DNA of 64,000 bases from Cellulomonas sp. Leaf395 (lineage in GTDB: Bacteria > Actinomycetota > Actinomycetes > Actinomycetales > Cellulomonadaceae), in assembly GCF_001424125.1 (NCBI RefSeq), contig NZ_LMQI01000005.1, positions 851,495 to 915,494 on the forward strand. Reading direction: 5' to 3'. The notes beneath the pieces are model-generated. The model made no database searches, was not told the DNA's origin, and worked only from the letters and a program-made list of their open reading frames with translations. Position 1 is the first letter of the stretch. Each line of letters begins with the position of its first letter. A program made the position numbers and the translations under genes. Positions 1 to 64,000 of the stretch are shown piece after piece.

Positions 1-194
1 GCGTCGGTCTGGACGAGCGCGTCGTTCCCGTCGGTCCACCACCGGCCGGGCACGCCCGGGATCGTCCGCGGTTCGGAGGTCAGCGCGTACAGACCGGTCA
101 GGCTGAGCCACCCGTGCGGCTGGCGGAGCGCCGCCTCGCGGTCGGCACGCCAGTCCTGCAGGTCGATGGTCGGGTCGGTGGCGAGGGTGGTCAT
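1..194 (-). CDS. DUF1684 family protein (N-terminal part only)
   Basis: The first 64 codons of a protein that runs off the left edge of the window. The visible residues contain [22 protein letters not shown], wait-free of gaps, which is the typical opening of the DUF1684 family (a W-x2-RE stretch followed by GWLSLTGL). The family's function is unknown. The start ATG at 194 overlaps the TGA of the upstream ATPase gene (ATGA), so it is probably translationally coupled and is the last visible gene of the transporter/monooxygenase operon. Family assignment rests on this N-terminus alone. Confidence 0.7.
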
Positions 195-1867
195 CGGGTG
201 CTCCTCTCGAGCAGCGCATCAGGGGTGAGGTCCGCGAGGTCTGCGAGGTCGGCGCGCCGGCCGGGGATCGCGCCGACCAGCTCGGCGGTGTACGGGTCCT
301 GCGGGTCGTCGAACACGTCCTCGGTCGGTCCGACCTCGACCAGCCGGCCGTCGTGCATCACCCCGACCCGGTCGACCACCTGGCGCACCACCGCGAGGTC
401 GTGCGAGATGAACAGGTACGTCAGGCCGCGCTCGCGACGCAGCCGGTCGAGCAGCGCGAGGATCTGCGCCTGGACGGACACATCGAGTGCACTGGTCGGC
501 TCGTCGAGCACCAGCAGGTCGGGCTCGAGCGCGAGCGCGCGGGCGATCGCGACGCGCTGCCGCTGCCCGCCCGAGAGCTCGCCGGGACGACGGTCCGCGT
601 AGGACGCGCCGAGGGCGACCTGGTCGAGCAGCTCGACCACCCGTTCCCGCCGCCGTGCCCTGTTGCCCACACGGTGCGACCGCAGCGGCTCATCGATGAT
701 CTTCGCCACCGTGAACCGGGGGTCCAGCGACGCGAACGGGTTCTGGTGCACCAGCTGCGACCGGCGCCGCAGCACCGCACGACCGGCCGCGTCGGCCACC
801 GGAGCGCCGTCCAGCAGCACCGACCCGGTGTCCGGGGCGGTGAGCTGCAGCACGAGCCGCGCGACGGTCGACTTGCCGGAGCCCGACTCGCCGACCAGGC
901 CGAACGCCGCTCCTCGGGTGATCGAGAAGCTCACATCGTCGACGGCCTGGACCGTGCGGCCCGCGTGACCCGGCAGCCGGAAGGTCTTGCTGACCGACAG
1001 CACGTCGAGCAGGGGCGTCTCCCCCGCCGGGACCGGCGCGGGAGCGACCCGCTCGCGCACCGTGAGCTGCGGCGCGGCCGCCAGCAGGGTCTTCGTGTAC
1101 GGGTGGCTCGGGGAACCGAGCACCTGCGCCGTCAGGCCCTGCTCGACGATCTCGCCGTCCTTCATCACCACCACGCGGTCGGCGCGGTCGGCCGCCACGG
1201 CCAGGTCGTGCGTGATGAACAGGACGGCCGACCCGGTGCGCGAGGTGACGTCGTCGAGCAGGTCGAGCACCCGGCGCTGGACCGTGACGTCGAGCGCGCT
1301 GGTGGGCTCGTCGGCGATCACGAGGGCCGGTTCGAGGGCGAGCGCGATGCCGATCAGGACGCGCTGCCGCATGCCGCCGGAGAGCTCGTGCGGGTACTGC
1401 CTCGCGCGCGCCTCGGGGTCGCTCAGCCCGACGGACCGCAGGATCTCGACCGCCTGCTGCGCAGCAGCGGCCCGACGCACCCGGCCGTGGATGCGGAGCA
1501 CCTCCGCCACCTGGTCGCCGATCCGGGTCACGGGGTTGAGCGCGATGCCCGGGTCCTGCGGCACCAGACCGATCCGCGCCCCACGCACCTGCTGCCAGGC
1601 CTTGGCGCCCAGGCCGACCAGCTCGCCGTCGTGCAGCCGGACGCTGCCGCCGACCACGCGGCCCCCGCCGGGCAGCAGGCCTACCACGGCGTGCGCGGTG
1701 GTCGACTTGCCGGAGCCGGACTCCCCGACGAGCGCGACGACCTCGCCGGCGTGCACGTCGAAGCTGACGCCTCGGACGGCCTGCACGCGCTCACTGCTGC
1801 TGCGATGGACCTCGTACTCCACGACGAGGTCGCGGACCTGCAGGACAGGTGCTGTCGAGGCGCTCAT
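191..1867 (-). CDS. Dpp/Opp-type ABC transporter ATPase, two fused ATP-binding domains
   Basis: A 558-residue protein carrying two complete ATPase domains in tandem, as in DppD-DppF fusions. Domain 1 has Walker [10 protein letters not shown] near residue 48, signature LSGGMRQR and Walker [12 protein letters not shown]. Domain 2 has a second [17 protein letters not shown] and [11 protein letters not shown]. Both also show the C-terminal oligopeptide-transporter extension (SHPYT and QDPYT). It should energise the two permeases encoded just upstream. I chose the ATG at 1867 because it overlaps the stop of the permease gene by 4 bp; a longer reading from 2005 adds only Arg-rich sequence that lies inside the permease gene. 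The import substrate cannot be read from the sequence; context suggests an organosulfur compound. Confidence 0.93.
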
Positions 1868-2763
1868 CGGTGCGCCCTCCCTTCGAGGACGCGACCGAGC
1901 CGGTTTGCGGCCAGGACGAGGGCGGCGATGACGAGGCCGGGCAGGGTGGTGAACCACCAGGCCACGGAGAGGTAGTTGCGTCCTTCCGCGACGAGCGAGC
2001 CCCACTCGGGGGTGGGTGGCACGGCCCCGAAACCGAGGAAGCTGAGCGACGACACGGCCAGCACGATCACCCCGAGCTGCACGGTGGCGAGCACGAGGAT
2101 CGGAGCGGCCGCGTTGGGCAGCACGTGCCGCGCGAGCACCGCCGAGCGACGCGCGCCCGCCAGGACGGCCGCCTCGACGTAGGTCGTCGTCCGCACCCGC
2201 AGGACCTCCGCGCGCATGACGCGTGCGAAGGTGGCCACCTCCGCGACACCGACGGCGATCGCGACCTTGAGCGTGCCGAACCCGAGCGCGGTGACGACCG
2301 CGAGCGAGAGCAGCAGGCCGGGGATGGCGAGGAGCACGTCGGTGGTCCGCATCAGCACGGAGTCGACGACGCCCCCGAAGTAGCCTGCGACCAGGCCCAT
2401 CACGGCACCGGCGACCAGGCCGAGACCGAGCGCGAGCAGCGCGGCCTGCAGGGAGAGGCCTGTGCCGTGCACGGTGCGGGCGTACAGGTCGCGGCCCAGG
2501 TTGTCGGTGCCGAACCAGTGCTCCGCGCTCGGCGGGCTCAGCTTGTCGGCGGGCACGCCCACGAGCGGGTCCGCCGCCGTGAACAGCTCAGGCACGAGGG
2601 CCCAGCCGAGGATGACGAGCACGACCGCGAACGACGCGAGCACGCCCGGCCGGGCCAGGGGGTGGCGGGCGAGGCGGGCGCGGCGGCCCGGCACCGGGAA
2701 CGTCCGTACGGGCACCACGCTGGGTGCCGCGACTGCGGCGGGCGCCTGCGAGACGAGTGTCAT
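1864..2763 (-). CDS. Dpp/Opp-type ABC transporter permease (DppC-like)
   Basis: Integral membrane subunit of 299 residues. After a cytoplasmic N-terminus and a first membrane segment (about residues 42-60) comes the DppC hallmark FGTDNLGRDLYAR (residues 84-96), then the permease domain with about five segments. The coupling EAA loop starts at about residue 197 (EAAVLAGARRSAVLARHVLP). It should form the channel together with the DppB-like protein encoded 18 bp upstream. The gene ends in an ATGA overlap with the ATPase gene. Confidence 0.93.
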   Translation of the reverse strand: MTLVSQAPAAVAAPSVVPVRTFPVPGRRARLARHPLARPGVLASFAVVLVILGWALVPELFTAADPLVGVPADKLSPPSAEHWFGTDNLGRDLYARTVHGTGLSLQAALLALGLGLVAGAVMGLVAGYFGGVVDSVLMRTTDVLLAIPGLLLSLAVVTALGFGTLKVAIAVGVAEVATFARVMRAEVLRVRTTTYVEAAVLAGARRSAVLARHVLPNAAAPILVLATVQLGVIVLAVSSLSFLGFGAVPPTPEWGSLVAEGRNYLSVAWWFTTLPGLVIAALVLAANRLGRVLEGRAHR

Positions 2764-2781
2764 GTCAGTTCCTTCCCTGTG

Positions 2782-3729
2782 TCAGGCCGTGGCCGGGGTA
2801 CGGGCGATCCGCGGGTCGAGCGCCGGGTAGGCCAGGTCGACGACGAGGTTGACGACGACGAACACGAGCGCACCGACGACGACGACGCCCTGCACGACCG
2901 GGATGTCCTGCGTCCGGACCGCCTTCTCCACGAGCCCGCCGAACCCGGCCCGCGAGAAGACCGTCTCGACCACCACGGCACCGGCCAGCAGGTTGCCGAC
3001 GGCGATCCCGAGCAGGGTCAGTGCCGGCAGTGCCGCGTTGCGGGTGACGTGCCGCCACTGCACGCGGCCACGGCTGGCGCCCTTCGCGAGCGCCGTCTCC
3101 ACGTACGGCGCATCCCACGCGGTCCGCATCGACCGGGCGAGAACCTGCGCGATCACCGCGGACAGCGGGATCGCGAGCGTGAGGGCCGGCAGCACGAGGC
3201 TGGGAAAGCCCTGGTTGCCGACCGCCGGGAAGATCGGCAGACGGAACGAGAACGCCTGCAGCAGCAGCAGCCCGATCCAGAACGTCGGCATCGAGACGCC
3301 CAGCGGAGGCAGCGAGAGCAGCGCGCCGCGCAGCCGGGTGGACCGAGACCACGACGATGCCGCCGCGATCGCGCCGCCGAACAGCAGCGCGAGCCCCAGC
3401 GCGAAGCTGGTCAGCGCCAGCGTCTGCGGGAACGCGTCGGCGAGCAGCTCCGACACCGGCGCGCCCGAGGTCACGGAGACCCCCAGGTCACCGGTCACCG
3501 CCCGCCCGAGCATCACGAGGTACTGCTCGAGCGGCGGGCGGTCGAACCCGTAGCGTGCGCTCAGCTCGGCCACCTGCTCGGGGTCGACGGTGCCGCCCGG
3601 GTTGGCCGCGTCGAGAATGATGCTCACCGGGTCGCTGGGCAGCAGGTACAGCACCGCGAACGAGACGGTGAACGCCGCCCACAGGACCAGGACCGCTGCG
3701 CCGAGCCGGCGCAGGACGTAGCCGGTCAC
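2782..3729 (-). CDS. Dpp/Opp-type ABC transporter permease (DppB-like)
   Basis: Membrane permease of 315 residues with the DppB layout: an N-terminal membrane segment (about residues 9-30), the periplasmic-side stretch with GFDRPPLEQY, then a block of five segments. The cytoplasmic coupling loop reads VETALAKGASRGRVQWRHV. The start is GTG at 3729, whose GTGA overlaps the stop codon of the binding-protein gene. It partners with the DppC-like subunit immediately downstream. Confidence 0.92.
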   Translation of the reverse strand: MTGYVLRRLGAAVLVLWAAFTVSFAVLYLLPSDPVSIILDAANPGGTVDPEQVAELSARYGFDRPPLEQYLVMLGRAVTGDLGVSVTSGAPVSELLADAFPQTLALTSFALGLALLFGGAIAAASSWSRSTRLRGALLSLPPLGVSMPTFWIGLLLLQAFSFRLPIFPAVGNQGFPSLVLPALTLAIPLSAVIAQVLARSMRTAWDAPYVETALAKGASRGRVQWRHVTRNAALPALTLLGIAVGNLLAGAVVVETVFSRAGFGGLVEKAVRTQDIPVVQGVVVVGALVFVVVNLVVDLAYPALDPRIARTPATA

Positions 3730-5372
3730 TGGTCGGCACCGATCCAGGTGTCGTGGAACAGCAGCCGGGACGAGGCGTCGAACGCGAGGCCGTGCACGTC
3801 CGCACCGACACCGATCGACTGGGCGAGCTCGAACAGCGGGATCGCGAACCCGTCCGCGAGGATCGTCTCCTGTGCGGTGGCCAGCAGGTCCGCGCGCGCG
3901 GCGGCGTCACCCTCGGCGAGCTGGGCGTCCAGCAGCGGGTCCAGAACCGTGTCCGCCGGACGCTTGTTGATGTTGCGGAACTTGGACGAGAACTGCGTGC
4001 GCAGGATGTCGCCGTCGGCCCGCGTGGAGTTGTAGTAGTACGTGTCGTAGTCACCAGCAGCCACGGCTGCCTGCTGCTCGGCAGGAGTCTGCTGGCGCAC
4101 CTGGAGGTCGACACCAACGGCCTTGAGCTGCTGCTGCGTGAGCTCGAGGACGGCCTGGCTGCCCGTGAACAGCGGGGCGTAGACCACGTCGAAGGAGAGC
4201 TTCTCGCCGCCCTTCTCGCGGATGCCGTCAGCCCCGAGGGCCCAGCCGGCGTCGTCGAGCGCCTCCGCGGCGCCGTCCTGGTCGAAGACGAGCGCGTCGG
4301 ACAGGTCGGCGTAGCCGGGCGTCGTGCTGGCGAGCACGCTCGTCGCCGGCTCGAACGCCTCGCTCAGCACGGTGTCCACGAGCTCCTGGCGGTTGATCGC
4401 CACCTGGACGGCTGCCCGCACGTCGGGGTCGGCCAGCGGACCGGTGCTCACGTTCGGCTGGAGCACGAACACGACCCCCGGGTTGGTGCGCGTCAGCACC
4501 GAGCCCCCCGAACCCTCCACCTGCGGGACGTCCTGCGGGAGCACGTCGCCCACGGCGTCGAACTGGTCGGACGCCAGGCCACCGGACCGCACGCCCGACT
4601 CGGGCACGATCGTGAAGTCGATCTGGTCGAGGTACGCCTCGCCGGGGTTCTCGGAGACCTCCGACGGCCACACGTAGCCGTCGCGGCGCACGATCGTCGC
4701 CCCCTGGTCCTGCGTGTACTCCGCCAGCTCGAACGGTCCCGACCCCACGATCTCGCCCTGGAGCCGCGCCGCAGGGTCCGCCGTGGTCGTCGCGTCCGAC
4801 AGGATCGCGAGCGACACGGTCGAGGTGGCCTGCAGGAACTGCGCGTTCGGGGTGGCGAAGACGACCGTCACCGTGTGCTCGTCGTCAACCGTCGTCTCCT
4901 GGTAGCCCGCGAGGTAGGACGTCGCCAGCGCGGCGGTCGGCGCGAGCGCACCGACGAGAGAGTCGAAGTTGGCCTTGACGGTCGTCGCGGTCAGGGGCGT
5001 GCCGTCCGAGAACGTGACGTCGTCGCGCAGGTGGAACGTGAAGCGCGTCAGGTCGTCACTGACCTCCCAGCTCTGGGCGAGCCACGGCACGATCTCGCCG
5101 GTCTCGGGGTCCTGGTCGGTGAGCGAGTCGGCGAGCTGACGGGCGATGTAGATGCTGACGTTCGAGCCGACCTGCTGCGGGTCGACACCGCTGGGCGACG
5201 CGCCGAGCGCGAACCGCAGGGTGCCACCAGGCGTCGCGGCCGCAGCGTCGGCCGTCGTGGAAGCGGACGCGTCCGCAGCCGGGGTGGCGCCGGAGCTGCA
5301 CGCCGTCAGCAGGAGCGCGGGGACGACGAGCGTCGTCAGGAGGGCGGAACGGGCACGGGTCGAGCGGAGCAT
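3726..5372 (-). CDS. ABC transporter substrate-binding lipoprotein (SBP_bac_5 family)
   Basis: Extracellular solute-binding protein of 548 residues. It begins with a lipoprotein signal peptide ending in the lipobox LLTAC (Cys25), so it should be anchored to the membrane by Lgt-type acylation. The body matches family 5 (DppA/OppA-like): GGTLRFALGASPSGVDPQ near the N-terminus and DDLTRFTFHLRDDVTFSDGTPL around residues 110-130. A GAAGGA-like ribosome site precedes the ATG. It sits between two monooxygenase genes and the permeases in one operon. The ligand is unknown; linkage to flavin monooxygenases and a Cys-rich leader points to an organic sulfur source rather than peptides (inference). Confidence 0.9.
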   Translation of the reverse strand: MLRSTRARSALLTTLVVPALLLTACSSGATPAADASASTTADAAAATPGGTLRFALGASPSGVDPQQVGSNVSIYIARQLADSLTDQDPETGEIVPWLAQSWEVSDDLTRFTFHLRDDVTFSDGTPLTATTVKANFDSLVGALAPTAALATSYLAGYQETTVDDEHTVTVVFATPNAQFLQATSTVSLAILSDATTTADPAARLQGEIVGSGPFELAEYTQDQGATIVRRDGYVWPSEVSENPGEAYLDQIDFTIVPESGVRSGGLASDQFDAVGDVLPQDVPQVEGSGGSVLTRTNPGVVFVLQPNVSTGPLADPDVRAAVQVAINRQELVDTVLSEAFEPATSVLASTTPGYADLSDALVFDQDGAAEALDDAGWALGADGIREKGGEKLSFDVVYAPLFTGSQAVLELTQQQLKAVGVDLQVRQQTPAEQQAAVAAGDYDTYYYNSTRADGDILRTQFSSKFRNINKRPADTVLDPLLDAQLAEGDAAARADLLATAQETILADGFAIPLFELAQSIGVGADVHGLAFDASSRLLFHDTWIGADQ

Positions 5373-5411
5373 GACGGGGGTCCTTCGTTCTGGTGGGCGG
5401 GGTGGGGTGGG

Positions 5412-6827
5412 TCAGCCGACGAGTGCGCGGTCGGCGTGCGATCGGGTCGGAGTGGTGCCAGGGGCTGAGTTCGTCGCGCCAGGCGCCCTGCGGGTCAGCC
5501 CGAGGTGGTCGCGGAGCGTCGGCCCCGCGTACTCGGTGCGGAACGAGCCGCGTTCCTGCAGCAGGGGCACCACCTGGTCGAACACGTCGTCCAGGCCGGC
5601 GGGGGTCAGGTGCGGCACGAGGATGAAGCCGTCGGACGCGTCCTCCTGCACGTGCCGGTCGATGGCGTCCGCGACCTGCGTGGCGGTGCCGACGAACCCG
5701 CCGCGGGACGTCACCTCGATGACGAGCCGGCGGATCGACCAGCCGTTCGCGTCGGCCTGCTCGCGCCACGCGGCCGCGATGGTGCGCGGGTCCTTGACGT
5801 GCCGCACCCGGCCGCGCGTGATGTCGATGTTCTGGACGTCCGGGTCGATCCGCGGCAACGGTCCCTCGGGGTCGTGGTCCGTGAGGTCGCGGCCCCAGAC
5901 CTGCTCGAGGAACGCGATCGCCGTCGGGCCGGGCACCTGCTGGAGCCGGATCTCGCGGGACCGTTCGGCGGCCTCCTGCGCGGTCGCGCCGAGCACGACC
6001 GTGGTCGCGGGGAGGATGAGCAGCTCGCCCGGCGTGCGGCCGTGCGCAGCGAGGCGGCCCTTCACGTCGGCGAAGAACACCTGGCCGGCCTCGAACGTCG
6101 AGTGCGCCGAGAAGACGACGTCCGCGGTGGCCGCTGCGAAGTCGCGACCGTCCGCCGAGTCGCCCGCCTGGAACAGCACGGGGTGGCCCTGCGGACCGCG
6201 TGGGGTGGTGAACTCCCCACGGACCTGGAAGTGCGTGCCCTCGTGGCGGACCTCGCGCACCGACCCTGGTCGGACGAACTGCCCCGTGCGGGCGTGCGCG
6301 ATCACCGCGTCGTCGTCCCACGAGTCCCACAGCGCCCGAGCGACCTCGACCATCTCGGCCGCCCGCTCGTAGCGCTGCTCGTACGGCAGGAACCCGCCAC
6401 GGCGGAAGTTCTCCCCCGTGAACGCGTCCGAGCTGGTCACCAGGTTCCACGCGGCACGCCCGCCCGACAGGATGTCGAGCGTCGCGAACTGGCGGGCCAG
6501 CTCCCACGGCTCGTTGAACGTCGTGTTGATCGTGCCCGCCAGCCCGATCCGGTCCGTGACCGCCGCCAGCGCGGCGAGCACGGGCAGCGTGTCGGGACGG
6601 CCGACGACGTCGAGGTCATGGATCTGCCCCTTGTGCTCGCGCAGGCGCAGGCCCTCGGCGAGGAAGAAGAAGTCGAACCGGGCGGCCTCGGCGCGGCGGG
6701 CGAGGTGCTCGAACGACGCGAAGTCGATCTGGCTGCCGGAGCGGGGGTCGCTCCACACGGTGGTGTTGTTGACGCCGGGGAAGTGTGCGCCGAGGTGGAT
6801 CTGCTTGCGGGGCGTGGGGGTGGTCAT
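5412..6827 (-). CDS. LLM-class flavin-dependent monooxygenase (NtaA/SnaA/DszA family)
   Basis: A 471-residue luciferase-like (TIM-barrel) monooxygenase. Diagnostic stretches of the NtaA/SnaA/DszA subgroup are HFPGVNNTTVW, ARFDFFFLAEGL, LDILSGGRAAWNLVTSS and HPVLFQAGDSADGRDFAA. Members use reduced flavin from a separate reductase to oxidise substrates such as aminopolycarboxylates or dibenzothiophene sulfone. No flavin reductase is visible in this operon. I chose the ATG at 6827, 8 bp downstream of the preceding monooxygenase gene; the longer frame from 7094 is a shadow of that gene. Its role is probably cleavage of the compound imported by the adjacent ABC transporter, but the substrate cannot be named. 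Confidence 0.88.
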   Translation of the reverse strand: MTTPTPRKQIHLGAHFPGVNNTTVWSDPRSGSQIDFASFEHLARRAEAARFDFFFLAEGLRLREHKGQIHDLDVVGRPDTLPVLAALAAVTDRIGLAGTINTTFNEPWELARQFATLDILSGGRAAWNLVTSSDAFTGENFRRGGFLPYEQRYERAAEMVEVARALWDSWDDDAVIAHARTGQFVRPGSVREVRHEGTHFQVRGEFTTPRGPQGHPVLFQAGDSADGRDFAAATADVVFSAHSTFEAGQVFFADVKGRLAAHGRTPGELLILPATTVVLGATAQEAAERSREIRLQQVPGPTAIAFLEQVWGRDLTDHDPEGPLPRIDPDVQNIDITRGRVRHVKDPRTIAAAWREQADANGWSIRRLVIEVTSRGGFVGTATQVADAIDRHVQEDASDGFILVPHLTPAGLDDVFDQVVPLLQERGSFRTEYAGPTLRDHLGLTRRAPGATNSAPGTTPTRSHADRALVG

Positions 6828-6835
6828 CGCGGGGC

Positions 6836-7990
6836 TCAGGCGATCGCGGCGTAGCGGTTGACCGGGTGGGTGAGGCCCAGCTGGTCGCGCAGCGTCGGGC
6901 CGTTGTAATGCTCCCGGAACGCCCGTGCGGTGCGCAGCATCGGCACGACGCCGTCGACGAGGGCGTCGAGGTCGGTGTGCAGCGAGGAGGGCCGGACGAC
7001 GAACCCGTCCACGGCGCCGATCTCCCACCAGTGCAGGAACGTGTCGGTCAGCTCGCGGGCCGTCCCGACGTGCGTCATGGAGTCGGTGTCCCACCGGACG
7101 CCCTCGAGCTCGGTGAGCAGGTCCAGCCGAGCGCGCGCGCTGTCCTGGTCGGGCCCCGTCACGACGAACGCGTCGACGAGGACCCGCAGGTCACCGGGCT
7201 CGCGACCCGCCGCGGCGGCGGCGGCCCGCAGCCGCAGCCGCAGGTCGAGGGCCTCGTCGCGGCTGGTGGCGCTGATCCGGACGACGTCGGCGTGCCGGGC
7301 GGCGAGGCCGAACGACTCGTCCGAGCCGACCCGCACCACGATCGGCGGCTGACCCTGCGGGGGCCGCGGGGTGATCGACGGGCCCTTGACCGCGAAGTGG
7401 ACGCCGTCGTGCTCGACGTAGTGCAGCTTGGCGCGGTCGACGTACCGGTGCGTCGCCTCGTCGCGGATCTCGGCGTCGTCCTCCCAGCTGTCCCACAGCG
7501 CCGAGACGACCTCGACGGCCTCCTCGGCCTCGGCCACGGCGGCAGCCTCGGACAGTGCCGGCCCGCGGCCGAAGTGGGTGGCGTCCTGGTCGTCGGCGGA
7601 CCACCCGAGCTGCCAACCGGCCCGGCCGCCGCTGACGTGGTCGATCGTCGCGATCGCCTTGGACACGTGGAACGGCTCGGTGTGCGTCGTCGCGACCGTC
7701 GGCACCAGACCGATGCCCCGGGACCGCGGCGCCAGCCGCGCGGCGACGAGTGCAGCATCGAGGCGACCCCGCAGCGTCGTGAAGCGGGAGGGCTGCAACG
7801 AGAAGGAGTCGTCGATCACGACGAGGTCGAGCGTGCCGCGCTGGGCAGTGTCGACCAGGTGCTGGAGCCGCTCGGCGTCGAAGAGGCGCTGGGCCTGGGA
7901 ACCGTGCGTGCGCCAGGCGGCGGGGTGGGCGCCGGCGTCGCTGAGGTCGACGCCGAGGTGCAGGGGCAGGGGGGAGGCAGGTCGTGCCAT
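6836..7990 (-). CDS. LLM-class flavin-dependent oxidoreductase
   Basis: Second luciferase-like oxidoreductase of the operon, about 384 residues from the chosen ATG at 7990. Recognisable motifs are LVVIDDSFSLQ, IATIDHVSGGRAGWQLGWS and PIVVRVGSDESFGLAARHADVVRIS. It belongs to the same superfamily as the downstream enzyme but is clearly divergent from it. An alternative start at 8041 would add 17 residues; I prefer 7990 because ACGGACC upstream resembles the AAGGACC site of the binding-protein gene. It is the first large gene after the Cys-Cys leader peptide. Paired LLM enzymes next to a transporter are common in actinobacterial sulfur-source operons. Confidence 0.87.
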   Translation of the reverse strand: MARPASPLPLHLGVDLSDAGAHPAAWRTHGSQAQRLFDAERLQHLVDTAQRGTLDLVVIDDSFSLQPSRFTTLRGRLDAALVAARLAPRSRGIGLVPTVATTHTEPFHVSKAIATIDHVSGGRAGWQLGWSADDQDATHFGRGPALSEAAAVAEAEEAVEVVSALWDSWEDDAEIRDEATHRYVDRAKLHYVEHDGVHFAVKGPSITPRPPQGQPPIVVRVGSDESFGLAARHADVVRISATSRDEALDLRLRLRAAAAAAGREPGDLRVLVDAFVVTGPDQDSARARLDLLTELEGVRWDTDSMTHVGTARELTDTFLHWWEIGAVDGFVVRPSSLHTDLDALVDGVVPMLRTARAFREHYNGPTLRDQLGLTHPVNRYAAIA

Positions 7991-8068
7991 GGCAGGGGTC
8001 CGTTCATGAGTCGCGGAGGCGGGCGCACTGGGCGCGGCCATCGGTGCGTGGGAGGGGCGAGCGCGCGA

Positions 8069-8083
8069 GACGGCCGGGCCGTC
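8069..8083 (-). promoter_or_regulatory. Possible attenuator hairpin between leader peptide and first operon gene
   Basis: A 15-base near-palindrome, GACGGCCCGGCCGTC when read on the minus strand, giving a stem of six G-C-rich pairs around a CCG loop. It lies 51 bases after the leader stop codon and 78 bases before the first monooxygenase gene. No U-tract follows, so a classical intrinsic terminator is not obvious. It could be part of an attenuator or a ribosome-site sequestering structure. Confidence 0.35.
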
Positions 8084-8134
8084 GATCGGGTGGCTCGTCG
8101 GGGGCCGGTCAGGCGGGGCAGACCGGGCAGAGAG

Positions 8135-8239
8135 TCAGCGACAACAGGTGCTGAGCGCGCCGGACCCGGCGCCGGGACAGCACGAGGACAGGCGCGAGAG
8201 GCCGCCGGGAACCGCAGCGGGCTGACCGTCCGTGCTCAT
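8135..8239 (-). CDS. Leader peptide with two Cys-Cys pairs (putative cysteine attenuator)
   Basis: A 34-codon reading frame with ATG at 8239 and a good ribosome site (GAAGGGA, 6 nt before the ATG). The peptide has Cys-Cys at residues 20-21 (LSSCCPG) and again at 32-33, two residues from the end (STCCR, stop). The DNA between the pairs contains a perfect 12-bp palindrome, CCCGGCGCCGGG (8165-8176), so ribosome stalling at the first pair would lie against a hairpin. It lies 144 bp before the monooxygenase/ABC operon. Short Cys-rich leader peptides that sense cysteine supply are known upstream of sulfur genes in mycobacteria and other actinobacteria. An in-frame ATG at 8386, close to the predicted transcript start, would lengthen the product to 83 residues. 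Confidence 0.65.
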   Translation of the reverse strand: MSTDGQPAAVPGGLSRLSSCCPGAGSGALSTCCR

Positions 8240-8386
8240 CGTGCGTCCCTTCGTGCCCGCCGAGCGGGCGCTGCGTCGTTGTCGGGCACGAGCGGGGCGC
8301 TCGTGCAGGACCAGGTCGTCACCCGGGGCACCCCACACGCAGGAGGGTTGCCACCCAGCAAGCCGGGGCTCGTTGCTGGAATTCAT

Positions 8387-8399
8387 GACCTAACAGGTC
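8387..8399. promoter_or_regulatory. Palindromic operator candidate at transcription start
   Basis: GACCT-GTT-AGGTC, a perfect 5-bp inverted repeat with a 3-bp centre, placed directly downstream of the minus-strand -10 hexamer, where a repressor would block initiation. The cognate regulator is not in the window. Confidence 0.4.
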
Positions 8400-8402
8400 G
8401 GG

Positions 8403-8431
8403 AAAGTAGAGAAAGTTCGGTGCCGAGTCAA
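8403..8431 (-). promoter_or_regulatory. Sigma-70-type promoter of the leader/monooxygenase operon
   Basis: On the minus strand, TTGACT (8431-8426) is followed after exactly 17 bases by TACTTT (8408-8403). This is one of the best -35/-10 pairs in the window. The predicted start at about 8396 would give a 5-prime region of about 157 nt before the Cys-Cys leader peptide. Confidence 0.65.
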
Positions 8432-8496
8432 TACTGGCGCCGAAAAGTCCAGATGGTGGGACCGGTCGTCCCGTCAGGTGGTGGAAGAATCGGCGC

Positions 8497-9012
8497 GTGG
8501 CCATCACGATCTCCCCCGACGAGCCCACCGCACCCGACGTGCTGACCCTGCTCGGCGAGCACCTCACCGACATGTACGCGACGTCGCCCGCCGAGTCGGT
8601 GCATGCGCTCGACCCCTCCGCGCTCGCGGCACCGGGCATCAGGTTCTGGACCGCCCGGGACAGCAGCGGCGCGCTGCTCGGGTGCGCGGCGCTCAAGGAG
8701 CTCGGACCGACGGACAGCGAGCTGACGTCGATGCGGACCACGACCGCGGCCCGCGGGCAGGGTGTGGGCGCCGCGGTGCTGGCGCACGTGCTCGCCGCCG
8801 CGGCAGGCCGGGGCGTCCGGACGGTGCACCTGGAGACCGGCACGCAGGACTACTTCGCGCCCGCCCGACGCCTGTACGAGCGCGCCGGGTTCGTCCCGTG
8901 CCCGCCCTTCGCCGACTACGTCCTCGACCCCCACAGCGTCTTCTACCGGCTGTCGCTCACCGCGCCAGACGTGCCCGCCACCGGTCCCACGGCGGCGCGA
9001 CCCGCCAGTTGA
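8497..9012 (+). CDS. GNAT family N-acetyltransferase (YsnE-like)
   Basis: A 171-residue acetyltransferase with the acetyl-CoA loop RGQGVGAAVL (residues 86-95). The stretch LGCAALKELGPTDSELTSMRT resembles the YsnE/PhnO-type group. Its substrate is unknown. The start is GTG at 8497, preceded by AAGAAT and then exactly six bases, so the transcript is probably leaderless. The gene faces away from the sulfur operon and its last 56 bases overlap the 3-prime end of the glycosyltransferase gene on the other strand. Confidence 0.88.
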   Translation: MAITISPDEPTAPDVLTLLGEHLTDMYATSPAESVHALDPSALAAPGIRFWTARDSSGALLGCAALKELGPTDSELTSMRTTTAARGQGVGAAVLAHVLAAAAGRGVRTVHLETGTQDYFAPARRLYERAGFVPCPPFADYVLDPHSVFYRLSLTAPDVPATGPTAARPAS

Positions 9013-9688
9013 GGCGCAGGGTGCGGCACGCCCGGTCGAACCGGCGCACCCGCTGCGCGTGCCCACGCAGGGACCGGGCGGACACCCCCACCCGCAGCAT
9101 CGGGTCGAACCGGATCCGCCGCCCGGGTCCGAGGGCGAACGCGAGGTCGAGGTCGTCGTGCACCTCCGAGTCGTCGCGGCTCACGCGTGAGCGGACGGCG
9201 AGCCACGCCTGCCGGCGCACCGCCATCGACGACCCCCACAACGCGGTGTGGCCGAGGGCGAGGTGCGCCAGGACGTAGTACGCACCGAGGTAGGCCCCCG
9301 AGACGCCTGCCCGCAGCACCACCGGGAGGTCGAAGAACTGCCCCGAGCCCGTCACGGCGTCGAGCCCCGGGTCCGCGGTCATCGACGCGACGATCCGCTC
9401 GACCCACCGCTCGTCCGGTCGGGAGTCGGCGTCGAGCCGCGCGATGACGTCGCCGCGAGCGCTGTCGTACCCGGTCGCTGCCGCCGAGGGGATGCCGATC
9501 CGCGCCTCCTCGACCACGCGCGCGCCCCATGCTGCGGCGACCGCCGCGGTGCCGTCCGTGGAGCCGTTGTCGACGATGAGCACCTCCCACGGCGGAACCG
9601 TCTGCCGGCGGAGCCGCTCGAGGCATGCTGCCAGCGCGATCGCGTCGTCGCGGACGGGGATGACGACCGAGACGGTGAGTCCTGGCAT
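8957..9688 (-). CDS. Family 2 glycosyltransferase
   Basis: A 243-residue GT-A fold enzyme. It opens with TVSVVIPVRDDAIALAACLE, followed by VLIVDNGSTDGT and the metal-binding acidic motif ARLDADSRPD; an EVHDDLDLAFALG stretch supplies a later conserved acidic region. No membrane segments are evident beyond a hydrophobic stretch near residues 140-165. It probably transfers a sugar from a nucleotide donor to a lipid or polymer. The ATG at 9688 lies 5 bp from the preceding gene; a GTG at 9697 overlapping that stop is equally possible. It is the last gene of the CDGSH/diiron-enzyme operon. Confidence 0.88.
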   Translation of the reverse strand: MPGLTVSVVIPVRDDAIALAACLERLRRQTVPPWEVLIVDNGSTDGTAAVAAAWGARVVEEARIGIPSAAATGYDSARGDVIARLDADSRPDERWVERIVASMTADPGLDAVTGSGQFFDLPVVLRAGVSGAYLGAYYVLAHLALGHTALWGSSMAVRRQAWLAVRSRVSRDDSEVHDDLDLAFALGPGRRIRFDPMLRVGVSARSLRGHAQRVRRFDRACRTLRLNWRVAPPWDRWRARLAR

Positions 9689-9693
9689 GTTGC

Positions 9694-10233
9694 TCACGGG
9701 CGCCGGCCCACGACGACCGCGGCCACAGCGCTGCCGGTCAGCCCTGCGGCCAGGTCGCCCATCGTGTCGGCGTACCCCACCTGGATACGTCGGTCGAACC
9801 AGGCGTTGCCGGCCCACTCCCCCACCTCCCACAGCACCGCGAGCACCGCACCGAGGCCGAGGACCAGCAGGGCGAGCTCCCCGTGCGACCGCCCTGCGTC
9901 GATGACGCCCCAGGCCTGCAGCGCCCGCACGCTCATCACCGCGACCAGGCCCGTCGTCACCGCGTGCACCACGACGTCGAGCCAGCTCACGGCCACGTAC
10001 CAGTCGAGCTGCGCGGCCCAGGCGGCGAACAGGATGGTGCTGCAGTACGCGACGTCCAGGACCGCCGGCGCGCGGATCGCCCGCGGCGCCATCGTGCCGC
10101 CGAGCACGAGCAGGAAGAGGGCAGTCGCGACGAGACCGGAGCGCCAGGTGCCGACGGCGACGCTGACGAGCGCGAGCGCACGGACGACGTCGCCGGGCAC
10201 GAGCCGCGCTACCGGACCGGTCATCTCGCTCAT
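9694..10233 (-). CDS. Integral membrane protein, YjdF/DUF2238-like
   Basis: A 179-residue membrane protein with about five hydrophobic segments. The C-terminal half carries AVLWEVGEWAGNAWF and GYADTMGDLAAGLTGS, a combination typical of the DUF2238 (YjdF) group, whose function is unknown. The start ATG at 10233 overlaps the stop of the CDGSH gene (ATGA), so the two are probably translated together. It sits between an iron-sulfur protein and a glycosyltransferase. Confidence 0.75.
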   Translation of the reverse strand: MSEMTGPVARLVPGDVVRALALVSVAVGTWRSGLVATALFLLVLGGTMAPRAIRAPAVLDVAYCSTILFAAWAAQLDWYVAVSWLDVVVHAVTTGLVAVMSVRALQAWGVIDAGRSHGELALLVLGLGAVLAVLWEVGEWAGNAWFDRRIQVGYADTMGDLAAGLTGSAVAAVVVGRRP

Positions 10234-10439
10234 GAGGGGGTGACGAAGCCGATCGCCTTGTGGCTCCCGTCGCAGAACGGAGCGATCGCCGAGGACCCGC
10301 ACCGGCACAGCGCGACGGTCCGCCGACGCTTCTCGATCGGCCGTCCGTCCCCGTCCACCAGCTCCACGTCGCCACGGACGAGGAGCGGACCGTTCGGGCA
10401 CGCCTCGATCGTGGCCGGCTGGGGTGCGCGGCCGGTCAT
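10230..10439 (-). CDS. CDGSH iron-sulfur domain protein
   Basis: A 69-residue protein consisting of one CDGSH domain. The ligands of the [2Fe-2S] cluster are visible: Cys45, Cys47, Cys56 and His60 in LCRCGSSAIAPFCDGSH. Such 3-Cys/1-His clusters are redox-active and transferable; soluble bacterial versions are poorly characterised. It is ATGA-coupled on both sides, to the heme-oxygenase-like enzyme before it and the membrane protein after it. A role as electron donor to the neighbouring diiron enzyme is plausible but is inference. Confidence 0.92.
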   Translation of the reverse strand: MTGRAPQPATIEACPNGPLLVRGDVELVDGDGRPIEKRRRTVALCRCGSSAIAPFCDGSHKAIGFVTPS

Positions 10440-11452
10440 GCCGCACGCAGCGACGACGTGCCCGCCGACCAGGCGTCGAGCAGGTGCCGGCCGACCAGCT
10501 CGTCGAGGTACAGGCAGGCCGCGGCGCCGAAGAGGATGTCGCCGACGAGCTCGGGCTCCTCCTCCGCGAGCCGTCCCGCCAGGTCCCGCCCGGCGATCTG
10601 CTCGTGCACGGCGTCGGCCTCGACGTGCTCGTCGAAGTAGTCGGTGGTCCCCTCATCGTGGCCCAGCCGTCGGAACCCGTCCCCGTAGAGCCGGTTCGGC
10701 AGGGACGACGTCATCTCGAACGCCGCGAGGTGACCGGCGATCGCGCCCCGCCACCGACGGTGCAGCCCGAACAGCGACATGAGGTTGAGCGCGGCGATCG
10801 TGACGGCGGGCAGCCGGTCCACGTAGTACCCGTACTCGTCGACCAGCCCCGCTCCGCGCATCGTCCGGGCGAACAGCGCGCTGTGCATGCGCTCCGGCCG
10901 CCCCCCGCCGTACTCGTCGGCCTGCACCTCGACCAGTGCGGCCTTGGGCACCCCGGACAGCCGCGGGATCGCCCACGTGTGGGGGTCGGCCTCCATGAGC
11001 GTGTAGAGCGACCGGTGGATCAGGAACTCCTCGGCCTGCGTCGCGTCGGCCGACCTGCTGACGTAGCGGGCGACGCTCGGGCCTGGGCCGGGAGCGGTCA
11101 TCGCGAAGAGTGCGGACGCGACGGCCTCCCGCGCCGCGGCGGTGCCCCCGGGGACGGCGACCCTGTCGCGCAGCGAAGCCTCGAAGGCGTCCTCCAGGAC
11201 GCGGCGCAGGCGCAGGACGTCCGGGTCCCACTCCCACGCGTCGTCCACGCCCTCGAAGCCGCGGTAGTGCAGCGCGTAGAGCGTCCACAACGTCAGCTGG
11301 AGGTCGTCGTCCGTGAGCGGGTCGGCGGTCGCCGCCGCGTCACGCCAGCGGGTGAGCACCACGTCGTCGACGATGCCCGTGTCTCGTGGCGGGTGCACCA
11401 GCAGATCGGTCAGGGACGCCCCGAGGGGTCCCCGGGGTGCGGGCAGCTTCAT
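10436..11452 (-). CDS. Iron-containing redox enzyme, heme-oxygenase-like diiron family
   Basis: A 338-residue all-helical protein resembling the heme-oxygenase-like diiron oxidase group (UndA, CADD, SznF relatives). Candidate metal ligands are visible in the right order: EEFLIHRSLY, VEVQADEYGGG, AFEMTSS and finally HVEADAVHEQ, which fits H-x3-D-x2-H. Known members oxidise fatty acids, amino acids or N-hydroxyguanidines with oxygen. The start ATG at 11452 has AGGACGG upstream. The stop overlaps the CDGSH gene start. Substrate unknown; a desaturase gene 149 bp upstream on the same strand hints at a lipid. Confidence 0.78.
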   Translation of the reverse strand: MKLPAPRGPLGASLTDLLVHPPRDTGIVDDVVLTRWRDAAATADPLTDDDLQLTLWTLYALHYRGFEGVDDAWEWDPDVLRLRRVLEDAFEASLRDRVAVPGGTAAAREAVASALFAMTAPGPGPSVARYVSRSADATQAEEFLIHRSLYTLMEADPHTWAIPRLSGVPKAALVEVQADEYGGGRPERMHSALFARTMRGAGLVDEYGYYVDRLPAVTIAALNLMSLFGLHRRWRGAIAGHLAAFEMTSSLPNRLYGDGFRRLGHDEGTTDYFDEHVEADAVHEQIAGRDLAGRLAEEEPELVGDILFGAAACLYLDELVGRHLLDAWSAGTSSLRAA

Positions 11453-11601
11453 GGTCGAGATCCGTCCTGGTGCGTGCACCCGCCCGGTTCTGGAGCAAGC
11501 CTCGCGTTCACCGTCGCACGTGTCGCGCCGTCCGCAACCGGAGCGGAGGCCGCGCACACCGACGGAACGCCCCTGAGGCCCGGGCGACCGCTCGTCAGGG
11601 C

Positions 11602-12672
11602 TCAGACAGCGGCGCGTGCGGCCACCAGCGGGCACTGGAACGGGTCGCGCGCCGCCAGACCGACCCGGTTGAGGTAGCGGACGACGATCCCGTACGACTG
11701 CGTGAGGGTGGCCTCCGTGTAGGCGACGTCGTGCGTCAGGCAGAACTGCCGCACGAGGGGCTGGACGGCCCGCAGCGCAGGACTGGGCATGCTCGGGAAG
11801 AGATGGTGCTCGATCTGGAGGTTGAGCCCTCCCATGAACAAATCGACCAGCCGTCCCCCGCTGATGTTGCGGCTGAGCAGCACCTGCCGGTGCAGGAAGC
11901 CGAGCTTCAGCGACGCAGGGACGATCGGCATGCCCTTGTGGTTCGGCGCGAAGGTGGCGCCCATGTAGAGACCGAACAGACCCAGCTGGACGCCGAGGAA
12001 CGCGAACGCCATCCCGACCGGGAGGAACCAGAACACGACGCCGAGGTAGCCGCCGATGCGGAGCGCGAGGAAGCTGACCTCCACGGCACGCCGCTTCACC
12101 GGCGCCCGGCCCAGGACCGTCCGGACCCCGGCCGCGTGCAGGTTCAGTCCTTCGAGCAGAAGCAGCGGGAAGAAGAACCAGCCCTGACGCTGCGCGAACC
12201 ACCCGGCCAGACCCGTCCGGGGGCGCTCCAGGTCGGCGGTGGTGAAGACGAGCGGGCCGCTCGCGATGTCGCCGTCCGCGCCGACCGTGTTCGGCTTGGC
12301 GTGGTGACGGCTGTGCTTGCGGTTCCACCAGCCGTAGCTCATGCCCGCGTACAGGTTGGCGAGCACCAGGCTCGCCCAGTCGTTCCAGCGCCCGGAGCGG
12401 AAGATCTGGCGGTGCGCGGCATCGTGCCCGAGGAACATGACCTGACCCAACGCGACAGCCAGTGCCGCGGCGACCAGCAGCTGCCACCAGGACTCGCCGA
12501 CGAGCAGGAACAGCGCGGCGAGCCCGACGAGGACCGCGGTGAGCACCACGAACCGGGTCCAGTAGTGGCCGTACCGGCGTCGGAGCAGCCCGCTGCCCTG
12601 CACGGTGTGCATCAGCTCGGTGAAGTCGCTGCCGGACTGGCGTGCGGTCTCCGCCGCGGTGGGGATGGTCAT
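11602..12672 (-). CDS. Membrane fatty acid desaturase (acyl-CoA/acyl-lipid type)
   Basis: A 356-residue membrane desaturase with all three histidine boxes: HDAAH (residues 83-87), HSRHH (120-124) and QIEHH near residue 282. The Gln in the last box is typical of front-end or linoleoyl-CoA-like desaturases, although no fused cytochrome b5 domain is present. About four hydrophobic segments bracket the boxes. It should introduce a double bond into membrane fatty acids using oxygen and an external electron donor. The ATG at 12672 has AGGAG upstream. It is on the same strand as the diiron-enzyme operon. Confidence 0.9.
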   Translation of the reverse strand: MTIPTAAETARQSGSDFTELMHTVQGSGLLRRRYGHYWTRFVVLTAVLVGLAALFLLVGESWWQLLVAAALAVALGQVMFLGHDAAHRQIFRSGRWNDWASLVLANLYAGMSYGWWNRKHSRHHAKPNTVGADGDIASGPLVFTTADLERPRTGLAGWFAQRQGWFFFPLLLLEGLNLHAAGVRTVLGRAPVKRRAVEVSFLALRIGGYLGVVFWFLPVGMAFAFLGVQLGLFGLYMGATFAPNHKGMPIVPASLKLGFLHRQVLLSRNISGGRLVDLFMGGLNLQIEHHLFPSMPSPALRAVQPLVRQFCLTHDVAYTEATLTQSYGIVVRYLNRVGLAARDPFQCPLVAARAAV

Positions 12673-12843
12673 CGGGACTCCTGGGGCTGCGTCTGCTGCG
12701 TCTGCGACGTTGGTCGTCTACGACGCACCGCGGCCCGGTCCTGACCTCTTTCCACGGTAGCCCTCCCCCGCGGGACCGCAACCGGGCGTACGCTCGCAGT
12801 CAGGTCTGGAGGCGGCCGCCCATCGACGCGCTGGAGCGTCAAG

Positions 12844-13146
12844 ATGCCGAACTTCCTCGTCGTCACGGATCCACCCGACACCGCCCACATCTCGGCCGAG
12901 GGTGAGCTCTGGGCGCCCCATCTGGCCGACCTGCGTACTCGCCTGCTCGCCCTGGTCGCGCACGGCTGCCACGAGATCGACATCGACCTGTCGCAGGCCC
13001 GCCCCGGGTTCCTGGCGAGCGAGCTCCTGACCGAGGTCGTCGCGCTCGCCCCGAGCACCTGCACCGTGACCGTCGTCGGGTGGCGAGCGGCCGAGGACGT
13101 CGGGGCACCCGCCGCGGCGGCGTCCGAGCCGGCACACGTGCGATGA
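12844..13146 (+). CDS. Small STAS-like protein
   Basis: A 100-residue protein. The pattern AHISAEGELWAPHLADLRTRL, then HEIDIDLSQARPGF and an alpha/beta alternation resemble the STAS fold of anti-anti-sigma factors, but the usual phosphorylatable D-S/T-x-G turn is replaced by SQARPGF, so assignment is tentative. A GGAG site precedes the ATG. Its stop overlaps the start of the next GAF-domain gene (ATGA), indicating a two-gene or three-gene regulatory operon. Confidence 0.5.
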   Translation: MPNFLVVTDPPDTAHISAEGELWAPHLADLRTRLLALVAHGCHEIDIDLSQARPGFLASELLTEVVALAPSTCTVTVVGWRAAEDVGAPAAAASEPAHVR

Positions 13147-13817
13147 AGCTGCTCCCGGAGACCTACGTCGCGCTGCGCAGGCTCGGTGAGACGTCCGACC
13201 GCGACCTGGCCGCGTCGATGGCCGACGCGGCAGAACGCCTCCGGGCCGTCGTGCCGTCGTGCGTCGGGGTCAGCTACTCGCTCCTCGACGAGCACCTCAC
13301 GTTCACCGTGCTCGCCACGAGGCGGGAGACGGCCGCCCTCGAGACGGCGCGAGTGCCCGCCGCTCGCGGTGAGGCCCACCGCGCGGACGCCGCGGCGGAC
13401 GTGCTGGACGAGGTTCGCTGGCGTGAGCTGTCGACCGTGGCCGGCGAGCACGGGGTCCGCAGCACGCTGTCGATGCCGGTGATCACGCAGGGTTCGCTCG
13501 TCGGCACGGTCAGCGTCTACGCGGGTGAGCCGGCGGCCTTCGACGGTCTCGAGACGCTGGTCGCCGACATCGTCGGAGCGAGCGCACCGGACAGCACCGC
13601 GAACGCCGACCTCGGGTTCCGCTCGCTCGACGAGGCGTTCGCGAGCCCCGGACGCCTCGACGACCGACGGGCCATCGACCGCGCGACCGGTGCGATCGGC
13701 TCCTCCGAGGGCGTTCCCCTGCCCACGGCTCGCAGGATGCTCGGCGAGGGCGCCGAGCGGATCGGCATCTCCGATGCGGAAGCGGCCCGCGCCGTTCTAC
13801 GCTCGCAGGATCGATGA
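13143..13817 (+). CDS. GAF-domain protein with degenerate ANTAR-like tail
   Basis: A 224-residue protein. Residues about 20-145 look like a GAF sensor domain (SCVGVSYSLLDEHLTFTVLA, STLSMPVITQGSLVGTVSVY). The C-terminal 50 residues (RRAIDRATGAIG, then RRMLGEGAERIGISDAEAA) have the spacing of an ANTAR RNA-binding domain but lack several of its usual residues. It is coupled by ATGA to the STAS-like gene. It may be a partner of the intact GAF-ANTAR protein that follows. Confidence 0.6.
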   Translation: MKLLPETYVALRRLGETSDRDLAASMADAAERLRAVVPSCVGVSYSLLDEHLTFTVLATRRETAALETARVPAARGEAHRADAAADVLDEVRWRELSTVAGEHGVRSTLSMPVITQGSLVGTVSVYAGEPAAFDGLETLVADIVGASAPDSTANADLGFRSLDEAFASPGRLDDRRAIDRATGAIGSSEGVPLPTARRMLGEGAERIGISDAEAARAVLRSQDR

Positions 13818-13889
13818 CCCGGCCGCGCCGTCGGCGTGTGCACGCCGGCACCCGCGGCACCGGCCGGCCGCTGGACGACGGAGCACGCC

Positions 13890-14630
13890 ATGGACGACCC
13901 GCTCGACCGCGCCGCACTGCTCGACGAGCTGCAGGACCTGCTGCTCGCGACGCCCGCGCTGGAGGGGTTCGTCGAAGGCGTCGCCAGGGCGGCTGCGGAG
14001 CACATCGGCCCGGCTGCAGCGGCGACCGTCTCGATGCAGCGGCACGGTCGCCCGTACGCCGTCGCCGCGAGCGACCCCCTGTCGGCGGCGTGCGACGAGG
14101 TCGAGTACGCCGCGGACGACGGGCCGTGCCTCGACGCCCTCCGGCTCGGGAGGGTCGTGGCGTCCGCGGACCTCGCCGTCGACTCCCGCTGGCCGGCATG
14201 GCGCGACGCCGCGCTGAGCCGCGGCTTCCGCTCGGTCGCCGCCGTCCCGAGCCCTGTCCGTCCGGGGGTCGCCATCGCCCTGAACCTCTACGCCCGGGCG
14301 ACGGACGCCTGGGACGACCAGGTGCTGCCCGTCGCGCACCTGTACGCGGACCAGATCGCCCGGGCGATGCACCTCTACCTGCGCAGCACGGACCAGACCG
14401 AGCTCAACGCCGACCTGCGCGCCGCCATCGTGTCCCGCTCGGTGATCGACCAGGCGATCGGCGTGATCATGGCGCAGAACCGGTGCACCGAGGACCGGGC
14501 AATCGAGATCCTGCGCTCGGCGTCGCAGCACCGCAACGTCAAGCTCCGCGACCTCGCCGCCAGCCTGATCGAGTCCGTGACAGGGTCTGCGCCGAAGGGC
14601 TCCGACACGTTCCACGAGCGGACGTCCTGA
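13890..14630 (+). CDS. GAF and ANTAR domain transcription antitermination regulator
   Basis: A 246-residue regulator. The first two thirds form a GAF domain; the C-terminus is a clear ANTAR domain (VIDQAIGVIMAQNRCTEDRA, then EILRSASQHRNVKLRDLA). ANTAR proteins bind paired RNA hexaloop hairpins and prevent transcription termination. I chose the ATG at 13890 because ACGGAG lies before it; a start at 13836 would add residues lying in poorly conserved sequence. The signal and RNA targets are unknown. It follows the related GAF gene by 72 bp. Confidence 0.85.
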   Translation: MDDPLDRAALLDELQDLLLATPALEGFVEGVARAAAEHIGPAAAATVSMQRHGRPYAVAASDPLSAACDEVEYAADDGPCLDALRLGRVVASADLAVDSRWPAWRDAALSRGFRSVAAVPSPVRPGVAIALNLYARATDAWDDQVLPVAHLYADQIARAMHLYLRSTDQTELNADLRAAIVSRSVIDQAIGVIMAQNRCTEDRAIEILRSASQHRNVKLRDLAASLIESVTGSAPKGSDTFHERTS

Positions 14631-14961
14631 CCGCCCGACGAGCGGCGGCGGCTCGGGTGGCGAGGTCGGCGGAACGGGCTTAGCGTCCCTCGTGCTGGGC
14701 CGAGATCGTCGACCCGCGCACCGTCGCCCGGGACGGGACTCGTCGCCGGACATCGCAGTTCCGTGCGGAGCAGCAGCGCTCACGCACCACGACAGGCGGC
14801 ACCAGGACGCCCCAGGCTCCCAGGGCCTCCTGCGGACGATCGCGCGAAAGCAGCCTCGCGTCACGTCGGCCCCTCACCCGTGCGGCCCCGCGCGCCGCCC
14901 CGTGGCCCGGTGGACCCGCCACGCGACACCGACCCGACCGACCACACCCGGGAGAGACCGC
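14631..14961. other. Intergenic stretch, no gene recognised
   Basis: 331 bases between the ANTAR gene and the YihY gene. I see no hairpin with a T-tract. A TAGCGT hexamer (14681-14686) precedes a GTG at 14692 that is in frame with the YihY gene, so a leaderless 90-residue N-terminal extension is formally possible; its Arg/Pro-rich composition makes this unlikely. Confidence 0.5.
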
Positions 14962-16044
14962 ATGACCTCTCACGACACGGACAGCACCCGCAGCACCGAG
15001 AAGGCCGCCGCGCCCGACCCGGAGGACCCGCGCAAGCCGGACTCCCCCGACGACATGACGAAGCCGTCCTGGCGGTACGTGGTGCGCAAGACGCTGCGGG
15101 AGTTCAAAAAAGACCAGTGCACCGACCTCGCCGCCGCGCTGACGTACTACGCGGTCCTCGCGATCGCGCCTGCCCTGCTGGCCGTCATCTCGATCCTCGG
15201 CCTCGTGGGCGACCCGGAGAAGATGGTCGCCGACGTGCTGACGATCGCCTCGGACGTGGGCGTCTCCTCGGTCGACGAGACGTTGGAGCCGATCCTCGAG
15301 CAGCTGACTGCGGCGCCGGCCGCGGGCTTCGCGCTGGTCTTCGGCCTCGTCCTGGCCCTGTGGTCGGCCTCGGGGTACGTCGCGGCGTTCAGCCGGGGCA
15401 TGAACCGGATCTACGAGGTCGACGAGGGTCGCCCGATCTGGAAGCTGCGGCCGGTGCTGCTCGCGGTCACGGTGGTCCTCGTGCTGATCGCCGTCGTGAT
15501 CGTCACGGCCGTCGTGCTCTCCGGCGGTGTCGCCCGCGCGGTCGGCGACGCCGTCGGGCTCAATGACGTCACGGTGACCGTCTGGAGCATCGCGAAGTGG
15601 CCGGTGATCGTCGCCTTCGTGGTCGTCGCGATCGCGATCCTCTACTACGCCACACCGAACGTGCAGCAGCCGAAGTTCCGGTGGATCAGCCTCGGGGCTG
15701 TCGTCGCGCTCGTGGTCTGGGTTCTCGCGTCGGTCGGGTTCGGGTTCTACGTAGCGAACTTCGGCAGCTACGACGAGACCTACGGCTCGCTCGCAGGCGT
15801 GATCGTGTTCCTGCTCTGGCTGTGGATCACCAACCTGGCGCTGCTGTTCGGCGCCGAGCTCGACGCGGAGGTCGAGCGCGGTCGGCAGCTGCAGGGCGGC
15901 ATCAAGGCCGAGAAGACCATCCAGCTCCCGCCGCGGGACACGCGAGCGAGCGAGAAGAAGCAGGCCAAGCAGGAGGAGGACGAACGGCTCGGCCGCGCCC
16001 TGCGCCAGACGCGCGGGGCCGAGACGAAGGACGACGACGCCTGA
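14962..16044 (+). CDS. YihY/BrkB family inner membrane protein
   Basis: A 360-residue membrane protein with about six segments and hydrophilic charged tails. The family motif is visible as DLAAALTYYAVLAIAPALLA near residue 55, followed by the amphipathic region ending in WSASGYVAAFSRGMNRIYEV. YihY proteins were once annotated as ribonuclease BN, which is incorrect; their transport or envelope function is not settled. The chosen ATG at 14962 has GGGAGAG upstream. The last 40 residues are Lys/Glu/Arg-rich. The manganese catalase gene follows by 18 bp and may be co-transcribed. Confidence 0.9.
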   Translation: MTSHDTDSTRSTEKAAAPDPEDPRKPDSPDDMTKPSWRYVVRKTLREFKKDQCTDLAAALTYYAVLAIAPALLAVISILGLVGDPEKMVADVLTIASDVGVSSVDETLEPILEQLTAAPAAGFALVFGLVLALWSASGYVAAFSRGMNRIYEVDEGRPIWKLRPVLLAVTVVLVLIAVVIVTAVVLSGGVARAVGDAVGLNDVTVTVWSIAKWPVIVAFVVVAIAILYYATPNVQQPKFRWISLGAVVALVVWVLASVGFGFYVANFGSYDETYGSLAGVIVFLLWLWITNLALLFGAELDAEVERGRQLQGGIKAEKTIQLPPRDTRASEKKQAKQEEDERLGRALRQTRGAETKDDDA

Positions 16045-16062
16045 CACCCAAGGGGGACACCG

Positions 16063-17034
16063 ATGTACCTGCACGTGCAGCGACTCATCAACGAGATCGA
16101 GGCCGACGAGCCGGACCCGGCCGCCGCGAACGCCCTGCAGGAGGGGCTTGGCGGTCAGTTCGGCGAGATGCGCACGATGATGCAGTACCTGTTCCAGAGC
16201 ATCAACTTCCGCGGGCCGAAGGGGAAGCCGTACCGCGACCTGCTCCAGGGCATCGGCACCGAGGAGATCAGCCACGTCGAGCTCATCGGCACCACCATCG
16301 CTCGGCTGCTCGACGGCTCCCCGCGGTACAACGGCACGAAGTCGGACCCGTTGGACACGCCCGGTGCCGGCGGCGCGACCCCGCTGGAGTCCGCGCTGGA
16401 CCAGGGCAACATCCACCACTACCTGGTGGCCGCCCAGGGCGCGCTGCCCGTCGACGCCGCGGGCAACCCGTGGTCCGGCTCGTACGTCTACAACTCGGGC
16501 AACCTCGTGCTCGACCTGCTCTACAACCTCATGCTCGAGTCCACGGGCCGGCTGCAGAAGTGCCGGATCTACGAGATGACCGCGAACAAGACCGCCCGGT
16601 CGACGATCGCCTATCTGATCGTGCGCGACCAGGCCCACGAGAACGCGTACGCCAAGGCGCTGGAGACGCTCGGCGTGAACTGGGCCTCGGTGCTGCCGAT
16701 CCCCAAGACGAACGCGGAGAAGTTTCCGGAGGTCAAGAAGCTGCTGGACCTGGGGCTCCAGAGCAAGCAGTACAGCTTCGACCTGACGGCGGCCTCGGAG
16801 GCCGGAAAGATCTTCCAGGGGATGTCACCCTCGAAGGACGGGACGGAGCTCGACGCGACGGAGCAGGCACCCGCGGGCGTGCCGTCGACCATCGCCGACG
16901 AGAGGTTCGAGGAGTTCTCCCCCGGACTCGACACCGACCTGCTGGCGCTGATCCAGGCCACCGCCGATCTGGAGATGGCGGAGCTCCAGCCGCCGCTGTA
17001 CGGGCCGGTCCCGCCGCAGAAGCCAGCGACGTAG
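16063..17034 (+). CDS. Manganese catalase family protein
   Basis: A 323-residue ferritin-like protein that should dismutate hydrogen peroxide with a dimanganese centre. The helices bearing metal ligands are visible: GEMRTMMQYLFQ (around residue 35), GTEEISHVELIG (around 66) and later NLMLESTGRLQK and DQAHENAYAKAL, which provide the Glu and His ligands. Length and order fit the family. A GGGGGA ribosome site precedes the ATG. It follows the YihY gene closely and is followed by a strong hairpin. Confidence 0.92.
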   Translation: MYLHVQRLINEIEADEPDPAAANALQEGLGGQFGEMRTMMQYLFQSINFRGPKGKPYRDLLQGIGTEEISHVELIGTTIARLLDGSPRYNGTKSDPLDTPGAGGATPLESALDQGNIHHYLVAAQGALPVDAAGNPWSGSYVYNSGNLVLDLLYNLMLESTGRLQKCRIYEMTANKTARSTIAYLIVRDQAHENAYAKALETLGVNWASVLPIPKTNAEKFPEVKKLLDLGLQSKQYSFDLTAASEAGKIFQGMSPSKDGTELDATEQAPAGVPSTIADERFEEFSPGLDTDLLALIQATADLEMAELQPPLYGPVPPQKPAT

Positions 17035-17040
17035 CACCGC

Positions 17041-17081
17041 GACGGCCGCGGCCGGGGCCTGGAGCCTCGGCCGCGGCCGTC
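17041..17081 (+). terminator. Strong GC hairpin after manganese catalase
   Basis: A 14-bp perfect stem, GACGGCCGCGGCCG (17041-17054) with its complement (17068-17081), starts 6 bases after the catalase stop codon. The 13-base loop can itself pair GGC with GCC. No T-tract follows, which is common for actinobacterial terminators. Confidence 0.75.
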
Positions 17082-17169
17082 ACGCTGATAAGTCTCGTAT
17101 TCCGACCCGCGGTGTCCACAATAAGAGACGGTTCTGTCGCTGACGCCTCCGGACGGCCATCCTCGTCTC

Positions 17170-17250
17170 ATGCAGACCCGCCGCGCCGCCTCGACGTGCT
17201 GTCACGCCGTCCTGGCTTCCGCGCGCCCCTGCTGTCCGCGGAACGTCTGA
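17170..17250 (+). CDS. Second leader peptide with two Cys-Cys pairs
   Basis: A 26-codon frame, ATG at 17170 and TGA at 17248-17250. Residues 10-11 (STCCH) and 21-22 (RPCCPR) are Cys-Cys pairs, spaced almost exactly as in the leader at 8135-8239, although the two peptides are otherwise unlike. No ribosome site is obvious, but CATCCT (17158-17163) lies exactly 6 bases before the ATG, the spacing used by probable leaderless genes elsewhere in this window. It precedes the SsuABC-like operon by 226 bp. The likely role is sensing cysteinyl-tRNA or cysteine supply by ribosome stalling (inference from known Cys-rich leader peptides of actinobacterial sulfur genes). Confidence 0.65.
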   Translation: MQTRRAASTCCHAVLASARPCCPRNV

Positions 17251-17293
17251 ACGCGGCCCCGTCCCCCCCGGCCGCGCGTCCGACGCCCGGCCC

Positions 17294-17312
17294 TCGTCGA
17301 TCCCCACGACGA
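17294..17312 (+). promoter_or_regulatory. Small hairpin between Cys-Cys leader and SBP gene
   Basis: TCGTCG and CGACGA separated by seven bases form a 6-bp stem 43 bases after the leader stop codon. It could be part of an attenuator, but it is short. The rest of 17251-17476 is C-rich with no other feature I can support; the binding-protein ribosome site GAAGGA is at its end. Confidence 0.25.
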
Positions 17313-17476
17313 CTCGGTGCGACGCGCGTCCCTCCACCCCCGTCCCCCGCGGAGGACTCACCTCATGGCGTCCAGCCGGCCCCACCTCGCTCAGCACGCG
17401 CGCACCGAGCCCGCGCGGCGATGTCGTCCCTGACGACCCGCCCGCCACTCGACCCGCGACCCCCGAAGGACCTGAC

Positions 17477-18589
17477 ATGACCGCCCGTCCCACCCGTCTG
17501 ATCGCCGCACTCGCCGCTGCCGGCCTGCTCGCCTCCCTCGCCGCCTGCTCCTCCTCCGCCGCCGAGGAGCCTGCCGCGGACGCGAGCGCCGACTCGTCCG
17601 CCGCTCCCGCCGCCCTCGCGGAAGCCCCGGAGCTGCGCCTCGGCTACTTCGCCAACCTGACGCACGCCGTCGCCCTCGTCGGTGTCGACGACGGCACCTA
17701 CCAGGAGGCGCTGGGCGACACGACGCTCACCACCTCGGTCTTCAACGCCGGCCCGGCCGCGGTCGAGGCGCTCTTCGGCGGCGCGATCGACGCGACGTTC
17801 ATCGGCCCCAACCCCGCCATCAACGCGTTCGCGCAGTCGAACGGCGAGGCGGTCCGCATCGTCTCCGGTGCGACCTCCGGCGGGGCACAGCTGGTCGTCC
17901 GCGAGGGCATCGACTCCCCCGAGGACCTCGTCGGCACCACGCTCGCGACCCCGCAGCTGGGCAACACCCAGGACGTCGCGCTCCGCGCCTGGCTCGCCGA
18001 GGAGGGGCTGGAGACCTCGCTCACCGGTGGCGCCAGCGACGTGACCATCGCGCCGCAGGAGAACTCGCAGACGCTCGACCTGTTCAAGGCCGGGCAGCTG
18101 GACGGCGCGTGGCTGCCGGAGCCGTGGGCGTCGCGGCTCGTCGTCGACGCCGGTGCGCACGTCCTGCTCGACGAGAAGGAGCTGTGGCCCGACGGCGACT
18201 TCGTCACCACCCACCTGATCGTCGCCACGGAGTACCTGTCCAAGTACCCCGGCACGGTCAAGAAGCTGCTCGAGGCGCAGTACGCGACGTCCGAGTGGAT
18301 CGCGGCGAACCCCGACGAGGCCAAGACCCTCTCGAACACCGTCATCGAGAAGCTCAGCGGCAAGCCGCTCTCCGCGGAGGTGCTGGACCGCGCGTGGAGC
18401 AACCTGCGGATCACGCTCGACCCGATCGCGTCGAGCCTGCAGACGTCGGCCGACCACGCGGTGGCGGCGGGCACGTCCAAGGAGACCGACCTGCACGGCA
18501 TCTACGACCTGACCCTGCTCAACGAGGTGCTCGCCGAGAACGACCAGGAGCCGGTCTCCGACGCCGACCTCGGGGCGTCGGAGAAGTGA
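17477..18589 (+). CDS. SsuA/NrtA-like substrate-binding lipoprotein
   Basis: A 370-residue extracytoplasmic binding protein. The signal peptide ends in the lipobox LAAC (Cys24). The mature domain begins with ELRLGYFANLTHAVALVGV and contains GAIDATFIGPNPAINAF, features of the family that binds aliphatic sulfonates, nitrate or related anions. GAAGGACC precedes the ATG. Its GTGA overlap with the ATPase gene shows an operon. Sulfonate or sulfate-ester uptake is the likely role given the Cys-Cys leader upstream, but a nitrogen or thiamine-precursor ligand cannot be excluded from sequence. Confidence 0.88.
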   Translation: MTARPTRLIAALAAAGLLASLAACSSSAAEEPAADASADSSAAPAALAEAPELRLGYFANLTHAVALVGVDDGTYQEALGDTTLTTSVFNAGPAAVEALFGGAIDATFIGPNPAINAFAQSNGEAVRIVSGATSGGAQLVVREGIDSPEDLVGTTLATPQLGNTQDVALRAWLAEEGLETSLTGGASDVTIAPQENSQTLDLFKAGQLDGAWLPEPWASRLVVDAGAHVLLDEKELWPDGDFVTTHLIVATEYLSKYPGTVKKLLEAQYATSEWIAANPDEAKTLSNTVIEKLSGKPLSAEVLDRAWSNLRITLDPIASSLQTSADHAVAAGTSKETDLHGIYDLTLLNEVLAENDQEPVSDADLGASEK

Positions 18590-19377
18590 CCACCACCGTG
18601 ACGGCGGTCGGCGGCCCGGGCTCCACGGCCCCGGCCGCCGTCGCGGCGCGCCTGACGGGGGTGACGCACCACTTCGGCGAGGCGTCGCGACCGCCGGTGC
18701 TCGACCGCATCGACCTCACCGTGGCGCCGGGCGAGTTCGTCTGCCTGCTCGGGGCGTCGGGCTGCGGCAAGTCGACCCTGCTGTCCCTGGTCGCAGGGCT
18801 GGACAAGCCCGTCTCCGGCACCGTCGAGGTGACGGGCGGGCGGCCGGCCCTCATGTTCCAGGAGCCCGCGCTGTACCCGTGGCTCACGGCCGCCGGGAAC
18901 GTCGAGCTCGCGCTGCGGCTGCGGGGCCTCGCCCGGACGGAGCGACGCGAGGAGGCTCAGCGTCTGCTCACGCTCGTCCGGCTCGACGGTGCCGGCCCCA
19001 AGCGGGTGCACGAGCTGTCGGGCGGCATGCGGCAGCGCGTCGCGCTCGCCCGCGCCCTGGCCCAGGAGGGCGACCTCCTGCTCATGGACGAGCCGTTCGC
19101 CGCTCTCGACGCCATCACCCGTGACGTCCTGCACGAGGAGCTCACCCGGATCTGGACCGAGACCGGGCGAGCCGTCATCTTCGTCACGCACAACGTGCGC
19201 GAGGCGGTGCGGCTCGGGCAGCGCGTCGTGCTGCTCTCCTCGCGCCCTGGACGCGTCGCCCGCGAGTGGTCGGTCGACATCCCGCAGCCGCGCCGCATCG
19301 AAGACCCCGACGTGTCCCGGCTCAGCGCCGAGATCACCGAGGACCTGCGACAGGAGATCGCCCGCCATGGCCACTGA
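18586..19377 (+). CDS. SsuB/TauB-like ABC transporter ATP-binding protein
   Basis: A 263-residue ATPase of the nitrate/sulfonate/taurine group. Walker A is GASGCGKST, the Q-loop lies in LMFQEPALYPWLTAAGN, the signature is LSGGMRQR, Walker B LLLMDEPFAALDA and the switch histidine is in VIFVTHNVREAV. The GTG start at 18586 overlaps the stop of the binding-protein gene (GTGA); a second in-frame GTG at 18598 is possible. The 3-prime end overlaps the permease gene by 11 bp. Confidence 0.92.
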   Translation: MTTTVTAVGGPGSTAPAAVAARLTGVTHHFGEASRPPVLDRIDLTVAPGEFVCLLGASGCGKSTLLSLVAGLDKPVSGTVEVTGGRPALMFQEPALYPWLTAAGNVELALRLRGLARTERREEAQRLLTLVRLDGAGPKRVHELSGGMRQRVALARALAQEGDLLLMDEPFAALDAITRDVLHEELTRIWTETGRAVIFVTHNVREAVRLGQRVVLLSSRPGRVAREWSVDIPQPRRIEDPDVSRLSAEITEDLRQEIARHGH

Positions 19378-20275
19378 CACGACGGCGCCCACCACACCCC
19401 CGGTGCGGCGCACCTCGGACGACGACCTCGCAGCCGGCCTCGACGCTCTCGAGACGCCGGTCGCCGCACCCCGCAGCTCTGCCTGGCGTGCCGCGTGGCG
19501 GGCCGTCTGGCCGGTCCTCGCCGCGCTCGGTGCGCTCCTGGTGGTGTGGCAGGTCGCCTACCTGCTGGAGCTGAAGCCGCCGTACGCGCTGCCCAGCCCG
19601 GCCGACACCTGGCAGACCCTCCTGGGCACGATCCAGGACGGCTCGGCGTGGCGCGCGGTCACCCTCAGCGTGCAGCGTGCGGCGGTCGGCTTCTCGATGT
19701 CGGTCGTCGTCGGGGTCGCGATCGGGATCGCGCTCGCCGCCTCCCCGCTCCTGCGCCGCGCGTTCGGCCCGATCATCACCGGCCTGCAGTCGCTGCCGTC
19801 CGTCGCGTGGGTGCCGGCCGCGATCATCTGGTTCCAGCTCACCGACGCGACGATGTACGCGGTGATCCTGCTCGGTGCGGTGCCGTCCATCGTCAACGGG
19901 CTGCTCGCGGGGACCGACCAGGTGCCGCCGCTGTACCTGCGCGTCGGCCAGGTGCTCGGCGCCTCGGGGTGGACGCGGATCCGCTTCGTGCTGCTGCCCG
20001 CCGCGCTGCCCGGGTTCCTCGGCGGGCTCAAGCAGGGCTGGGCGTTCGCGTGGCGCTCGCTCATGGCCGCCGAGCTCATCGTGCAGACGGGCCTCGGCAC
20101 AGGGCTCGGCCAGATCCTCGACCTGGGCCGGGTCACCAGCGACATGTCCCTGGTGATCGCGTCGATCGGGCTCATCTTCCTGGTCGGCATCGTCATCGAG
20201 CTCGTGGTCTTCGCGCCGCTGGAACGCCACGTCCTGCACTCCCGCGGGCTCACCGGACAGGTCTCGGCCCGCTAA
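19367..20275 (+). CDS. SsuC/TauC-like ABC transporter permease
   Basis: A 302-residue membrane protein. A charged N-terminal tail of about 45 residues precedes six hydrophobic segments. Family features include YALPSPADTWQTLL, GLQSLPSVAWVPAAIIWFQL and the coupling loop around LRVGQVLGASGWTRIRFVLLP. It forms the import channel with the ATPase encoded upstream. The TAA stop (20273-20275) shares bases with the stop codon of the convergent hydrolase gene. Confidence 0.92.
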   Translation: MATDTTAPTTPPVRRTSDDDLAAGLDALETPVAAPRSSAWRAAWRAVWPVLAALGALLVVWQVAYLLELKPPYALPSPADTWQTLLGTIQDGSAWRAVTLSVQRAAVGFSMSVVVGVAIGIALAASPLLRRAFGPIITGLQSLPSVAWVPAAIIWFQLTDATMYAVILLGAVPSIVNGLLAGTDQVPPLYLRVGQVLGASGWTRIRFVLLPAALPGFLGGLKQGWAFAWRSLMAAELIVQTGLGTGLGQILDLGRVTSDMSLVIASIGLIFLVGIVIELVVFAPLERHVLHSRGLTGQVSAR

Positions 20276-21402
20276 CCGTCCGCGCGGCTGGGAAAGCACA
20301 CGTCGCACCAGTGGTACCCGGCCGGGCGCGCACCGACGGGCAGGCGGTTGCGCGCCGCGATCCTCGACACCCACACGCACGGGTGGTCCAGGGAGTGCGT
20401 CTCCCGGGTGCGACGGTTGGCGAGCAGGCGCTCGCTGTCGGACGACACGGTCACCCCGCACTGCGGCCTGCTGCCCAGGCGCTGGAAGCCACCGAGGAAG
20501 CCGCCTGCGAAGAACTCCTGCTCCGGCGTGAGGTCCAGGTCGGGTGGCACCAGCGACGAGGGCACCTCCACCGCGAGGTTGGTCGCCAGCTCGGGCGGCA
20601 GGTACCGGGCGAAGAACATCGTCACCAGGTCCGCCGTCGCGCCGGCGATCTCCGTGCACGCGCCGGGGCCTGCTCTGCACGGGAGGTCGGCGTCCCCGAG
20701 GTAGTCCCAGTGGGTGCCTTCGTCGAACACCACGCGATGCCGCGGCCGGTTCATCGCCTGCCACTGCGCCTCCGTGAGCTGGCTGAACAGGTCTATGTCC
20801 AGGCCCCACACCAGCAGCGTCGGGAGGTCCAGCAACGGCAGCGGGAACGGCGACCCACCGAACCAGTCCTGCCAGCCGCCGCTCAGTCCGGCAAAGGCAC
20901 CGATCTCCCGGCCGAGCGCGAACCGGGCACCGAGCATCGCGCCGAAGCTGTGCCCGACCACTCCCGTCGCCGGGGGCGGGAGGAGCACGTCCGCGTGCTC
21001 CCACCCCGTGCGCACCCAGTCGAGCACCGCGTCCAGGGTGGCCTCGTCCGGGTGCTCGGGCACGGACGGGTTCTGGCCGCCCGCGTTGCCGGCTAGGCGC
21101 GGGACGACCACGACGTAGCCGCTGCGCGCGAGCATCGCCGGGACGAGGAACCAGCGCCGGTAGTGGTCGGTGTCCTGGTGACAGTGCCCGTGCGCGAACA
21201 GCACGACGGGATACCGGCCGCACCCCTCGAGCAGCGGCGCGGACTCGACGGCACCGTCGAGGCTCGGGAAGAAGATCCGCAGGTCGACCGGTGCGCCGTC
21301 GGCCGGCCCGAGCGAGCGGACGCCCCAGAAGACGGGCGCGAGCGCCTGCGGCTGCCACCCGATCGGGCAGCTGGGCGGTGGTGGGACCGGGCTGTCGACC
21401 AC
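20272..21402 (-). CDS. Alpha/beta hydrolase
   Basis: A 376-residue hydrolase. The nucleophile elbow is GHSFGA (in VVGHSFGAMLGARF), an upstream oxyanion-type HGHCHQD stretch is present, and DEGTHWDYLG may supply the catalytic His. No signal peptide is seen. The layout recalls PAF-acetylhydrolase or chlorophyllase-type enzymes, but I cannot name the substrate. The GTG start at 21402 is preceded by CAGACT and six bases, so the mRNA is probably leaderless. The C-terminal 80 residues are Cys/Arg-rich and unlike the core. Confidence 0.75.
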   Translation of the reverse strand: MVDSPVPPPPSCPIGWQPQALAPVFWGVRSLGPADGAPVDLRIFFPSLDGAVESAPLLEGCGRYPVVLFAHGHCHQDTDHYRRWFLVPAMLARSGYVVVVPRLAGNAGGQNPSVPEHPDEATLDAVLDWVRTGWEHADVLLPPPATGVVGHSFGAMLGARFALGREIGAFAGLSGGWQDWFGGSPFPLPLLDLPTLLVWGLDIDLFSQLTEAQWQAMNRPRHRVVFDEGTHWDYLGDADLPCRAGPGACTEIAGATADLVTMFFARYLPPELATNLAVEVPSSLVPPDLDLTPEQEFFAGGFLGGFQRLGSRPQCGVTVSSDSERLLANRRTRETHSLDHPCVWVSRIAARNRLPVGARPAGYHWCDVCFPSRADG

Positions 21403-21408
21403 CTGGCC

Positions 21409-21430
21409 AGTCTGCCCTGGCGGCTAGCAT
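21409..21430. promoter_or_regulatory. Back-to-back -10 elements of two leaderless genes
   Basis: CAGACT on the minus strand (21414-21409) lies 6 nt before the hydrolase GTG, and TAGCAT on the plus strand (21425-21430) lies 5 nt before the AIM24 ATG. Both promoters are packed in the 33 bases between the two start codons. Confidence 0.5.
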
Positions 21431-21435
21431 GCGTC

Positions 21436-22107
21436 ATGCGCAGCTCACTCATGCAGAACGCGGAACGGTCCACCGAGCCTGGCAGCTTCGTGCTCCAGAA
21501 CAGCAGGATGCTCAAGGTCGATCTCGCCGGCACCGGCGGCTTCTTCTACGCCAAGCAGGGGTCGATGGTCGCTTACCAGGGCGACGTCGACTTTGCCTAC
21601 CAGGGCAGCGGCGGCGTCACCAAGATGTTCAAGAAGGCGTTCACCGGCGAGGGCATGTCGCTGATGAAGGTCTCGGGCAGCGGCGACGTGTTCCTCGCCC
21701 AGGAGGCGGACGAGATCTTCGTCGTCAACCTGGAGAACGAGAGCGTCACCGTCAGCGGCAACAACATCCTCGCCTTCGAGAGCACCCTGACCTGGGACAT
21801 CAAGCGGGTCGAGGGAGCCTCCATGCTCAGCGGAGGCCTGTTCAACACGACCTTCACCGGCACGGGCGCCCTGGCCGTGACGGCGTACGGCACGCCGGTC
21901 GTCCTCCAGGTCGACGTGCCCACCTACGTGGACATGCAGGCGGCTGTCCTGTGGTCCACCTCGCTGCAGTCGACGATCCGCAAGACAGCGAAGCTCGGGG
22001 CGGTCGTCGGCCGCGGCTCCGGCGAGGCGTATCAGCTCGGGCTGACCGGCCAGGGGTTCGTGGTCGTCCAGGCGTCCGAGGGACACCCGGTCGTCAACCA
22101 GGGGTGA
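21436..22107 (+). CDS. AIM24 family protein
   Basis: A 223-residue protein of the AIM24/TIGR00266 beta-helix family. Characteristic stretches are FVLQNSRMLKVDL, AKQGSMVAYQGDVDF, FLAQEADEIFVVNLE, ESVTVSGNNILAFE and the glycine-rich GLFNTTFTGTGALAVTAYG. Bacterial members have no settled function; they are beta-rich and often linked to envelope or stress genes. TAGCAT lies 5 bases before the ATG at 21436 and no ribosome site is present, suggesting a leaderless mRNA. Confidence 0.9.
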   Translation: MRSSLMQNAERSTEPGSFVLQNSRMLKVDLAGTGGFFYAKQGSMVAYQGDVDFAYQGSGGVTKMFKKAFTGEGMSLMKVSGSGDVFLAQEADEIFVVNLENESVTVSGNNILAFESTLTWDIKRVEGASMLSGGLFNTTFTGTGALAVTAYGTPVVLQVDVPTYVDMQAAVLWSTSLQSTIRKTAKLGAVVGRGSGEAYQLGLTGQGFVVVQASEGHPVVNQG

Positions 22108-22122
22108 CCGCTCGGTAGCGGC

Positions 22123-22305
22123 TCAGTCGGGCGGCTCGATCGACCCCTCGTCACCGGCGGCGATGCTGTCGGGCGTGTCCCGGGGCGCCTGGATGTCCGG
22201 GTTCTCGGGCACGTCCGGCGGCGTCTGGTCGTCGATCGGCCGCGCGTCCTCTCCGGGCAGGTCCGTGAAGCCGGGCCCGTCCGGGTCGGGGGTGGGGATG
22301 CTCAT
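22123..22305 (-). CDS. Small acidic proline-rich hypothetical protein
   Basis: A 60-residue acidic peptide rich in Pro and Asp (for example DDQTPPDVPENPDIQ), with no hydrophobic core and so probably disordered. I accept it as a gene because a perfect AGGAGG ribosome site lies 7 bases before its ATG at 22305. It follows the SDR gene by 32 bp on the same strand. No family recognised. The neighbouring 23883 gene is another small acidic protein. Confidence 0.7.
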   Translation of the reverse strand: MSIPTPDPDGPGFTDLPGEDARPIDDQTPPDVPENPDIQAPRDTPDSIAAGDEGSIEPPD

Positions 22306-22337
22306 GTCGAGACCTCCTGTGGGTGGGAACGGCGGAC

Positions 22338-23192
22338 TCAGAAGACCGGCTTGCCGCCGGTGACGCCGAGGACCGTGCCGGAGACGTACGACGCGGTCGA
22401 CTGTGCGGCGAGGAAGACGAACGCCGGTGCGACCTCCGCCGGCTGACCGGCGCGCCCCAGCGGGGCGTCCGCACCGAACTTCTGCACCTTCTCCGAGAAC
22501 TGGGTGGCCGGCTGCAGGGGCGTCCAGATCGGACCGGGCGCGACCGCGTTCACGCGGATCCCGCGCGACCCGACCTCGGCCGCGAGGTTGACGGTGAAGT
22601 TGTTGATCGCCGCCTTGGTCGACGCGTAGTCGAGGAGCGTCTCGGACGGCTGGTACGCCTGGATCGAGGAGTTGTTCAGGATGACGCCGCCCTCCCCCAG
22701 GTGCTCCAGGGCCGTCTGCGTCACCCAGAACAGCGCGTACAGGTTCGTCTTGAACGTTCGGTCCAGGTCGCGGGAGGTGATGTCCGCGATCGACTCCCTG
22801 CGCGCCATCTGGAACCCGGCGTTGTTCACCAGGATGTCGAGCCCGCCCAGCTCGGTCACAGCCGTCCGGACGGCTCCGCGGGCGGCCTCCTCGTCCGTCA
22901 GGTCGGTCGGGATGCGCACGCACCGACGGCCGGCCTGCTCGACCCACCGCGCGGTCTCGTCGGCGTCCTCCTGCTCCTCGGGGAGGTACACGATCGCGAC
23001 GTCCGAACCCTCTCGCGCGTACGCGATGGCGACCGCGCGACCGATGCCCGAGTCGCCCCCGGTGACCAGCGCGCGCCGGCCCGTCAGCAGCCCGTGTCCC
23101 TCGTAGCTGGACTCCCCGTGGTCGGGGGCCGGGGTCATCGGTGCCGTGAGGCCGGGCGGCTGTTGCTGCTGTGCGGGGAACTGCTCTGACAC
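22338..23192 (-). CDS. SDR family oxidoreductase (general-stress type)
   Basis: A 284-residue short-chain dehydrogenase. The NAD(P) motif TGGDSGIGRA, the NNAG motif (ILVNNAGFQ), a catalytic Ser in NNSSIQAY and the YxxxK pair in LDYASTKAAINN are all present. The N-terminal extension with QQQQPPGLT and the HGESSYEGHG-like linker are typical of the YdaD/YhxC stress-linked subgroup. The GTG at 23192 has CAGGAG upstream. It follows the GlsB gene on the same strand across a hairpin. Confidence 0.9.
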   Translation of the reverse strand: MSEQFPAQQQQPPGLTAPMTPAPDHGESSYEGHGLLTGRRALVTGGDSGIGRAVAIAYAREGSDVAIVYLPEEQEDADETARWVEQAGRRCVRIPTDLTDEEAARGAVRTAVTELGGLDILVNNAGFQMARRESIADITSRDLDRTFKTNLYALFWVTQTALEHLGEGGVILNNSSIQAYQPSETLLDYASTKAAINNFTVNLAAEVGSRGIRVNAVAPGPIWTPLQPATQFSEKVQKFGADAPLGRAGQPAEVAPAFVFLAAQSTASYVSGTVLGVTGGKPVF

Positions 23193-23285
23193 GTCTGCTC
23201 CTGAAGGTCCGTCCTCGCGCCGCCGGTCTTCTTCAGCTTGTTCATCGTCCGTCCCGAGAGCCGGGCACGCATCCCGACGCGGCGA

Positions 23286-23313
23286 GAGCGGCCCACCATC
23301 CGGTGGACCGCTC
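23286..23313 (-). terminator. Hairpin between glsB-like and SDR genes
   Basis: GAGCGG and CCACC on one arm pair with GGTGG and CCGCTC on the other, with one C/A mismatch and a four-base ATCC loop. It starts 18 bases past the GlsB stop codon. No T-tract. Confidence 0.55.
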
Positions 23314-23331
23314 CCGTCGGGCGACGTCGGG

Positions 23332-23595
23332 TCAGCGACGGCGAGCCGAGCCGGCGACGATCGCCACACCGATCGCCGCGAGGACGACCTGGAAGAGCAG
23401 CTCGATCCAGTCGATGCCGTCGGTCGTCTGGACACCGACCAGGCCTGCCAGCCAGGTGCCGATGAGCGCCGCGACGATGCCGACGATGATCGTGACGATG
23501 ATCGAGATGTTCTGCTTGCCGCGGACGAGCAGGCGGCCGAGGGCGCCGATGATGGCGCCGATGATGATCGCGGAGATGATGCCTGCGGGGGTCAT
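23332..23595 (-). CDS. GlsB/YeaQ/YmgE family stress membrane protein
   Basis: An 87-residue protein with three hydrophobic segments and glycine-rich packing (ISAIIIGAIIGALGRLLVRG, then IIVGIVAALIGTWLAGLVG). This is the transglycosylase-associated/YeaQ family, induced by stress in many bacteria; the molecular role is unknown. GAGGAG lies at suitable distance before the ATG at 23595. The longer frame from 23856 has no support. Confidence 0.9.
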   Translation of the reverse strand: MTPAGIISAIIIGAIIGALGRLLVRGKQNISIIVTIIVGIVAALIGTWLAGLVGVQTTDGIDWIELLFQVVLAAIGVAIVAGSARRR

Positions 23596-23882
23596 GATGA
23601 GGCTCCTCACGGTGATGGTGCGGCCAGGTGTGGCGACGAGTGAATCTAGGGGCGATTCGTCCGGTCCGCGCGCTGAGCCGGGAGTTTCATCCGGGTGGAG
23701 CACCCGCACGGGCACGTCCCGTGGTCGGACGACCACGGGGAGCACGTCCTGCCGGCGGTGGCCGGCGTGCGCGACGCCGACCCTGTGCGCCTGACCTGGA
23801 CGTCCGCCGCTCGACGCGCGCGGACGCCGTACCGGTCCTACGCTCGCCTCTTGCACGAAGCCTGAACGACGAGGAGGTCGAG

Positions 23883-24065
23883 ATGCACAGCGACGACAGG
23901 ATCGTCCACCAGACCGACGACGACACCACGGTGGTCCGCGACACCCACGTGGTCCGCGACACCCCGGTGGTCCGCGACGTCGAGGCTGAGGCGGAGGCAG
24001 AGCTCACGGACGCCGAGAAGATCAAGGCCGACGGGATCGACGAGCAGAACGTCGACCCCCGCTAG
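23883..24065 (+). CDS. Small acidic protein with repeated VVRDT units
   Basis: A 60-residue, strongly acidic protein with ATG at 23883 preceded by GAGGAGG. Its centre is three consecutive six-residue units (TVVRDT, HVVRDT, PVVRDV), encoded by an 18-bp tandem repeat (23928-23981). The C-terminal part (LTDAEKIKADGIDEQN) is probably helical. No family recognised. It diverges from the GlsB gene and may be part of the same stress group. Confidence 0.65.
   Translation: MHSDDRIVHQTDDDTTVVRDTHVVRDTPVVRDVEAEAEAELTDAEKIKADGIDEQNVDPR
23928..23981 (+). repeat. 18-bp tandem repeat, three copies, inside small acidic protein gene
   Basis: Three in-phase copies sharing GTGGTCCGCGAC; they differ only in the first two or three bases and in the last codon of copy three. 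Confidence 0.85.
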
Positions 24066-24212
24066 GACCCGCACCGCAAGGCGCCGCAGCCCACCGGGCT
24101 CGGCGCCTTGCTCCTGCCCGCCGTGCAGCTGCCGGACGGCGACGTGCGCCACATCACAGCCGACGCCCGGCTCGGGGTGTCACGTTTCGGCGTGCTACGC
24201 CGTCGAAGAGTT

Positions 24213-25534
24213 GTGACACAGAAGAGGATCGTGATCGTCGGCGGTGGCTACGCGGGCTTCTACGCCGCGTGGAACCTGGAGAGGAGACTGCGCCCGGACG
24301 AGGCGGAGATCACCGTGATCGACCCGCGTCCGTACATGACGTACCAGCCGTTCCTGCCCGAGGTGATGGCCGGTTCGATCGAGGCCCGGCATGCCGCGGT
24401 CTCGGTGCGCAAGCACCTGCGCCGCACGAAGGTGGTCGCCGGCGAGGTGACCAGGGTCGAGCACGCGCGCCGGGGCGCTGCAGGTCCGCCCCGCCGATGG
24501 CGATGACGTCGAGCTCGACTACGACGTCATCGTGATCACCGCCGGCGCGGTCACGCGCACGTTCCCCATCCCGGGATCGCCGAGCACGCCATCGGGATGA
24601 AGCACGTCGAGGAGGCCGTCGCCATCCGCGACACGCTCCTCACGGCGTTCGACCGCGCCTCCGTCCTTCCGCCCGGACCCGAGCGACAGCGGCTCCTGAC
24701 CGTGACGTTCGTGGGCGGCGGCTTCTCGGGCGTCGAAGGGTTCGGGGAGCTCCTGTCGCTGGCCACGTCGCTGCTGCGGACCTACCCCGAGCTCTCGCCG
24801 GTCGACCTCAGCTTCCACCTCGTCGAGGCGGCCGGCCGCATCCTCCCGGAGGTCACCGACGAGCCCGGGCGCTGGGTCGTGCGCGCGCTCGAGGAGCGCG
24901 GCGCGCACGTGCACCTGGACACGCAGCTGGTCTCCGCGGTGGGAGGGCACGTGGTGCTCTCCACGGGCCAGGAGTTCGACTCCGAGCTCATCGTGTGGGC
25001 CGCGGGCAACGCCGCGAACCCGGTGGTCGCCCAGCACACGGACCTCCCGGTCGACGACCGCGGCTTCCTCCGGGTGCGTGCGGACCTGCGCGTCGGCACC
25101 GCACAGGCGGCCGTGCCCGACGCCTGGGCCGCCGGGGACGACGCCGCCGTCCCGGACCTCGCCGTCGGCACCCCCGGGGCCCGTACCGCCCCGAACGCGC
25201 AGCACGCCGTGCGCCAGGGCAGGCACCTGGCGGCGAACATCGCCGCCGTGCTGCGCGGCGGGACCCCGCGGGACTACGTGCACCGGAGCCTCGGCGTCGT
25301 CGCGACCCTCGGCCTGGGCCAGGGCGTGTTCCAGTACCGGCGTCTGGTCGTCACGGGCTTCCCCGCGTGGGTCATGCACCGCGGCTACCACATGCTGGCG
25401 GTGCCCACGTGGGAGCGCAAGATCCGGGTGCTGACCGTGTGGCTGGCCGCGGCGGTCTTCGGGCGGGAATCGTATCGCTCGCCGGCGTCCAGCACCCGCG
25501 GGACGCGTTCGTGCGTGGCGGGGCGCCGCGGTAG
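24213..25534 (+). pseudogene. NADH dehydrogenase-like FAD oxidoreductase (NDH-2), three frameshifts
   Basis: Without interruptions this would encode about 440 residues of a type II NADH:quinone oxidoreductase. The FAD site KRIVIVGGGYAGFYAAW starts at the GTG at 24213, the NADH site TVTFVGGGFSGVEGFGE lies mid-protein, and the second FAD motif is DAWAAGDDA. Three single-base changes break it: +1 in GGGG at 24472-24475, -1 in GGG at 24573-24575, and -1 at 25467-25470. Correcting them restores DYDVIVITAGAVTRTFPIPG in the middle and a normal end (VSLAGVQHPRDAF) at the TAG of 25534. As given, translation stops at 24506. It is either a recent pseudogene or a patch of sequencing error. Confidence 0.85.
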
Positions 25535-25557
25535 ACGGGTCCTGCCAGGATGGGTCG

Positions 25558-26232
25558 GTGACCACACCTGCGCCCGGACTCGTCGCCCGACGATGGCGCA
25601 GTCGGCGGTCCGCCGCGGTCGCGGGGATCCTCTTCGCGGTTCTGCTCATCGCCGCGCTCGTGATGTTGCGGCGCGCCGTCGCGGGCGAGACCGTCGGCCA
25701 GATCGAGCTGGACCCCGGCCGCCGCGCCCTCGTCCGCCTCTCCCTCAACCTCGTGCCGTTCGCAGGGATCGCGTTCCTCTGGTTCATCGGCGTGGTGCGT
25801 GACCAGCTGGGCGAGGTCGAGGACCGCCTCTTCTCGACCGTCTTCCTGGGCAGCGGCCTGCTCTTCCTCGCGATGCTCTTCCAGGGCGCGGTGACCGCGA
25901 CGAGCCTGGTCGCGATGGCGTCCGGGAACGACCTCGACGCCGGTGTGTGGACGTTCGGCCGCGGCACGACGGAGTCGCTGATCTCGGTGTACGCGATGCG
26001 GATGGCAGCCGTGTTCACGTTGTCGGTGAGCACGGTCGCGCTGCGCACGGCTGCGGTCCCGCGCTGGGTGCCGTTCAGCGGCTACGGGGTCGCGCTGGTG
26101 CTCCTGCTGGTCGCCGGCGAGCACAAGTGGGCCCAGCTGCTGTTCCCCGCGTGGGTGCTCGTGCTCAGCATCGCCATCCTGCTCACCCCGGCTCACGCAC
26201 GTCCAGCCACCGCAGCGACCGACGTCCGCTGA
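25558..26232 (+). CDS. Hypothetical integral membrane protein
   Basis: A 224-residue membrane protein with about six hydrophobic segments (for example LFAVLLIAALVMLRRAV, VPFAGIAFLWFIGVVRDQLG, FLGSGLLFLAMLFQGAV, YGVALVLLLVAGEHKW). The RDQLGEVEDRLFSTVFLGSG stretch is conserved in many unnamed actinobacterial membrane proteins as far as I recall; no function is known to me. The GTG start at 25558 is preceded by CAGGAT and six bases, consistent with a leaderless mRNA. It lies 23 bp after the NDH-2 remnant. Confidence 0.75.
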   Translation: MTTPAPGLVARRWRSRRSAAVAGILFAVLLIAALVMLRRAVAGETVGQIELDPGRRALVRLSLNLVPFAGIAFLWFIGVVRDQLGEVEDRLFSTVFLGSGLLFLAMLFQGAVTATSLVAMASGNDLDAGVWTFGRGTTESLISVYAMRMAAVFTLSVSTVALRTAAVPRWVPFSGYGVALVLLLVAGEHKWAQLLFPAWVLVLSIAILLTPAHARPATAATDVR

Positions 26233-26254
26233 GTCCTGCGGAGGGCCCATCACC

Positions 26255-26839
26255 TTACGGACGCATCGACCCGGCCTCGGCCTGCCTCGCGGCGGTCTCG
26301 AGCCGCTCGCGGTAGGCCGGCCAGTCGATCACGGGGATGTTCGGGTCGTCCTTCCGGCTCCCCACGGCGCCGTCGACAAGCTCGCGCACGATGTCGGCTT
26401 GGCCCGCGTGCCGGGCCGTCTCGACACACAGGTGCACCAGGATCTGGTGCAGCGTCACGTCCCCCCGTTCCTCCGGCCACCACGGCACCCGTCCTGGCGC
26501 GTCCAGCGGCAGGGCCTCGATCGTCGCGTCGGAGCGCGTGGCCGAGTACTCGTGGAGCTCGACGATCTCCTCGCGCGTCTCGTCGGCCGTCGCCCACATG
26601 TCCGCGTTCACCTCGGCGTCCTCGGCGAGCCACGGCAGATCCCGCCCGCTCGGCCTCCCGAACACCACGCCGAAGTAGTCGAGCTGGACGCTGGCGACAT
26701 GCTTGACAAGTCCGAGCAGGTTGGTGCCCGTGGGTGTCATCGGCCGACGGATCTCGTACTCGCCGAGACCGTCGAGCTTGCCGACGAGGCTGGCGCGCTG
26801 GGCGCGCAGGTGCCGAAGCAGGGTGTCCTTGTCGTCCAT
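26255..26839 (-). CDS. DinB family protein (DUF664)
   Basis: A 194-residue protein of the DinB/YfiT-like four-helix bundle superfamily. The N-terminal DKDTLLRHLRAQRASLVGKL, the motif NLLGLVKHVASVQLDYFG (metal His) and the late HQILVHLCVETARHAGQADI with two more His fit the 3-His metal site. Such proteins often act as thiol-dependent (mycothiol or bacillithiol) transferases, but this is not shown for DUF664. The ATG at 26839 follows CATAGT by six bases, so it is probably leaderless. Convergent with the upstream membrane protein gene. Confidence 0.88.
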   Translation of the reverse strand: MDDKDTLLRHLRAQRASLVGKLDGLGEYEIRRPMTPTGTNLLGLVKHVASVQLDYFGVVFGRPSGRDLPWLAEDAEVNADMWATADETREEIVELHEYSATRSDATIEALPLDAPGRVPWWPEERGDVTLHQILVHLCVETARHAGQADIVRELVDGAVGSRKDDPNIPVIDWPAYRERLETAARQAEAGSMRP

Positions 26840-26988
26840 CCGGCCACTATGCCGCGGGCACGCGTGTGGGACCTGGTCGCCGAGGTGGGTGACGTCGACG
26901 AGCGGTCGGTGGTGGCCGCGCGTTCGGCACGCCGCCGAGCGCGGGCTCGAAGGTGATGCGCCCGTCCGTGCTGGTCGGCTACGCCGCG

Positions 26989-28683
26989 TCAGCCGGGTCC
27001 TCGCGCCGAGGTCTCGATCACCACGGGTTCCGGTTCTCCCGGCTCCACCGCTGACGACGTCTCACCCGGCGGCCCGGCCGCGCCGACCGGCTCCGACCCC
27101 ACCGGCGCGGTCGGCAGCAGGCGGGAGAAGTACAGCGCGAGAGCCGCGATCAGGGCGAGCACCGCGAGGCTCGCCCGCAGGGCGTCGATCCGCGCGGCCT
27201 CGTTCTCGTCCTCGATCGCCGCTACCTGGTCGGCGGGGACCCCAGCGTCCTCGAGCGCGGTCACCAGCTGCGCGTCGGAGATGAAGGGCACGCCCGACGC
27301 CAGCTGCACCTGCGCGGTCTGCGAGACCTCGGCGCTCACGTCCGGGTTCGCCTCGAGACCGAGCAGCAGGGTCGAGGTCAATGTCGCGATGAGGATGGAC
27401 CCGGCGACCGCGGTCCCCAGGGACGCGCCCAGGTTGGTCATCGTGTTCTGCACGCCACCCACGTCGCCCGCATCCTTGTCCGCCACGGCCGAGACCGTGA
27501 CCGCCCCGAGCTGCGACGACAGCGCACCCACACCGAACCCGGCGAGCAGCAGCGGTACCGCGACGATCTCCGCGCCCGCCCCCACCTCGAGCGCACCCAT
27601 CAGCGCGACGATGCCCAGCAGCATGCTCACCAGACCCCAGCGGACCACCTCACGCGGGGAGGCGGTCCGGAAGAACCGTGGGATGCCCACGGCGGCGACC
27701 AGCAGTGACAGGGACAGCGGGAGCAGCCGCACGCCCGTCTGCAGGGCGGTCAGGCCCAGCGCGACCGACAGGAAGAGCGGCACGACGAAGAAGAGCCCCG
27801 CCTGGATCATGAACTGGAAGAAGAACATGGTCAGTCCGCCCGCCAGCCGGGCGTTGCGGAGCATCGCCGGGCGGACGAGCGGTTCGCGACCGGCGGCAAC
27901 CATCCGGGTCTCCCAGGCGAAGAACAGCCGCAGCACGACGATCCCAGCCAGGACCAGCCAGATGGTGGGCGAGAGACCCAACCACGACGGACCGCCGGGA
28001 CGCGTGACGACCCACCCCCACTCCCCCGACCGCAGCACCCCGAAGACCGCCAGCCCGAGGCCCAGCGCGGACAGGATCGAGCCCACGACGTCGATGCGGA
28101 ACCGCGCCTCCGGTTCGGCGTCCGCCAGCCTGCGGGTGAGCACGAGGATGCCGGCGACCAGCACGACCTCCCCGGCGAACACGTACCGCCAGGTCCAGTA
28201 GGTGGTGACGAACCCGCCGATCAGCGGACCGGCCGCCACCGCGATGGCACCCGCGGAGGCCACCAGCCCGTACGCCCTCGGGCGGTCCTTCGACGCGAAG
28301 TTCGACGCCACCAGCGCGACGATCGCGGGCATGATCAGCGCCGCCCCGAGCCCTTCCAGCACCGACCAGCCGATGATCAGCACCGTGAGGTTCTGCGCGA
28401 TCGACGTGACGAACGAGCCGCACGCGTAGATCACGCACCCGATGGCGAACGCCCGCCGTCGGCCGATGAGGCTCCCGACCTTCCCGCCGGTGATCATCAT
28501 CGACGCCATCACCAGCGTGTAGAGCGTGATGGCCGTCTGGATGCCGGTCACGGTCGTCCCGACGTCCGCCGCCACCTGGGCGATGGACACGTTCATCACC
28601 GAGCTGTCGAGCGTCATGAGGAACTGCGCCGTGGCGAGCGTGAACAGGACCAGTCCCGCGGTTGCGCCGGTGCGTCGCGCCAT
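26989..28683 (-). CDS. MFS multidrug transporter, DHA2 (EmrB/QacA-like) family
   Basis: A 564-residue transporter with about 14 membrane segments. The segment-1 motif LDSSVMNVSIAQVA, the MFS loop GKVGSLIGRRRAF and the antiporter motif C region around AGAIAVAAGPLIGGFV identify a proton-driven drug exporter. The last 70 residues form a cytoplasmic Pro/Glu-rich tail after segment 14. The ATG at 28683 is chosen on the N-terminal fit; an ATG at 28725 would add 14 residues. It diverges from the 28823 gene. Substrate unknown and no local regulator is present. Confidence 0.88.
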   Translation of the reverse strand: MARRTGATAGLVLFTLATAQFLMTLDSSVMNVSIAQVAADVGTTVTGIQTAITLYTLVMASMMITGGKVGSLIGRRRAFAIGCVIYACGSFVTSIAQNLTVLIIGWSVLEGLGAALIMPAIVALVASNFASKDRPRAYGLVASAGAIAVAAGPLIGGFVTTYWTWRYVFAGEVVLVAGILVLTRRLADAEPEARFRIDVVGSILSALGLGLAVFGVLRSGEWGWVVTRPGGPSWLGLSPTIWLVLAGIVVLRLFFAWETRMVAAGREPLVRPAMLRNARLAGGLTMFFFQFMIQAGLFFVVPLFLSVALGLTALQTGVRLLPLSLSLLVAAVGIPRFFRTASPREVVRWGLVSMLLGIVALMGALEVGAGAEIVAVPLLLAGFGVGALSSQLGAVTVSAVADKDAGDVGGVQNTMTNLGASLGTAVAGSILIATLTSTLLLGLEANPDVSAEVSQTAQVQLASGVPFISDAQLVTALEDAGVPADQVAAIEDENEAARIDALRASLAVLALIAALALYFSRLLPTAPVGSEPVGAAGPPGETSSAVEPGEPEPVVIETSARGPG

Positions 28684-28822
28684 GCGGCACGCGTCCCCTC
28701 TCCGGCGACCGCCGGGGCTGGTCATCGTCGCCCGCAATGTCCAGGACGCTGCGGACAACGATAGCCGTGGCGTCGCCCGTCACGGCCGCCGTCTGCGCAG
28801 GTCGGAGGGCTACGCTTCCGAC

Positions 28823-29533
28823 GTGAGCGACACGGCCGAGCCCGAGCAGGTCACCGCGCCGCAGGCGCCAGTCTCGGAGTCAGGCTGGTACCGCCACCTC
28901 GACCTCGTCGCGACGGTCCTGCTCGCCGTCGCGACGGTGCTGACAGCATGGTCGGCGTTCCAGAGCAGCCAGTGGGGCGGCGTCCAGGCGATCGCCTACA
29001 GCACGGCCGCGCGCGAGCGGGCCGAGTCCAACCAGGCGGCCACGCTCGCAGGCCAGGAGACGACCATCGACGTGATGCTCTTCACGGACTGGCTCGCGGC
29101 CCTGCACGAGGAAGGCGACGCGCTCCTCCCCGAGCCCTACGTGCCCGACCCGGAGCAGTACTCCGGCTTCCTGTTCGAACGGTTCCGACCCGAGTTCACG
29201 CCCGCGGTGCACGCGTGGCTGGCGGAGGACCCGTTGACGGACCCGGCCGCGCCACCCAGCCCGTTCGCGATGGACGAGTACGTGCTGGCATCGACCACCG
29301 AGTCGGTCAGGCTCGACAAGGCCTCCGAGCGTTCCGCCGCCGTGGCCCGGCTCGCCATCGAGCGCAAGGACCACTACGTGCTGGCGACCGTCCTGTGCGC
29401 GTCGGTGCTCTTCTTCTCCGGCATCGGCTCCAAGCTCGGATCGCCCCGCAAGCGCACCGCGATGATCGCGATCGCGGGCGTCGTCCTGCTCGCCACCGTG
29501 GGCGTCCTGATCACGTTCCCGATCCAGGTCTGA
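28823..29533 (+). CDS. Hypothetical membrane protein with two or three segments
   Basis: A 236-residue protein. A first membrane segment (about residues 25-45, VATVLLAVATVLTAWSAFQS) is followed by a long Glu-rich, probably helical region with SSQWGGVQAIAYSTAARERA, then two hydrophobic segments near the C-terminus. This layout matches a group of bacterial DUF4337-like membrane proteins, but I am not certain. The GTG at 28823 is preceded by TACGCT and six bases, so it is probably leaderless. Confidence 0.7.
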   Translation: MSDTAEPEQVTAPQAPVSESGWYRHLDLVATVLLAVATVLTAWSAFQSSQWGGVQAIAYSTAARERAESNQAATLAGQETTIDVMLFTDWLAALHEEGDALLPEPYVPDPEQYSGFLFERFRPEFTPAVHAWLAEDPLTDPAAPPSPFAMDEYVLASTTESVRLDKASERSAAVARLAIERKDHYVLATVLCASVLFFSGIGSKLGSPRKRTAMIAIAGVVLLATVGVLITFPIQV

Positions 29534-29555
29534 GACCGGGAGGCTCTAGAACGAC

Positions 29556-29588
29556 GTTCGGCCCCGCGTCACAGACGCGGGGCCGAAC
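29556..29588. terminator. Bidirectional terminator between convergent genes
   Basis: A perfect 15-bp stem, GTTCGGCCCCGCGTC, around an ACA triloop, centred between the membrane protein gene and pyk, which converge here. The flanking ACGAC and GTCGT can extend the stem past a two-base bulge. Confidence 0.85.
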
Positions 29589-29613
29589 GGGTCGTACGAC
29601 GAGTGAGAGAGCG

Positions 29614-31050
29614 TCAGGCGACGCGCCCGCTCGCGTTCTCCTCGTCACCGATCTTGTGGACGACGATCGAGTTGGTCGAGCCGACCACGCCCACCGGCGC
29701 ACCGGCGACGACGACGACGTAGTCGCCGACCTCCGCCAGACCGTTGGCACGCAGCGTGGAGTCGACCTGGCTCACCATCGCGTCGGTGTTCTCCACCGAG
29801 GGCACGCGATACGTCTGCACGCCCCAGCTGAGCGACAGGACGTTGCGCACGTCGTCGACCGGCGTGAACGCCAGCAGCGGGATCGCCGAGCGCAGACGCG
29901 ACATCCGCCGCGCCGAGTCGCCCGACTGCGTGAACGTCACCAGGTACTTGACGTTGAGCGTCTCGCCGACCTCCGCAGCCGCCCGGGTGATCGCACCACC
30001 ACGGGTGTGGGGCGTCGAGCCGAGGGGCGCGATGCGCTCGCGGCCCAGCTCCTCGGTCGCCTCGATGATCCGCGCCATCGTGCGCACGGTCTCGATCGGG
30101 TAGTCGCCCACACTGGTCTCGCCCGAGAGCATCACCGCGTCGGCACCGTCGAGCACCGCGTTGGCGCAGTCGGAGGTCTCGGCGCGGGTGGGCCGCGGGT
30201 TGTTGGTCATCGACTCCAGGACCTGCGTGGCCACGATGACCGGCTTGGCGTTGCGGCGGGCCAGCTCGACGGCGCGCTTCTGCACGAGCGGCACCTGCTC
30301 GAGCGGGAGCTCGACGCCCAGGTCCCCGCGGGCCACCATGATGCCGTCGAACGCCGCGATGATCTCGGCGAGGTTCTCGACGGCCTGCGGCTTCTCGATC
30401 TTGGCGATCACCGGGACGACCCGGTTCTCCTCCTCCATGATCCGGCGCACGTCGTCGTAGTCGGCGGCGGAGCGCACGAACGACAGCGCGATGATGTCTG
30501 CGCCGACGTTGAGGGCCCAGCGCAGGTCCTCCGCGTCCTTGTCGCTCATCGCGGGCACGGAGACGGCCACGCCCGGAAGGTTGAGGCCCTTGTTGTTGGA
30601 GACGGTGCCGGGGACCTCGACGCGGGTGACGACGCGGGTGCCCTCGACCGCGGTCACGCGGACCAGCACCTTGCCGTCGTCGATGAGGATCGGGTCACCG
30701 ACGCGCGCGTCGTCGGTGAGGCCCTTGTGGGTCGTGGAGACGAGCTCCTTGGTGCCCTCGACGTCCTCGGTCGTGATGGTGAACGTGTCACCGACGGCCA
30801 GGTCGTGCTTGCCCTCGGTGAACCGGCCGAGGCGGATCTTCGGACCCTGCAGGTCGACGAGGACCGCGACGGACCGTCCGGACGCCTGCGCGGCCGCACG
30901 CACGTTGTCGTACACCCGCTTGTGGACCTCGGTGTCACCGTGGCTGCGGTTGAGCCGTGCCACGTCCATCCCGGCGTCGACGAGGGCCTGGATCTGCTCC
31001 GCAGACTCCGTGGCGGGGCCGATGGTACAAACGATCTTTGCTCTACGCAT
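29614..31050 (-). CDS. pyk: Pyruvate kinase
   Basis: A 478-residue enzyme converting phosphoenolpyruvate and ADP to pyruvate and ATP, the last step of glycolysis. It starts RRAKIVCTIGPAT, and carries LVDLQGPKIRLG, the metal/PEP-binding VIAKIEKPQAVENL with the catalytic Lys, MVARGDLGVELP and the nucleotide-site loop VMLSGETSVGDYP. The length is normal. The ATG at 31050 is preceded by TAGGCT (31062-31057) and exactly six bases with no ribosome site, so the mRNA is probably leaderless. It lies downstream of gltBD, as in many actinobacteria. Confidence 0.96.
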   Translation of the reverse strand: MRRAKIVCTIGPATESAEQIQALVDAGMDVARLNRSHGDTEVHKRVYDNVRAAAQASGRSVAVLVDLQGPKIRLGRFTEGKHDLAVGDTFTITTEDVEGTKELVSTTHKGLTDDARVGDPILIDDGKVLVRVTAVEGTRVVTRVEVPGTVSNNKGLNLPGVAVSVPAMSDKDAEDLRWALNVGADIIALSFVRSAADYDDVRRIMEEENRVVPVIAKIEKPQAVENLAEIIAAFDGIMVARGDLGVELPLEQVPLVQKRAVELARRNAKPVIVATQVLESMTNNPRPTRAETSDCANAVLDGADAVMLSGETSVGDYPIETVRTMARIIEATEELGRERIAPLGSTPHTRGGAITRAAAEVGETLNVKYLVTFTQSGDSARRMSRLRSAIPLLAFTPVDDVRNVLSLSWGVQTYRVPSVENTDAMVSQVDSTLRANGLAEVGDYVVVVAGAPVGVVGSTNSIVVHKIGDEENASGRVA

Positions 31051-31148
31051 GAAGCGAGCCTATGCCTTTCGTGCATTCAAGGGTCGGACCGAAAGTCCCA
31101 GTTCCGACCCTGTGGCCGGCCCGGTTCGCGACTCGGTCGGGGGTGGGT

Positions 31149-32615
31149 TCAGGGGCGCAGCGCCACGGTGGTGGCGGTGACCGGGGCGGGCAGCTCCGTG
31201 CTGCCCGAGAGATATGTATCGACCGCGGCCGCCGCTGCGCGGCCCTCGGCGATCGCCCACACGATGAGCGACTGCCCACGGCCGGCGTCCCCCGCGACGA
31301 ACACGCCGGGAACGGTCGTCGCGTAGTCGTCGGTGCGGGCGACGAGCCCCCGAGGGGTGAGCTCGATGCCGATCTGCTCCGTGAGCGGGTCCACCTCGGG
31401 GCCGGTGAATCCCATCGCCACCAGCACCAGGTCCGCCGGGATCTCGCGCTCCGTGCCCGGTGTGGGCACGCGGCGACCGTCGGACAGGTACTCGGTCGTC
31501 GCCAGCGTCAGCGAGCGCACGGCGCCGGACTCGTCGCCGACGAACTCGACGGTCGAGGCGAGGTAGTCGCGGTCGCCACCCTCGGCGTGCGAGGAGGACA
31601 CCTCGAACAGGATCGGGTCGGTCGGCCACGGCTGGTGCGCGGGACGCTCCTCCGGCGGGCGCTTCCCGATGGCGAGCGTCGTCACCGACGCCGCGCCCTG
31701 CCGCAGCGCGGTACCGAGGCAGTCCGAGCCCGTGTCTCCGCCGCCGATGATGATGACGTGCTTGCCGGCGGCCGTGATCTGGTCCTCGACGGGCTTTCCC
31801 GCGGCGACGGCGTTGGCCTGGTGCAGGAACTCCATGGCGACGTGCACGCCGCTCAGCTCCTTGCCCGGCACCCGCAGCTCGCGGGGCACCGTCGCGCCCG
31901 TGGCGATCACGATCGCGTCGTAGCGCGCCTGCAGCTGCGGCCACGTGACGTCCCGGCCGACCTCGACGCCGGGCCGGAACCGGGTGCCCTCGGCCTCCAT
32001 CTGCGTCAGACGGCGGTCGATGTGGATCTTCTCGAGCTTGAAGTCCGGCACGCCGTAGCGCAGGAGACCGCCGATGGCGTCGTCGCGCTCGTACACGGCG
32101 ACCGTGTGGCCGGCGCGGGTCAGCTGCTGCGCCGCAGCCAGGCCCGCCGGACCGGACCCGACGACGGCGACCGTGTGACCGGTGAGGCGCTGCGGGACCT
32201 GCGGGGTCACGTAGCCGCGCTCGAACGCCTCGTCGATGATCGAGACCTCGACGTTCTTGATCGTCACCGGCGGCTGGTTGATGCCCAGCACGCAGCTCGA
32301 CTCGCATGGCGCCGGGCAGATGCGGCCGGTGAACTCCGGGAAGTTGTTCGTCGCGTGCAGCCGGTCGATGGCGTCCGACCACTGCCCACGCCACACCAGG
32401 TCGTTCCACTCGGGGATGAGGTTCCCGAGCGGGCAGCCGTTGTGGCAGAACGGGATGCCGCAGTCCATGCACCGTCCGGCCTGCTCCTTCAGGTACGGCT
32501 GGCCGTCCTGCAGGTGCTCGTGGACGTCCTTCCAGTCGCGCAGCCGGACCTCGACAGGGCGGTTGGGCGGGAGCTCACGGTCCCGCACCTTCAGGAAGCC
32601 GCGGGGGTCAGCCAC
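31149..32615 (-). CDS. gltD: Glutamate synthase, small (beta) subunit
   Basis: A 488-residue NADPH-dependent flavoprotein that passes electrons to GltB for glutamate formation from glutamine and 2-oxoglutarate. Residues about 45-65 hold the Cys cluster for 4Fe-4S centres ([16 protein letters not shown]), with a second Cys set in [11 protein letters not shown]. The FAD motif is [14 protein letters not shown] and the NADPH motif [13 protein letters not shown]. The GTG at 32615 overlaps the end of gltB by 8 bp. Confidence 0.95.
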
Positions 32616-35600
32616 GGGCCACCTCCAGGATCTGGTCCCACACGCCGGGCGCGGCGGGGTCGAGGCCGTCGGCCTCGGCCTGCGCGAGCGCGCGACGGAC
32701 GCGGGCGTACTCGGTGGGCAGCAGGCGCGTGAACCGCGCCCGGGTCGAGGGGAAGTCCTCGAGCAGCTGGGCGGCGACCGGCGAGCCGGTCTCGTCGAGG
32801 TGGGCACGCAGGAGCGTCTGCACCAGCGTGGCGTCCTCGTCGTCGAGCGGGTCGAGCGCGAGCTCGTGGTTCCGTACGGCGTCGACGTTCACCAGGGCGG
32901 GTACGAGGTCCAGCACGTAGGCCGTACCGCCCGACATGCCCGCGCCGAAGTTTCGGCCGGTGCGGCCGAGCACCAGGACGGTGCCGCCGGTCATGTACTC
33001 GCACCCGTGGTCACCCACGCCCTCGACGACGAGCGTGGCGCCGGAGTTCCGGACGCCGAAGCGCTCGCCGACCAGGCCGCGCAGGAAGATCTGCCCGGTG
33101 GTCGCGCCGTAGCCGATGACGTTGCCGGCCACCACGTTGTGCTCGCTCGACAGGGCCGCGTTGCGGTCGGGCCGCACGACGATGCGCCCGCCGGACAGTC
33201 CCTTGCCGACGTAGTCGTTGGCGTCACCGAACAGCCGCAGCGTGATGCCGCGCGGCAGGAACGCGCCGAACGACTGCCCAGCCGAGCCCGTGAGCGTGAC
33301 GTCGATGGTGTCGTCCGACAGCCCGGCGCCGCCGAACCGCTTGGTCACCTCGTGGCCGAGCATCGTGCCGACGGTCCGGTTGACGTTGCGCACCGGCAGG
33401 TCGATCCGGACCGGCTCGCTGCGCTCCAGGGCGTCGCCGGCGAGCGCGATGAGCTGGTTGTCGAGCGCTCGGTCGAGACCGTGATCCTGGTCCTTGGTGT
33501 GGTGCAGCTCCGTGCCGGCGACGGGCGCCGGGACGGCGAGCACCGGCGCGAGGTCGAGACCGGACGCCTTCCAGTGGTCGATCGCTGCACGCGTGTCCAG
33601 GAGCTCGACGTGGCCGACGGCCTCGAGCAGCGTCCGGAAGCCCAGCTGCGCGAGCAGCACGCGGACCTCCTCCGCGATGAACTCCATGAACGTCACGACG
33701 AACTCGGGCTTGCCGGTGAACCGTGCACGCAGCTCCGGGTTCTGCGTGGCGACGCCCACCGGGCAGGTGTCGAGATGGCAGACGCGCATCATCACGCAGC
33801 CCGACACGACGAGGGGCGCGGTCGCGAAGCCGAACTCCTCGGCACCCAGCAGCGCACCGATCACCACGTCGCGGCCGGTCTTGAGCTGCCCGTCCACCTG
33901 GACGACCACCCGGTCGCGCAGGTTGTTGAGCACCAGGGTCTGCTGCGTCTCGGCGAGGCCGATCTCCCACGGCGTGCCCGCGTGCTTGAGCGACGTCAGC
34001 GGGCTCGCCCCGGTGCCGCCGTCGTGACCCGAGATGAGCACGACGTCCGAGTGCGCCTTGGCGACACCCGCCGCGATGGTCCCGACCCCGAACTCGCTGA
34101 CGAGCTTGGTGTGGATCCGGGCGCGCGGGTTCGCGTTCTTCGCGTCGTGGATCAGCTGCGCCAGGTCCTCGATCGAGTAGATGTCGTGGTGCGGCGGCGG
34201 CGAGATGAGACCGACGCCGGGCGTGGAGTGCCGGGTGCGACCGATCCACGGGTACACCTTGTTGCCGGGCAGCTGACCGCCCTCGCCGGGCTTGGCGCCC
34301 TGGGCGAGCTTGATCTGGATGTCGTCGGCGTTGGTCAGGTACTCGCTGGTCACGCCGAACCGCCCCGACGCGATCTGCTTGATCGCCGAGCGGCGCACCG
34401 GGTCGTGCAGGCGCTCCGGGTCCTCGCCGCCCTCACCGGTGTTCGACTTGCCGCCGATGCTGTTCATGGCGACCGCGAGCGTCTCGTGCGCCTCGATGGA
34501 GATCGAGCCGTACGACATGGCGCCCGTGTTGAACCGCTTGACGATCTCACTGACGGGCTCGACCTCGTCCAGCGGGACCGGTGTGCGCTCGCCCTCCTTG
34601 AAGGCCAGCAGGCCGCGCAGCGTCATCAGGCGCGACGACTGCTCGTCGACCCGGTTCGTGTACTGCTGGAAGACGTCGAACTGCCGGGTCCGCGTGGAGT
34701 GCTGGAGCCGGAACACGGTCTCGGGGTCGAACAGGTGGTCCTCGCCGTCGCGACGCCACTGGTACTCGCCACCGACAGCGAGCCGCAGGTGCGCCTGCCG
34801 GTTCCCGCTGGCGGGGTAGGCGTCCGCGTGACGCGCCGCGACCTCGGCCGCGATGACGTCCAGGCCGATGCCGCCGAGGCGGCTCGTGGTCCCGGTGAAG
34901 TACTTGTCGACCAGCGGCTGCGACAGCCCGATGGCCTCGAACACCTGCGCACCGCGGTAGGACGCGATCGTGGAGATGCCCATCTTGGACATCACCTTGA
35001 GCACGCCCTTGCCGAGCGCCTTGATGAGGTTGGCGACCGCCTTCTCCGGGCCGACGCCGGGCAGGTAGCCGTGGCGTGCCATGTCCTCGACCGTCTCCAT
35101 CGCCAGGTACGGGTTGACCGCAGCCGCGCCGTACCCGATGAGCAGGGCGACGTGGTGCACCTCGCGCACGTCACCGGCCTCGACGACGAGCGAGATCATC
35201 GTCCGGGTGTGGCGACGCAGCGTGTGGTGGTGCACCGCGGACAGCAGCAGCAGGGACGGGATCGGTGCCAGGTCAGCGTCGGAGTTGCGGTCCGAGAGCA
35301 CGAGGAAGCTCACGCCGTCGGCGACCGCGGCATCGACCTCGGCGAAGATCTCCTCGAGCCGCTCCTCAAGCGACGCTCCCCCGCCGCCCACCTTGTACAG
35401 GCCGCGGATCGTGACCGCGCGGAAGCCCAGCGCAGGCTCCTTGGCGACGTGCACGATCTTGGCCAGCTGGTCGTTGTCGATCACCGGGAACGGGAGGATC
35501 AGCTTGCGGGCGTGACCCGGGCCGTCCTCGAGCAGGTTGGGCTCCGGACCGATGGCGCCGCCGATCGCGGTCACCAGCTCCTCGCGGATGGCGTCCAGCG

Positions 35601-37173
35601 GCGGGTTGGTCACCTGCGCGAACATCTGCGTGAAGTAGTCGAAGAGCATCCGCGGGCGGGTCGAGAGCACCGCGACCGGCGTGTCCGAGCCCATCGCACC
35701 CAGCGGCTCCGCACCCGCGGCGGCCATCGGGCTGAGCAGGATCTTCAGCTCCTCCTCGGTGTACCCGAAGGCGCGCTGCCGACGACGCACCGAGGCGGCC
35801 GAGTGGGCCACGTGCTCACGCTCGGGCAGCTGCTGCAGGTAGACCGAGTTGTCGCGGACCCACTCGGCGTACGGACGCTTCGCCGCCAGGGAGGACTTGA
35901 TCTCCTGGTCGTCGATGATCCGACCCTTGCCGGTGTCGACCAGGAACATGCGGCCGGGCTCGAGACGGCCCTTCGCGACGATGGTCGCCGGGTCGATGTC
36001 GAGCACGCCCGCCTCGGACGCGCAGACGACGAGCCCGTCCTCCGTCACCCAGTACCGACCGGGACGCAGACCGTTGCGGTCCTGCACCGAGCCGATGAGC
36101 GTGCCGTCCGTGAACGTAATCGCCGCCGGCCCATCCCACGGCTCCATGAGCGTCGAGTGGTACTCGTAGAACGCGCGGCGCGACGGCTCCATCTGGGCGT
36201 GGTTCTCCCACGCCTCCGGGATCATCATCATCACCGCGTGGGGCAGCGTGCGGCCCGACAGGTGCAACAGCTCGAGCACCTCGTCGAAGCTGCCGGAGTC
36301 CGAGCCGCCCGGCGTACAGACCGGCAGCAGGGGTGCCAGGTCGCCGAGCTCGTCACTGGCCAGCGTGCCCTCACGGGCCGCCATCCAGTTGCGGTTCCCG
36401 CGCACCGTGTTGATCTCGCCGTTGTGCGCGATCATCCGGAACGGCTGGGCGAGCGGCCACGAGGGGAACGTGTTCGTCGAGAAGCGCGAGTGCACCAGCG
36501 CGATCTCGGAGGCGTACCGGGGGTCGGACAGGTCCGCGAAGAACGGCTCCAGCTGCCCGGTGGTGAGCATGCCCTTGTAGGCGATCGTGCGGGCCGACAA
36601 CGACGCGAAGTAGAGGCCGTGCTCCCGCTCCGCACGCTTGCGCAGCCGGTATGCCCGGCGGTCCAGGTCGATGCCCGAGAGCTCACGGGACGGGTCCGCC
36701 ACCACGAGCTGGCGGAAGACGGGCATGGACGCCCGCGCGGTCGGGCCGACGAGGTCCGCCGTCACCACGACCTCGCGCCACGCGAGCACGTCGAGCTTCT
36801 CCTCGGCGGCGATGGCCTCCAGCGCCGCGACAGCCAGCCGCTGCTCGAGCTCGTCGACAGGCAGGAACGCCATGCCGATCGCGTAGTAGCCGGCCGGCGG
36901 GAGCTCGGCGTCCACCACGTCGCGCAGGAAGGCGTCCGGGATCTGCGTGAGGATGCCGGCACCGTCCCCGCTGTCCTCCTCGGCGCCCACGGCACCGCGG
37001 TGGTCGAGGTTGAGCAGCGCGGTCAGGCCCGCGTCGACGATGTCCCGACCGGGTGTGCCGCGCAACGTGGCGACGAAGGCGAATCCGCACGCGTCATGCT
37101 CGGCAGCGGGGTCGTAGAGACCCTGCGGCAGCGGCGCGCGTACTGCGCCAGGGCTCGCGGGCGACGTCGACAT
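32608..37173 (-). CDS. gltB: Glutamate synthase, large (alpha) subunit
   Basis: A 1521-residue enzyme. After a propeptide of about 28 residues comes the class-II amidotransferase nucleophile Cys29 (HDACGFAFV), which releases ammonia from glutamine. The central and FMN-binding domains follow, with [20 protein letters not shown] and [12 protein letters not shown], and the 3Fe-4S cysteines lie in [14 protein letters not shown]. The last 250 residues form the GXGXG beta-helix domain. GAGGACG precedes the ATG at 37173. The whole opposite strand is also open, which is a high-GC artefact. Confidence 0.96.
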
Positions 37174-37191
37174 CAGCACCGTCCTCACGGT

Positions 37192-37208
37192 CCCCGACAG
37201 GGTCGGGG
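37192..37208 (-). promoter_or_regulatory. Hairpin in the gltB 5-prime leader
   Basis: CCCCGAC and GTCGGGG around a three-base loop, a 7-bp stem ending 18 bases before the gltB ATG and adjacent to its ribosome site. It could influence gltB translation or be the terminator of lgt, which ends 119 bp upstream. Confidence 0.4.
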
Positions 37209-37327
37209 AATTGCACGAACATGGGGGGAACGCGGGACGTCGTCGGCCCAGGTGTGTGGTGACGATACAGCCCGGTGGATGGACCGCCCGCATCGTCGTG
37301 CGGATCAGGTGACCGCTCGCCCGCGGG

Positions 37328-38209
37328 TCAGCGGGCGGGATCGGTCGCGATCTCCTCGTCGTCCTGCGCGGTCGGGGGTGCCAGCAGGAGGGTCGTGTCA
37401 CGTCCTGGGTGCCGGCGCCCGACCACCACGAACGCTACCAGCGCTCCGAGGCCGACGATGATCGACGTCCAGACGTTGATCCGCAGGCCGAGGAACTCGT
37501 GCGCCGGGTCGATGCGGAGCATCTCGATCCAGAGCCGCCCGCTCGTGTAGATCACGATGTAGAGCAGGAACACGCGCCCGTAGCCGAGCTGGAGCTTGCG
37601 GTCGAGCCAGATCAGCAGCGCAGCACCCGCGAGGTTCCAGACCATCTCGTACAGGAACGTCGGGTGGTACAGCGTGCCTGCGGCGTCACCGACCGGCATG
37701 TGCGCCGCGTCGATCCGCAGACCCCACGGCAGCGTGGTGGGACCGCCGTAGAGCTCCTGGTTGAACCAGTTGCCGAGCCGGCCGATCGCCTGGGCGACCA
37801 GCAGACCAGGGGCCAGCGCGTCACCCCACGGTGCGAGCCTCACGCCCTGCCTGCGGCAGCCGATCCAGGCGCCGACGGCACCGAACGCGACCGCACCCCA
37901 GATGCCGAGGCCACCCTCCCAGATGTACAGGGCGCGGATGGGGTCCCCGCCGACGCCGAAGTAGGCGTCGGGCGAGGTGATCACGTGGTAGATCCGGCCG
38001 CCGACGATGCCGAACGGCACAGCCCAGAACGCGATCTCGAGCGTCGTGTCCGGCTCACCACCGCGCTCGATCCACCGGCGACGCGTCATCCACAGCGCGG
38101 CGACGATGCCGAGCAGGATCGCGAACGCGTAGGCGCGCAGCGGGAAGGGTCCGAGGTGCCAGACGCCGGTCGAGGGGCTCGGGATCACCAGCGGAAGGAG
38201 GGCGCTCAC
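37328..38209 (-). CDS. lgt: Prolipoprotein diacylglyceryl transferase
   Basis: A 293-residue membrane enzyme that transfers diacylglycerol to the lipobox Cys of prelipoproteins, needed by the lipoproteins encoded at 3726, 17477 and 49885. Seven membrane segments; the Lgt signature is [20 protein letters not shown] and GGRIYHV carries a conserved His. The GTG start at 38209 overlaps the trpA stop by 4 bp. The C-terminal tail is acidic and short. Confidence 0.96.
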
Positions 38210-39042
38210 CGGTCGCTCCGGCTCGCGGAACGCACACCCTCGGCAAGGTCGGTCGTCAGGCGGGCCAGCGCGTCCCGACCAGCCGCGTCGTCGGACGCGT
38301 CCAGCAGCGTGCGCACGAGGGCCGAGCCGACGATCACGCCGTCGGCGTACCCGGCGATCTCCGCGGCCTGCTCACGACGCGAGACCCCGAGCCCGACGCA
38401 CACGCGCTCGGCACCGGCCGCACGGGTGTGGGCGACGAGCTCTGCCGCCTTGGTGCCGACGGTCGCGCGCTCGCCCGTCACGCCCATCGTCGACGCCGCG
38501 TAGACGAACCCGCGGGAGGCGGCCGCCGTGGAGGCCAGCCGCTCGGGCGTCGAGCTGGGTGCGACGAGGAACACGCGGTCCAGGCCGTGCGCGTCCGAGG
38601 CGGCGATCCAGTCGGTGGCCTCGTCAGGGATGAGGTCGGGTGTGATGAGCCCCGCCCCGCCTGCTGCCGCCAGGTCCCGCGCGAACGCGTCGACGCCGTA
38701 GCGCAGGACCAGGTTCCAGTAGGTCATGACCAGGACGGGCGCCCCGCGACCCGACACCTGCTCGACCGCGCGGATCGTGTCGCCCACCCGGGTTCCACCG
38801 GCCAGCGCAGCGTCCACGGCGCGCTGGACGGTCGGACCGTCCATCACGGGGTCGCTGTACGGCACACCCAGCTCCACCACGTCGGCGCCCGCGTCGATCA
38901 TCGTGCGGACGGCGTCGATGGACCCGTCGACCGTCGGATAGCCCACCGGCAGGTAGCCGATGAGCGCCGAGCGACCGAGCGAGTCGAGGTGCTCCGCGAC
39001 CTGGGATCGAACGGCAACTGCACGCGGTGCCGTGCTGTTCAC
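38206..39042 (-). CDS. trpA: Tryptophan synthase alpha chain
   Basis: A 278-residue TIM barrel that cleaves indole-3-glycerol phosphate to indole. The catalytic Glu lies in [19 protein letters not shown], which also holds the catalytic Asp; phosphate-binding glycines occur near [12 protein letters not shown]-like sequence ([15 protein letters not shown]). The GTG start at 39042 overlaps the trpB stop (GTGA). The product is channelled to TrpB. Confidence 0.95.
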
Positions 39043-40355
39043 AGCTGTTCTCCTTGGTCGGCCAGCACCACGGGCTCGTCCTCGATGAGGTCGAACCACG
39101 CCGCGGCGGTGGCCACGTCCTTGTCCCCGCGTCCGGAGAGGTTGATCAGCAGCACCGGCTCGTGGCCGTCGTCGCCCGTCCAGCCCGACAGCTCGCCGCC
39201 CAGCTGGATGGCGCCCGCCAAGGCGTGCGCCGACTCGATCGCCGGGATGATCCCCTCGGTCCGGCACAGCAGACGGAAGGCCTCCATGGCCTCGTCGTCG
39301 GTCACCGGCCGGTAGTCGGCGCGCCCGATGTCGTGCAGCCAGGCGTGCTCCGGACCGACGCTCGGGTAGTCCAGACCGGCCGACACCGAGTGGCTGGGCA
39401 GCGTCTGCCCGTCCTCGTCCTGCAGCAGGTACGACTTGGCGCCGTGCAGCACACCGGGCTCACCGCCCGAGAACCGTGCGGCGTGCCGGCCCGACGAGAT
39501 GCCGGCCCCGCCCGCCTCGAAGCCGAACAGGCGCACGCCGGGGTCGTCGAGGAAGGCGTTGAAGATGCCCATCGCGTTGGACCCGCCACCGACGCACGCG
39601 GCGACCGCGTCGGGCAGCCGCCCGATCTCCTCGAGGAGCTGCGCCTTGGCCTCCTCGCCGATGATCTTGTGGAAGTCGCGCACCATCTCCGGGAACGGGT
39701 GCGGTCCGGTGACGGTGCCGAGCAGGTAGTGCGTCGTGTCGACGTTGGCCACCCAGTCCCGTAGGGCCTCGTTGATCGCGTCCTTGAGGGTCCGCGTCCC
39801 GATGGTCACGGGAACGACCTCGGCTCCGAGCAGCCGCATCCGGGCGACGTTGAGCGCCTGCCGGCGGGTGTCCTCCTCGCCCATGTACACGACGCACTCG
39901 AGGTCGAGCAGCGCCGCAGCAGTCGCGGTCGCCACCCCGTGCTGGCCGGCCCCCGTCTCCGCGATGACTCGCGTCTTGCCCATGCGCTTGACCAGCAGCG
40001 CCTGTCCGAGCACGTTGTTGATCTTGTGCGAGCCCGTGTGGTTGAGGTCCTCACGCTTGAGGAACACCCGCACGCCGGGCGCCACGTGCTGCGCGAACCG
40101 CGGCACCTCCGTGAGCGGGCTGGGCCGGCCGGTGTAGGTGCGGTGCAGCCGGGCCAGCTCGCGACCGAACGCCGGGTCCGTCAACGCCTTGTGGTACTCC
40201 GTGTCCAGCTCGTCGAGCGCCGCGATGAGCGCCTCGGGCACGAACCGGCCGCCGAACTCGCCGAAGTACGGTCCCGCGTGGGTGGACAGCGGGCCACCCA
40301 CCGTGGCCTCGAGCAGCTTCTGCGAGAGGGCCTCGACGGTGGGCCGACCGGTCAC
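39039..40355 (-). CDS. trpB: Tryptophan synthase beta chain
   Basis: A 438-residue PLP enzyme that condenses indole with serine to tryptophan. The PLP lysine is in [11 protein letters not shown], preceded by the [10 protein letters not shown] region; the phosphate-binding loop is [10 protein letters not shown] and the substrate Glu lies in [13 protein letters not shown]. The GTG start at 40355 overlaps the trpC stop by 4 bp. The first 20 residues are an extension before the conserved [14 protein letters not shown]. Confidence 0.96.
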
Positions 40356-41164
40356 TGGCGCACCGCCCGCAGCGACGGGTGCGCACCCGCGGCCACGAGG
40401 TCAGCGACGGACTCGCGCGGGGCGTCGTCCGTGACCAGCGCCTCGCCGACGAGCACCGCGTCGGCGCCCGCGCGGGCGTAGTCCATAACGTCGTGCGGTC
40501 CGCGGACCCCGGACTCGGCGATCTTGACGATGTGCGACGGGATGGCCGGCGCGACCCGGGCGAACGTCGTGCGGTCCACCTCGAGCGAGCGCAGGTCCCG
40601 GGCGTTGACGCCGATCACGCGCGCGCCGGCGTCGGCCGCCCGGGAGACCTCCTCGGCGTCGTGCACCTCGACCAGGGCGGTCATGCCCAGGGAGTGCACG
40701 CGCTCGACCAAGGACTCGAGCACGGTCTGCTCGAGGGCGGCGACGATGAGGAGCACGAGATCGGCGCCGTGGGCGCGGGCCTCCCACACCTGGTACGGGG
40801 TGACGACGAAGTCCTTGCGCAGCACGGGGATGTCCACCCGGGCACGGACGGCGTCGAGGTCGGCCAGCGAGCCGTGGAACCGGCGCTCCTCGGTCAGCAC
40901 CGAGATGACGGCGGCGCCGCCCTTCTCGTACTCGGCCGCGAGGGCCGCGGGGTCCTTGATGGTGGCGAGAGCGCCCTTGCTGGGGCTCGACCGCTTCACC
41001 TCGGCGATCACGCGGACCGCGTCCTCGGCGCGCAGACGGCCGACGCACTCGATCGCGGACTCGCGGCGGCGAGCGCGCTCCTTGACCTCGGCGAGCGGGG
41101 TCGCCTGCTCGCGGACGGCAAGGTCCTGCCTGACTCCCGCGACGATGTCGTCCAGGACGGTCAT
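40352..41164 (-). CDS. trpC: Indole-3-glycerol phosphate synthase
   Basis: A 270-residue monofunctional enzyme (not fused to TrpF) closing the indole ring. Catalytic regions are [27 protein letters not shown] and the late VGEALVT phosphate site; VIGVNARDL and IAESGV are also typical. The ATG at 41164 has AGAAGG upstream and overlaps the stop of a short upstream frame (ATGA). Confidence 0.95.
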
Positions 41165-41241
41165 CGAGAACTCACCTTCTCCCCCGGTCGGTTCCGGACC
41201 TTGTGCGCGCCGGAGAACGTGGCGGCGGTCCAGTGAGCCAT
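41161..41241 (-). CDS. Possible short upstream frame coupled to trpC
   Basis: A 26-codon frame (ATG at 41241) whose TGA overlaps the trpC ATG, the same 4-bp arrangement as the real genes around it. It begins MAHWTAATF and has one Trp, far fewer than the Trp runs of classical trp leader peptides. GACCGT lies 6 bases before the ATG. It may be a coupling uORF or chance. Confidence 0.35.
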
Positions 41242-41297
41242 CGTAGAACGGTCCCGCAGTGACCCCGACCACAGGTCAGTGGCTGGGACGTGCTACC

Positions 41298-41771
41298 TCA
41301 CGGGGCAAGCCACGGCGCCAGTGCCGGGACGTTCCGCAGGATGCCGAACGCGACGACGACACCCCCGAACACCCACGCCACCCAGGCGGGTGGGGACCCG
41401 AGAGACCGCCCAGCACGGGCCCGTGCCAGCCATCGGACCCAGAGCGCGATCACGAGCGGGACCGCCAGCACCCACAGCGGGTTCATCGACCATGCACCGG
41501 CGAGGTCGCCCTGCGCGAGGTCGTGCGTCGCGCGCAGACCGCCGCAGGCCGGGCACCACACGCCCAGCAGCAGCAACGACGGGCACCCGCCGTAGCTCCC
41601 GGCGATGTGCGGGTCCCGCACCGCGAGCAGCACCGTCGCGAGAGCGACCACCCCACCGGTGACGAGCGGGGCGGTCAGCGACGCACGACGGCCCGCTCCG
41701 TCAGACGCGGGTGCGTCGGACGGGAGCGGGCCGGTCGGCAGATCCTGCGGACCGTCGTCGACGGTCGCCAC
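41298..41771 (-). CDS. DUF2752 membrane protein
   Basis: A 157-residue membrane protein with about three hydrophobic segments. The DUF2752 signature CPACGGLRA follows the first segment pair (LLLLGVWCPACGGLRATHDL). Function unknown; members are often beside trp genes and DUF4190-type proteins in actinobacteria. GTG start at 41771, one base after the preceding stop. Confidence 0.9.
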   Translation of the reverse strand: MATVDDGPQDLPTGPLPSDAPASDGAGRRASLTAPLVTGGVVALATVLLAVRDPHIAGSYGGCPSLLLLGVWCPACGGLRATHDLAQGDLAGAWSMNPLWVLAVPLVIALWVRWLARARAGRSLGSPPAWVAWVFGGVVVAFGILRNVPALAPWLAP

Positions 41772-41772
41772 G

Positions 41773-42306
41773 TCAGTAGTTCGTGTCGTAGCTCTCGTTC
41801 ATCATGTCCCGGAAGTCCGCGTTCGAGAACAGGACGGCGAACAGGATGGCGGTGAGCACCGAGAGCACGATCGCGATCCAGCCGAGGATGATCCCGGCTG
41901 TCGCCATGCCACCGTTGTTGGCCTCGCCGCGCGCGACCGCCTTCTTGGCGTTGTTGCCCACGATCACCGCCGGGATCCCGGTGAACAGGCCGCAGCCGAT
42001 GACGAACGACACGATGCCGAGCACCAGCGACCAGACCGCGAGGCTGTTCTTCGGGTAGGCGGCGCCGTACCCCCCGCCGGGCTGTCCGTAGCCGCCGGGT
42101 GCCGACCCGTACGGCGCAGCAGCCGGGTACTGCGGCGTGCCGGCAGCACCGGGGTACTGCGGAGCGCCCGGGTACGGGGTCGGGGCGGACGGTCCCTGCG
42201 GGTAGGGGGGCGGTGCCGCGGGGTACTGCGGGGACCCGCTGGGGTCCTGCGGCTCCTGCGGCTCTCCGCTCCCGTACGGGTTCTGCGGCTCGTTGGGGGT
42301 CGACAT
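41773..42306 (-). CDS. DUF4190-like membrane protein with Pro/Tyr/Gly-rich N-terminus
   Basis: A 177-residue protein. The first 95 residues are low-complexity Pro/Tyr/Gly/Gln (repeated PYP and QYP units) and should be disordered; two membrane segments follow (SLVLGIVSFVIGCGLFTGIP and GIILGWIAIVLSVLTAILFA) with GNNAKKAVARGE between them, as in DUF4190/CD225-like proteins. GAGGAGG lies before the ATG at 42306. It is probably co-transcribed with the DUF2752 gene. Confidence 0.85.
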   Translation of the reverse strand: MSTPNEPQNPYGSGEPQEPQDPSGSPQYPAAPPPYPQGPSAPTPYPGAPQYPGAAGTPQYPAAAPYGSAPGGYGQPGGGYGAAYPKNSLAVWSLVLGIVSFVIGCGLFTGIPAVIVGNNAKKAVARGEANNGGMATAGIILGWIAIVLSVLTAILFAVLFSNADFRDMMNESYDTNY

Positions 42307-42363
42307 CGGTCCTCCTCGGTCGCGTGCGCTCACCCGGTCCGGGCAGCGGTGAAGCAGGTGTGG

Positions 42364-42669
42364 TCAGTGCCCGCCGGTGCGCGCCTGGCGCGCCCGCGTC
42401 TTGTCGCCGCCCTGCCCGTGGCCCGCCGCCTGGAGCGCCTTTCCGGCGATCAGGGTGGCCACGACGAGGGCCATGCCGACCCAGAACAGCCAGACGATCG
42501 CGAACAGGACGCCGAGACCCGCGAGGGTGAACGAGATGACCACGCCGTAGGTGGTGACCCAGGCAGCGAGCGTCTTGCCGTGGTTTGTCGGTGCGGCCGT
42601 CGGCGGCAGATGCATCGCCTCGGTGCTCGTGGCGTTCTGTGCGCGGTGCGCGAGAGTGTCGTCAGCCAT
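42364..42669 (-). CDS. HGxxPAAW-motif small membrane protein
   Basis: A 101-residue protein with the motif NHGKTLAAWVT (His, Gly and AAW conserved) followed by two hydrophobic segments. This short family accompanies trp genes in many actinobacteria and has no known function. GAAGGG lies upstream of the ATG. The C-terminus is Arg/Gly-rich. Confidence 0.85.
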   Translation of the reverse strand: MADDTLAHRAQNATSTEAMHLPPTAAPTNHGKTLAAWVTTYGVVISFTLAGLGVLFAIVWLFWVGMALVVATLIAGKALQAAGHGQGGDKTRARQARTGGH

Positions 42670-42769
42670 CAGTGGGTGCCCTTCGTGCTCGGTTCTGTGT
42701 TCACCCTATCCGACCGTGCCTGTGGCGCCCGGCACCTGACCGGCACGTCCCGGCACGCGCCGCCGCACG

Positions 42770-43387
42770 TCACGACGGGTCGTCACCACGGCTGAGCGCA
42801 TCCCAGTCGGACCGCTCGTCGGGCTTCTCGTCGAGCTTCTCGTCGCGCACAGTCGCGGTCGGTGCCGTCCCACTGCGCGCTGCCTCGTGCCGCTGCGACG
42901 GCCCGGACCACTCGCGTGACGCGAGCACGAACCAGACGCCGGCCACGACGTCGAGGACTCCGGCACCGACGGCGAGCCACGGCCAGACGCTGGTCTCGAC
43001 GGGACCCGCCAGGGCACCCACCCCGGTCTGGGCGGCGACCACGGGGGTGACCGCCGCGACCGGGTCCGCCAGCACGCCGAGCGTCGTGGCCGCGACGAGC
43101 ACGCCGCACGCGACGACGACCACGGCGACCACCCAACGGCCCGCCCGGCCCACCAGTCCGACGGCCGCGACGGCCGCCAGGATCGCGACCGCCGCCGCGA
43201 GGATCGCGGGTGCCACCTGGGAGCCGCTGACGTCGACCGTCACCGTGCCCTGGAGCGCGGTGGTGCCTGTCGTCGTGAACCATGTGGGCACCGCGACGAC
43301 CGCCGTCAGGCCCGCCAGGACGAGCAGCACACCTGCCGCGCGTCCTCGTCCCACGCGGCGACGGGCGGCTGCCTGTGGGTCCGTCAC
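42770..43387 (-). CDS. Trp-operon-associated membrane protein (TIGR02234 type)
   Basis: A 205-residue protein with four membrane segments and a charged tail. Position directly after trpE (GTGA overlap, GTG start at 43387) and layout match the Trp biosynthesis-associated membrane protein family of actinobacteria. Function unknown. Confidence 0.85.
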   Translation of the reverse strand: MTDPQAAARRRVGRGRAAGVLLVLAGLTAVVAVPTWFTTTGTTALQGTVTVDVSGSQVAPAILAAAVAILAAVAAVGLVGRAGRWVVAVVVVACGVLVAATTLGVLADPVAAVTPVVAAQTGVGALAGPVETSVWPWLAVGAGVLDVVAGVWFVLASREWSGPSQRHEAARSGTAPTATVRDEKLDEKPDERSDWDALSRGDDPS

Positions 43388-44961
43388 GCGCCCGCTCGGC
43401 GCAGCCGGGAGGCGATCTGCACGGCCCGCACCGCCGCAGCCGCCTTGTTGCGCGACTCCTCGTACTCGAGGGCGGGCACGGAGTCTGCGACGATCCCGCC
43501 GCCGGCCTGGACGCTCGCCCGCCCCTCGCGGATCAGCGCCGTCCGGATGGCGATGGCCATGTCCATGTCACCGGCGAAGTCGAAGTAGCCGACCGTCCCG
43601 CCGTAGATGCCGCGGCGGGCGGGCTCGATCTCGTCGATGAGCGCGATCGCGCGCGGCTTGGGGGCACCGGAGAGCGTCCCGGCGGGGAACGTCGCGACGA
43701 GCGTCTGCAGAGCGGTGGCCCCCTCGCGCAGGCGCCCGACGACCGTCGAGCAGATGTGCATGATGTGGGAGTAGCGCTTGACCGCCATGAACTCGACGAC
43801 CTCGACGCTGGCGGGCTCGCACACCTTGACCAGGTCGTTGCGGGACAGGTCGACCAGCATGATGTGCTCGGCCCGCTCCTTGGGGTCGGCGAGCACCTCG
43901 TCGTGCAGCCGACGGTCTTCGTCGGGGGTGGCACCACGGGGGCGCGAGCCGGCGATGGGGAACGTCACGACGCGGCCCGAGGTCACCTTCACCAGGGTCT
44001 CCGGGCTCGACCCGACGACGGCGAAGTCCCGCCCGTCGGCGTCCTGGAGCTGCAGGTAGTACATGTACGGGCTCGGGTTGATGGTGCGCAGCACCCGGTA
44101 GACGTCGATCGGCTCGGCGGGGCAGTCGAGGTCCAGGCGCTGCGAGATGACCACCTGGAAGACGTCGCCCTCACGGATGGCCTCCTGCCCGGTGCGCACG
44201 GCGTCCTCGAACTCCTGGCGCGTCGAGCGGAACGACAGCTCCGGCTCGGCGACGTCCGCCAGGACCGCGACGGCGGAGTCGGTCGGCTGCAGCAGCGCCG
44301 CCTGCATCGCGTCGATCCGCGCGACGGCGTCGGCGTGCGCGTCGTCCACCCGCTCGTCGGTGTCGTCAAAGTTGATGGCGTTGGCGATGAGCCAGACCGA
44401 CCTGTCGTGGTGGTCGACGACGGCCAGGTCGGTGGCCAGCAGGAGGGTGAGCTCCGGCACGCCGAGCTCCTCGGGAGCGTCCGCCGGCAGCGTCGGCTCC
44501 CAGTGCCGCACGATGTCCCAGCCCAGGGCGCCCACGAGCCCGCTGGTCAGCGGCGGCAGCCCCGGGATCGCGGGGGTGCGGAGCGCGTCGAGCGTGCGCT
44601 CGAGGACGTCGAGGGCGTCGCCGTCGGTGGGGACGCCGACCGGCACGTCCCCGACCCAGACGGCCGACCCGTCCCGCACGGTCAGGGTGGCGCGCGAGCG
44701 CACACCGACGAACGAGTACCGGTCCCAGGTCCCGTCCGCCTCCGCGGACTCGAGGATGAATGTGCCCGGACGCCCTCCCGCGAGCGTGCGGTACAGCCCG
44801 ACAGGAGTCACGTCGTCGGCGAGGAGCCGGCGCACCACGGGGATGACCCGGCGGTCGCGGGCCAGGCCGCGGAAGGCCGCGAGCGACGGCCACGTACCGC
44901 CCCAGGGGACCTCAGCCGCAGCGACGTCCGTGGGGAACATCGTGGGCAGAGCGGCGGTCAT
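43384..44961 (-). CDS. trpE: Anthranilate synthase component I
   Basis: A 525-residue chorismate-utilising enzyme making anthranilate with TrpG-supplied ammonia. The feedback region FILESAE (LLES-like) near residue 70 suggests tryptophan inhibition. Catalytic motifs [29 protein letters not shown] and [12 protein letters not shown] are complete. The ATG at 44961 overlaps the hisI stop (ATGA). No trpG or trpD is seen here. Confidence 0.95.
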
Positions 44962-45359
44962 CGCGACTCTCCGTTCTCGGTCGGGCGGGTGCCGACGACG
45001 GCCGGCAGGGGGCCACCCTCGTCGAAGCAGGTGCGAGCGCCGGTGTGACACGCGGCGCCGACCTGGTCGACCTCGACCAGCAGGGCGTCGCCGTCGCAGT
45101 CGATGCTCACGGCCTTGACGTACTGGGCGTGGCCGGACGTGTCGCCCTTGCGCCAGTACTCCTGCCGCGAGCGGCTCCAGAACACGACCCGGCCCGTGGT
45201 GAGCGTCCGGCGCAGAGCCTCGTCGTCCATCCAGCCGAGCATGAGCACCTCGCGCGAGTCGTGCTGCTGCACGATGGCCGCCACGAGACCGTGGCCGTCA
45301 CGCGTGAGGCGGTCGGCGACCGCGGGATCCAGAACGAGGGGCGAGGGGCTGGAAGACAC
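44958..45359 (-). CDS. hisI: Phosphoribosyl-AMP cyclohydrolase
   Basis: A 133-residue zinc enzyme of histidine synthesis (third step). The core motifs [33 protein letters not shown] and the zinc cysteines in [12 protein letters not shown] are present. The GTG at 45359 follows CAGGAT by six bases, so the mRNA is probably leaderless; the longer frame from 45416 is not needed. Linkage to trpE fits the shared PriA isomerase of actinobacteria (known biology). Confidence 0.94.
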
Positions 45360-45423
45360 GCCCCGATCCTGCCACGCCCGGCACGGCCGTCCCGGCCCGT
45401 CCCATCGCGCGGGCAACGCTCGG

Positions 45424-47241
45424 TCACCGGGTCTGGGAGACCCAGGCGGCGTGCATCGCGGCGTAGTGCCCGTCGCGCGCGACGAGCTCGTGGTGGTGCC
45501 CGACCTCGACCACCCGGCCCGCGTCGACCACCACCACCGTGTCGGCCGCCTCCGCGGTGGACAGGCGGTGCGCGATCGTCAGAGTGCTGCGGCCGCGCGT
45601 GAGCGAGTCGAGCGCGCGCGCGATCCTGACCTCGGTGGCCGGGTCCACCGCCGACGTCGCCTCGTCCAGCAGCAGCAGGTCTGCCTCCGCCAGGTACGCC
45701 CGGGCGAGCGCGACCAGCTGCCGCTCCCCCGCCGACAGGGACTCGCCCCGTTGGCCGACCGGTGTGTCGAGCCCGTCGGCCAGCTCGTCCACCCAGCCGT
45801 CCAGGCCCAGCGCCTCGATCGCCGCGCGGATCCGCACGTCGTCGTCCTGCGCCGCGGTCGTCCCGTCCTCGTGGCGCAGACCGTAGGCCACGTTCTGCGC
45901 GAGGGTGCCGTCGAACAGGAATCCCTCCTGCGGGACGAGCACCACCCGGCGTCGCAGGTCGGCGACGGCGATGTCCCGCACGTCCACCCCGTCCAGCAGC
46001 ACGGAGCCGCCGGTGGGGTCCATGAACCGCGCGACGAGCTTGGCGATCGTCGTCTTGCCCGACCCGGTCGCTCCGACGACGGCCACCGACGTCCCGGCGG
46101 GGATCGCGACGTCGACCTCCTGCAGGACCGGCGGGCCGTCCGGGTAGGAGAAGTCCACCCCCCGCAGCTCGACGTGGGCGGGGCCGCGCGGGCTGGGCAC
46201 GCCGTCGGGCCCGGCGTCGACCACCTCGACGGGCGTCTCCAGGACGCCGAGCACCCGGCGCCATCCCGCGACGGCGTTCTGCAGCTCGTTGAGGATCTCG
46301 GTCGCCATCTGCACCGGGCCGGTGAAGAGCTGGACGAGGAAGAGGAAGGCAAGCAGGCGGCCCACCGACATCTCCCCCGCGATGCCCAGGTACGTCCCGG
46401 CGACGACGACCAGTGCCAGCACGAGGTTGGCCACGAGCACGCCGCTGGAGAACACGAGGGCGACCATGTTCTGCGCCCGCACCATCGCCGCGCGGGTCGC
46501 GGCGACCGCGGCGTCGATCCTGCGCTGGGTCCGCTCTGCGACGCCGTACGCACGGATGGTCTCGGCACCGACGACGGCCTCCGAGATGGCGCCGAGCATC
46601 GCGCCGACCCGCTCACGCACCGCGGTGTACCGCCCGTTCACCCGCTTCTGCAGCGGCTGGAGCAGGATGAACAGCGGCACGAAGCCCGCCCACACGATCA
46701 GGGTCAGCTGCCACGAGTAGACCGCCATGAGCACGGTCGCCACCGCGATCTGCAGGACGGAGACGAGCAGCATGATCCCGCCCCACTGCACGAACAGCGA
46801 GATCGTGTCGACGTCGGAGGTGACCCGGGAGACCAGGGACCCGCGCCGCTCGGTGTTCTGCGTGAGCACCGACAGGTCGTGCACGTGCCGGAACGCCCGT
46901 GTGCGCAGGGCCAGCAGCCCGCTCTCGCTCGAGCGGAACAACCGCACGTTGACATAGGCGGAGCACACGGCACCGATCACGAGGCCGATCGCGGCCAGGC
47001 CGGCGAGTGCTGCGACCCGCGACACGTCCGGGCCGCCGTCCGCGAGGATCCCCGTGTCGACGGTCTGCTGCACCGCGATCGGCACCAGCACGCGCCCGAT
47101 CGACGCGACCACCGCGAGCAGCACGGTGAGCTGCCAGCCGACGAGCAGCTGCGGGGACACCTGCACGCCGCGGCGCAGCGTCGCGAGCACCCCCAGGGTG
47201 CTCGCGGGCGCGAACCGGTGGCTGCGCTGCTGCTCGCTCAC
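45424..47241 (-). CDS. ABC exporter half-transporter, catalytically complete NBD
   Basis: A 605-residue protein: six membrane segments (about residues 35-325) fused to an ATPase domain. Walker A is GATGSGKTT, Walker [13 protein letters not shown] with the catalytic Glu, and the switch His is in LTIAHRLST. The signature is altered to LSAGERQ instead of LSGGQ. It is coupled by GTGA to the partner gene upstream, whose defects are complementary, so the two probably form a heterodimer. Substrate unknown (lipid or drug). Confidence 0.9.
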
Positions 47242-49133
47242 GCCAGGTCCTCCACGACCTCGAGGGCGGCCTCGTCCGCGGCCTCGGCGGCGCGGCGCGC
47301 TGTCTCCTGCTCGTAGGCGGTCGCCAGAGCGCGGTAGCCGGGGTCCCGGGCGAGGAGCTCGTCGTGCGTGCCGCGGTCGACCACCCGGCCGCCGTCGATG
47401 TGCACGACCTCGTCGGCGAGCAGGACGGACGACATCCGGTACGCGACGAGCAGCACCGTCGGGCCGGTCGTCCCGGCGTCGCCCCGCAGACCGCGCAGGA
47501 TCGCCTGCTCGATGCGTGGGTCGACCGCGGAGGTCGCGTCGTCCAGCACGAGCACGGCCGGCCGGCGGACCAGCGCACGGGCGAGCGCGAGGCGCTGGCG
47601 CTGGCCGCCCGAGAGGTTGGCCCCGCGTTCGCCGAGGGGCGCGTCGAGGCCGCCGGGCAGTGCCCGCACGACGTCGTCGACCCGGGCCAGGCGCAGCGCG
47701 TCCCAGACGGCCTCGTCGTCGGGTGATCCCGGTGCACCGGCGTCGGCGAGCGTGACGTTCGAGCGGACGGTGTCCTCGAACACGAACGTCGACTGGGCCA
47801 CCAGCGCGACGTGGCGCGCGAGGTCGGCCGGGCGCACGTCCCGCAGGTCGAGGCCGTCGACGTGGACCGAGCCGTGGGACGGGTCATACAGCCTGCTGAC
47901 CAGCGCGACGAGCGTCGTCTTCCCGGCGCCCGTCGGACCCACGACCGCGATGGTGCGGCCGGCGGGCACGTCGAGGTCGATGTCGTGCAGCAGCTCCAGC
48001 TCACCGCCACCGGGCAGCGCCACAGAGCGGCCCACGTCGCGCAGCTCCACCCGCGCGCCGCCGACCGGCGACCACGGGGTGCCGCCGACGCTCAACGCCC
48101 CGTGCGAGTCGATCACCCGGGCGATCCGGTCGTACCCGACGAGCGCCCGTGGCAGCTCCCCCAGCACCCAGCCGAACGCACGCACCGGCACGGCCAGCAG
48201 GGTGAGCAGGTAGGCCGCAGCGACGACGTCCCCGGTTCCCACCCGGCCCTCGCTGATCTGCACCGTCCCGATCACCAGGACGAGCAGGGTCCCCAGGCTC
48301 GGCAGCAGATCGATGACGGGGTCGAACAGAGCGCGCACCACCCCGACGCGGACGTTCGCGTGGCGCAGCTGCGTGGCCCGCTCGGCGAACCGCGCCTCCT
48401 CGCGCGCCTCCGTGCCCAGCGACGTGACGAGCACCGCGGCCTCGAAGCTCTCGTGCGCGATGTCCGCCACCTCGGCGCGCAGCTGCTGCGCACGGATCGC
48501 GGCGGGCGACATCCGGCGCTGGAACACGACGTTGGCGATCACGGCGAGAGGGAGGACGAAGAGCGCGGCGACCGCCAGCCAGATGTCGGTCCGCACCAGC
48601 TCGACCGTCGCGACGACCAGCATCACGACGACCCCGAGCGCAAACGGGAGCGGGGTGAAGATCGACGTCGCCGCCTCGACGTCCGCGCTCGCGTTCGAGA
48701 GCAGCTGGCCCGTCGGGTGCTGACGGTGCCACGACATCGGCAGCCGGAGGTACTGGCGCGTGACGGCCGTGCGGTGGTCCTCCTGGAGCAGCGCCACTCC
48801 CCGGCCCGCGTAGATCCGGCGGGCGGCGACCGTCAGGGCGAGCGACACCGCGACCAGCGCGACCGCGCCGCCGGCGAGCCAGATCCGGTCCCGCGCCTCG
48901 CTCGAGCCAGCGAGCGCGGGGACGACGACCTGGTCCGTCACGGCACCGAGCACCCGGCTCACCCCGACCGTCAGGGCGCCGAAGAGCCCGGACATCCCGA
49001 TGGCGAGCGCATACGTGCGGGGATGCGAGCGCAGGCCCCGGCCCAGCAGCTGGAGGGCGCGCCGCGGCATGGAGCCGGTGAGCGCCATCGACCGGGGCGG
49101 CTCGTCTCGCGTGGGCACGACAGGACCTTCCAT
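47238..49133 (-). CDS. ABC exporter half-transporter with degenerate catalytic residues
   Basis: A 631-residue half-transporter. Walker A (GPTGAGKTT) and the signature LSGGQRQR are intact, but the catalytic Glu after Walker B is Asp (LVLDDATSAVD) and the switch His is Tyr (LLVAYRMSS). It therefore should supply the degenerate ATP site of a heterodimer. Six membrane segments lie between about residues 45 and 330. The ATG at 49133 has no clear ribosome site; an internal ATG at 49088 is possible. Confidence 0.87.
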   Translation of the reverse strand: MEGPVVPTRDEPPRSMALTGSMPRRALQLLGRGLRSHPRTYALAIGMSGLFGALTVGVSRVLGAVTDQVVVPALAGSSEARDRIWLAGGAVALVAVSLALTVAARRIYAGRGVALLQEDHRTAVTRQYLRLPMSWHRQHPTGQLLSNASADVEAATSIFTPLPFALGVVVMLVVATVELVRTDIWLAVAALFVLPLAVIANVVFQRRMSPAAIRAQQLRAEVADIAHESFEAAVLVTSLGTEAREEARFAERATQLRHANVRVGVVRALFDPVIDLLPSLGTLLVLVIGTVQISEGRVGTGDVVAAAYLLTLLAVPVRAFGWVLGELPRALVGYDRIARVIDSHGALSVGGTPWSPVGGARVELRDVGRSVALPGGGELELLHDIDLDVPAGRTIAVVGPTGAGKTTLVALVSRLYDPSHGSVHVDGLDLRDVRPADLARHVALVAQSTFVFEDTVRSNVTLADAGAPGSPDDEAVWDALRLARVDDVVRALPGGLDAPLGERGANLSGGQRQRLALARALVRRPAVLVLDDATSAVDPRIEQAILRGLRGDAGTTGPTVLLVAYRMSSVLLADEVVHIDGGRVVDRGTHDELLARDPGYRALATAYEQETARRAAEAADEAALEVVEDLA

Positions 49134-49240
49134 GGAGCTCGTGGGGTTCGCCTCATTCTCTCATGCAGGTACGAGCGCTGACCTGGCCAGTGCGCTGCGC
49201 TCGGACCGCAGGGCGGAGCACAGCATGGGATCCTGCGGTC

Positions 49241-49888
49241 ATGACCTGGCACGAGATCGAGCGCGAGCAGCTGGCGCAGGCACTCCGGGACGTCACACCT
49301 GACGCACCGACCCTCTGCGAAGGCTGGGAGGCCCGCCACCTGGCGGCGCACGTCGTGCTGCGGGAACGCTCCGCCGTCGTCGGTGCGGGGATCGCCATCC
49401 CGGCCCTCTCGCCCCGCGCCGAGGCCGCCATCGCGAGGCTCGCCGACCAGGCGTCGACCGAGGGCGCCTACCGGGACCTGGTGGCACGGGTCGCCGACAG
49501 GCCCCCGCGCTGGCACCCGGCCTCCTGGGTCGGCGAGTTCGCGAACGTCGTCGAGTTCTTCGTGCACACCGAGGACGTCCGGCGAGGAGCCGGCCCCGTC
49601 CCGGCCCGCGAGCTCCACCCGGGGCTCGTCGAGGCGCTGTGGTCGCACCTGCCGCGTGCCGCCAAGGGACGACTGCGCACCGTGCCTGTCGGGGTCGTGC
49701 TCGCCCGGACCGACGGCATCCGGCGCCACCTGAGCACGCCGAAGGCGGACTACGGCACGGTCATCGTGCGCGGCGACGTCGGCGAGATCGTCCTGTACCT
49801 CCTCGGGCGCGGCGCCGCGGCCGACGTGCGGGTCGAGGGCCAGGACGACGACGTCGCGACGATCGAGGCGGTTCTGCCCTCGCGCTAG
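49241..49888 (+). CDS. TIGR03085-family metal-binding protein (DinB/MDMPI-like fold)
   Basis: A 215-residue protein resembling the TIGR03085 group of maleylpyruvate isomerase-like four-helix proteins. The metal His residues are probably in ARHLAAHVVLRERSA and EFFVHTEDVRRG. The C-terminal part (ARTDGIRRHLSTPKADYGTV, then GEIVLYLLGR) is the sterol-carrier-like MDMPI C domain. The ATG at 49241 follows GATCCT by six bases (leaderless). Its TAG lies in a CTAG that also ends the convergent FKBP gene. Confidence 0.88.
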   Translation: MTWHEIEREQLAQALRDVTPDAPTLCEGWEARHLAAHVVLRERSAVVGAGIAIPALSPRAEAAIARLADQASTEGAYRDLVARVADRPPRWHPASWVGEFANVVEFFVHTEDVRRGAGPVPARELHPGLVEALWSHLPRAAKGRLRTVPVGVVLARTDGIRRHLSTPKADYGTVIVRGDVGEIVLYLLGRGAAADVRVEGQDDDVATIEAVLPSR

Positions 49889-50769
49889 CCTGCCGCCTGC
49901 TCGGGGTGCCCGGTGGCCAGGATGTCGACGACGAAGACGACCGTCTGGCCGGCCAGCTCCTCGCTCTCGGTGACCCCGAGGGCGTACGTGGGCGGGACCA
50001 CGAGCATCACCTGGCTGCCGACCGGTTGGTCGACCAGCGCCTCGGCCCACGCCTGGACGTCCAGCAAGGAGAACGACACCGGCAGGCCGTGCGTCCACGT
50101 CGAGTCGAACGCCTCCCCCGTCGTCCAGGCGAACCCCGTGTACTGCACGGTCACCACGTCGCTGGCAGCCACCTGGTCGCCGTTGCCGCGGATCAGCGGT
50201 TGTGCCACGAGCGTCGTCGGCGGCTCGGTGCCGGTCGGCGTGATCGACGGTGCGCCGGACGCGTCGAGGGTGACGACGGGCAGGTCGGGTCGAGGGGCCT
50301 TGGCCTCGCCGTCGGCGCGGGTGGGCAGGACGTCGACCACCGTCACCGTCGGGTAGTCCGTCGCGCCCGATCCGCTGCCGGGGCTGACCTGGAGCATCCG
50401 CGCGCCGACCTGCTGGCCCCGCAGCGTCTCGTACAGGTCCGTGCCGAGGTCCTCCTCGGTCAGGAGCATCGCCGTCGGGTTCGTGGAGTAGCTCTCCTTG
50501 ACCAGAGAGGCGTCCGTCCCGTCCTCCAGCCAGAAGTCGATGAGCACGGGCTCTCCCTCGACCAGCTCCGGCCCCGTACCCGGCCAGATCTGCTCCGTTC
50601 GGGTCGCCTCGACGTGCAGCGGGGTCAGGTAGGTGACCGTCGGTGCCTCGCCGGACTCCCCGGACACCGTCACCGCGGCCGGCTCCGAGGCCGGTGCGCT
50701 GCAGCCGACAAGGGTCAGCATCGCGATCGCCAGACCGGCGACCAGGGCTCGGCCCTGAGGTCGTCGCAC
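49885..50769 (-). CDS. FKBP-type peptidyl-prolyl isomerase, lipoprotein
   Basis: A 294-residue exported foldase. Signal peptide with lipobox LVGC (Cys23). Residues 180-290 form a clear FKBP domain (VTVQYTGFAWTTGEAFDSTW, then VMLVVPPTYALG); residues 60-160 look like a second, diverged FKBP domain. GGAAGGA precedes the GTG at 50769. It lies downstream of pafA, its usual place in actinobacterial Pup loci; no role in pupylation is known. Confidence 0.9.
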   Translation of the reverse strand: MRRPQGRALVAGLAIAMLTLVGCSAPASEPAAVTVSGESGEAPTVTYLTPLHVEATRTEQIWPGTGPELVEGEPVLIDFWLEDGTDASLVKESYSTNPTAMLLTEEDLGTDLYETLRGQQVGARMLQVSPGSGSGATDYPTVTVVDVLPTRADGEAKAPRPDLPVVTLDASGAPSITPTGTEPPTTLVAQPLIRGNGDQVAASDVVTVQYTGFAWTTGEAFDSTWTHGLPVSFSLLDVQAWAEALVDQPVGSQVMLVVPPTYALGVTESEELAGQTVVFVVDILATGHPEQAAG

Positions 50770-50789
50770 GTCGTTCCTTCCAGCTCCTG

Positions 50790-50887
50790 GGTCCTGGCCG
50801 GCTCGCGGTCCTAGAGGGACCCCTGCTCACGGTCCTGGCGGGCTCCGTTCGCGGTCCTGACGGACGCCGGCCCACCGGTCCTGGCGG
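50790..50887. repeat. Degenerate short repeats between pafA and FKBP gene
   Basis: Five copies of GGTCCTGGCGG-like sequence start at 50790, 50807, 50831, 50853 and 50877, spaced 17, 24, 22 and 24 bases. They fill the 164-bp gap just upstream of the FKBP ribosome site. Confidence 0.6.
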
Positions 50888-50933
50888 ACGCCGGGACCGC
50901 CACACTGTACGGCCCGGCGCTGTCAGGTCGGTG

Positions 50934-52295
50934 CTACATGGACTCGATGAGCCGGTCCACCCGCTCGTCGACGCTGCGGAACGGGTCCTTGCACAGGACC
51001 GTGCGCTGGGCCTGGTCGTTGAGCTTGAGGTGCACCCAGTCGACCGTGTAGTCGCGGCGCGCGTCCTGCGCGGCCCGCACGAAGTCTCCCCGGAGCTTGG
51101 CCCGCGTGGTCTGCGGCGGGACCGCGGTCGCCTCGAAGATCTCCAGGTCCGTCGTCACCCGCTCCACCAGCCCTTTGGCGGCCATCAGGTTGTAGAGGCC
51201 CTCCGTGCGGGAGATGTCGTGGTACGCCAGGTCGAGGCGCTGCACCCGCACGTCGGACATCTCCAGGCCGTGCTTGGCGCGGTACCGCTCGATCAGCCGG
51301 TACTTGATCACCCAGTCCAGCTCACGGTCCACCAGCGACAGGTCGCCGGTGCGCATCGCCCGCAGCCCGCGCTCCCACAGGTCGAGCACCTGCTTGTTCT
51401 CCGGGCTCGGTCCACCCTCCGACGCCAGGAAGTCGGTCACCCGCGTGAGGTACTCCTCCTGCAGGTCGATCGCCGTGACGGTCCGACCGTTCGCCATCGT
51501 CACCGGGTGCATCCCCGTGAGGTCGTGGCTGATCTCCCGGATCGCGCGGATCGGGTTCTCCAGGGCCATCTCCCGCATCGGGACGCCGGCCTCGATCATC
51601 CGCAGCAGCAGGTCCGTCGAGCCGACCTTGAGCATCGTCGTCGCCTCGGACATCGACGAGTCGCCGACGATCACGTGCAGCCGGCGGTAGTGCTCGGCGT
51701 CGGCGTGGGGCTCGTCGCGGGTGTTGATGATGGGCCGCGACCGGGTCGTCGCGCTGGAGACCGCCTCCCAGATGTGGTCCGCGCGCTGCGACAGGCAGTA
51801 GACCGCACCCCGTGGCGTGGTGAGCACCTTGCCCGCGCCCGTGAGGATCTGGCGGGTGATCAGGAACGGCACCAGCACGTCCGACAGCCGGGAGAAGTCG
51901 CCCTGCCGACGCACGAGGTAGTTCTCGTGGCAGCCGTAGGAGTTGCCCGCGGAGTCGGTGTTGTTCTTGAACAGGTGGATCGTGCCCGGCAGGCCCTCGT
52001 GCTCGAGCCGCTGCTGGGCGTCCGCGACGAGCCCTTCGAGGATGCGCTCTCCCGCGCGGTCGTGCGTGACCAGCTGTCGCACGTCGTCGCACTCGGCAGT
52101 CGCGTACTCGGGGTGCGACCCGACGTCGAGGTACAGCCGCGAGCCGTTGCGCAAGAACACGTTGGACGAGCGCCCCCACGCGACGACCTTGCGGAACAGG
52201 TAGCGCGCGACCTCGTCCGCGGAGAGCCCGCGACCGTCCTGCGCGGCGCACGTGACTCCGTACTCCGTCTCCAGGCCGAAGATCCGCCTGTCCAT
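50934..52295 (-). CDS. pafA: Pup-protein ligase PafA
   Basis: A 453-residue ligase that joins the C-terminal Glu of Pup to substrate lysines using ATP. The conserved start [12 protein letters not shown] holds the metal-binding Glu; further motifs are [32 protein letters not shown] and [20 protein letters not shown]. It lacks the insertion loop seen in Dop. AGGGGAG lies before the ATG at 52295. It is the last gene of the prcBA-pafA run, 52 bp after prcA. Confidence 0.96.
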
Positions 52296-52347
52296 CGCCG
52301 TGCTCCCCTCCACTCGACACCGCGCCCGGTCCGCTGGTCTGCCCCCG

Positions 52348-53049
52348 TCAGTCTGCGCCCAGGAGGTCCTCCAGCAGCGCCCCGGCCAGCCGTCGGAACG
52401 TGCGGCGGGGACGCGTGCGGTCCAGCACGGCCACCTCCAGCTGCACCGCCGGGATCGCCCGGGGCTCCCCGCCGTCCTCCGCCGCGGCACCGAGCGTCCG
52501 CACCGCGAGCCCGAGCACCTCCGGCAGGGTCAGCCCGGCCCGCCACTGCTCGGCCAGCAGACCGCCGAGCCGTTCGGCCTGCCCGCCCATGACGACGTAG
52601 CCGTGCTCGTCCGTGACCGAGCCGTCGTACGCGAGCCGGTAGATCTGGTCGCCCGCGGCTGCGCGACCGACCTCGGCGACGACGATCTCGACCTCGAGCG
52701 GCTTGGACTCCGTCGTGAACGACGTGCCGAGCGTCTGCGCGTACGCGTTGGCCAGACCCCGGGCGGTGACGTCCTCCCGGTCGTAGGAGTAGCCGCGCAG
52801 GTCGGCGTAGCGCACGCCGGCGACGCGCAGGTTCTCGAACTCGTTGTACTTGCCGACGGCCGCGAAGCCGATGCGGTCGTAGATCTCCGAGATCTTGTGC
52901 AGCGCGCGCGAGGCGTTCTCCGTCGCGAACGCGATCCCGTCGTCGTACTGCAGGACCACGACGGACCGCCCCCGCGCGATGCCCTTGCGTGCGTAGTCGG
53001 CCCGGTCCTTCATCAGCTGCTCGGGCGAGACGTAGAACGGCATGCTCAT
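52348..53049 (-). CDS. prcA: 20S proteasome alpha subunit
   Basis: A 233-residue subunit of the outer gate rings. It opens [20 protein letters not shown], typical of actinobacterial PrcA, and contains [14 protein letters not shown] and GYVVMGG. It lacks a catalytic N-terminal Thr, as expected. The ATG at 53049 overlaps the prcB stop (ATGA). The C-terminus is LLGAD. Confidence 0.96.
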
Positions 53050-53903
53050 CGCGCACCGCCAGAGGCGTCTCGGTGACCCTCGTGCGTCCGTCGGCGTTCC
53101 TGCTCGACCTGTGCGGCGACCGCGCCGAGGTCGGCGTCGCTGACGCGCAGGTACCCGGACTCGGTCACGGTCGCGACGACCGGCCAGATGCCCCGGGTGT
53201 GGTCCGGGCCGCCGGTCGCCGAGTCGTCGTCCGACGCGTCGACGAGCGCCTCCACGGCCACCTTCACCGCCGCGTCGGCGTCGAGGCCCGGCCGCCACAG
53301 CTTCTTGAGCGAGCCGCGCGCGAACACGGACCCCGAGCCGACCGCGTGGTGGTCGTGCTCCTCGTAGCGGCCGCCCGTGACGTCGTAGGAGAAGATCCGG
53401 CCGATGCGCCGGTCCAGGTCGAAGCCGCCGAACAGCGGCACCACCGCCAGTCCCTGCATCGCCATGCCGAGGTTGCCGCGGATCATCGTCGCGAGCCGGT
53501 TGGCCTTGCCGTCGAGCGACAGCAGGCTCCCCTCGATCTTCTCGTAGTGCTCGAGCTCGAGCTGGAACAGCCGGACCAGCTCCACGGCGAGGCCGGCGGT
53601 GCCGGCGATGCCGACCGCCGAGTACTCGTCGGCGGGGAAGACCTTCTCGATCTCCCGGCTGGCGATCATCGAGCCCATGGTCGCGCGGCGGTCCCCCGCC
53701 ATGACGATCCCGCCCTCGAACGCTAGCGCGAGGATCGTGGTGCCGTGCGGTGCGTGCACGTCGCCGGTCGGCCGGTTACCCGGCAGCAGCTGCGGGGCGT
53801 GGCCGGACAGGAACTCCACGAACGACGACGAGCCGGGCGTCGTGAACGCGTGCGGCAGCCGCCCGGATGACGAACGGTCGGGCGACGGTGTCGAGAAAGT
53901 CAT
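53046..53903 (-). CDS. prcB: 20S proteasome beta subunit
   Basis: A 285-residue proteolytic subunit. A propeptide of 54 residues should be removed to expose Thr55 ([13 protein letters not shown]), the catalytic nucleophile; the active-site Asp/Lys region follows in GDRRAT and [17 protein letters not shown]. The gene starts 6 bp after pup and is coupled to prcA, giving the order pup-prcB-prcA. Confidence 0.96.
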
Positions 53904-53909
53904 CGGCGG

Positions 53910-54107
53910 TCACTGACCGCCCTTCTGGACGAAGCCGCGCACGAACTGCTCGGCGTTGGACTCCAGGACGTCGTCGATCTCGTCGAGCAGCGCGTCGACG
54001 TCCGCGTCCCGCGACTGCGCGGCCGGAGCGGCAGGAGCGGGCGTGTCCGGTCCGTCGTCCGGCTCCGAGTCCTCGCGGCGCGGGCGTACCTGTTCCTGAC
54101 CAGCCAT
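53910..54107 (-). CDS. pup: Prokaryotic ubiquitin-like protein Pup
   Basis: A 65-residue, largely disordered tag protein. The C-terminal half has the coiled region that binds Mpa (DADVDALLDEIDDVLESNAE) and ends GFVQKGGQ. The terminal Gln must be deamidated by Dop before ligation by PafA. GGGAGG precedes the ATG. Confidence 0.97.
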   Translation of the reverse strand: MAGQEQVRPRREDSEPDDGPDTPAPAAPAAQSRDADVDALLDEIDDVLESNAEQFVRGFVQKGGQ

Positions 54108-54146
54108 GGTGACCTCCCGAAGTACCGAGCCGACGTGCTGTCGCCC

Positions 54147-54152
54147 ACCCTA
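54147..54152 (-). promoter_or_regulatory. Candidate -10 element for pup-prcBA
   Basis: TAGGGT on the minus strand, 39 bases before the pup ATG, identical to the -10 hexamer of dop. No convincing -35 was seen. It suggests that pup-prcB-prcA-pafA have their own promoter downstream of dop. The 116-bp gap also holds a small CGGCGG/CCGCCG hairpin that may end dop transcripts. Confidence 0.4.
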
Positions 54153-54223
54153 GGCCCATCTTCCGACGGTCCCGGTCCGCGCGCCCGCAGAACGGACGGC
54201 GGCGGACGGCCGCCGTGGGACGG

Positions 54224-55831
54224 CTACGCCCCCAGCGCGTCCAGCAGCGCGGTGGCGTCCGGGCTCCGGTCCAGCAGCTCCCCCACGTGCGCGTGCGTCC
54301 CCCGCAGCGGGTCGCGCATCGGCACCCGCTGCAGCGTCGCCGCCCCGGGCACGTCGAACACCACCGAGTCCCAGCTGGCCGCCGAGATCTCGCCGCCGTA
54401 CCGCGCCACCGCCTCGCCGCGGAAATAGGCCCGGGTGTCGCGCGGTGGGTGCAGGACCGCGTCGGCGACCTCCTCGGCACTGACCAGGAGCTCGACCGCG
54501 CCCGCCTGGACAAGTCGGTGGTACAGGCCGCGTTCCGGTCGCACGTCGGACCACTGCAGGTCCATCGCAGCCAGGCGCGGGTGGTCCCACGCCAGCCGGT
54601 CGCGGCGCCGCATGCCTTCGAGCAGGCGGAGCTTGGCCAGCCACTCGACCTCGCGTGCGCACGACGCCGGGTCCGACCCCAGCCGGTCGAGCACCGAACC
54701 CCAGCGGGCGAGCACGTCGGCGGTCTGCGCGTCGGGCTCGTCGCCGACGTGCTCCACGGTCGCGCGGACGGCGTCGAGGTACTCGCGCTGCACCTCGAGA
54801 GCGGTCAGGTGGCGCCCGTCCGCGAGCTCCAGCCGTGCGGTGAGGGTCACGTCGTGGCTGACCACGTGGACGGCGTGCACCGGGTCGCGCAGCGCCAGCC
54901 GGTCGACCGCGGCCAACGCTCCCCCGGACCCGCTCTCGGCGACCGCGCGCTCGATGAGCCAGAGGACCAACGACGTGGTGCCCAGCCGCAGGTACGTGGC
55001 GACCTCGAGCATCGTCGCGTCGCCGATGATCACGTGCAGCCGTCGCCACCGGTCCGGGTCGGCGTGCGGCTCGTCACGCGTGTTGATGATCGGGCGACGC
55101 AGCGTGGTCTCCAGACCGATCTCCGCCTCCATGTAGTCGGCGCGCTGCGACAGCTGGAAGCCCGGCTCCTCGCCGCGCTGGCCCAGGCCGACCCGGCCCG
55201 CGCCGGTGAACACCTGGCGGGTGACGAAGAACGGGATCAGCCGCGAGGCCAGGTCGTGGAAGGGGACGGCCCGGTCGACGAGGTAGTTCTCGTGCATGCC
55301 GTAGGTGGCGCCCTTGCCGTCCACGTTGTTCTTGTAGAGCGCGACGTCCGGCAGCGCCGCCGTCGACGCGAGCGCCCGGACGGACGCGAGCATCACACGC
55401 TCCCCGGCGCGGTCCCAGCGGACGGCGTCGAGCGGGTTGGTGACCTCCGGCGAGGAGTACTCCGGGTGGGCGTGGTCGACGTACAGGCGCGCGCCGTTGG
55501 TGAGGATCACGTTGGCGGCGCCCGGGTCTTCGTACTCCTCGGCGGTCGCTCGCGGGAGGGCCTGGGGGCTGTCGCCCGACGGTGCCGGCTTCTCCGGGTC
55601 GTCCGTCAGCAACGACGGGTGCGCCGACGCCCTCTGCAGGTGGAAGCCGCGCGCGTCGTGCAGCGGGTCCTCGTCGTCGTAGTCCCAGCGGGCCTTGGTC
55701 CGCGCACCCTCGCGCGCCGCGGCGTGCACGGCGACGACGTGGCTGGACAGGAGCATCGGGTTGGCCAGCGGACGTCCGGGCTGGAGGATCCCGTACTCGG
55801 TCTCGATCCCCATCACACGGCGCACGGTCAC
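54224..55831 (-). CDS. dop: Depupylase/deamidase Dop
   Basis: A 535-residue PafA homologue that deamidates Pup and removes it from substrates. It begins TVRRVMGIETEYGI; the Dop loop (about residues 40-80, with DYDDEDPLHDARGF) distinguishes it from PafA. Shared motifs are LYVDHAHPEYSSPE, YGMHENYLVDR and [18 protein letters not shown]. The GTG at 55831 follows TAGGGT by six bases and is probably leaderless; an ATG six codons later is possible. Confidence 0.95.
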   Translation of the reverse strand: MTVRRVMGIETEYGILQPGRPLANPMLLSSHVVAVHAAAREGARTKARWDYDDEDPLHDARGFHLQRASAHPSLLTDDPEKPAPSGDSPQALPRATAEEYEDPGAANVILTNGARLYVDHAHPEYSSPEVTNPLDAVRWDRAGERVMLASVRALASTAALPDVALYKNNVDGKGATYGMHENYLVDRAVPFHDLASRLIPFFVTRQVFTGAGRVGLGQRGEEPGFQLSQRADYMEAEIGLETTLRRPIINTRDEPHADPDRWRRLHVIIGDATMLEVATYLRLGTTSLVLWLIERAVAESGSGGALAAVDRLALRDPVHAVHVVSHDVTLTARLELADGRHLTALEVQREYLDAVRATVEHVGDEPDAQTADVLARWGSVLDRLGSDPASCAREVEWLAKLRLLEGMRRRDRLAWDHPRLAAMDLQWSDVRPERGLYHRLVQAGAVELLVSAEEVADAVLHPPRDTRAYFRGEAVARYGGEISAASWDSVVFDVPGAATLQRVPMRDPLRGTHAHVGELLDRSPDATALLDALGA

Positions 55832-55860
55832 GTGACCACCCTAGGGTCCCGTGACCGTGC
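55822..55860. promoter_or_regulatory. 39-bp inverted repeat over the dop promoter and start codon
   Basis: GCACGGTCACG (55822-55832) and CGTGACCGTGC (55850-55860) are perfect 11-bp arms around 17 bases that contain the dop -10 (TAGGGT, minus strand) within the palindrome ACCCTAGGGT. A second 12-bp palindrome, GGTCACGTGACC, overlaps the GTG. It may be an operator, or a terminator for arc, which ends 17 bases upstream. Confidence 0.6.
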
Positions 55861-55877
55861 GTCGATCGAGCGTCCGT

Positions 55878-57512
55878 CTACAGGTACTGGCCGGTGCTCG
55901 TGACGTTCTCGATGGTGCGTGAACCCTCGGCGCCCTTCTTGCCCTGCACGATCGTCCGGATGAACACGATGCGCTCACCCTTCTTGCCGGAGATGCGCGC
56001 CCAGTCGTCCGGGTTGGTCGTGTTGGGCAGGTCCTCGTTCTCGCGGAACTCGTCGACGCACGCGGTGAGCAGGTGGTCGACGCGGATCCCCCGCTGACCA
56101 CTGCTCAGGAAGTCCTTGATGGCCGACTTCTTGGCACGGTCGACGACGTTCTGGATCATCGCGCCGGAGTTGAAGTCCTTGAAGTACAGGACCTCCTTGT
56201 CGCCGCTCGCGTAGGTGACCTCGAGGAACCGGTTCTCGTCGCTCTCGGTGTACATCCGCTCGACGACGCGCGTGATCATCGCCTCGACGGCCGCGGAGGC
56301 GGACCCGCCGTGCTCCGCGATGTCGTCCGGGTGGATCGGCAGCGTCGGCACCAGGTACTTGCCGAAGATCTCCCGCGCACCCTCGGCGTCGGGGCGCTCG
56401 ATCTTGATCTTCACGTCGAGACGTCCGGGCCGCAGGATGGCCGGGTCGATCATGTCCTCGCGGTTCGAGGCACCGATGACGATCACGTTCTCGAGCCGCT
56501 CGACGCCGTCGATCTCGCTCAGCAGCTGCGGCACGATCGTCGTCTCGACGTCGCTCGAGACACCTGTCCCGCGGGTGCGGAACAGCGACTCCATCTCGTC
56601 GAAGAACACGACGACGGGGTGGCCCTGGGACGCCTTCTCACGGGCCCGCGCGAAGATCAGCCGGATGTGCCGCTCCGTCTCGCCGACGTACTTGTTGAGC
56701 AGCTCCGGGCCCTTGACGTTGAGGAAGAAGCTCTTGGTGTCGGCGGTGGACTCGCCCTTCGCCGCGGCCGCGGTGGCCGCGAGCGAGTGGGCGACAGCCT
56801 TAGCGATGAGCGTCTTGCCACATCCCGGAGGGCCGTACAGAAGCACGCCCTTCGGGGGCTTGAGTCCGTGCTCCCGGAACAGCTCGGGGTGCAGGAACGG
56901 CAGCTCGACGGCGTCGCGGATCGCCTCGATCTGCGGTCCGAGCCCGCCGATGTCCTCGTAGTCGATGTCCGGCACCTCTTCGAGCACCAGCTCCTCGACC
57001 TCGGCACGCGGGATGACCTCGAAGACGAAGCCGCTGCGCGAGTCGATGGTCAGCGCGTCGCCGATCCGCACGTGCGCGTCACGGACCTGACCGGCGAAGC
57101 GCACGACGCGCTCCTCGTCACCGCGGCCGACCACCAGCGCACGATCGGTGCCGAGCAGCTCCTTGACGGTGACGAGCTCGCCGACCTCCTCGTAGCCACC
57201 GGCCTCGACCACGGTCAGGGCCTCGTTCAGCATGACCTCCTGGCCGGGCTGGAGGCGTGAGACGTCGAGCGACGGGCTGGCACCGACGTGCATCTTGCGG
57301 CCTGACGACACGATGTCCACCGTGCCGTCGGCGCGGGAGCCGAGGAACGTCGCGTACGTGCCGGGGGGCTTGGCCAGGTCGTCCACCTGGCGCTTGAGGT
57401 CGATGATCTGCTCCCGGGCCGCCACGAGCGCGTCGCTGAGCCGCTCGTTCTTGGCGGCCAGCACTGTGAGCTCTCGGTGCAGGTCCCGTCCAGGGGCTGC
57501 CGGATCGGTCAT
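55878..57512 (-). CDS. arc: Proteasomal AAA ATPase Mpa/ARC
   Basis: A 544-residue ATPase that unfolds pupylated proteins into the proteasome. The N-terminal coiled coil (residues 10-50, [20 protein letters not shown]) binds Pup; two OB domains follow. Walker A GPPGCGKT and Walker [11 protein letters not shown] are intact. It ends GQYL, whose penultimate Tyr is needed to open the 20S gate. GGAGG precedes the ATG. Confidence 0.97.
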
Positions 57513-57684
57513 CTCGTCGGCCTCCGTTCCGCGTCGTGTGGTCGTCTACCGTCACCACCGTGCACGGCGCTGTGCCTGCTGGTCCGACGACCCTAACCAC
57601 CAGTGTCAACACACGGGGTCCGACGCGCGCAGCGCGTTCTCGACCAGCGGACAACGGGAAGAGGCTGCGCTGGTCGTCGCGAGC

Positions 57685-57796
57685 CTGCGCTCCGGCTCAG
57701 ACCTCGGTGCTCACAGTCGGCGTGTGCCTGCGCTCCGCTCCGGGCGCGTGCCGCTGGCGCGACCCCCACCCTGCGCTGCGCTACGGCTCAGACCTC
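57685..57796. repeat. Direct repeat of the trmI 3-prime end
   Basis: 21-bp copies at 57685-57705 and 57776-57796 differ at one base; the second spans the trmI stop codon. They are 91 bp apart. A partial third copy (CCTGCGCTCCG) starts near 57727. The surrounding 275-bp gap to arc holds nothing else certain; TTGACA (57609-57604, minus) and TAGGGT are present but only 8 bp apart. Confidence 0.6.
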
Positions 57797-58816
57797 CGGA
57801 CCCGTGGTCGGTGCGGGGGCCTGGCCCACGTCGCGCCGCGCGCGGCGCAGCTTCTTGTCCGAGACGAGCCGCTCTCCCATGGCCTCGGGCGACCAGAGCT
57901 CGGAGTCGTCCACCGCGGGCGCTCCGTCGGGTGCCACGGGGTAGGCGCCCTTGGCGGGCCGCCGACGCCGCTGCGGGGCCTCGACGCCGTCCGCGAGCCG
58001 GCGCGTGGTGAGCAGGAAGCCGGTGTGCCCGATCATCCGGTGCTGCGGCCGCACGGCGAGGCCCTCGAGGTGCCAGCCGCGCACCATCGACTCCCACGCC
58101 TCGGGCTCGGTGTACCGGCCGTCGCTGCGGATGTCCTCGGCCAGCCGGGACAGCTGCGTGGTTGTCGCGACATAGGAGATGAAGACGCCACCGGGGGCGA
58201 GCGCGTCGGCGACGGCATCCAGGTTCTCCCAGGGCGCGAGCATGTCGAGCACGACGCGGTCCACGCTGCCGGGCTCCGCGACGGTCGGCAGCACGTCCGA
58301 GAGGTCACCGACGGACAGCTGCCACGCCGGGTGCGGTCCGCCGAAGAAGCCCTCGACGTTGCCGCGGGCGATCGCCGCGAAGTCCTCACGCCGCTCGATC
58401 GAGTGCAGAGAACCGCCGTCGCCGACCGCTCGCAGCAGCGACATGGTCAGCGCGCCGGAGCCGACGCCCGCCTCGATCACGCGCGCGCCGGGGTAGATGT
58501 CCGCCATGGCGACGATCTGGCCGGAGTCCTTGGGGTAGACAACGGCGGCGCCGCGCGGCATCGACAGCACGTAGTCCGCGAGCAGCGGGCGCACCGCGAG
58601 GTACTCGATGCCGGCGGTGTTGCGGACCACCGAGCCCTCGGGCGCATCCAGGAGCTGGTCGTGGTTCAGGTACCCGCGGTGCGTGTGGAACGAGGCGCCC
58701 TCGGCGAGCGTGATCGTGTGCAGCCGGCCGCGCGGGTCGGTGAGCTGCACGCGGTCGCCCGCACGGAAGAGGCCGCGGCGCTGCGCGGCCCCGGTGGACG
58801 TCTGGTCGGGGTTCAC
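57788..58816 (-). CDS. trmI: tRNA (adenine-N1-)-methyltransferase TrmI
   Basis: A 342-residue SAM-dependent enzyme that makes m1A58 in tRNAs. The N-terminal beta domain (DRVQLTDPRGRLHTITL, FHTHRGYLNHD) is followed by the SAM site ARVIEAGVGSGALTMSLLRA and the catalytic-site DMLAPWENL. The Arg-rich C-terminus is longer than usual. The GTG at 58816 is preceded by TAGACT 8 bases upstream. It is the usual neighbour of arc. Confidence 0.93.
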   Translation of the reverse strand: MNPDQTSTGAAQRRGLFRAGDRVQLTDPRGRLHTITLAEGASFHTHRGYLNHDQLLDAPEGSVVRNTAGIEYLAVRPLLADYVLSMPRGAAVVYPKDSGQIVAMADIYPGARVIEAGVGSGALTMSLLRAVGDGGSLHSIERREDFAAIARGNVEGFFGGPHPAWQLSVGDLSDVLPTVAEPGSVDRVVLDMLAPWENLDAVADALAPGGVFISYVATTTQLSRLAEDIRSDGRYTEPEAWESMVRGWHLEGLAVRPQHRMIGHTGFLLTTRRLADGVEAPQRRRRPAKGAYPVAPDGAPAVDDSELWSPEAMGERLVSDKKLRRARRDVGQAPAPTTGPEV

Positions 58817-58827
58817 GGTGCCCGAGT

Positions 58828-59961
58828 CTAGGAGCGGATGGCGGCCACGACGTCCATCGCACGGATCAGGCCGACCACGCGACCGTCCACGACGGCCACC
58901 ACGACGGGCGAGTGCTCGGTGGCGCGGCCGACGGCCGCCACCAGCTGCTGCCCGGTGAGCAGCCCGTCCACCACCGCGCCGCCGGGCAGGGGGACGGCGA
59001 CGGCGGTCACCGGGGTGGTGCCTGCGGCGGCGGCGGGAACCGAGGCGGCTGCAGCACGGTCGACGTACGCGGCCGGGCGGCCGTCGGGCGCGAGGATGAC
59101 GACCTCCTCGGCACCGGCCGCGGCGGCGAGCGCCGCGGCGTGCGCGAGCGACTCGGTGTGCCCGACCGCTGTCGCTCGGCGGCCCACCGACGCGACCGTG
59201 ACCAGGCCGACCGCCTTCTGCGTCCGGCCGCCGCGGACGGCCGCGGAGGCTCCCGACCAGAGGAACGCGCCGATGAGCGCTGCCCAGACCATGTCGTAGA
59301 TCTCCGGCTGACGGCCCTGCGCGAGCGGCAGCAGGAGCGCCCAGGCGAACACGCCGACGGCGACGGCGCGGCCGACCCACCCGGCGGCGACCGTCCCCGT
59401 GTGCCGGTTCTTGGTGACCGCCCAGACGGCAGCCTCGAGCAGGAACCCGCCGTCGAGCGGGAGCCCGGGCACCAGGTTGAACAGCCCGACGAAGGCGTTG
59501 GTCAGGCACCCGGACCAGACGAGCAGCCCGACGAGGCTCGTCGCGTCGACGCCCTGCGCGATCGCGAGGAACCCGGCGGCGAGCACCAGGTTGGCGATGG
59601 GTCCGACGACCGCGATGAGCGCGCTGCTGGCCGGCGTCGGCGTCGCGCCGCCGAACGCCGTGTGCCCACCCCACAGCGTGAGCACGAACTCGCGCGGCTG
59701 CTGCCCGCGGGCGCGCGCCATGAGCCCGTGCGCGAGCTCGTGAACCAGCACGGAGGCGAAGAGCAGGACGACGAACCCGAGCGCGACGACGTAGACGAGG
59801 GCGCCGAGGTCCCCGGAGCGCGCGCGGACCGTGGGGGCGAAGATGAGCGTCAGCACCACCGCGGCGATCAGCCAGCTCGGGGCCAGGATGATCGGTGCAC
59901 CGACGGCGCGGCCGATCACCCAGCCGGAGGCTCGTCGTGCGGGGGGTCGAGGGGCGCTCAC
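58828..59961 (-). CDS. Site-2 protease family (M50) metalloprotease with CBS domains
   Basis: A 377-residue intramembrane protease. Zinc motif HELAH at residues 74-78, distal ligand in NLVPGLPLDGG; about six membrane segments. The last 130 residues form a CBS pair (EEVVILAPDGRPAAYVDR, PVVVAVVDGRVVGLIRAMDV), as in Rv2625c-like proteins. The GTG at 59961 follows TACTCT by six bases (leaderless). Substrate unknown. Confidence 0.9.
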   Translation of the reverse strand: MSAPRPPARRASGWVIGRAVGAPIILAPSWLIAAVVLTLIFAPTVRARSGDLGALVYVVALGFVVLLFASVLVHELAHGLMARARGQQPREFVLTLWGGHTAFGGATPTPASSALIAVVGPIANLVLAAGFLAIAQGVDATSLVGLLVWSGCLTNAFVGLFNLVPGLPLDGGFLLEAAVWAVTKNRHTGTVAAGWVGRAVAVGVFAWALLLPLAQGRQPEIYDMVWAALIGAFLWSGASAAVRGGRTQKAVGLVTVASVGRRATAVGHTESLAHAAALAAAAGAEEVVILAPDGRPAAYVDRAAAASVPAAAAGTTPVTAVAVPLPGGAVVDGLLTGQQLVAAVGRATEHSPVVVAVVDGRVVGLIRAMDVVAAIRS

Positions 59962-59967
59962 CGGTCC

Positions 59968-60015
59968 AGAGTAGGTGGGTCGCTGGTCGGCCGTGTGGGC
60001 GCCCCCGCCTACGCT
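59968..60015. promoter_or_regulatory. Divergent leaderless promoters
   Basis: TACTCT on the minus strand (59973-59968) and TACGCT on the plus strand (60010-60015), each exactly six bases before a GTG start, in the 60-bp gap between the M50 and nuclease genes. Confidence 0.55.
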
Positions 60016-60021
60016 CGACAC

Positions 60022-60969
60022 GTGACAGCCCAGCACCTCGACCAGGACGTGCCAGACGCCGCGGCGATCGCCGACGATGCGGTCGAGGAGGCCGTCGAGG
60101 TCGCCGTCGAGGCAGCCGTCTCCGAGCGGCCTCCGTCGCGGCCCGGCCTGTCCCCGTCGCGCGCCAACGACTTCCTGCAGTGCCCGCAGATGTTCCGATT
60201 CCGCGTGATCGACCGCCTCCCCGAGCCGCCCAGCTCGGCCGCCGCCCGCGGGACGCTGGTGCACGCGGTCCTGGAGCACCTCTTCGACCTGCCTGCCCCC
60301 GAGCGCACGCTGGCGGCGGCGCACGCGCTGCTGCCCGACCAGTGGGCCACGCTTCTCGAGCGCTCTCCGGCGATCGGCGAGCTGTTCGCGGACCCGACGG
60401 AGCTCGCCGAGTGGCTGACCAGCGCGGAGGCATTGCTCGGGACCTACTTCACGCTCGAGGACCCGACGCGCATCGAGCCCCGGGAGCGCGAGCTGCTCGT
60501 GTCCACGGAGCTCGACGAGGGCGGCCCCCAGCTGCGCGGCATCATCGACCGGGTCGACGTCGCCCCCAATGGCTGGGTCCGGGTCGTCGACTACAAGACG
60601 GGACGCTCCCCGCGCGTCGGGTTCGAGAGCTCCGCGCTGTTCCAGATGCGCTTCTACGCGTACGTCATCTGGCGCACCCGCGGCGTGCTGCCCAAGCGGC
60701 TCCAGCTCGAGTACCTGGGCGACGGCGTGATCCTCGCGCACGAGCCGACGGAGGCCGAGATGGCGACCGTCGAGGCGCGGGTCCGCTCCATCTGGGGAGG
60801 CATCGAGGATGCGGCCCGGTCCGGGGACTGGCGCCCGCGCACCTCCAAGCTCTGCGACTGGTGCTCGTTCAAGGCGCTGTGCCCGGCGTTCGGCGGTACG
60901 CCCCCCGAGATTCCCGAGGGTGCGGTCGAGCGGTCGATCGGCGTCGTCCCGGCGGTCCCGGCGGCCTGA
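60022..60969 (+). CDS. RecB family exonuclease (PD-(D/E)XK) with Fe-S cysteines
   Basis: A 315-residue nuclease. After an acidic 40-residue N-terminus come PSRANDFLQCPQMFRFR, RGTLVHAVLEHLF, GIIDRVDV and VVDYKTGR, the last two holding the catalytic Asp and D-x-K. Cys54 with the C-terminal CDWCSFKALCP (three Cys) suggests an AddB/Cas4-type 4Fe-4S cluster. It occurs beside trmI and the Pup locus in many actinobacteria. Role unknown. Leaderless GTG start. Confidence 0.9.
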   Translation: MTAQHLDQDVPDAAAIADDAVEEAVEVAVEAAVSERPPSRPGLSPSRANDFLQCPQMFRFRVIDRLPEPPSSAAARGTLVHAVLEHLFDLPAPERTLAAAHALLPDQWATLLERSPAIGELFADPTELAEWLTSAEALLGTYFTLEDPTRIEPRERELLVSTELDEGGPQLRGIIDRVDVAPNGWVRVVDYKTGRSPRVGFESSALFQMRFYAYVIWRTRGVLPKRLQLEYLGDGVILAHEPTEAEMATVEARVRSIWGGIEDAARSGDWRPRTSKLCDWCSFKALCPAFGGTPPEIPEGAVERSIGVVPAVPAA

Positions 60970-60970
60970 A

Positions 60971-61008
60971 GCGCAGGTCAGCCCGGGCCTGACGCGCAGG
61001 TCAGCCCG
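60971..61008. repeat. Short direct repeat at convergent gene ends
   Basis: GCGCAGGTCAGCCCG occurs at 60971-60985 and again at 60994-61008, 23 bp apart, with a partial third copy (GGCGCAGGTCG) near 61012. The second copy contains the stop codon of the HAD gene. Confidence 0.7.
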
Positions 61009-61684
61009 CGCGGCGCAGGTCGAGCACCTCGCCGCCCACGATCCGCGCGAGGGTGGGCAGCGTCAGGTCGGTCAGCGAGGCGATCCGGGTCAGCCCGGGC
61101 TGTGCGGCGACGGGCTGCATGACCTCGATCGCCACCGCACGCGCCCCGGAGGCGAGCGCGGAGGCGATGCCTGCGCGGGAGTCCTCGACCGCGACGCAGT
61201 CCGCAACGTCCACGCCGAGCAGGCGCGCCGCGGTCAGGTACGGCTCAGGGTCCGGCTTCGCGCGCGCCACCTCGTCGCCGCTCACGACGACGTCGAACCG
61301 ACCGGCCGCCGCGGCGAACGGCTCCGCGAGCATGCGGAACGACGAGGTGACGAGCGCCATCGGCACGCCCGCGTCGTGCAGGTCGGCGAGGACCTGCTCG
61401 GCGCCCGGCTGCCACGGGATCCCGGCGGCGACGCCCTCGGCCACGCGGCGGTTGAGGAAGTCGACGATGTCCTCCAGGGACAGGTCCACCCCGCGCTCCT
61501 GGAGCTTGCCCGCCGACACCAGCATCGGGTTGCCCACCAGGGACAGGCCGTCCTCGTGCGTCCAGACACCCCCGTGCGCCTCGACCAGCTCGGTCTCCGC
61601 ACCGATCCAGAAGGGCTCCGTGTCGATGAGGGTGCCGTCCATGTCCCACAGGACGGCCGCGGGGAGCAGCCGGACAGGGACCAC
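61001..61684 (-). CDS. HAD family phosphatase
   Basis: A 227-residue haloacid-dehalogenase-like phosphatase. Motif 1 is LWDMDGTLIDTEP, the threonine/serine motif 2 is LVTSSFRML, the Lys motif 3 AKPDPEPYL and motif 4 CVAVEDSRAGI. The cap is the alpha-helical C1 type of phosphoglycolate/beta-phosphoglucomutase-like members. The GTG at 61684 is chosen at the edge of similarity; starts up to 61780 are open. Substrate unknown. Confidence 0.88.
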   Translation of the reverse strand: MVPVRLLPAAVLWDMDGTLIDTEPFWIGAETELVEAHGGVWTHEDGLSLVGNPMLVSAGKLQERGVDLSLEDIVDFLNRRVAEGVAAGIPWQPGAEQVLADLHDAGVPMALVTSSFRMLAEPFAAAAGRFDVVVSGDEVARAKPDPEPYLTAARLLGVDVADCVAVEDSRAGIASALASGARAVAIEVMQPVAAQPGLTRIASLTDLTLPTLARIVGGEVLDLRRAG

Positions 61685-61860
61685 GCTGTGACCTGGGGAA
61701 CTGCTGGGGGTATGGAGGGTCAAGGGATTCTCCCGTCGGTGCCATGGACCGATCGAGGTTACCCGCCTCGCGGTTCGCACCCGACCTGCCGAGGACGCGC
61801 CCGACGCGCGCGCAGCCGTCCGTCAGGGTCGCACCCCCGCCCGCGCCCTAGGCTGGGTCG

Positions 61861-62718
61861 ATGAGCGAGACCCCCTCGGCCGACCTCCCTGCCCGCGAGA
61901 CCGTGCTGCTGGCGGCGTTCGAGGGATGGAACGACGCCGGGTCGGCCGCCACCCAGGCTCTGGAGCACCTGCACGAGATGTGGGACGCCGAGCAGGTGGA
62001 CGAGCTCGACCCCGAGGAGTACCACGACTTCCAGGTCAACCGGCCGGTGGTCGGTCCCGGCCCGGACGGCCGACGCGAGATCACGTGGCCGACCACCGCC
62101 GTCGCGGTCGCGAGCGCACCCGTGAGCGGGCGGCGGGTGGTCCTGGTGCACGGCATCGAGCCGTCCATGCGGTGGCGCCGGTACTGCACGGAGCTGCTGG
62201 ACATCGCCGCGGGTCTCGGTGTCGACACGGTGATCACCCTGGGCGCGCTGCTGGCGGACGTGCCGCACACGCGGCCGATCCCGGTGAACACGACGAGCGA
62301 GGACGCGGGCGTCCGCGACCAGTTCGGACTGGAACCCAACACGTACGAGGGGCCCACCGGCATCGTCGGCGTGCTCCAGCACGAGGCCGCGGCACGCGGG
62401 ATGCGGGCCATGTCCCTGTGGGCCGCGGTCCCGCACTACGTCGCGCACCCGCCCTCGCCGAAGGCCACGCTCGCGATCCTGCACCGCATCGAGCAGCTGC
62501 TCGGGGAGCCGGTCCCGCTGGGCGAGCTGCCCGACGACTCGGCCGCCTGGCAGCACGGGGTCGACGAGCTGGCCTCGGAGGACGCCGAGATCGGCGAGTA
62601 CGTGCACCAGCTCGAGGAGGCCAAGGACACGGCGGACCTCCCGGAGGCGAGCGGCGAGGCGATCGCCCAGGAGTTCGAGCGCTACCTGCGCCGCCGCGAC
62701 AAGGGCACCGGCGGCTGA
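61861..62718 (+). CDS. PAC2 family protein (proteasome assembly chaperone-like)
   Basis: A 285-residue protein of the bacterial PAC2 family. Key stretches are LLAAFEGWNDAGSAAT, HGIEPSMRWRRYC, TLGALLADVPHTRP and MSLWAAVPHYVAHPPSP. Despite the name, a role in 20S assembly in bacteria is unproven; its location near prcBA is suggestive. TAGGCT lies exactly six bases before the ATG, so it is probably leaderless. It converges with mshC, 4 bp away. Confidence 0.92.
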   Translation: MSETPSADLPARETVLLAAFEGWNDAGSAATQALEHLHEMWDAEQVDELDPEEYHDFQVNRPVVGPGPDGRREITWPTTAVAVASAPVSGRRVVLVHGIEPSMRWRRYCTELLDIAAGLGVDTVITLGALLADVPHTRPIPVNTTSEDAGVRDQFGLEPNTYEGPTGIVGVLQHEAAARGMRAMSLWAAVPHYVAHPPSPKATLAILHRIEQLLGEPVPLGELPDDSAAWQHGVDELASEDAEIGEYVHQLEEAKDTADLPEASGEAIAQEFERYLRRRDKGTGG

Positions 62719-62722
62719 GCCG

Positions 62723-63982
62723 TCAGAGGCGGATGCCCAGGAGGGCGTCGAGGGTCCGGCCGATGACGCCCGGTGCGCCTTCCACCGGGTCCGCCGTGCC
62801 TGCCAGCGACAGGTCCGACCAGGCGTCGATCGCGGCCAGCGCCGCGGGCGTGTCCAGGTCGTCGGCCAGCGCCGCTCGCACGGCGGCGAGCGTGCTGTCC
62901 GCGTCCGGGCCGCCGTTGCCCGACACAGCCGCCCGCCAGTGCTCCAGGCGCGCCTGCGCGGCGTGCAGGCCCTCGTCGGTCCAGTCCCAGTCGTCGCGGT
63001 AGCGGTGCGCGAGGATGGCCAGGCGCACGGACATCGGATCGACACCCTGCTCGCGCAGGCTGGAGACGAGCACGAGGTTGCCGCGCGACTTGCTCATCTT
63101 GTGACCGTCGAGCCCGACCATTCCGGTGTGCAGGTGGACCCGCGCTCCGCGACCCTGGTCGAGCAGCCGGGCGTGCGACGTGCTCATCTCGTGGTGCGGG
63201 AACTGCAGGTCGGACCCCCCGCCCTCGACGTCGAAGGGCAGCCCGAGGGCGTCCCGCGCGATGACCGCACACTCGATGTGCCAGCCGGGACGACCGCGAC
63301 CGAGCGAGCCGCCGTCCCAGGCGGGTTCGCCGGCCCGCTCACGGCGCCACAGGAGCGGGTCGAGTGGTGCGCGCTTGCCCGCCCGCTCGGGGTCTCCCCC
63401 ACGCTCCGCGGAGAGCGTGCGCATCGTGTCGTCGTCGAGTCCCGCGACCGCGCCGAAGTCGATGTCGGCGGTGAGGTCGGCGTAGACGTCGCCCAGGTCG
63501 TCGTCGGCGAGCGCCTCGGGCGTCGTCACGCGGTACGCGGCACCGGCGGCGAGCAGGACCTCGACGGCCTCGACCACCGCGGGGATGACCTCGACCACCC
63601 CGCAGTAGACGTCGGGCGGGATGACGGCCAGTGCTGTCATGTCCTCCGCGTAGAGCTGGGTCTGCTCGGCTGCGAGGTCACGCCAGTCGATGCCGAGCGA
63701 CGCCGCGCGCTCCAGCAGCGGGTCGTCGACGTCCGTGACGTTGGAGGCGTAACGGACCCGCAGGCCGGCGTCGCGCCACGCCCGCCCGAGGACGTCGAAG
63801 GCGACGTAGGTGGCGGCGTGGCCCAGGTGGGTGGCGTCGTACGGCGTGATCCCGCAGACGTAGAGCGTCGCGTCGGTGCCTGCCGCCGCGAGGACCAGCT
63901 GGTCCGTCGACGAGTCACGCACCTGGACCGCGAGGCCACGTCCGGGGAGCTGCGGGATGTACGGGGGCGGCCAGGTGAGCAC
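62723..63982 (-). CDS. mshC: Mycothiol synthesis Cys ligase MshC
   Basis: A 419-residue relative of cysteinyl-tRNA synthetase that joins cysteine to glucosaminyl-inositol. Motifs: LYVCGITPYDATHLGHAATY (zinc Cys and HIGH-like signature) and GHKMSKSRGN. The absence of the tRNA anticodon-binding C-terminus and the THLGHAA form distinguish it from CysS. The GTG at 63982 follows TAGGCT (63994-63989) by six bases. Mycothiol is the actinobacterial low-molecular-weight thiol. Confidence 0.94.
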   Translation of the reverse strand: MLTWPPPYIPQLPGRGLAVQVRDSSTDQLVLAAAGTDATLYVCGITPYDATHLGHAATYVAFDVLGRAWRDAGLRVRYASNVTDVDDPLLERAASLGIDWRDLAAEQTQLYAEDMTALAVIPPDVYCGVVEVIPAVVEAVEVLLAAGAAYRVTTPEALADDDLGDVYADLTADIDFGAVAGLDDDTMRTLSAERGGDPERAGKRAPLDPLLWRRERAGEPAWDGGSLGRGRPGWHIECAVIARDALGLPFDVEGGGSDLQFPHHEMSTSHARLLDQGRGARVHLHTGMVGLDGHKMSKSRGNLVLVSSLREQGVDPMSVRLAILAHRYRDDWDWTDEGLHAAQARLEHWRAAVSGNGGPDADSTLAAVRAALADDLDTPAALAAIDAWSDLSLAGTADPVEGAPGVIGRTLDALLGIRL

Positions 63983-64000
63983 GGCGGAAGCCTAACTGCG

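Follow-up and report, generated by a model that had tools for sequence, protein, structure and literature searches.

A SAM-IV riboswitch followed by a cysteine-codon leader ORF ahead of a likely sulfur-scavenging operon in Cellulomonas

To which signals would a short reading frame with two Cys-Cys pairs respond when it stands ahead of a monooxygenase and importer operon in Cellulomonas sp. Leaf395? An earlier note, made from the sequence alone, had taken this 34-codon frame for a ribosome-stalling device tuned to Cys-tRNA supply. The locus was analyzed within a window of 64,000 nucleotides (the whole stretch, positions 851,495-915,494 of contig NZ_LMQI01000005.1) and compared with related loci of Cellulomonas, nearby genera and Streptomyces. 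All features described below lie on the minus strand of the window.

Anatomy of the Leaf395 locus

The leader ORF (8239-8135) encodes MSTDGQPAAVPGGLSRLSSCCPGAGSGALSTCCR-stop, that is 34 codons plus stop with four Cys codons arranged as Cys-Cys pairs at codons 20-21 (TGC TGT, 8177-8182) and 32-33 (TGT TGT, 8141-8146), the second pair being followed by CGC TGA. Its Shine-Dalgarno (SD) sequence AAGGGA (8246-8251) is separated from the ATG by six bases and is invariant in eight aligned orthologues. Frame, Cys pairs and ribosome site are exactly as the earlier note had described them, and the promoter it had named, TTGACT-17-TACTTT, is present at 8431-8403. A strict consensus promoter scan left this predicted promoter unreported since it falls below the consensus of that scan; TTGAC and TACTTT recur at the equivalent position in close relatives. 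The leader starts about 160 nt downstream of it. With the predicted promoter as reference, the SD-led Leaf395 ORF does not belong with the mycobacterial leaderless ORFs, in which translation begins at the transcript 5' end.

Between the promoter and the leader ORF we found an element absent from the earlier note, a SAM-IV riboswitch aptamer (8270-8390). It scored 80.1 bits against the gathering cut-off of 38 and aligned with the full covariance model (1-116), which places it in Rfam family RF00634, and it was the sole Rfam match above cut-off in the window. The promoter position suggests a transcript start just ahead of the aptamer, which would therefore lie near the transcript 5' end. An Rfam search of the Leaf395 genome recovered this copy again and gave two SAM-IV copies in all; the second sits ahead of a class-V aminotransferase gene. 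The top-scoring RF00634 copies of the genus mostly lie directly ahead of a class-V aminotransferase gene, whereas the Leaf395 copy described here lies ahead of the leader.

The interval between the aptamer and the ribosome site contains the hairpin GCCCGC-TCG-GCGGGC (8255-8269), a candidate expression platform. Of the 23 SAM-IV/leader loci folded, 21 gave a more stable structure in this interval than their shuffles did on average; the stem sequences differ among loci and individual z-scores mostly reach just -1 to -2. The leader begins a median of 30 nt past the aptamer (n=31, range 13-62). At SAM-IV loci lacking a leader the gene itself begins a median of 35.5 nt past the aptamer (n=62 of 81), with a wide spread, 19 of the 62 starts being only 9-24 nt away. 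Since its start distance is near that of the gene starts at leaderless loci, the leader seems to take the place of the regulated gene.

The first gene of the operon (6836-7990) encodes an NtaA/DmoA-type FMN-dependent luciferase-like monooxygenase (PF00296; TIGR03860 272.5 bits, just under the cut-off of 279.7), whose closest named relatives are from Cellulomonas terrae (95% identity) and other Cellulomonas. It is followed by a second luciferase-like monooxygenase (5412-6824, start codon inferred; PF00296 and TIGR03860, the latter above cut-off for the longer ORF 5412-7094), a family-5 solute-binding lipoprotein (3726-5372; PF00496), two ABC permeases (2782-3729 and 1864-2763; PF00528) and a fused two-domain ABC ATPase (191-1870, the coordinates of the scanned frame; PF00005 in two stretches). 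The two monooxygenases and the parts of a Dpp-type importer that had been read from the sequence are present; DUF1684, also listed at that time, did not appear in the Pfam results for the seven proteins scanned. Judged by these protein families, the operon is likely one for organosulfur use, probably in sulfur scavenging. The sequence GAACGGA (7999-8005) stands ahead of the start codon of the first gene and occurs in many leader loci, as well as in a locus with neither leader nor SAM-IV (L162).

The leader stop and the first gene are separated by a C-rich spacer (7991-8134), a candidate Rho target with C skew and without a terminator-like site. Further TGA triplets in other frames were seen no more than about 40 nt past the leader stop in Leaf395 (8109-8111), in L056 and in several other loci; they could close other frames ahead of the spacer.

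Recurrence and codon use of the leader

SAM-IV was detected in 57 of the 60 Cellulomonas genomes searched. From 135 matches, 109 were examined, the 26 omitted being all top-scoring (98 bits or more), and the scan rule asked for a short ORF preceded by an SD sequence, starting 8-70 nt past the aptamer and having two or more Cys among its last 14 codons. A match was obtained at 28 of the 109 loci, compared with a mean of 0.34 (maximum 3) in 100 dinucleotide shuffles; control offsets of 400-2000 gave no sense matches (73-105 loci each) and 0-2 antisense matches among 105. Two of the 28 (L018 and L083) look spurious and two others (L051 and L064) are on contigs that stop short of a gene. The remaining matches stand ahead of monooxygenases of one cluster or look-alikes, except L095, where a solute-binding protein comes first. 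No Cys-leader match was obtained among the examined SAM-IV copies of the class-V aminotransferase type (cluster c1, of which L003 was tested), nor behind SAM-IV at 88 loci taken from the best-scoring matches in the remaining genera of the order, 82 of which matched the simple SAM-IV pattern. As the loci are related, these counts are not independent, and Fisher values on codon use are descriptive only. By the comparative evidence, the 34-codon ORF is a real regulatory leader.

SAM-IV copies of the class-V aminotransferase type (cluster c1, including L003) were found across much of the genus. Back-to-back SAM-IV pairs within one intergenic region, between divergent genes, were seen at L057/L060, L059/L061 and L043/L080, with the Cys leader on one side only. 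Within the Leaf395 genome the pattern TGYTGYCGNTGA (CCR-stop) occurred at 39 places against 19 for a backward control, and none of the 30 places inspected as loci was an SD-led short ORF, the Leaf395 leader site being outside these 30.

To see how the two elements are distributed, we compared 28 monooxygenase orthologue loci (L140-L166 and L173) out of a set of 80, all 28 being from Cellulomonas or neighbouring genera. SAM-IV was accompanied by a Cys leader in 18 of them and by a one-Cys leader in one (L157). The leader occurred alone in eight, namely in Oerskovia (L149, L153, L154 and L164), Sanguibacter (L151 and L152), Antribacter (L161) and C. rhizosphaerae (L173), and one locus (L162) had neither element. 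Three leaders (L144, L151 and L157) do not satisfy the scan rule and were identified by reading the sequence directly. In seven of the eight leader-only loci, an Rfam search with permissive settings revealed no sense-strand SAM-IV, the one match in L173 being on the opposite strand; the eighth (L164) had no SAM-IV at the gathering cut-off. In Antribacter the leader lies directly 3' of promoter-like sequence. Among the remaining 52 loci (Streptomyces and others), 28 had a frame with the HIDL..C motif, which marks an already known leader family, within 700 nt upstream, and five had a SAM-IV-like pattern (L168, L186, L197, L203 and L211). Rfam accepted SAM-IV in L168 and L203 and not in L211; the Rhodococcus loci L186 and L197 showed no convincing leader behind the pattern.

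For an analysis of the peptides, 24 of the 28 scan matches (without L018, L083, L051 and L064) were combined with 16 GTDB loci and with L144, L151 and L157, added by hand. Among these 43 leaders the peptide bodies vary strongly, and the tail and its position stay. The tail is exactly TGT-CGC-TGA in 21 leaders and TGT-CGY-CGC-TGA in eight, and in 40 of the 43 at least one of the three final sense codons is Cys. Two separate Cys-Cys pairs, as in Leaf395, are present in 13 of the 43 (the C. terrae group, C. cellasea, Oerskovia and Antribacter), the others having one Cys pair or spaced Cys codons. In six close orthologues the pairwise changes at the three codon positions were 57, 13 and 67, and nonsynonymous codon differences exceeded synonymous ones (72 vs 50), the pattern to be expected of a leader in which only the tail matters. 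By comparison the ORF has the sequence features of a ribosome-mediated cysteine leader, an SD-led frame with Cys codons near the stop and a variable body.

The Cys codons of the 43 leaders are predominantly UGU (119, against 31 UGC), and those of the downstream genes are predominantly UGC (360, against 46 UGU). At the second- and third-last sense codons the preference was almost complete (53 UGU, 1 UGC), and at the last sense codon the numbers were 5 UGU and 4 UGC. In 38 leaders of known families from other actinobacteria, TGT and TGC were found 59 and 61 times, and in the long ORFs of the same loci 35 and 231 times. A rule based on UGU near the stop could help to find cysteine leaders in GC-rich genomes. 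The prediction of a cysteine-codon leader ahead of an organosulfur-type operon, for which conservation of the Cys codons in relatives had been proposed as a check, has held: they are retained across a number of genera, whether or not the riboswitch is present. These comparisons leave the idea of a cysteine sensor well supported but incomplete.

A two-input reading and its alternatives

The earlier note had also ascribed roles to a palindrome between the Cys pairs and to a GC hairpin after the stop. Both are present in the Leaf395 sequence, as the 12-bp palindrome CCCGGCGCCGGG and as CCGGTC/GACCGG 3' of the leader stop. Among the eight aligned orthologues, the palindrome is complete only in Leaf395 (a 10-bp core is found in five) and the post-stop hairpin requires a nine-base stretch unique to Leaf395; both were rejected as parts of a device because they are not conserved.

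A search of positions 7850-8550 revealed no terminator-like site, so the locus does not have the form of a classical terminator-attenuator, and Rho or translation attenuation would be possible outputs. The 120 nt after the leader stop contain on average 51% C and 30% G, with C in excess of G in all 43 leaders, and in all 24 loci compared the C skew is greater here than upstream of the aptamer. Ten leaderless SAM-IV loci with long UTRs are C-skewed as well, mostly less so (-0.04 to 0.28), which makes the hint at Rho a weak one. We slightly favour Rho over translation attenuation as the output.

The order of promoter, aptamer, leader, C-rich spacer and operon suggests gating in series, and we consider it probable that the locus carries a serial two-input RNA leader, in which SAM-IV gates initiation on the leader and a shortage of Cys-tRNA stalls ribosomes and spares the operon termination. 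The transcript would open with the SAM-IV aptamer, and at low SAM ribosomes would initiate on the leader ORF. With ample Cys-tRNA the ribosome would reach the UGA and depart, and the naked C-rich spacer would permit termination, perhaps by Rho. With Cys-tRNA short, it would stall on UGU near the stop, and polymerase would reach the monooxygenase and importer genes. At high SAM the leader would not be translated and the operon would be off, and expression would be switched on only with both compounds scarce. The anatomy (aptamer, ORF, order, spacing, conservation and UGU tail) is observed directly; SAM binding, leader translation, stalling, Rho action and AND logic are what we infer from it. 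Several of the observations weigh against this model: the pairing tests between its parts that came out negative, the spread of gene starts at leaderless SAM-IV loci, the lack of a UGU preference at the very last sense codon, the excess of nonsynonymous differences, and the SAM-IV copies of Cellulomonas, of other genera of the order and of Streptomyces that have no leader, or a leader devoid of Cys.

The same anatomy could arise from two independent elements, SAM-IV affecting either transcription or the stability of the mRNA, and the leader being a stand-alone cysteine attenuator, so that the inputs add without gating in series. This would account for the leaders without SAM-IV in Oerskovia, Sanguibacter, Antribacter and C. 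rhizosphaerae and for SAM-IV without a leader ahead of some monooxygenase genes (L055, L089, L096 and L098). It also agrees with the lack of a pairing signal between aptamer, leader and spacer parts: permuted partners were as good as cognate ones in 3367 of 5000 permutations for aptamer end with leader tail (20 loci) and in 1739 of 5000 for leader tail with spacer. On the other hand, the leader starts at a distance typical of many gene starts at leaderless SAM-IV loci, and the Leaf395 aptamer is followed by no terminator-like site. We regard independence as possible, with clearly less than an even prospect of being right. Translational attenuation, in which the ribosome site of the gene is hidden in RNA structure and exposed by a stalled leader ribosome, has a precedent in the cysteine biosynthetic genes of M. 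smegmatis, cited as such in a 2026 paper (PMC13236596). RNAalifold of the eight orthologues pairs an invariant post-stop GCCTG with an invariant CCATGGC at the gene start, which proves nothing because the pairs do not vary. Overall, the alignment gave 65 pairs, six of which stayed paired through changes in both partners; the covariation term was unfavourable (+0.72). Cognate post-stop regions and gene ribosome sites pair no better than mismatched ones (4549 of 5000 permutations as good, n=17 loci) and the distance from leader to gene varies widely, which makes attenuation at the level of translation unlikely, though less so than the readings that follow.

RNAalifold also pairs the aptamer end CGACGCAG with the tail CUGUUGUCG in the clade of Leaf395, as it should if the UGU-rich tail were a switching strand and leader translation competed with SAM binding. 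The same tail is also found in leaders without SAM-IV, and for this reason aptamer pairing was rejected as the cause of the UGU choice; the 20 loci with no cognate preference point the same way, and a switching strand appears very improbable. We give still less credence to a functional small Cys-rich protein or modified peptide. Codon position 2 does change least in the six close orthologues, as a selected protein would have it, but nonsynonymous differences outnumber synonymous ones, the bodies differ between lineages while tail and position are kept, and no modification enzyme was found among the operon genes scanned. Finally, GC-rich DNA abounds in short ORFs, and one could occur here by chance; with 28 matches in 109 loci against 0.34 in shuffles, and recurrence across genera, this explanation retains hardly any probability. 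The serial two-input leader is the reading retained in what follows.

Comparison with Streptomyces and other known systems

A parallel arrangement was found in Streptomyces. At two loci, SAM-IV is followed by a leader of the NF042934 type ahead of an orthologous monooxygenase (L168, 34.9 bits, and L203, 36.4 bits; cut-off 27 bits). From a sample of 81 Streptomyces genomes, the 30 top-scoring and the 29 weakest SAM-IV copies were examined. None of the 30 had a leader, and 24 of the 29 were followed by an NF042934-like leader with a DL motif (21 by a first pattern and three more, L396-L398, by a wider one), the other five having none. Four of six such peptides tested exceeded the NF042934 cut-off. 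Two unlike leader peptides thus follow one riboswitch class, and because the type found in Streptomyces is a different and known one, the pairing of SAM-IV with a leader probably arose more than once. Three of these 24 Streptomyces leaders behind SAM-IV (L410, L413 and L415) end in HIDLLRVSSAY and have no Cys codons; the L410 peptide is above the NF042934 cut-off.

The wider proposition is that a riboswitch-regulated leader ORF forms a two-nutrient AND gate, that this module has at least two origins within Actinomycetota and that in actinobacterial cysteine leaders the rare UGU near the stop was selected as the sensing codon. Taken jointly, we hold it tentatively, as a claim that falls somewhat short of an even prospect. 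Work on riboswitches and on leader-peptide attenuators usually proceeds separately, and natural versions with both, either or neither element offer a direct test of one RNA integrating two linked metabolites.

The models NF042933 and NF042936 (Ms5788A and Ms4527A Cys-rich leader peptides) are presumably linked to the mycobacterial polycysteine short ORFs. The Leaf395 peptide matched neither of them, nor NF042934, and neither NF042933 nor NF042934 was found in the Leaf395 genome. NF042934 (cis_reg_atten) shares the position of the Leaf395 leader, including that behind SAM-IV in Streptomyces, but its motif, HIDL-RV-ALC, is unlike the Leaf395 peptide. The results point to a type of cysteine leader matched by none of the curated NCBIfam models. 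The mycobacterial polycysteine short ORFs are leaderless and, as Canestrari et al. 2020 are said to have reported, act as cysteine-responsive attenuators; they resemble the Leaf395 ORF in being short and carrying Cys codons, whereas the latter is SD-led and lies behind a riboswitch.

A search of the open PubMed Central literature turned up no paper that pairs SAM-IV with a cysteine leader, and the two-sensor arrangement of SAM-IV followed by a cysteine leader is a new element. Cysteine leader ORFs in which Cys codons form runs close to the stop, without a conserved terminator and with a suggested role of Rho, were described by Seliverstov et al. 2005 (PMC1262725) for cys operons of Mycobacterium and Propionibacterium and for cbs of Bifidobacterium; the text available from that paper mentions no riboswitch, whereas Leaf395 has SAM-IV. 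The Rhodobacterales cysS leader uORFC-8-2 has tandem Cys codons in its uORF, with UGC dominating, according to the accessible part of PMC8632094. It has a terminator with a U run, and that part of the article mentions no riboswitch, in contrast to Leaf395 with SAM-IV and no terminator-like site. In S. lividans, PMC8079986 places SAM-IV ahead of a cysteine desulfurase and gives separately a leader, MSTTSDRTPATEATTTPGARCMCRRMCAF, named methionine-dependent. This metL leader, for which none of the NCBIfam leader models gave a match, carries CMCRRMC close to its end and may sense cysteine rather than methionine.

Besides the stand-alone cysteine leaders, the nearest layout is that of the B12 riboswitches of M. 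tuberculosis, which, in the sections of Kipkorir et al. 2024 (PMC11260477) at our disposal, are accompanied by translated uORFs that modulate the downstream gene. The same sections call the effect of riboswitch-associated uORFs unaddressed until then. The ligand is a different one and the uORFs are not described in those sections as amino-acid sensors, but the combination of riboswitch and uORF is shared with Leaf395.
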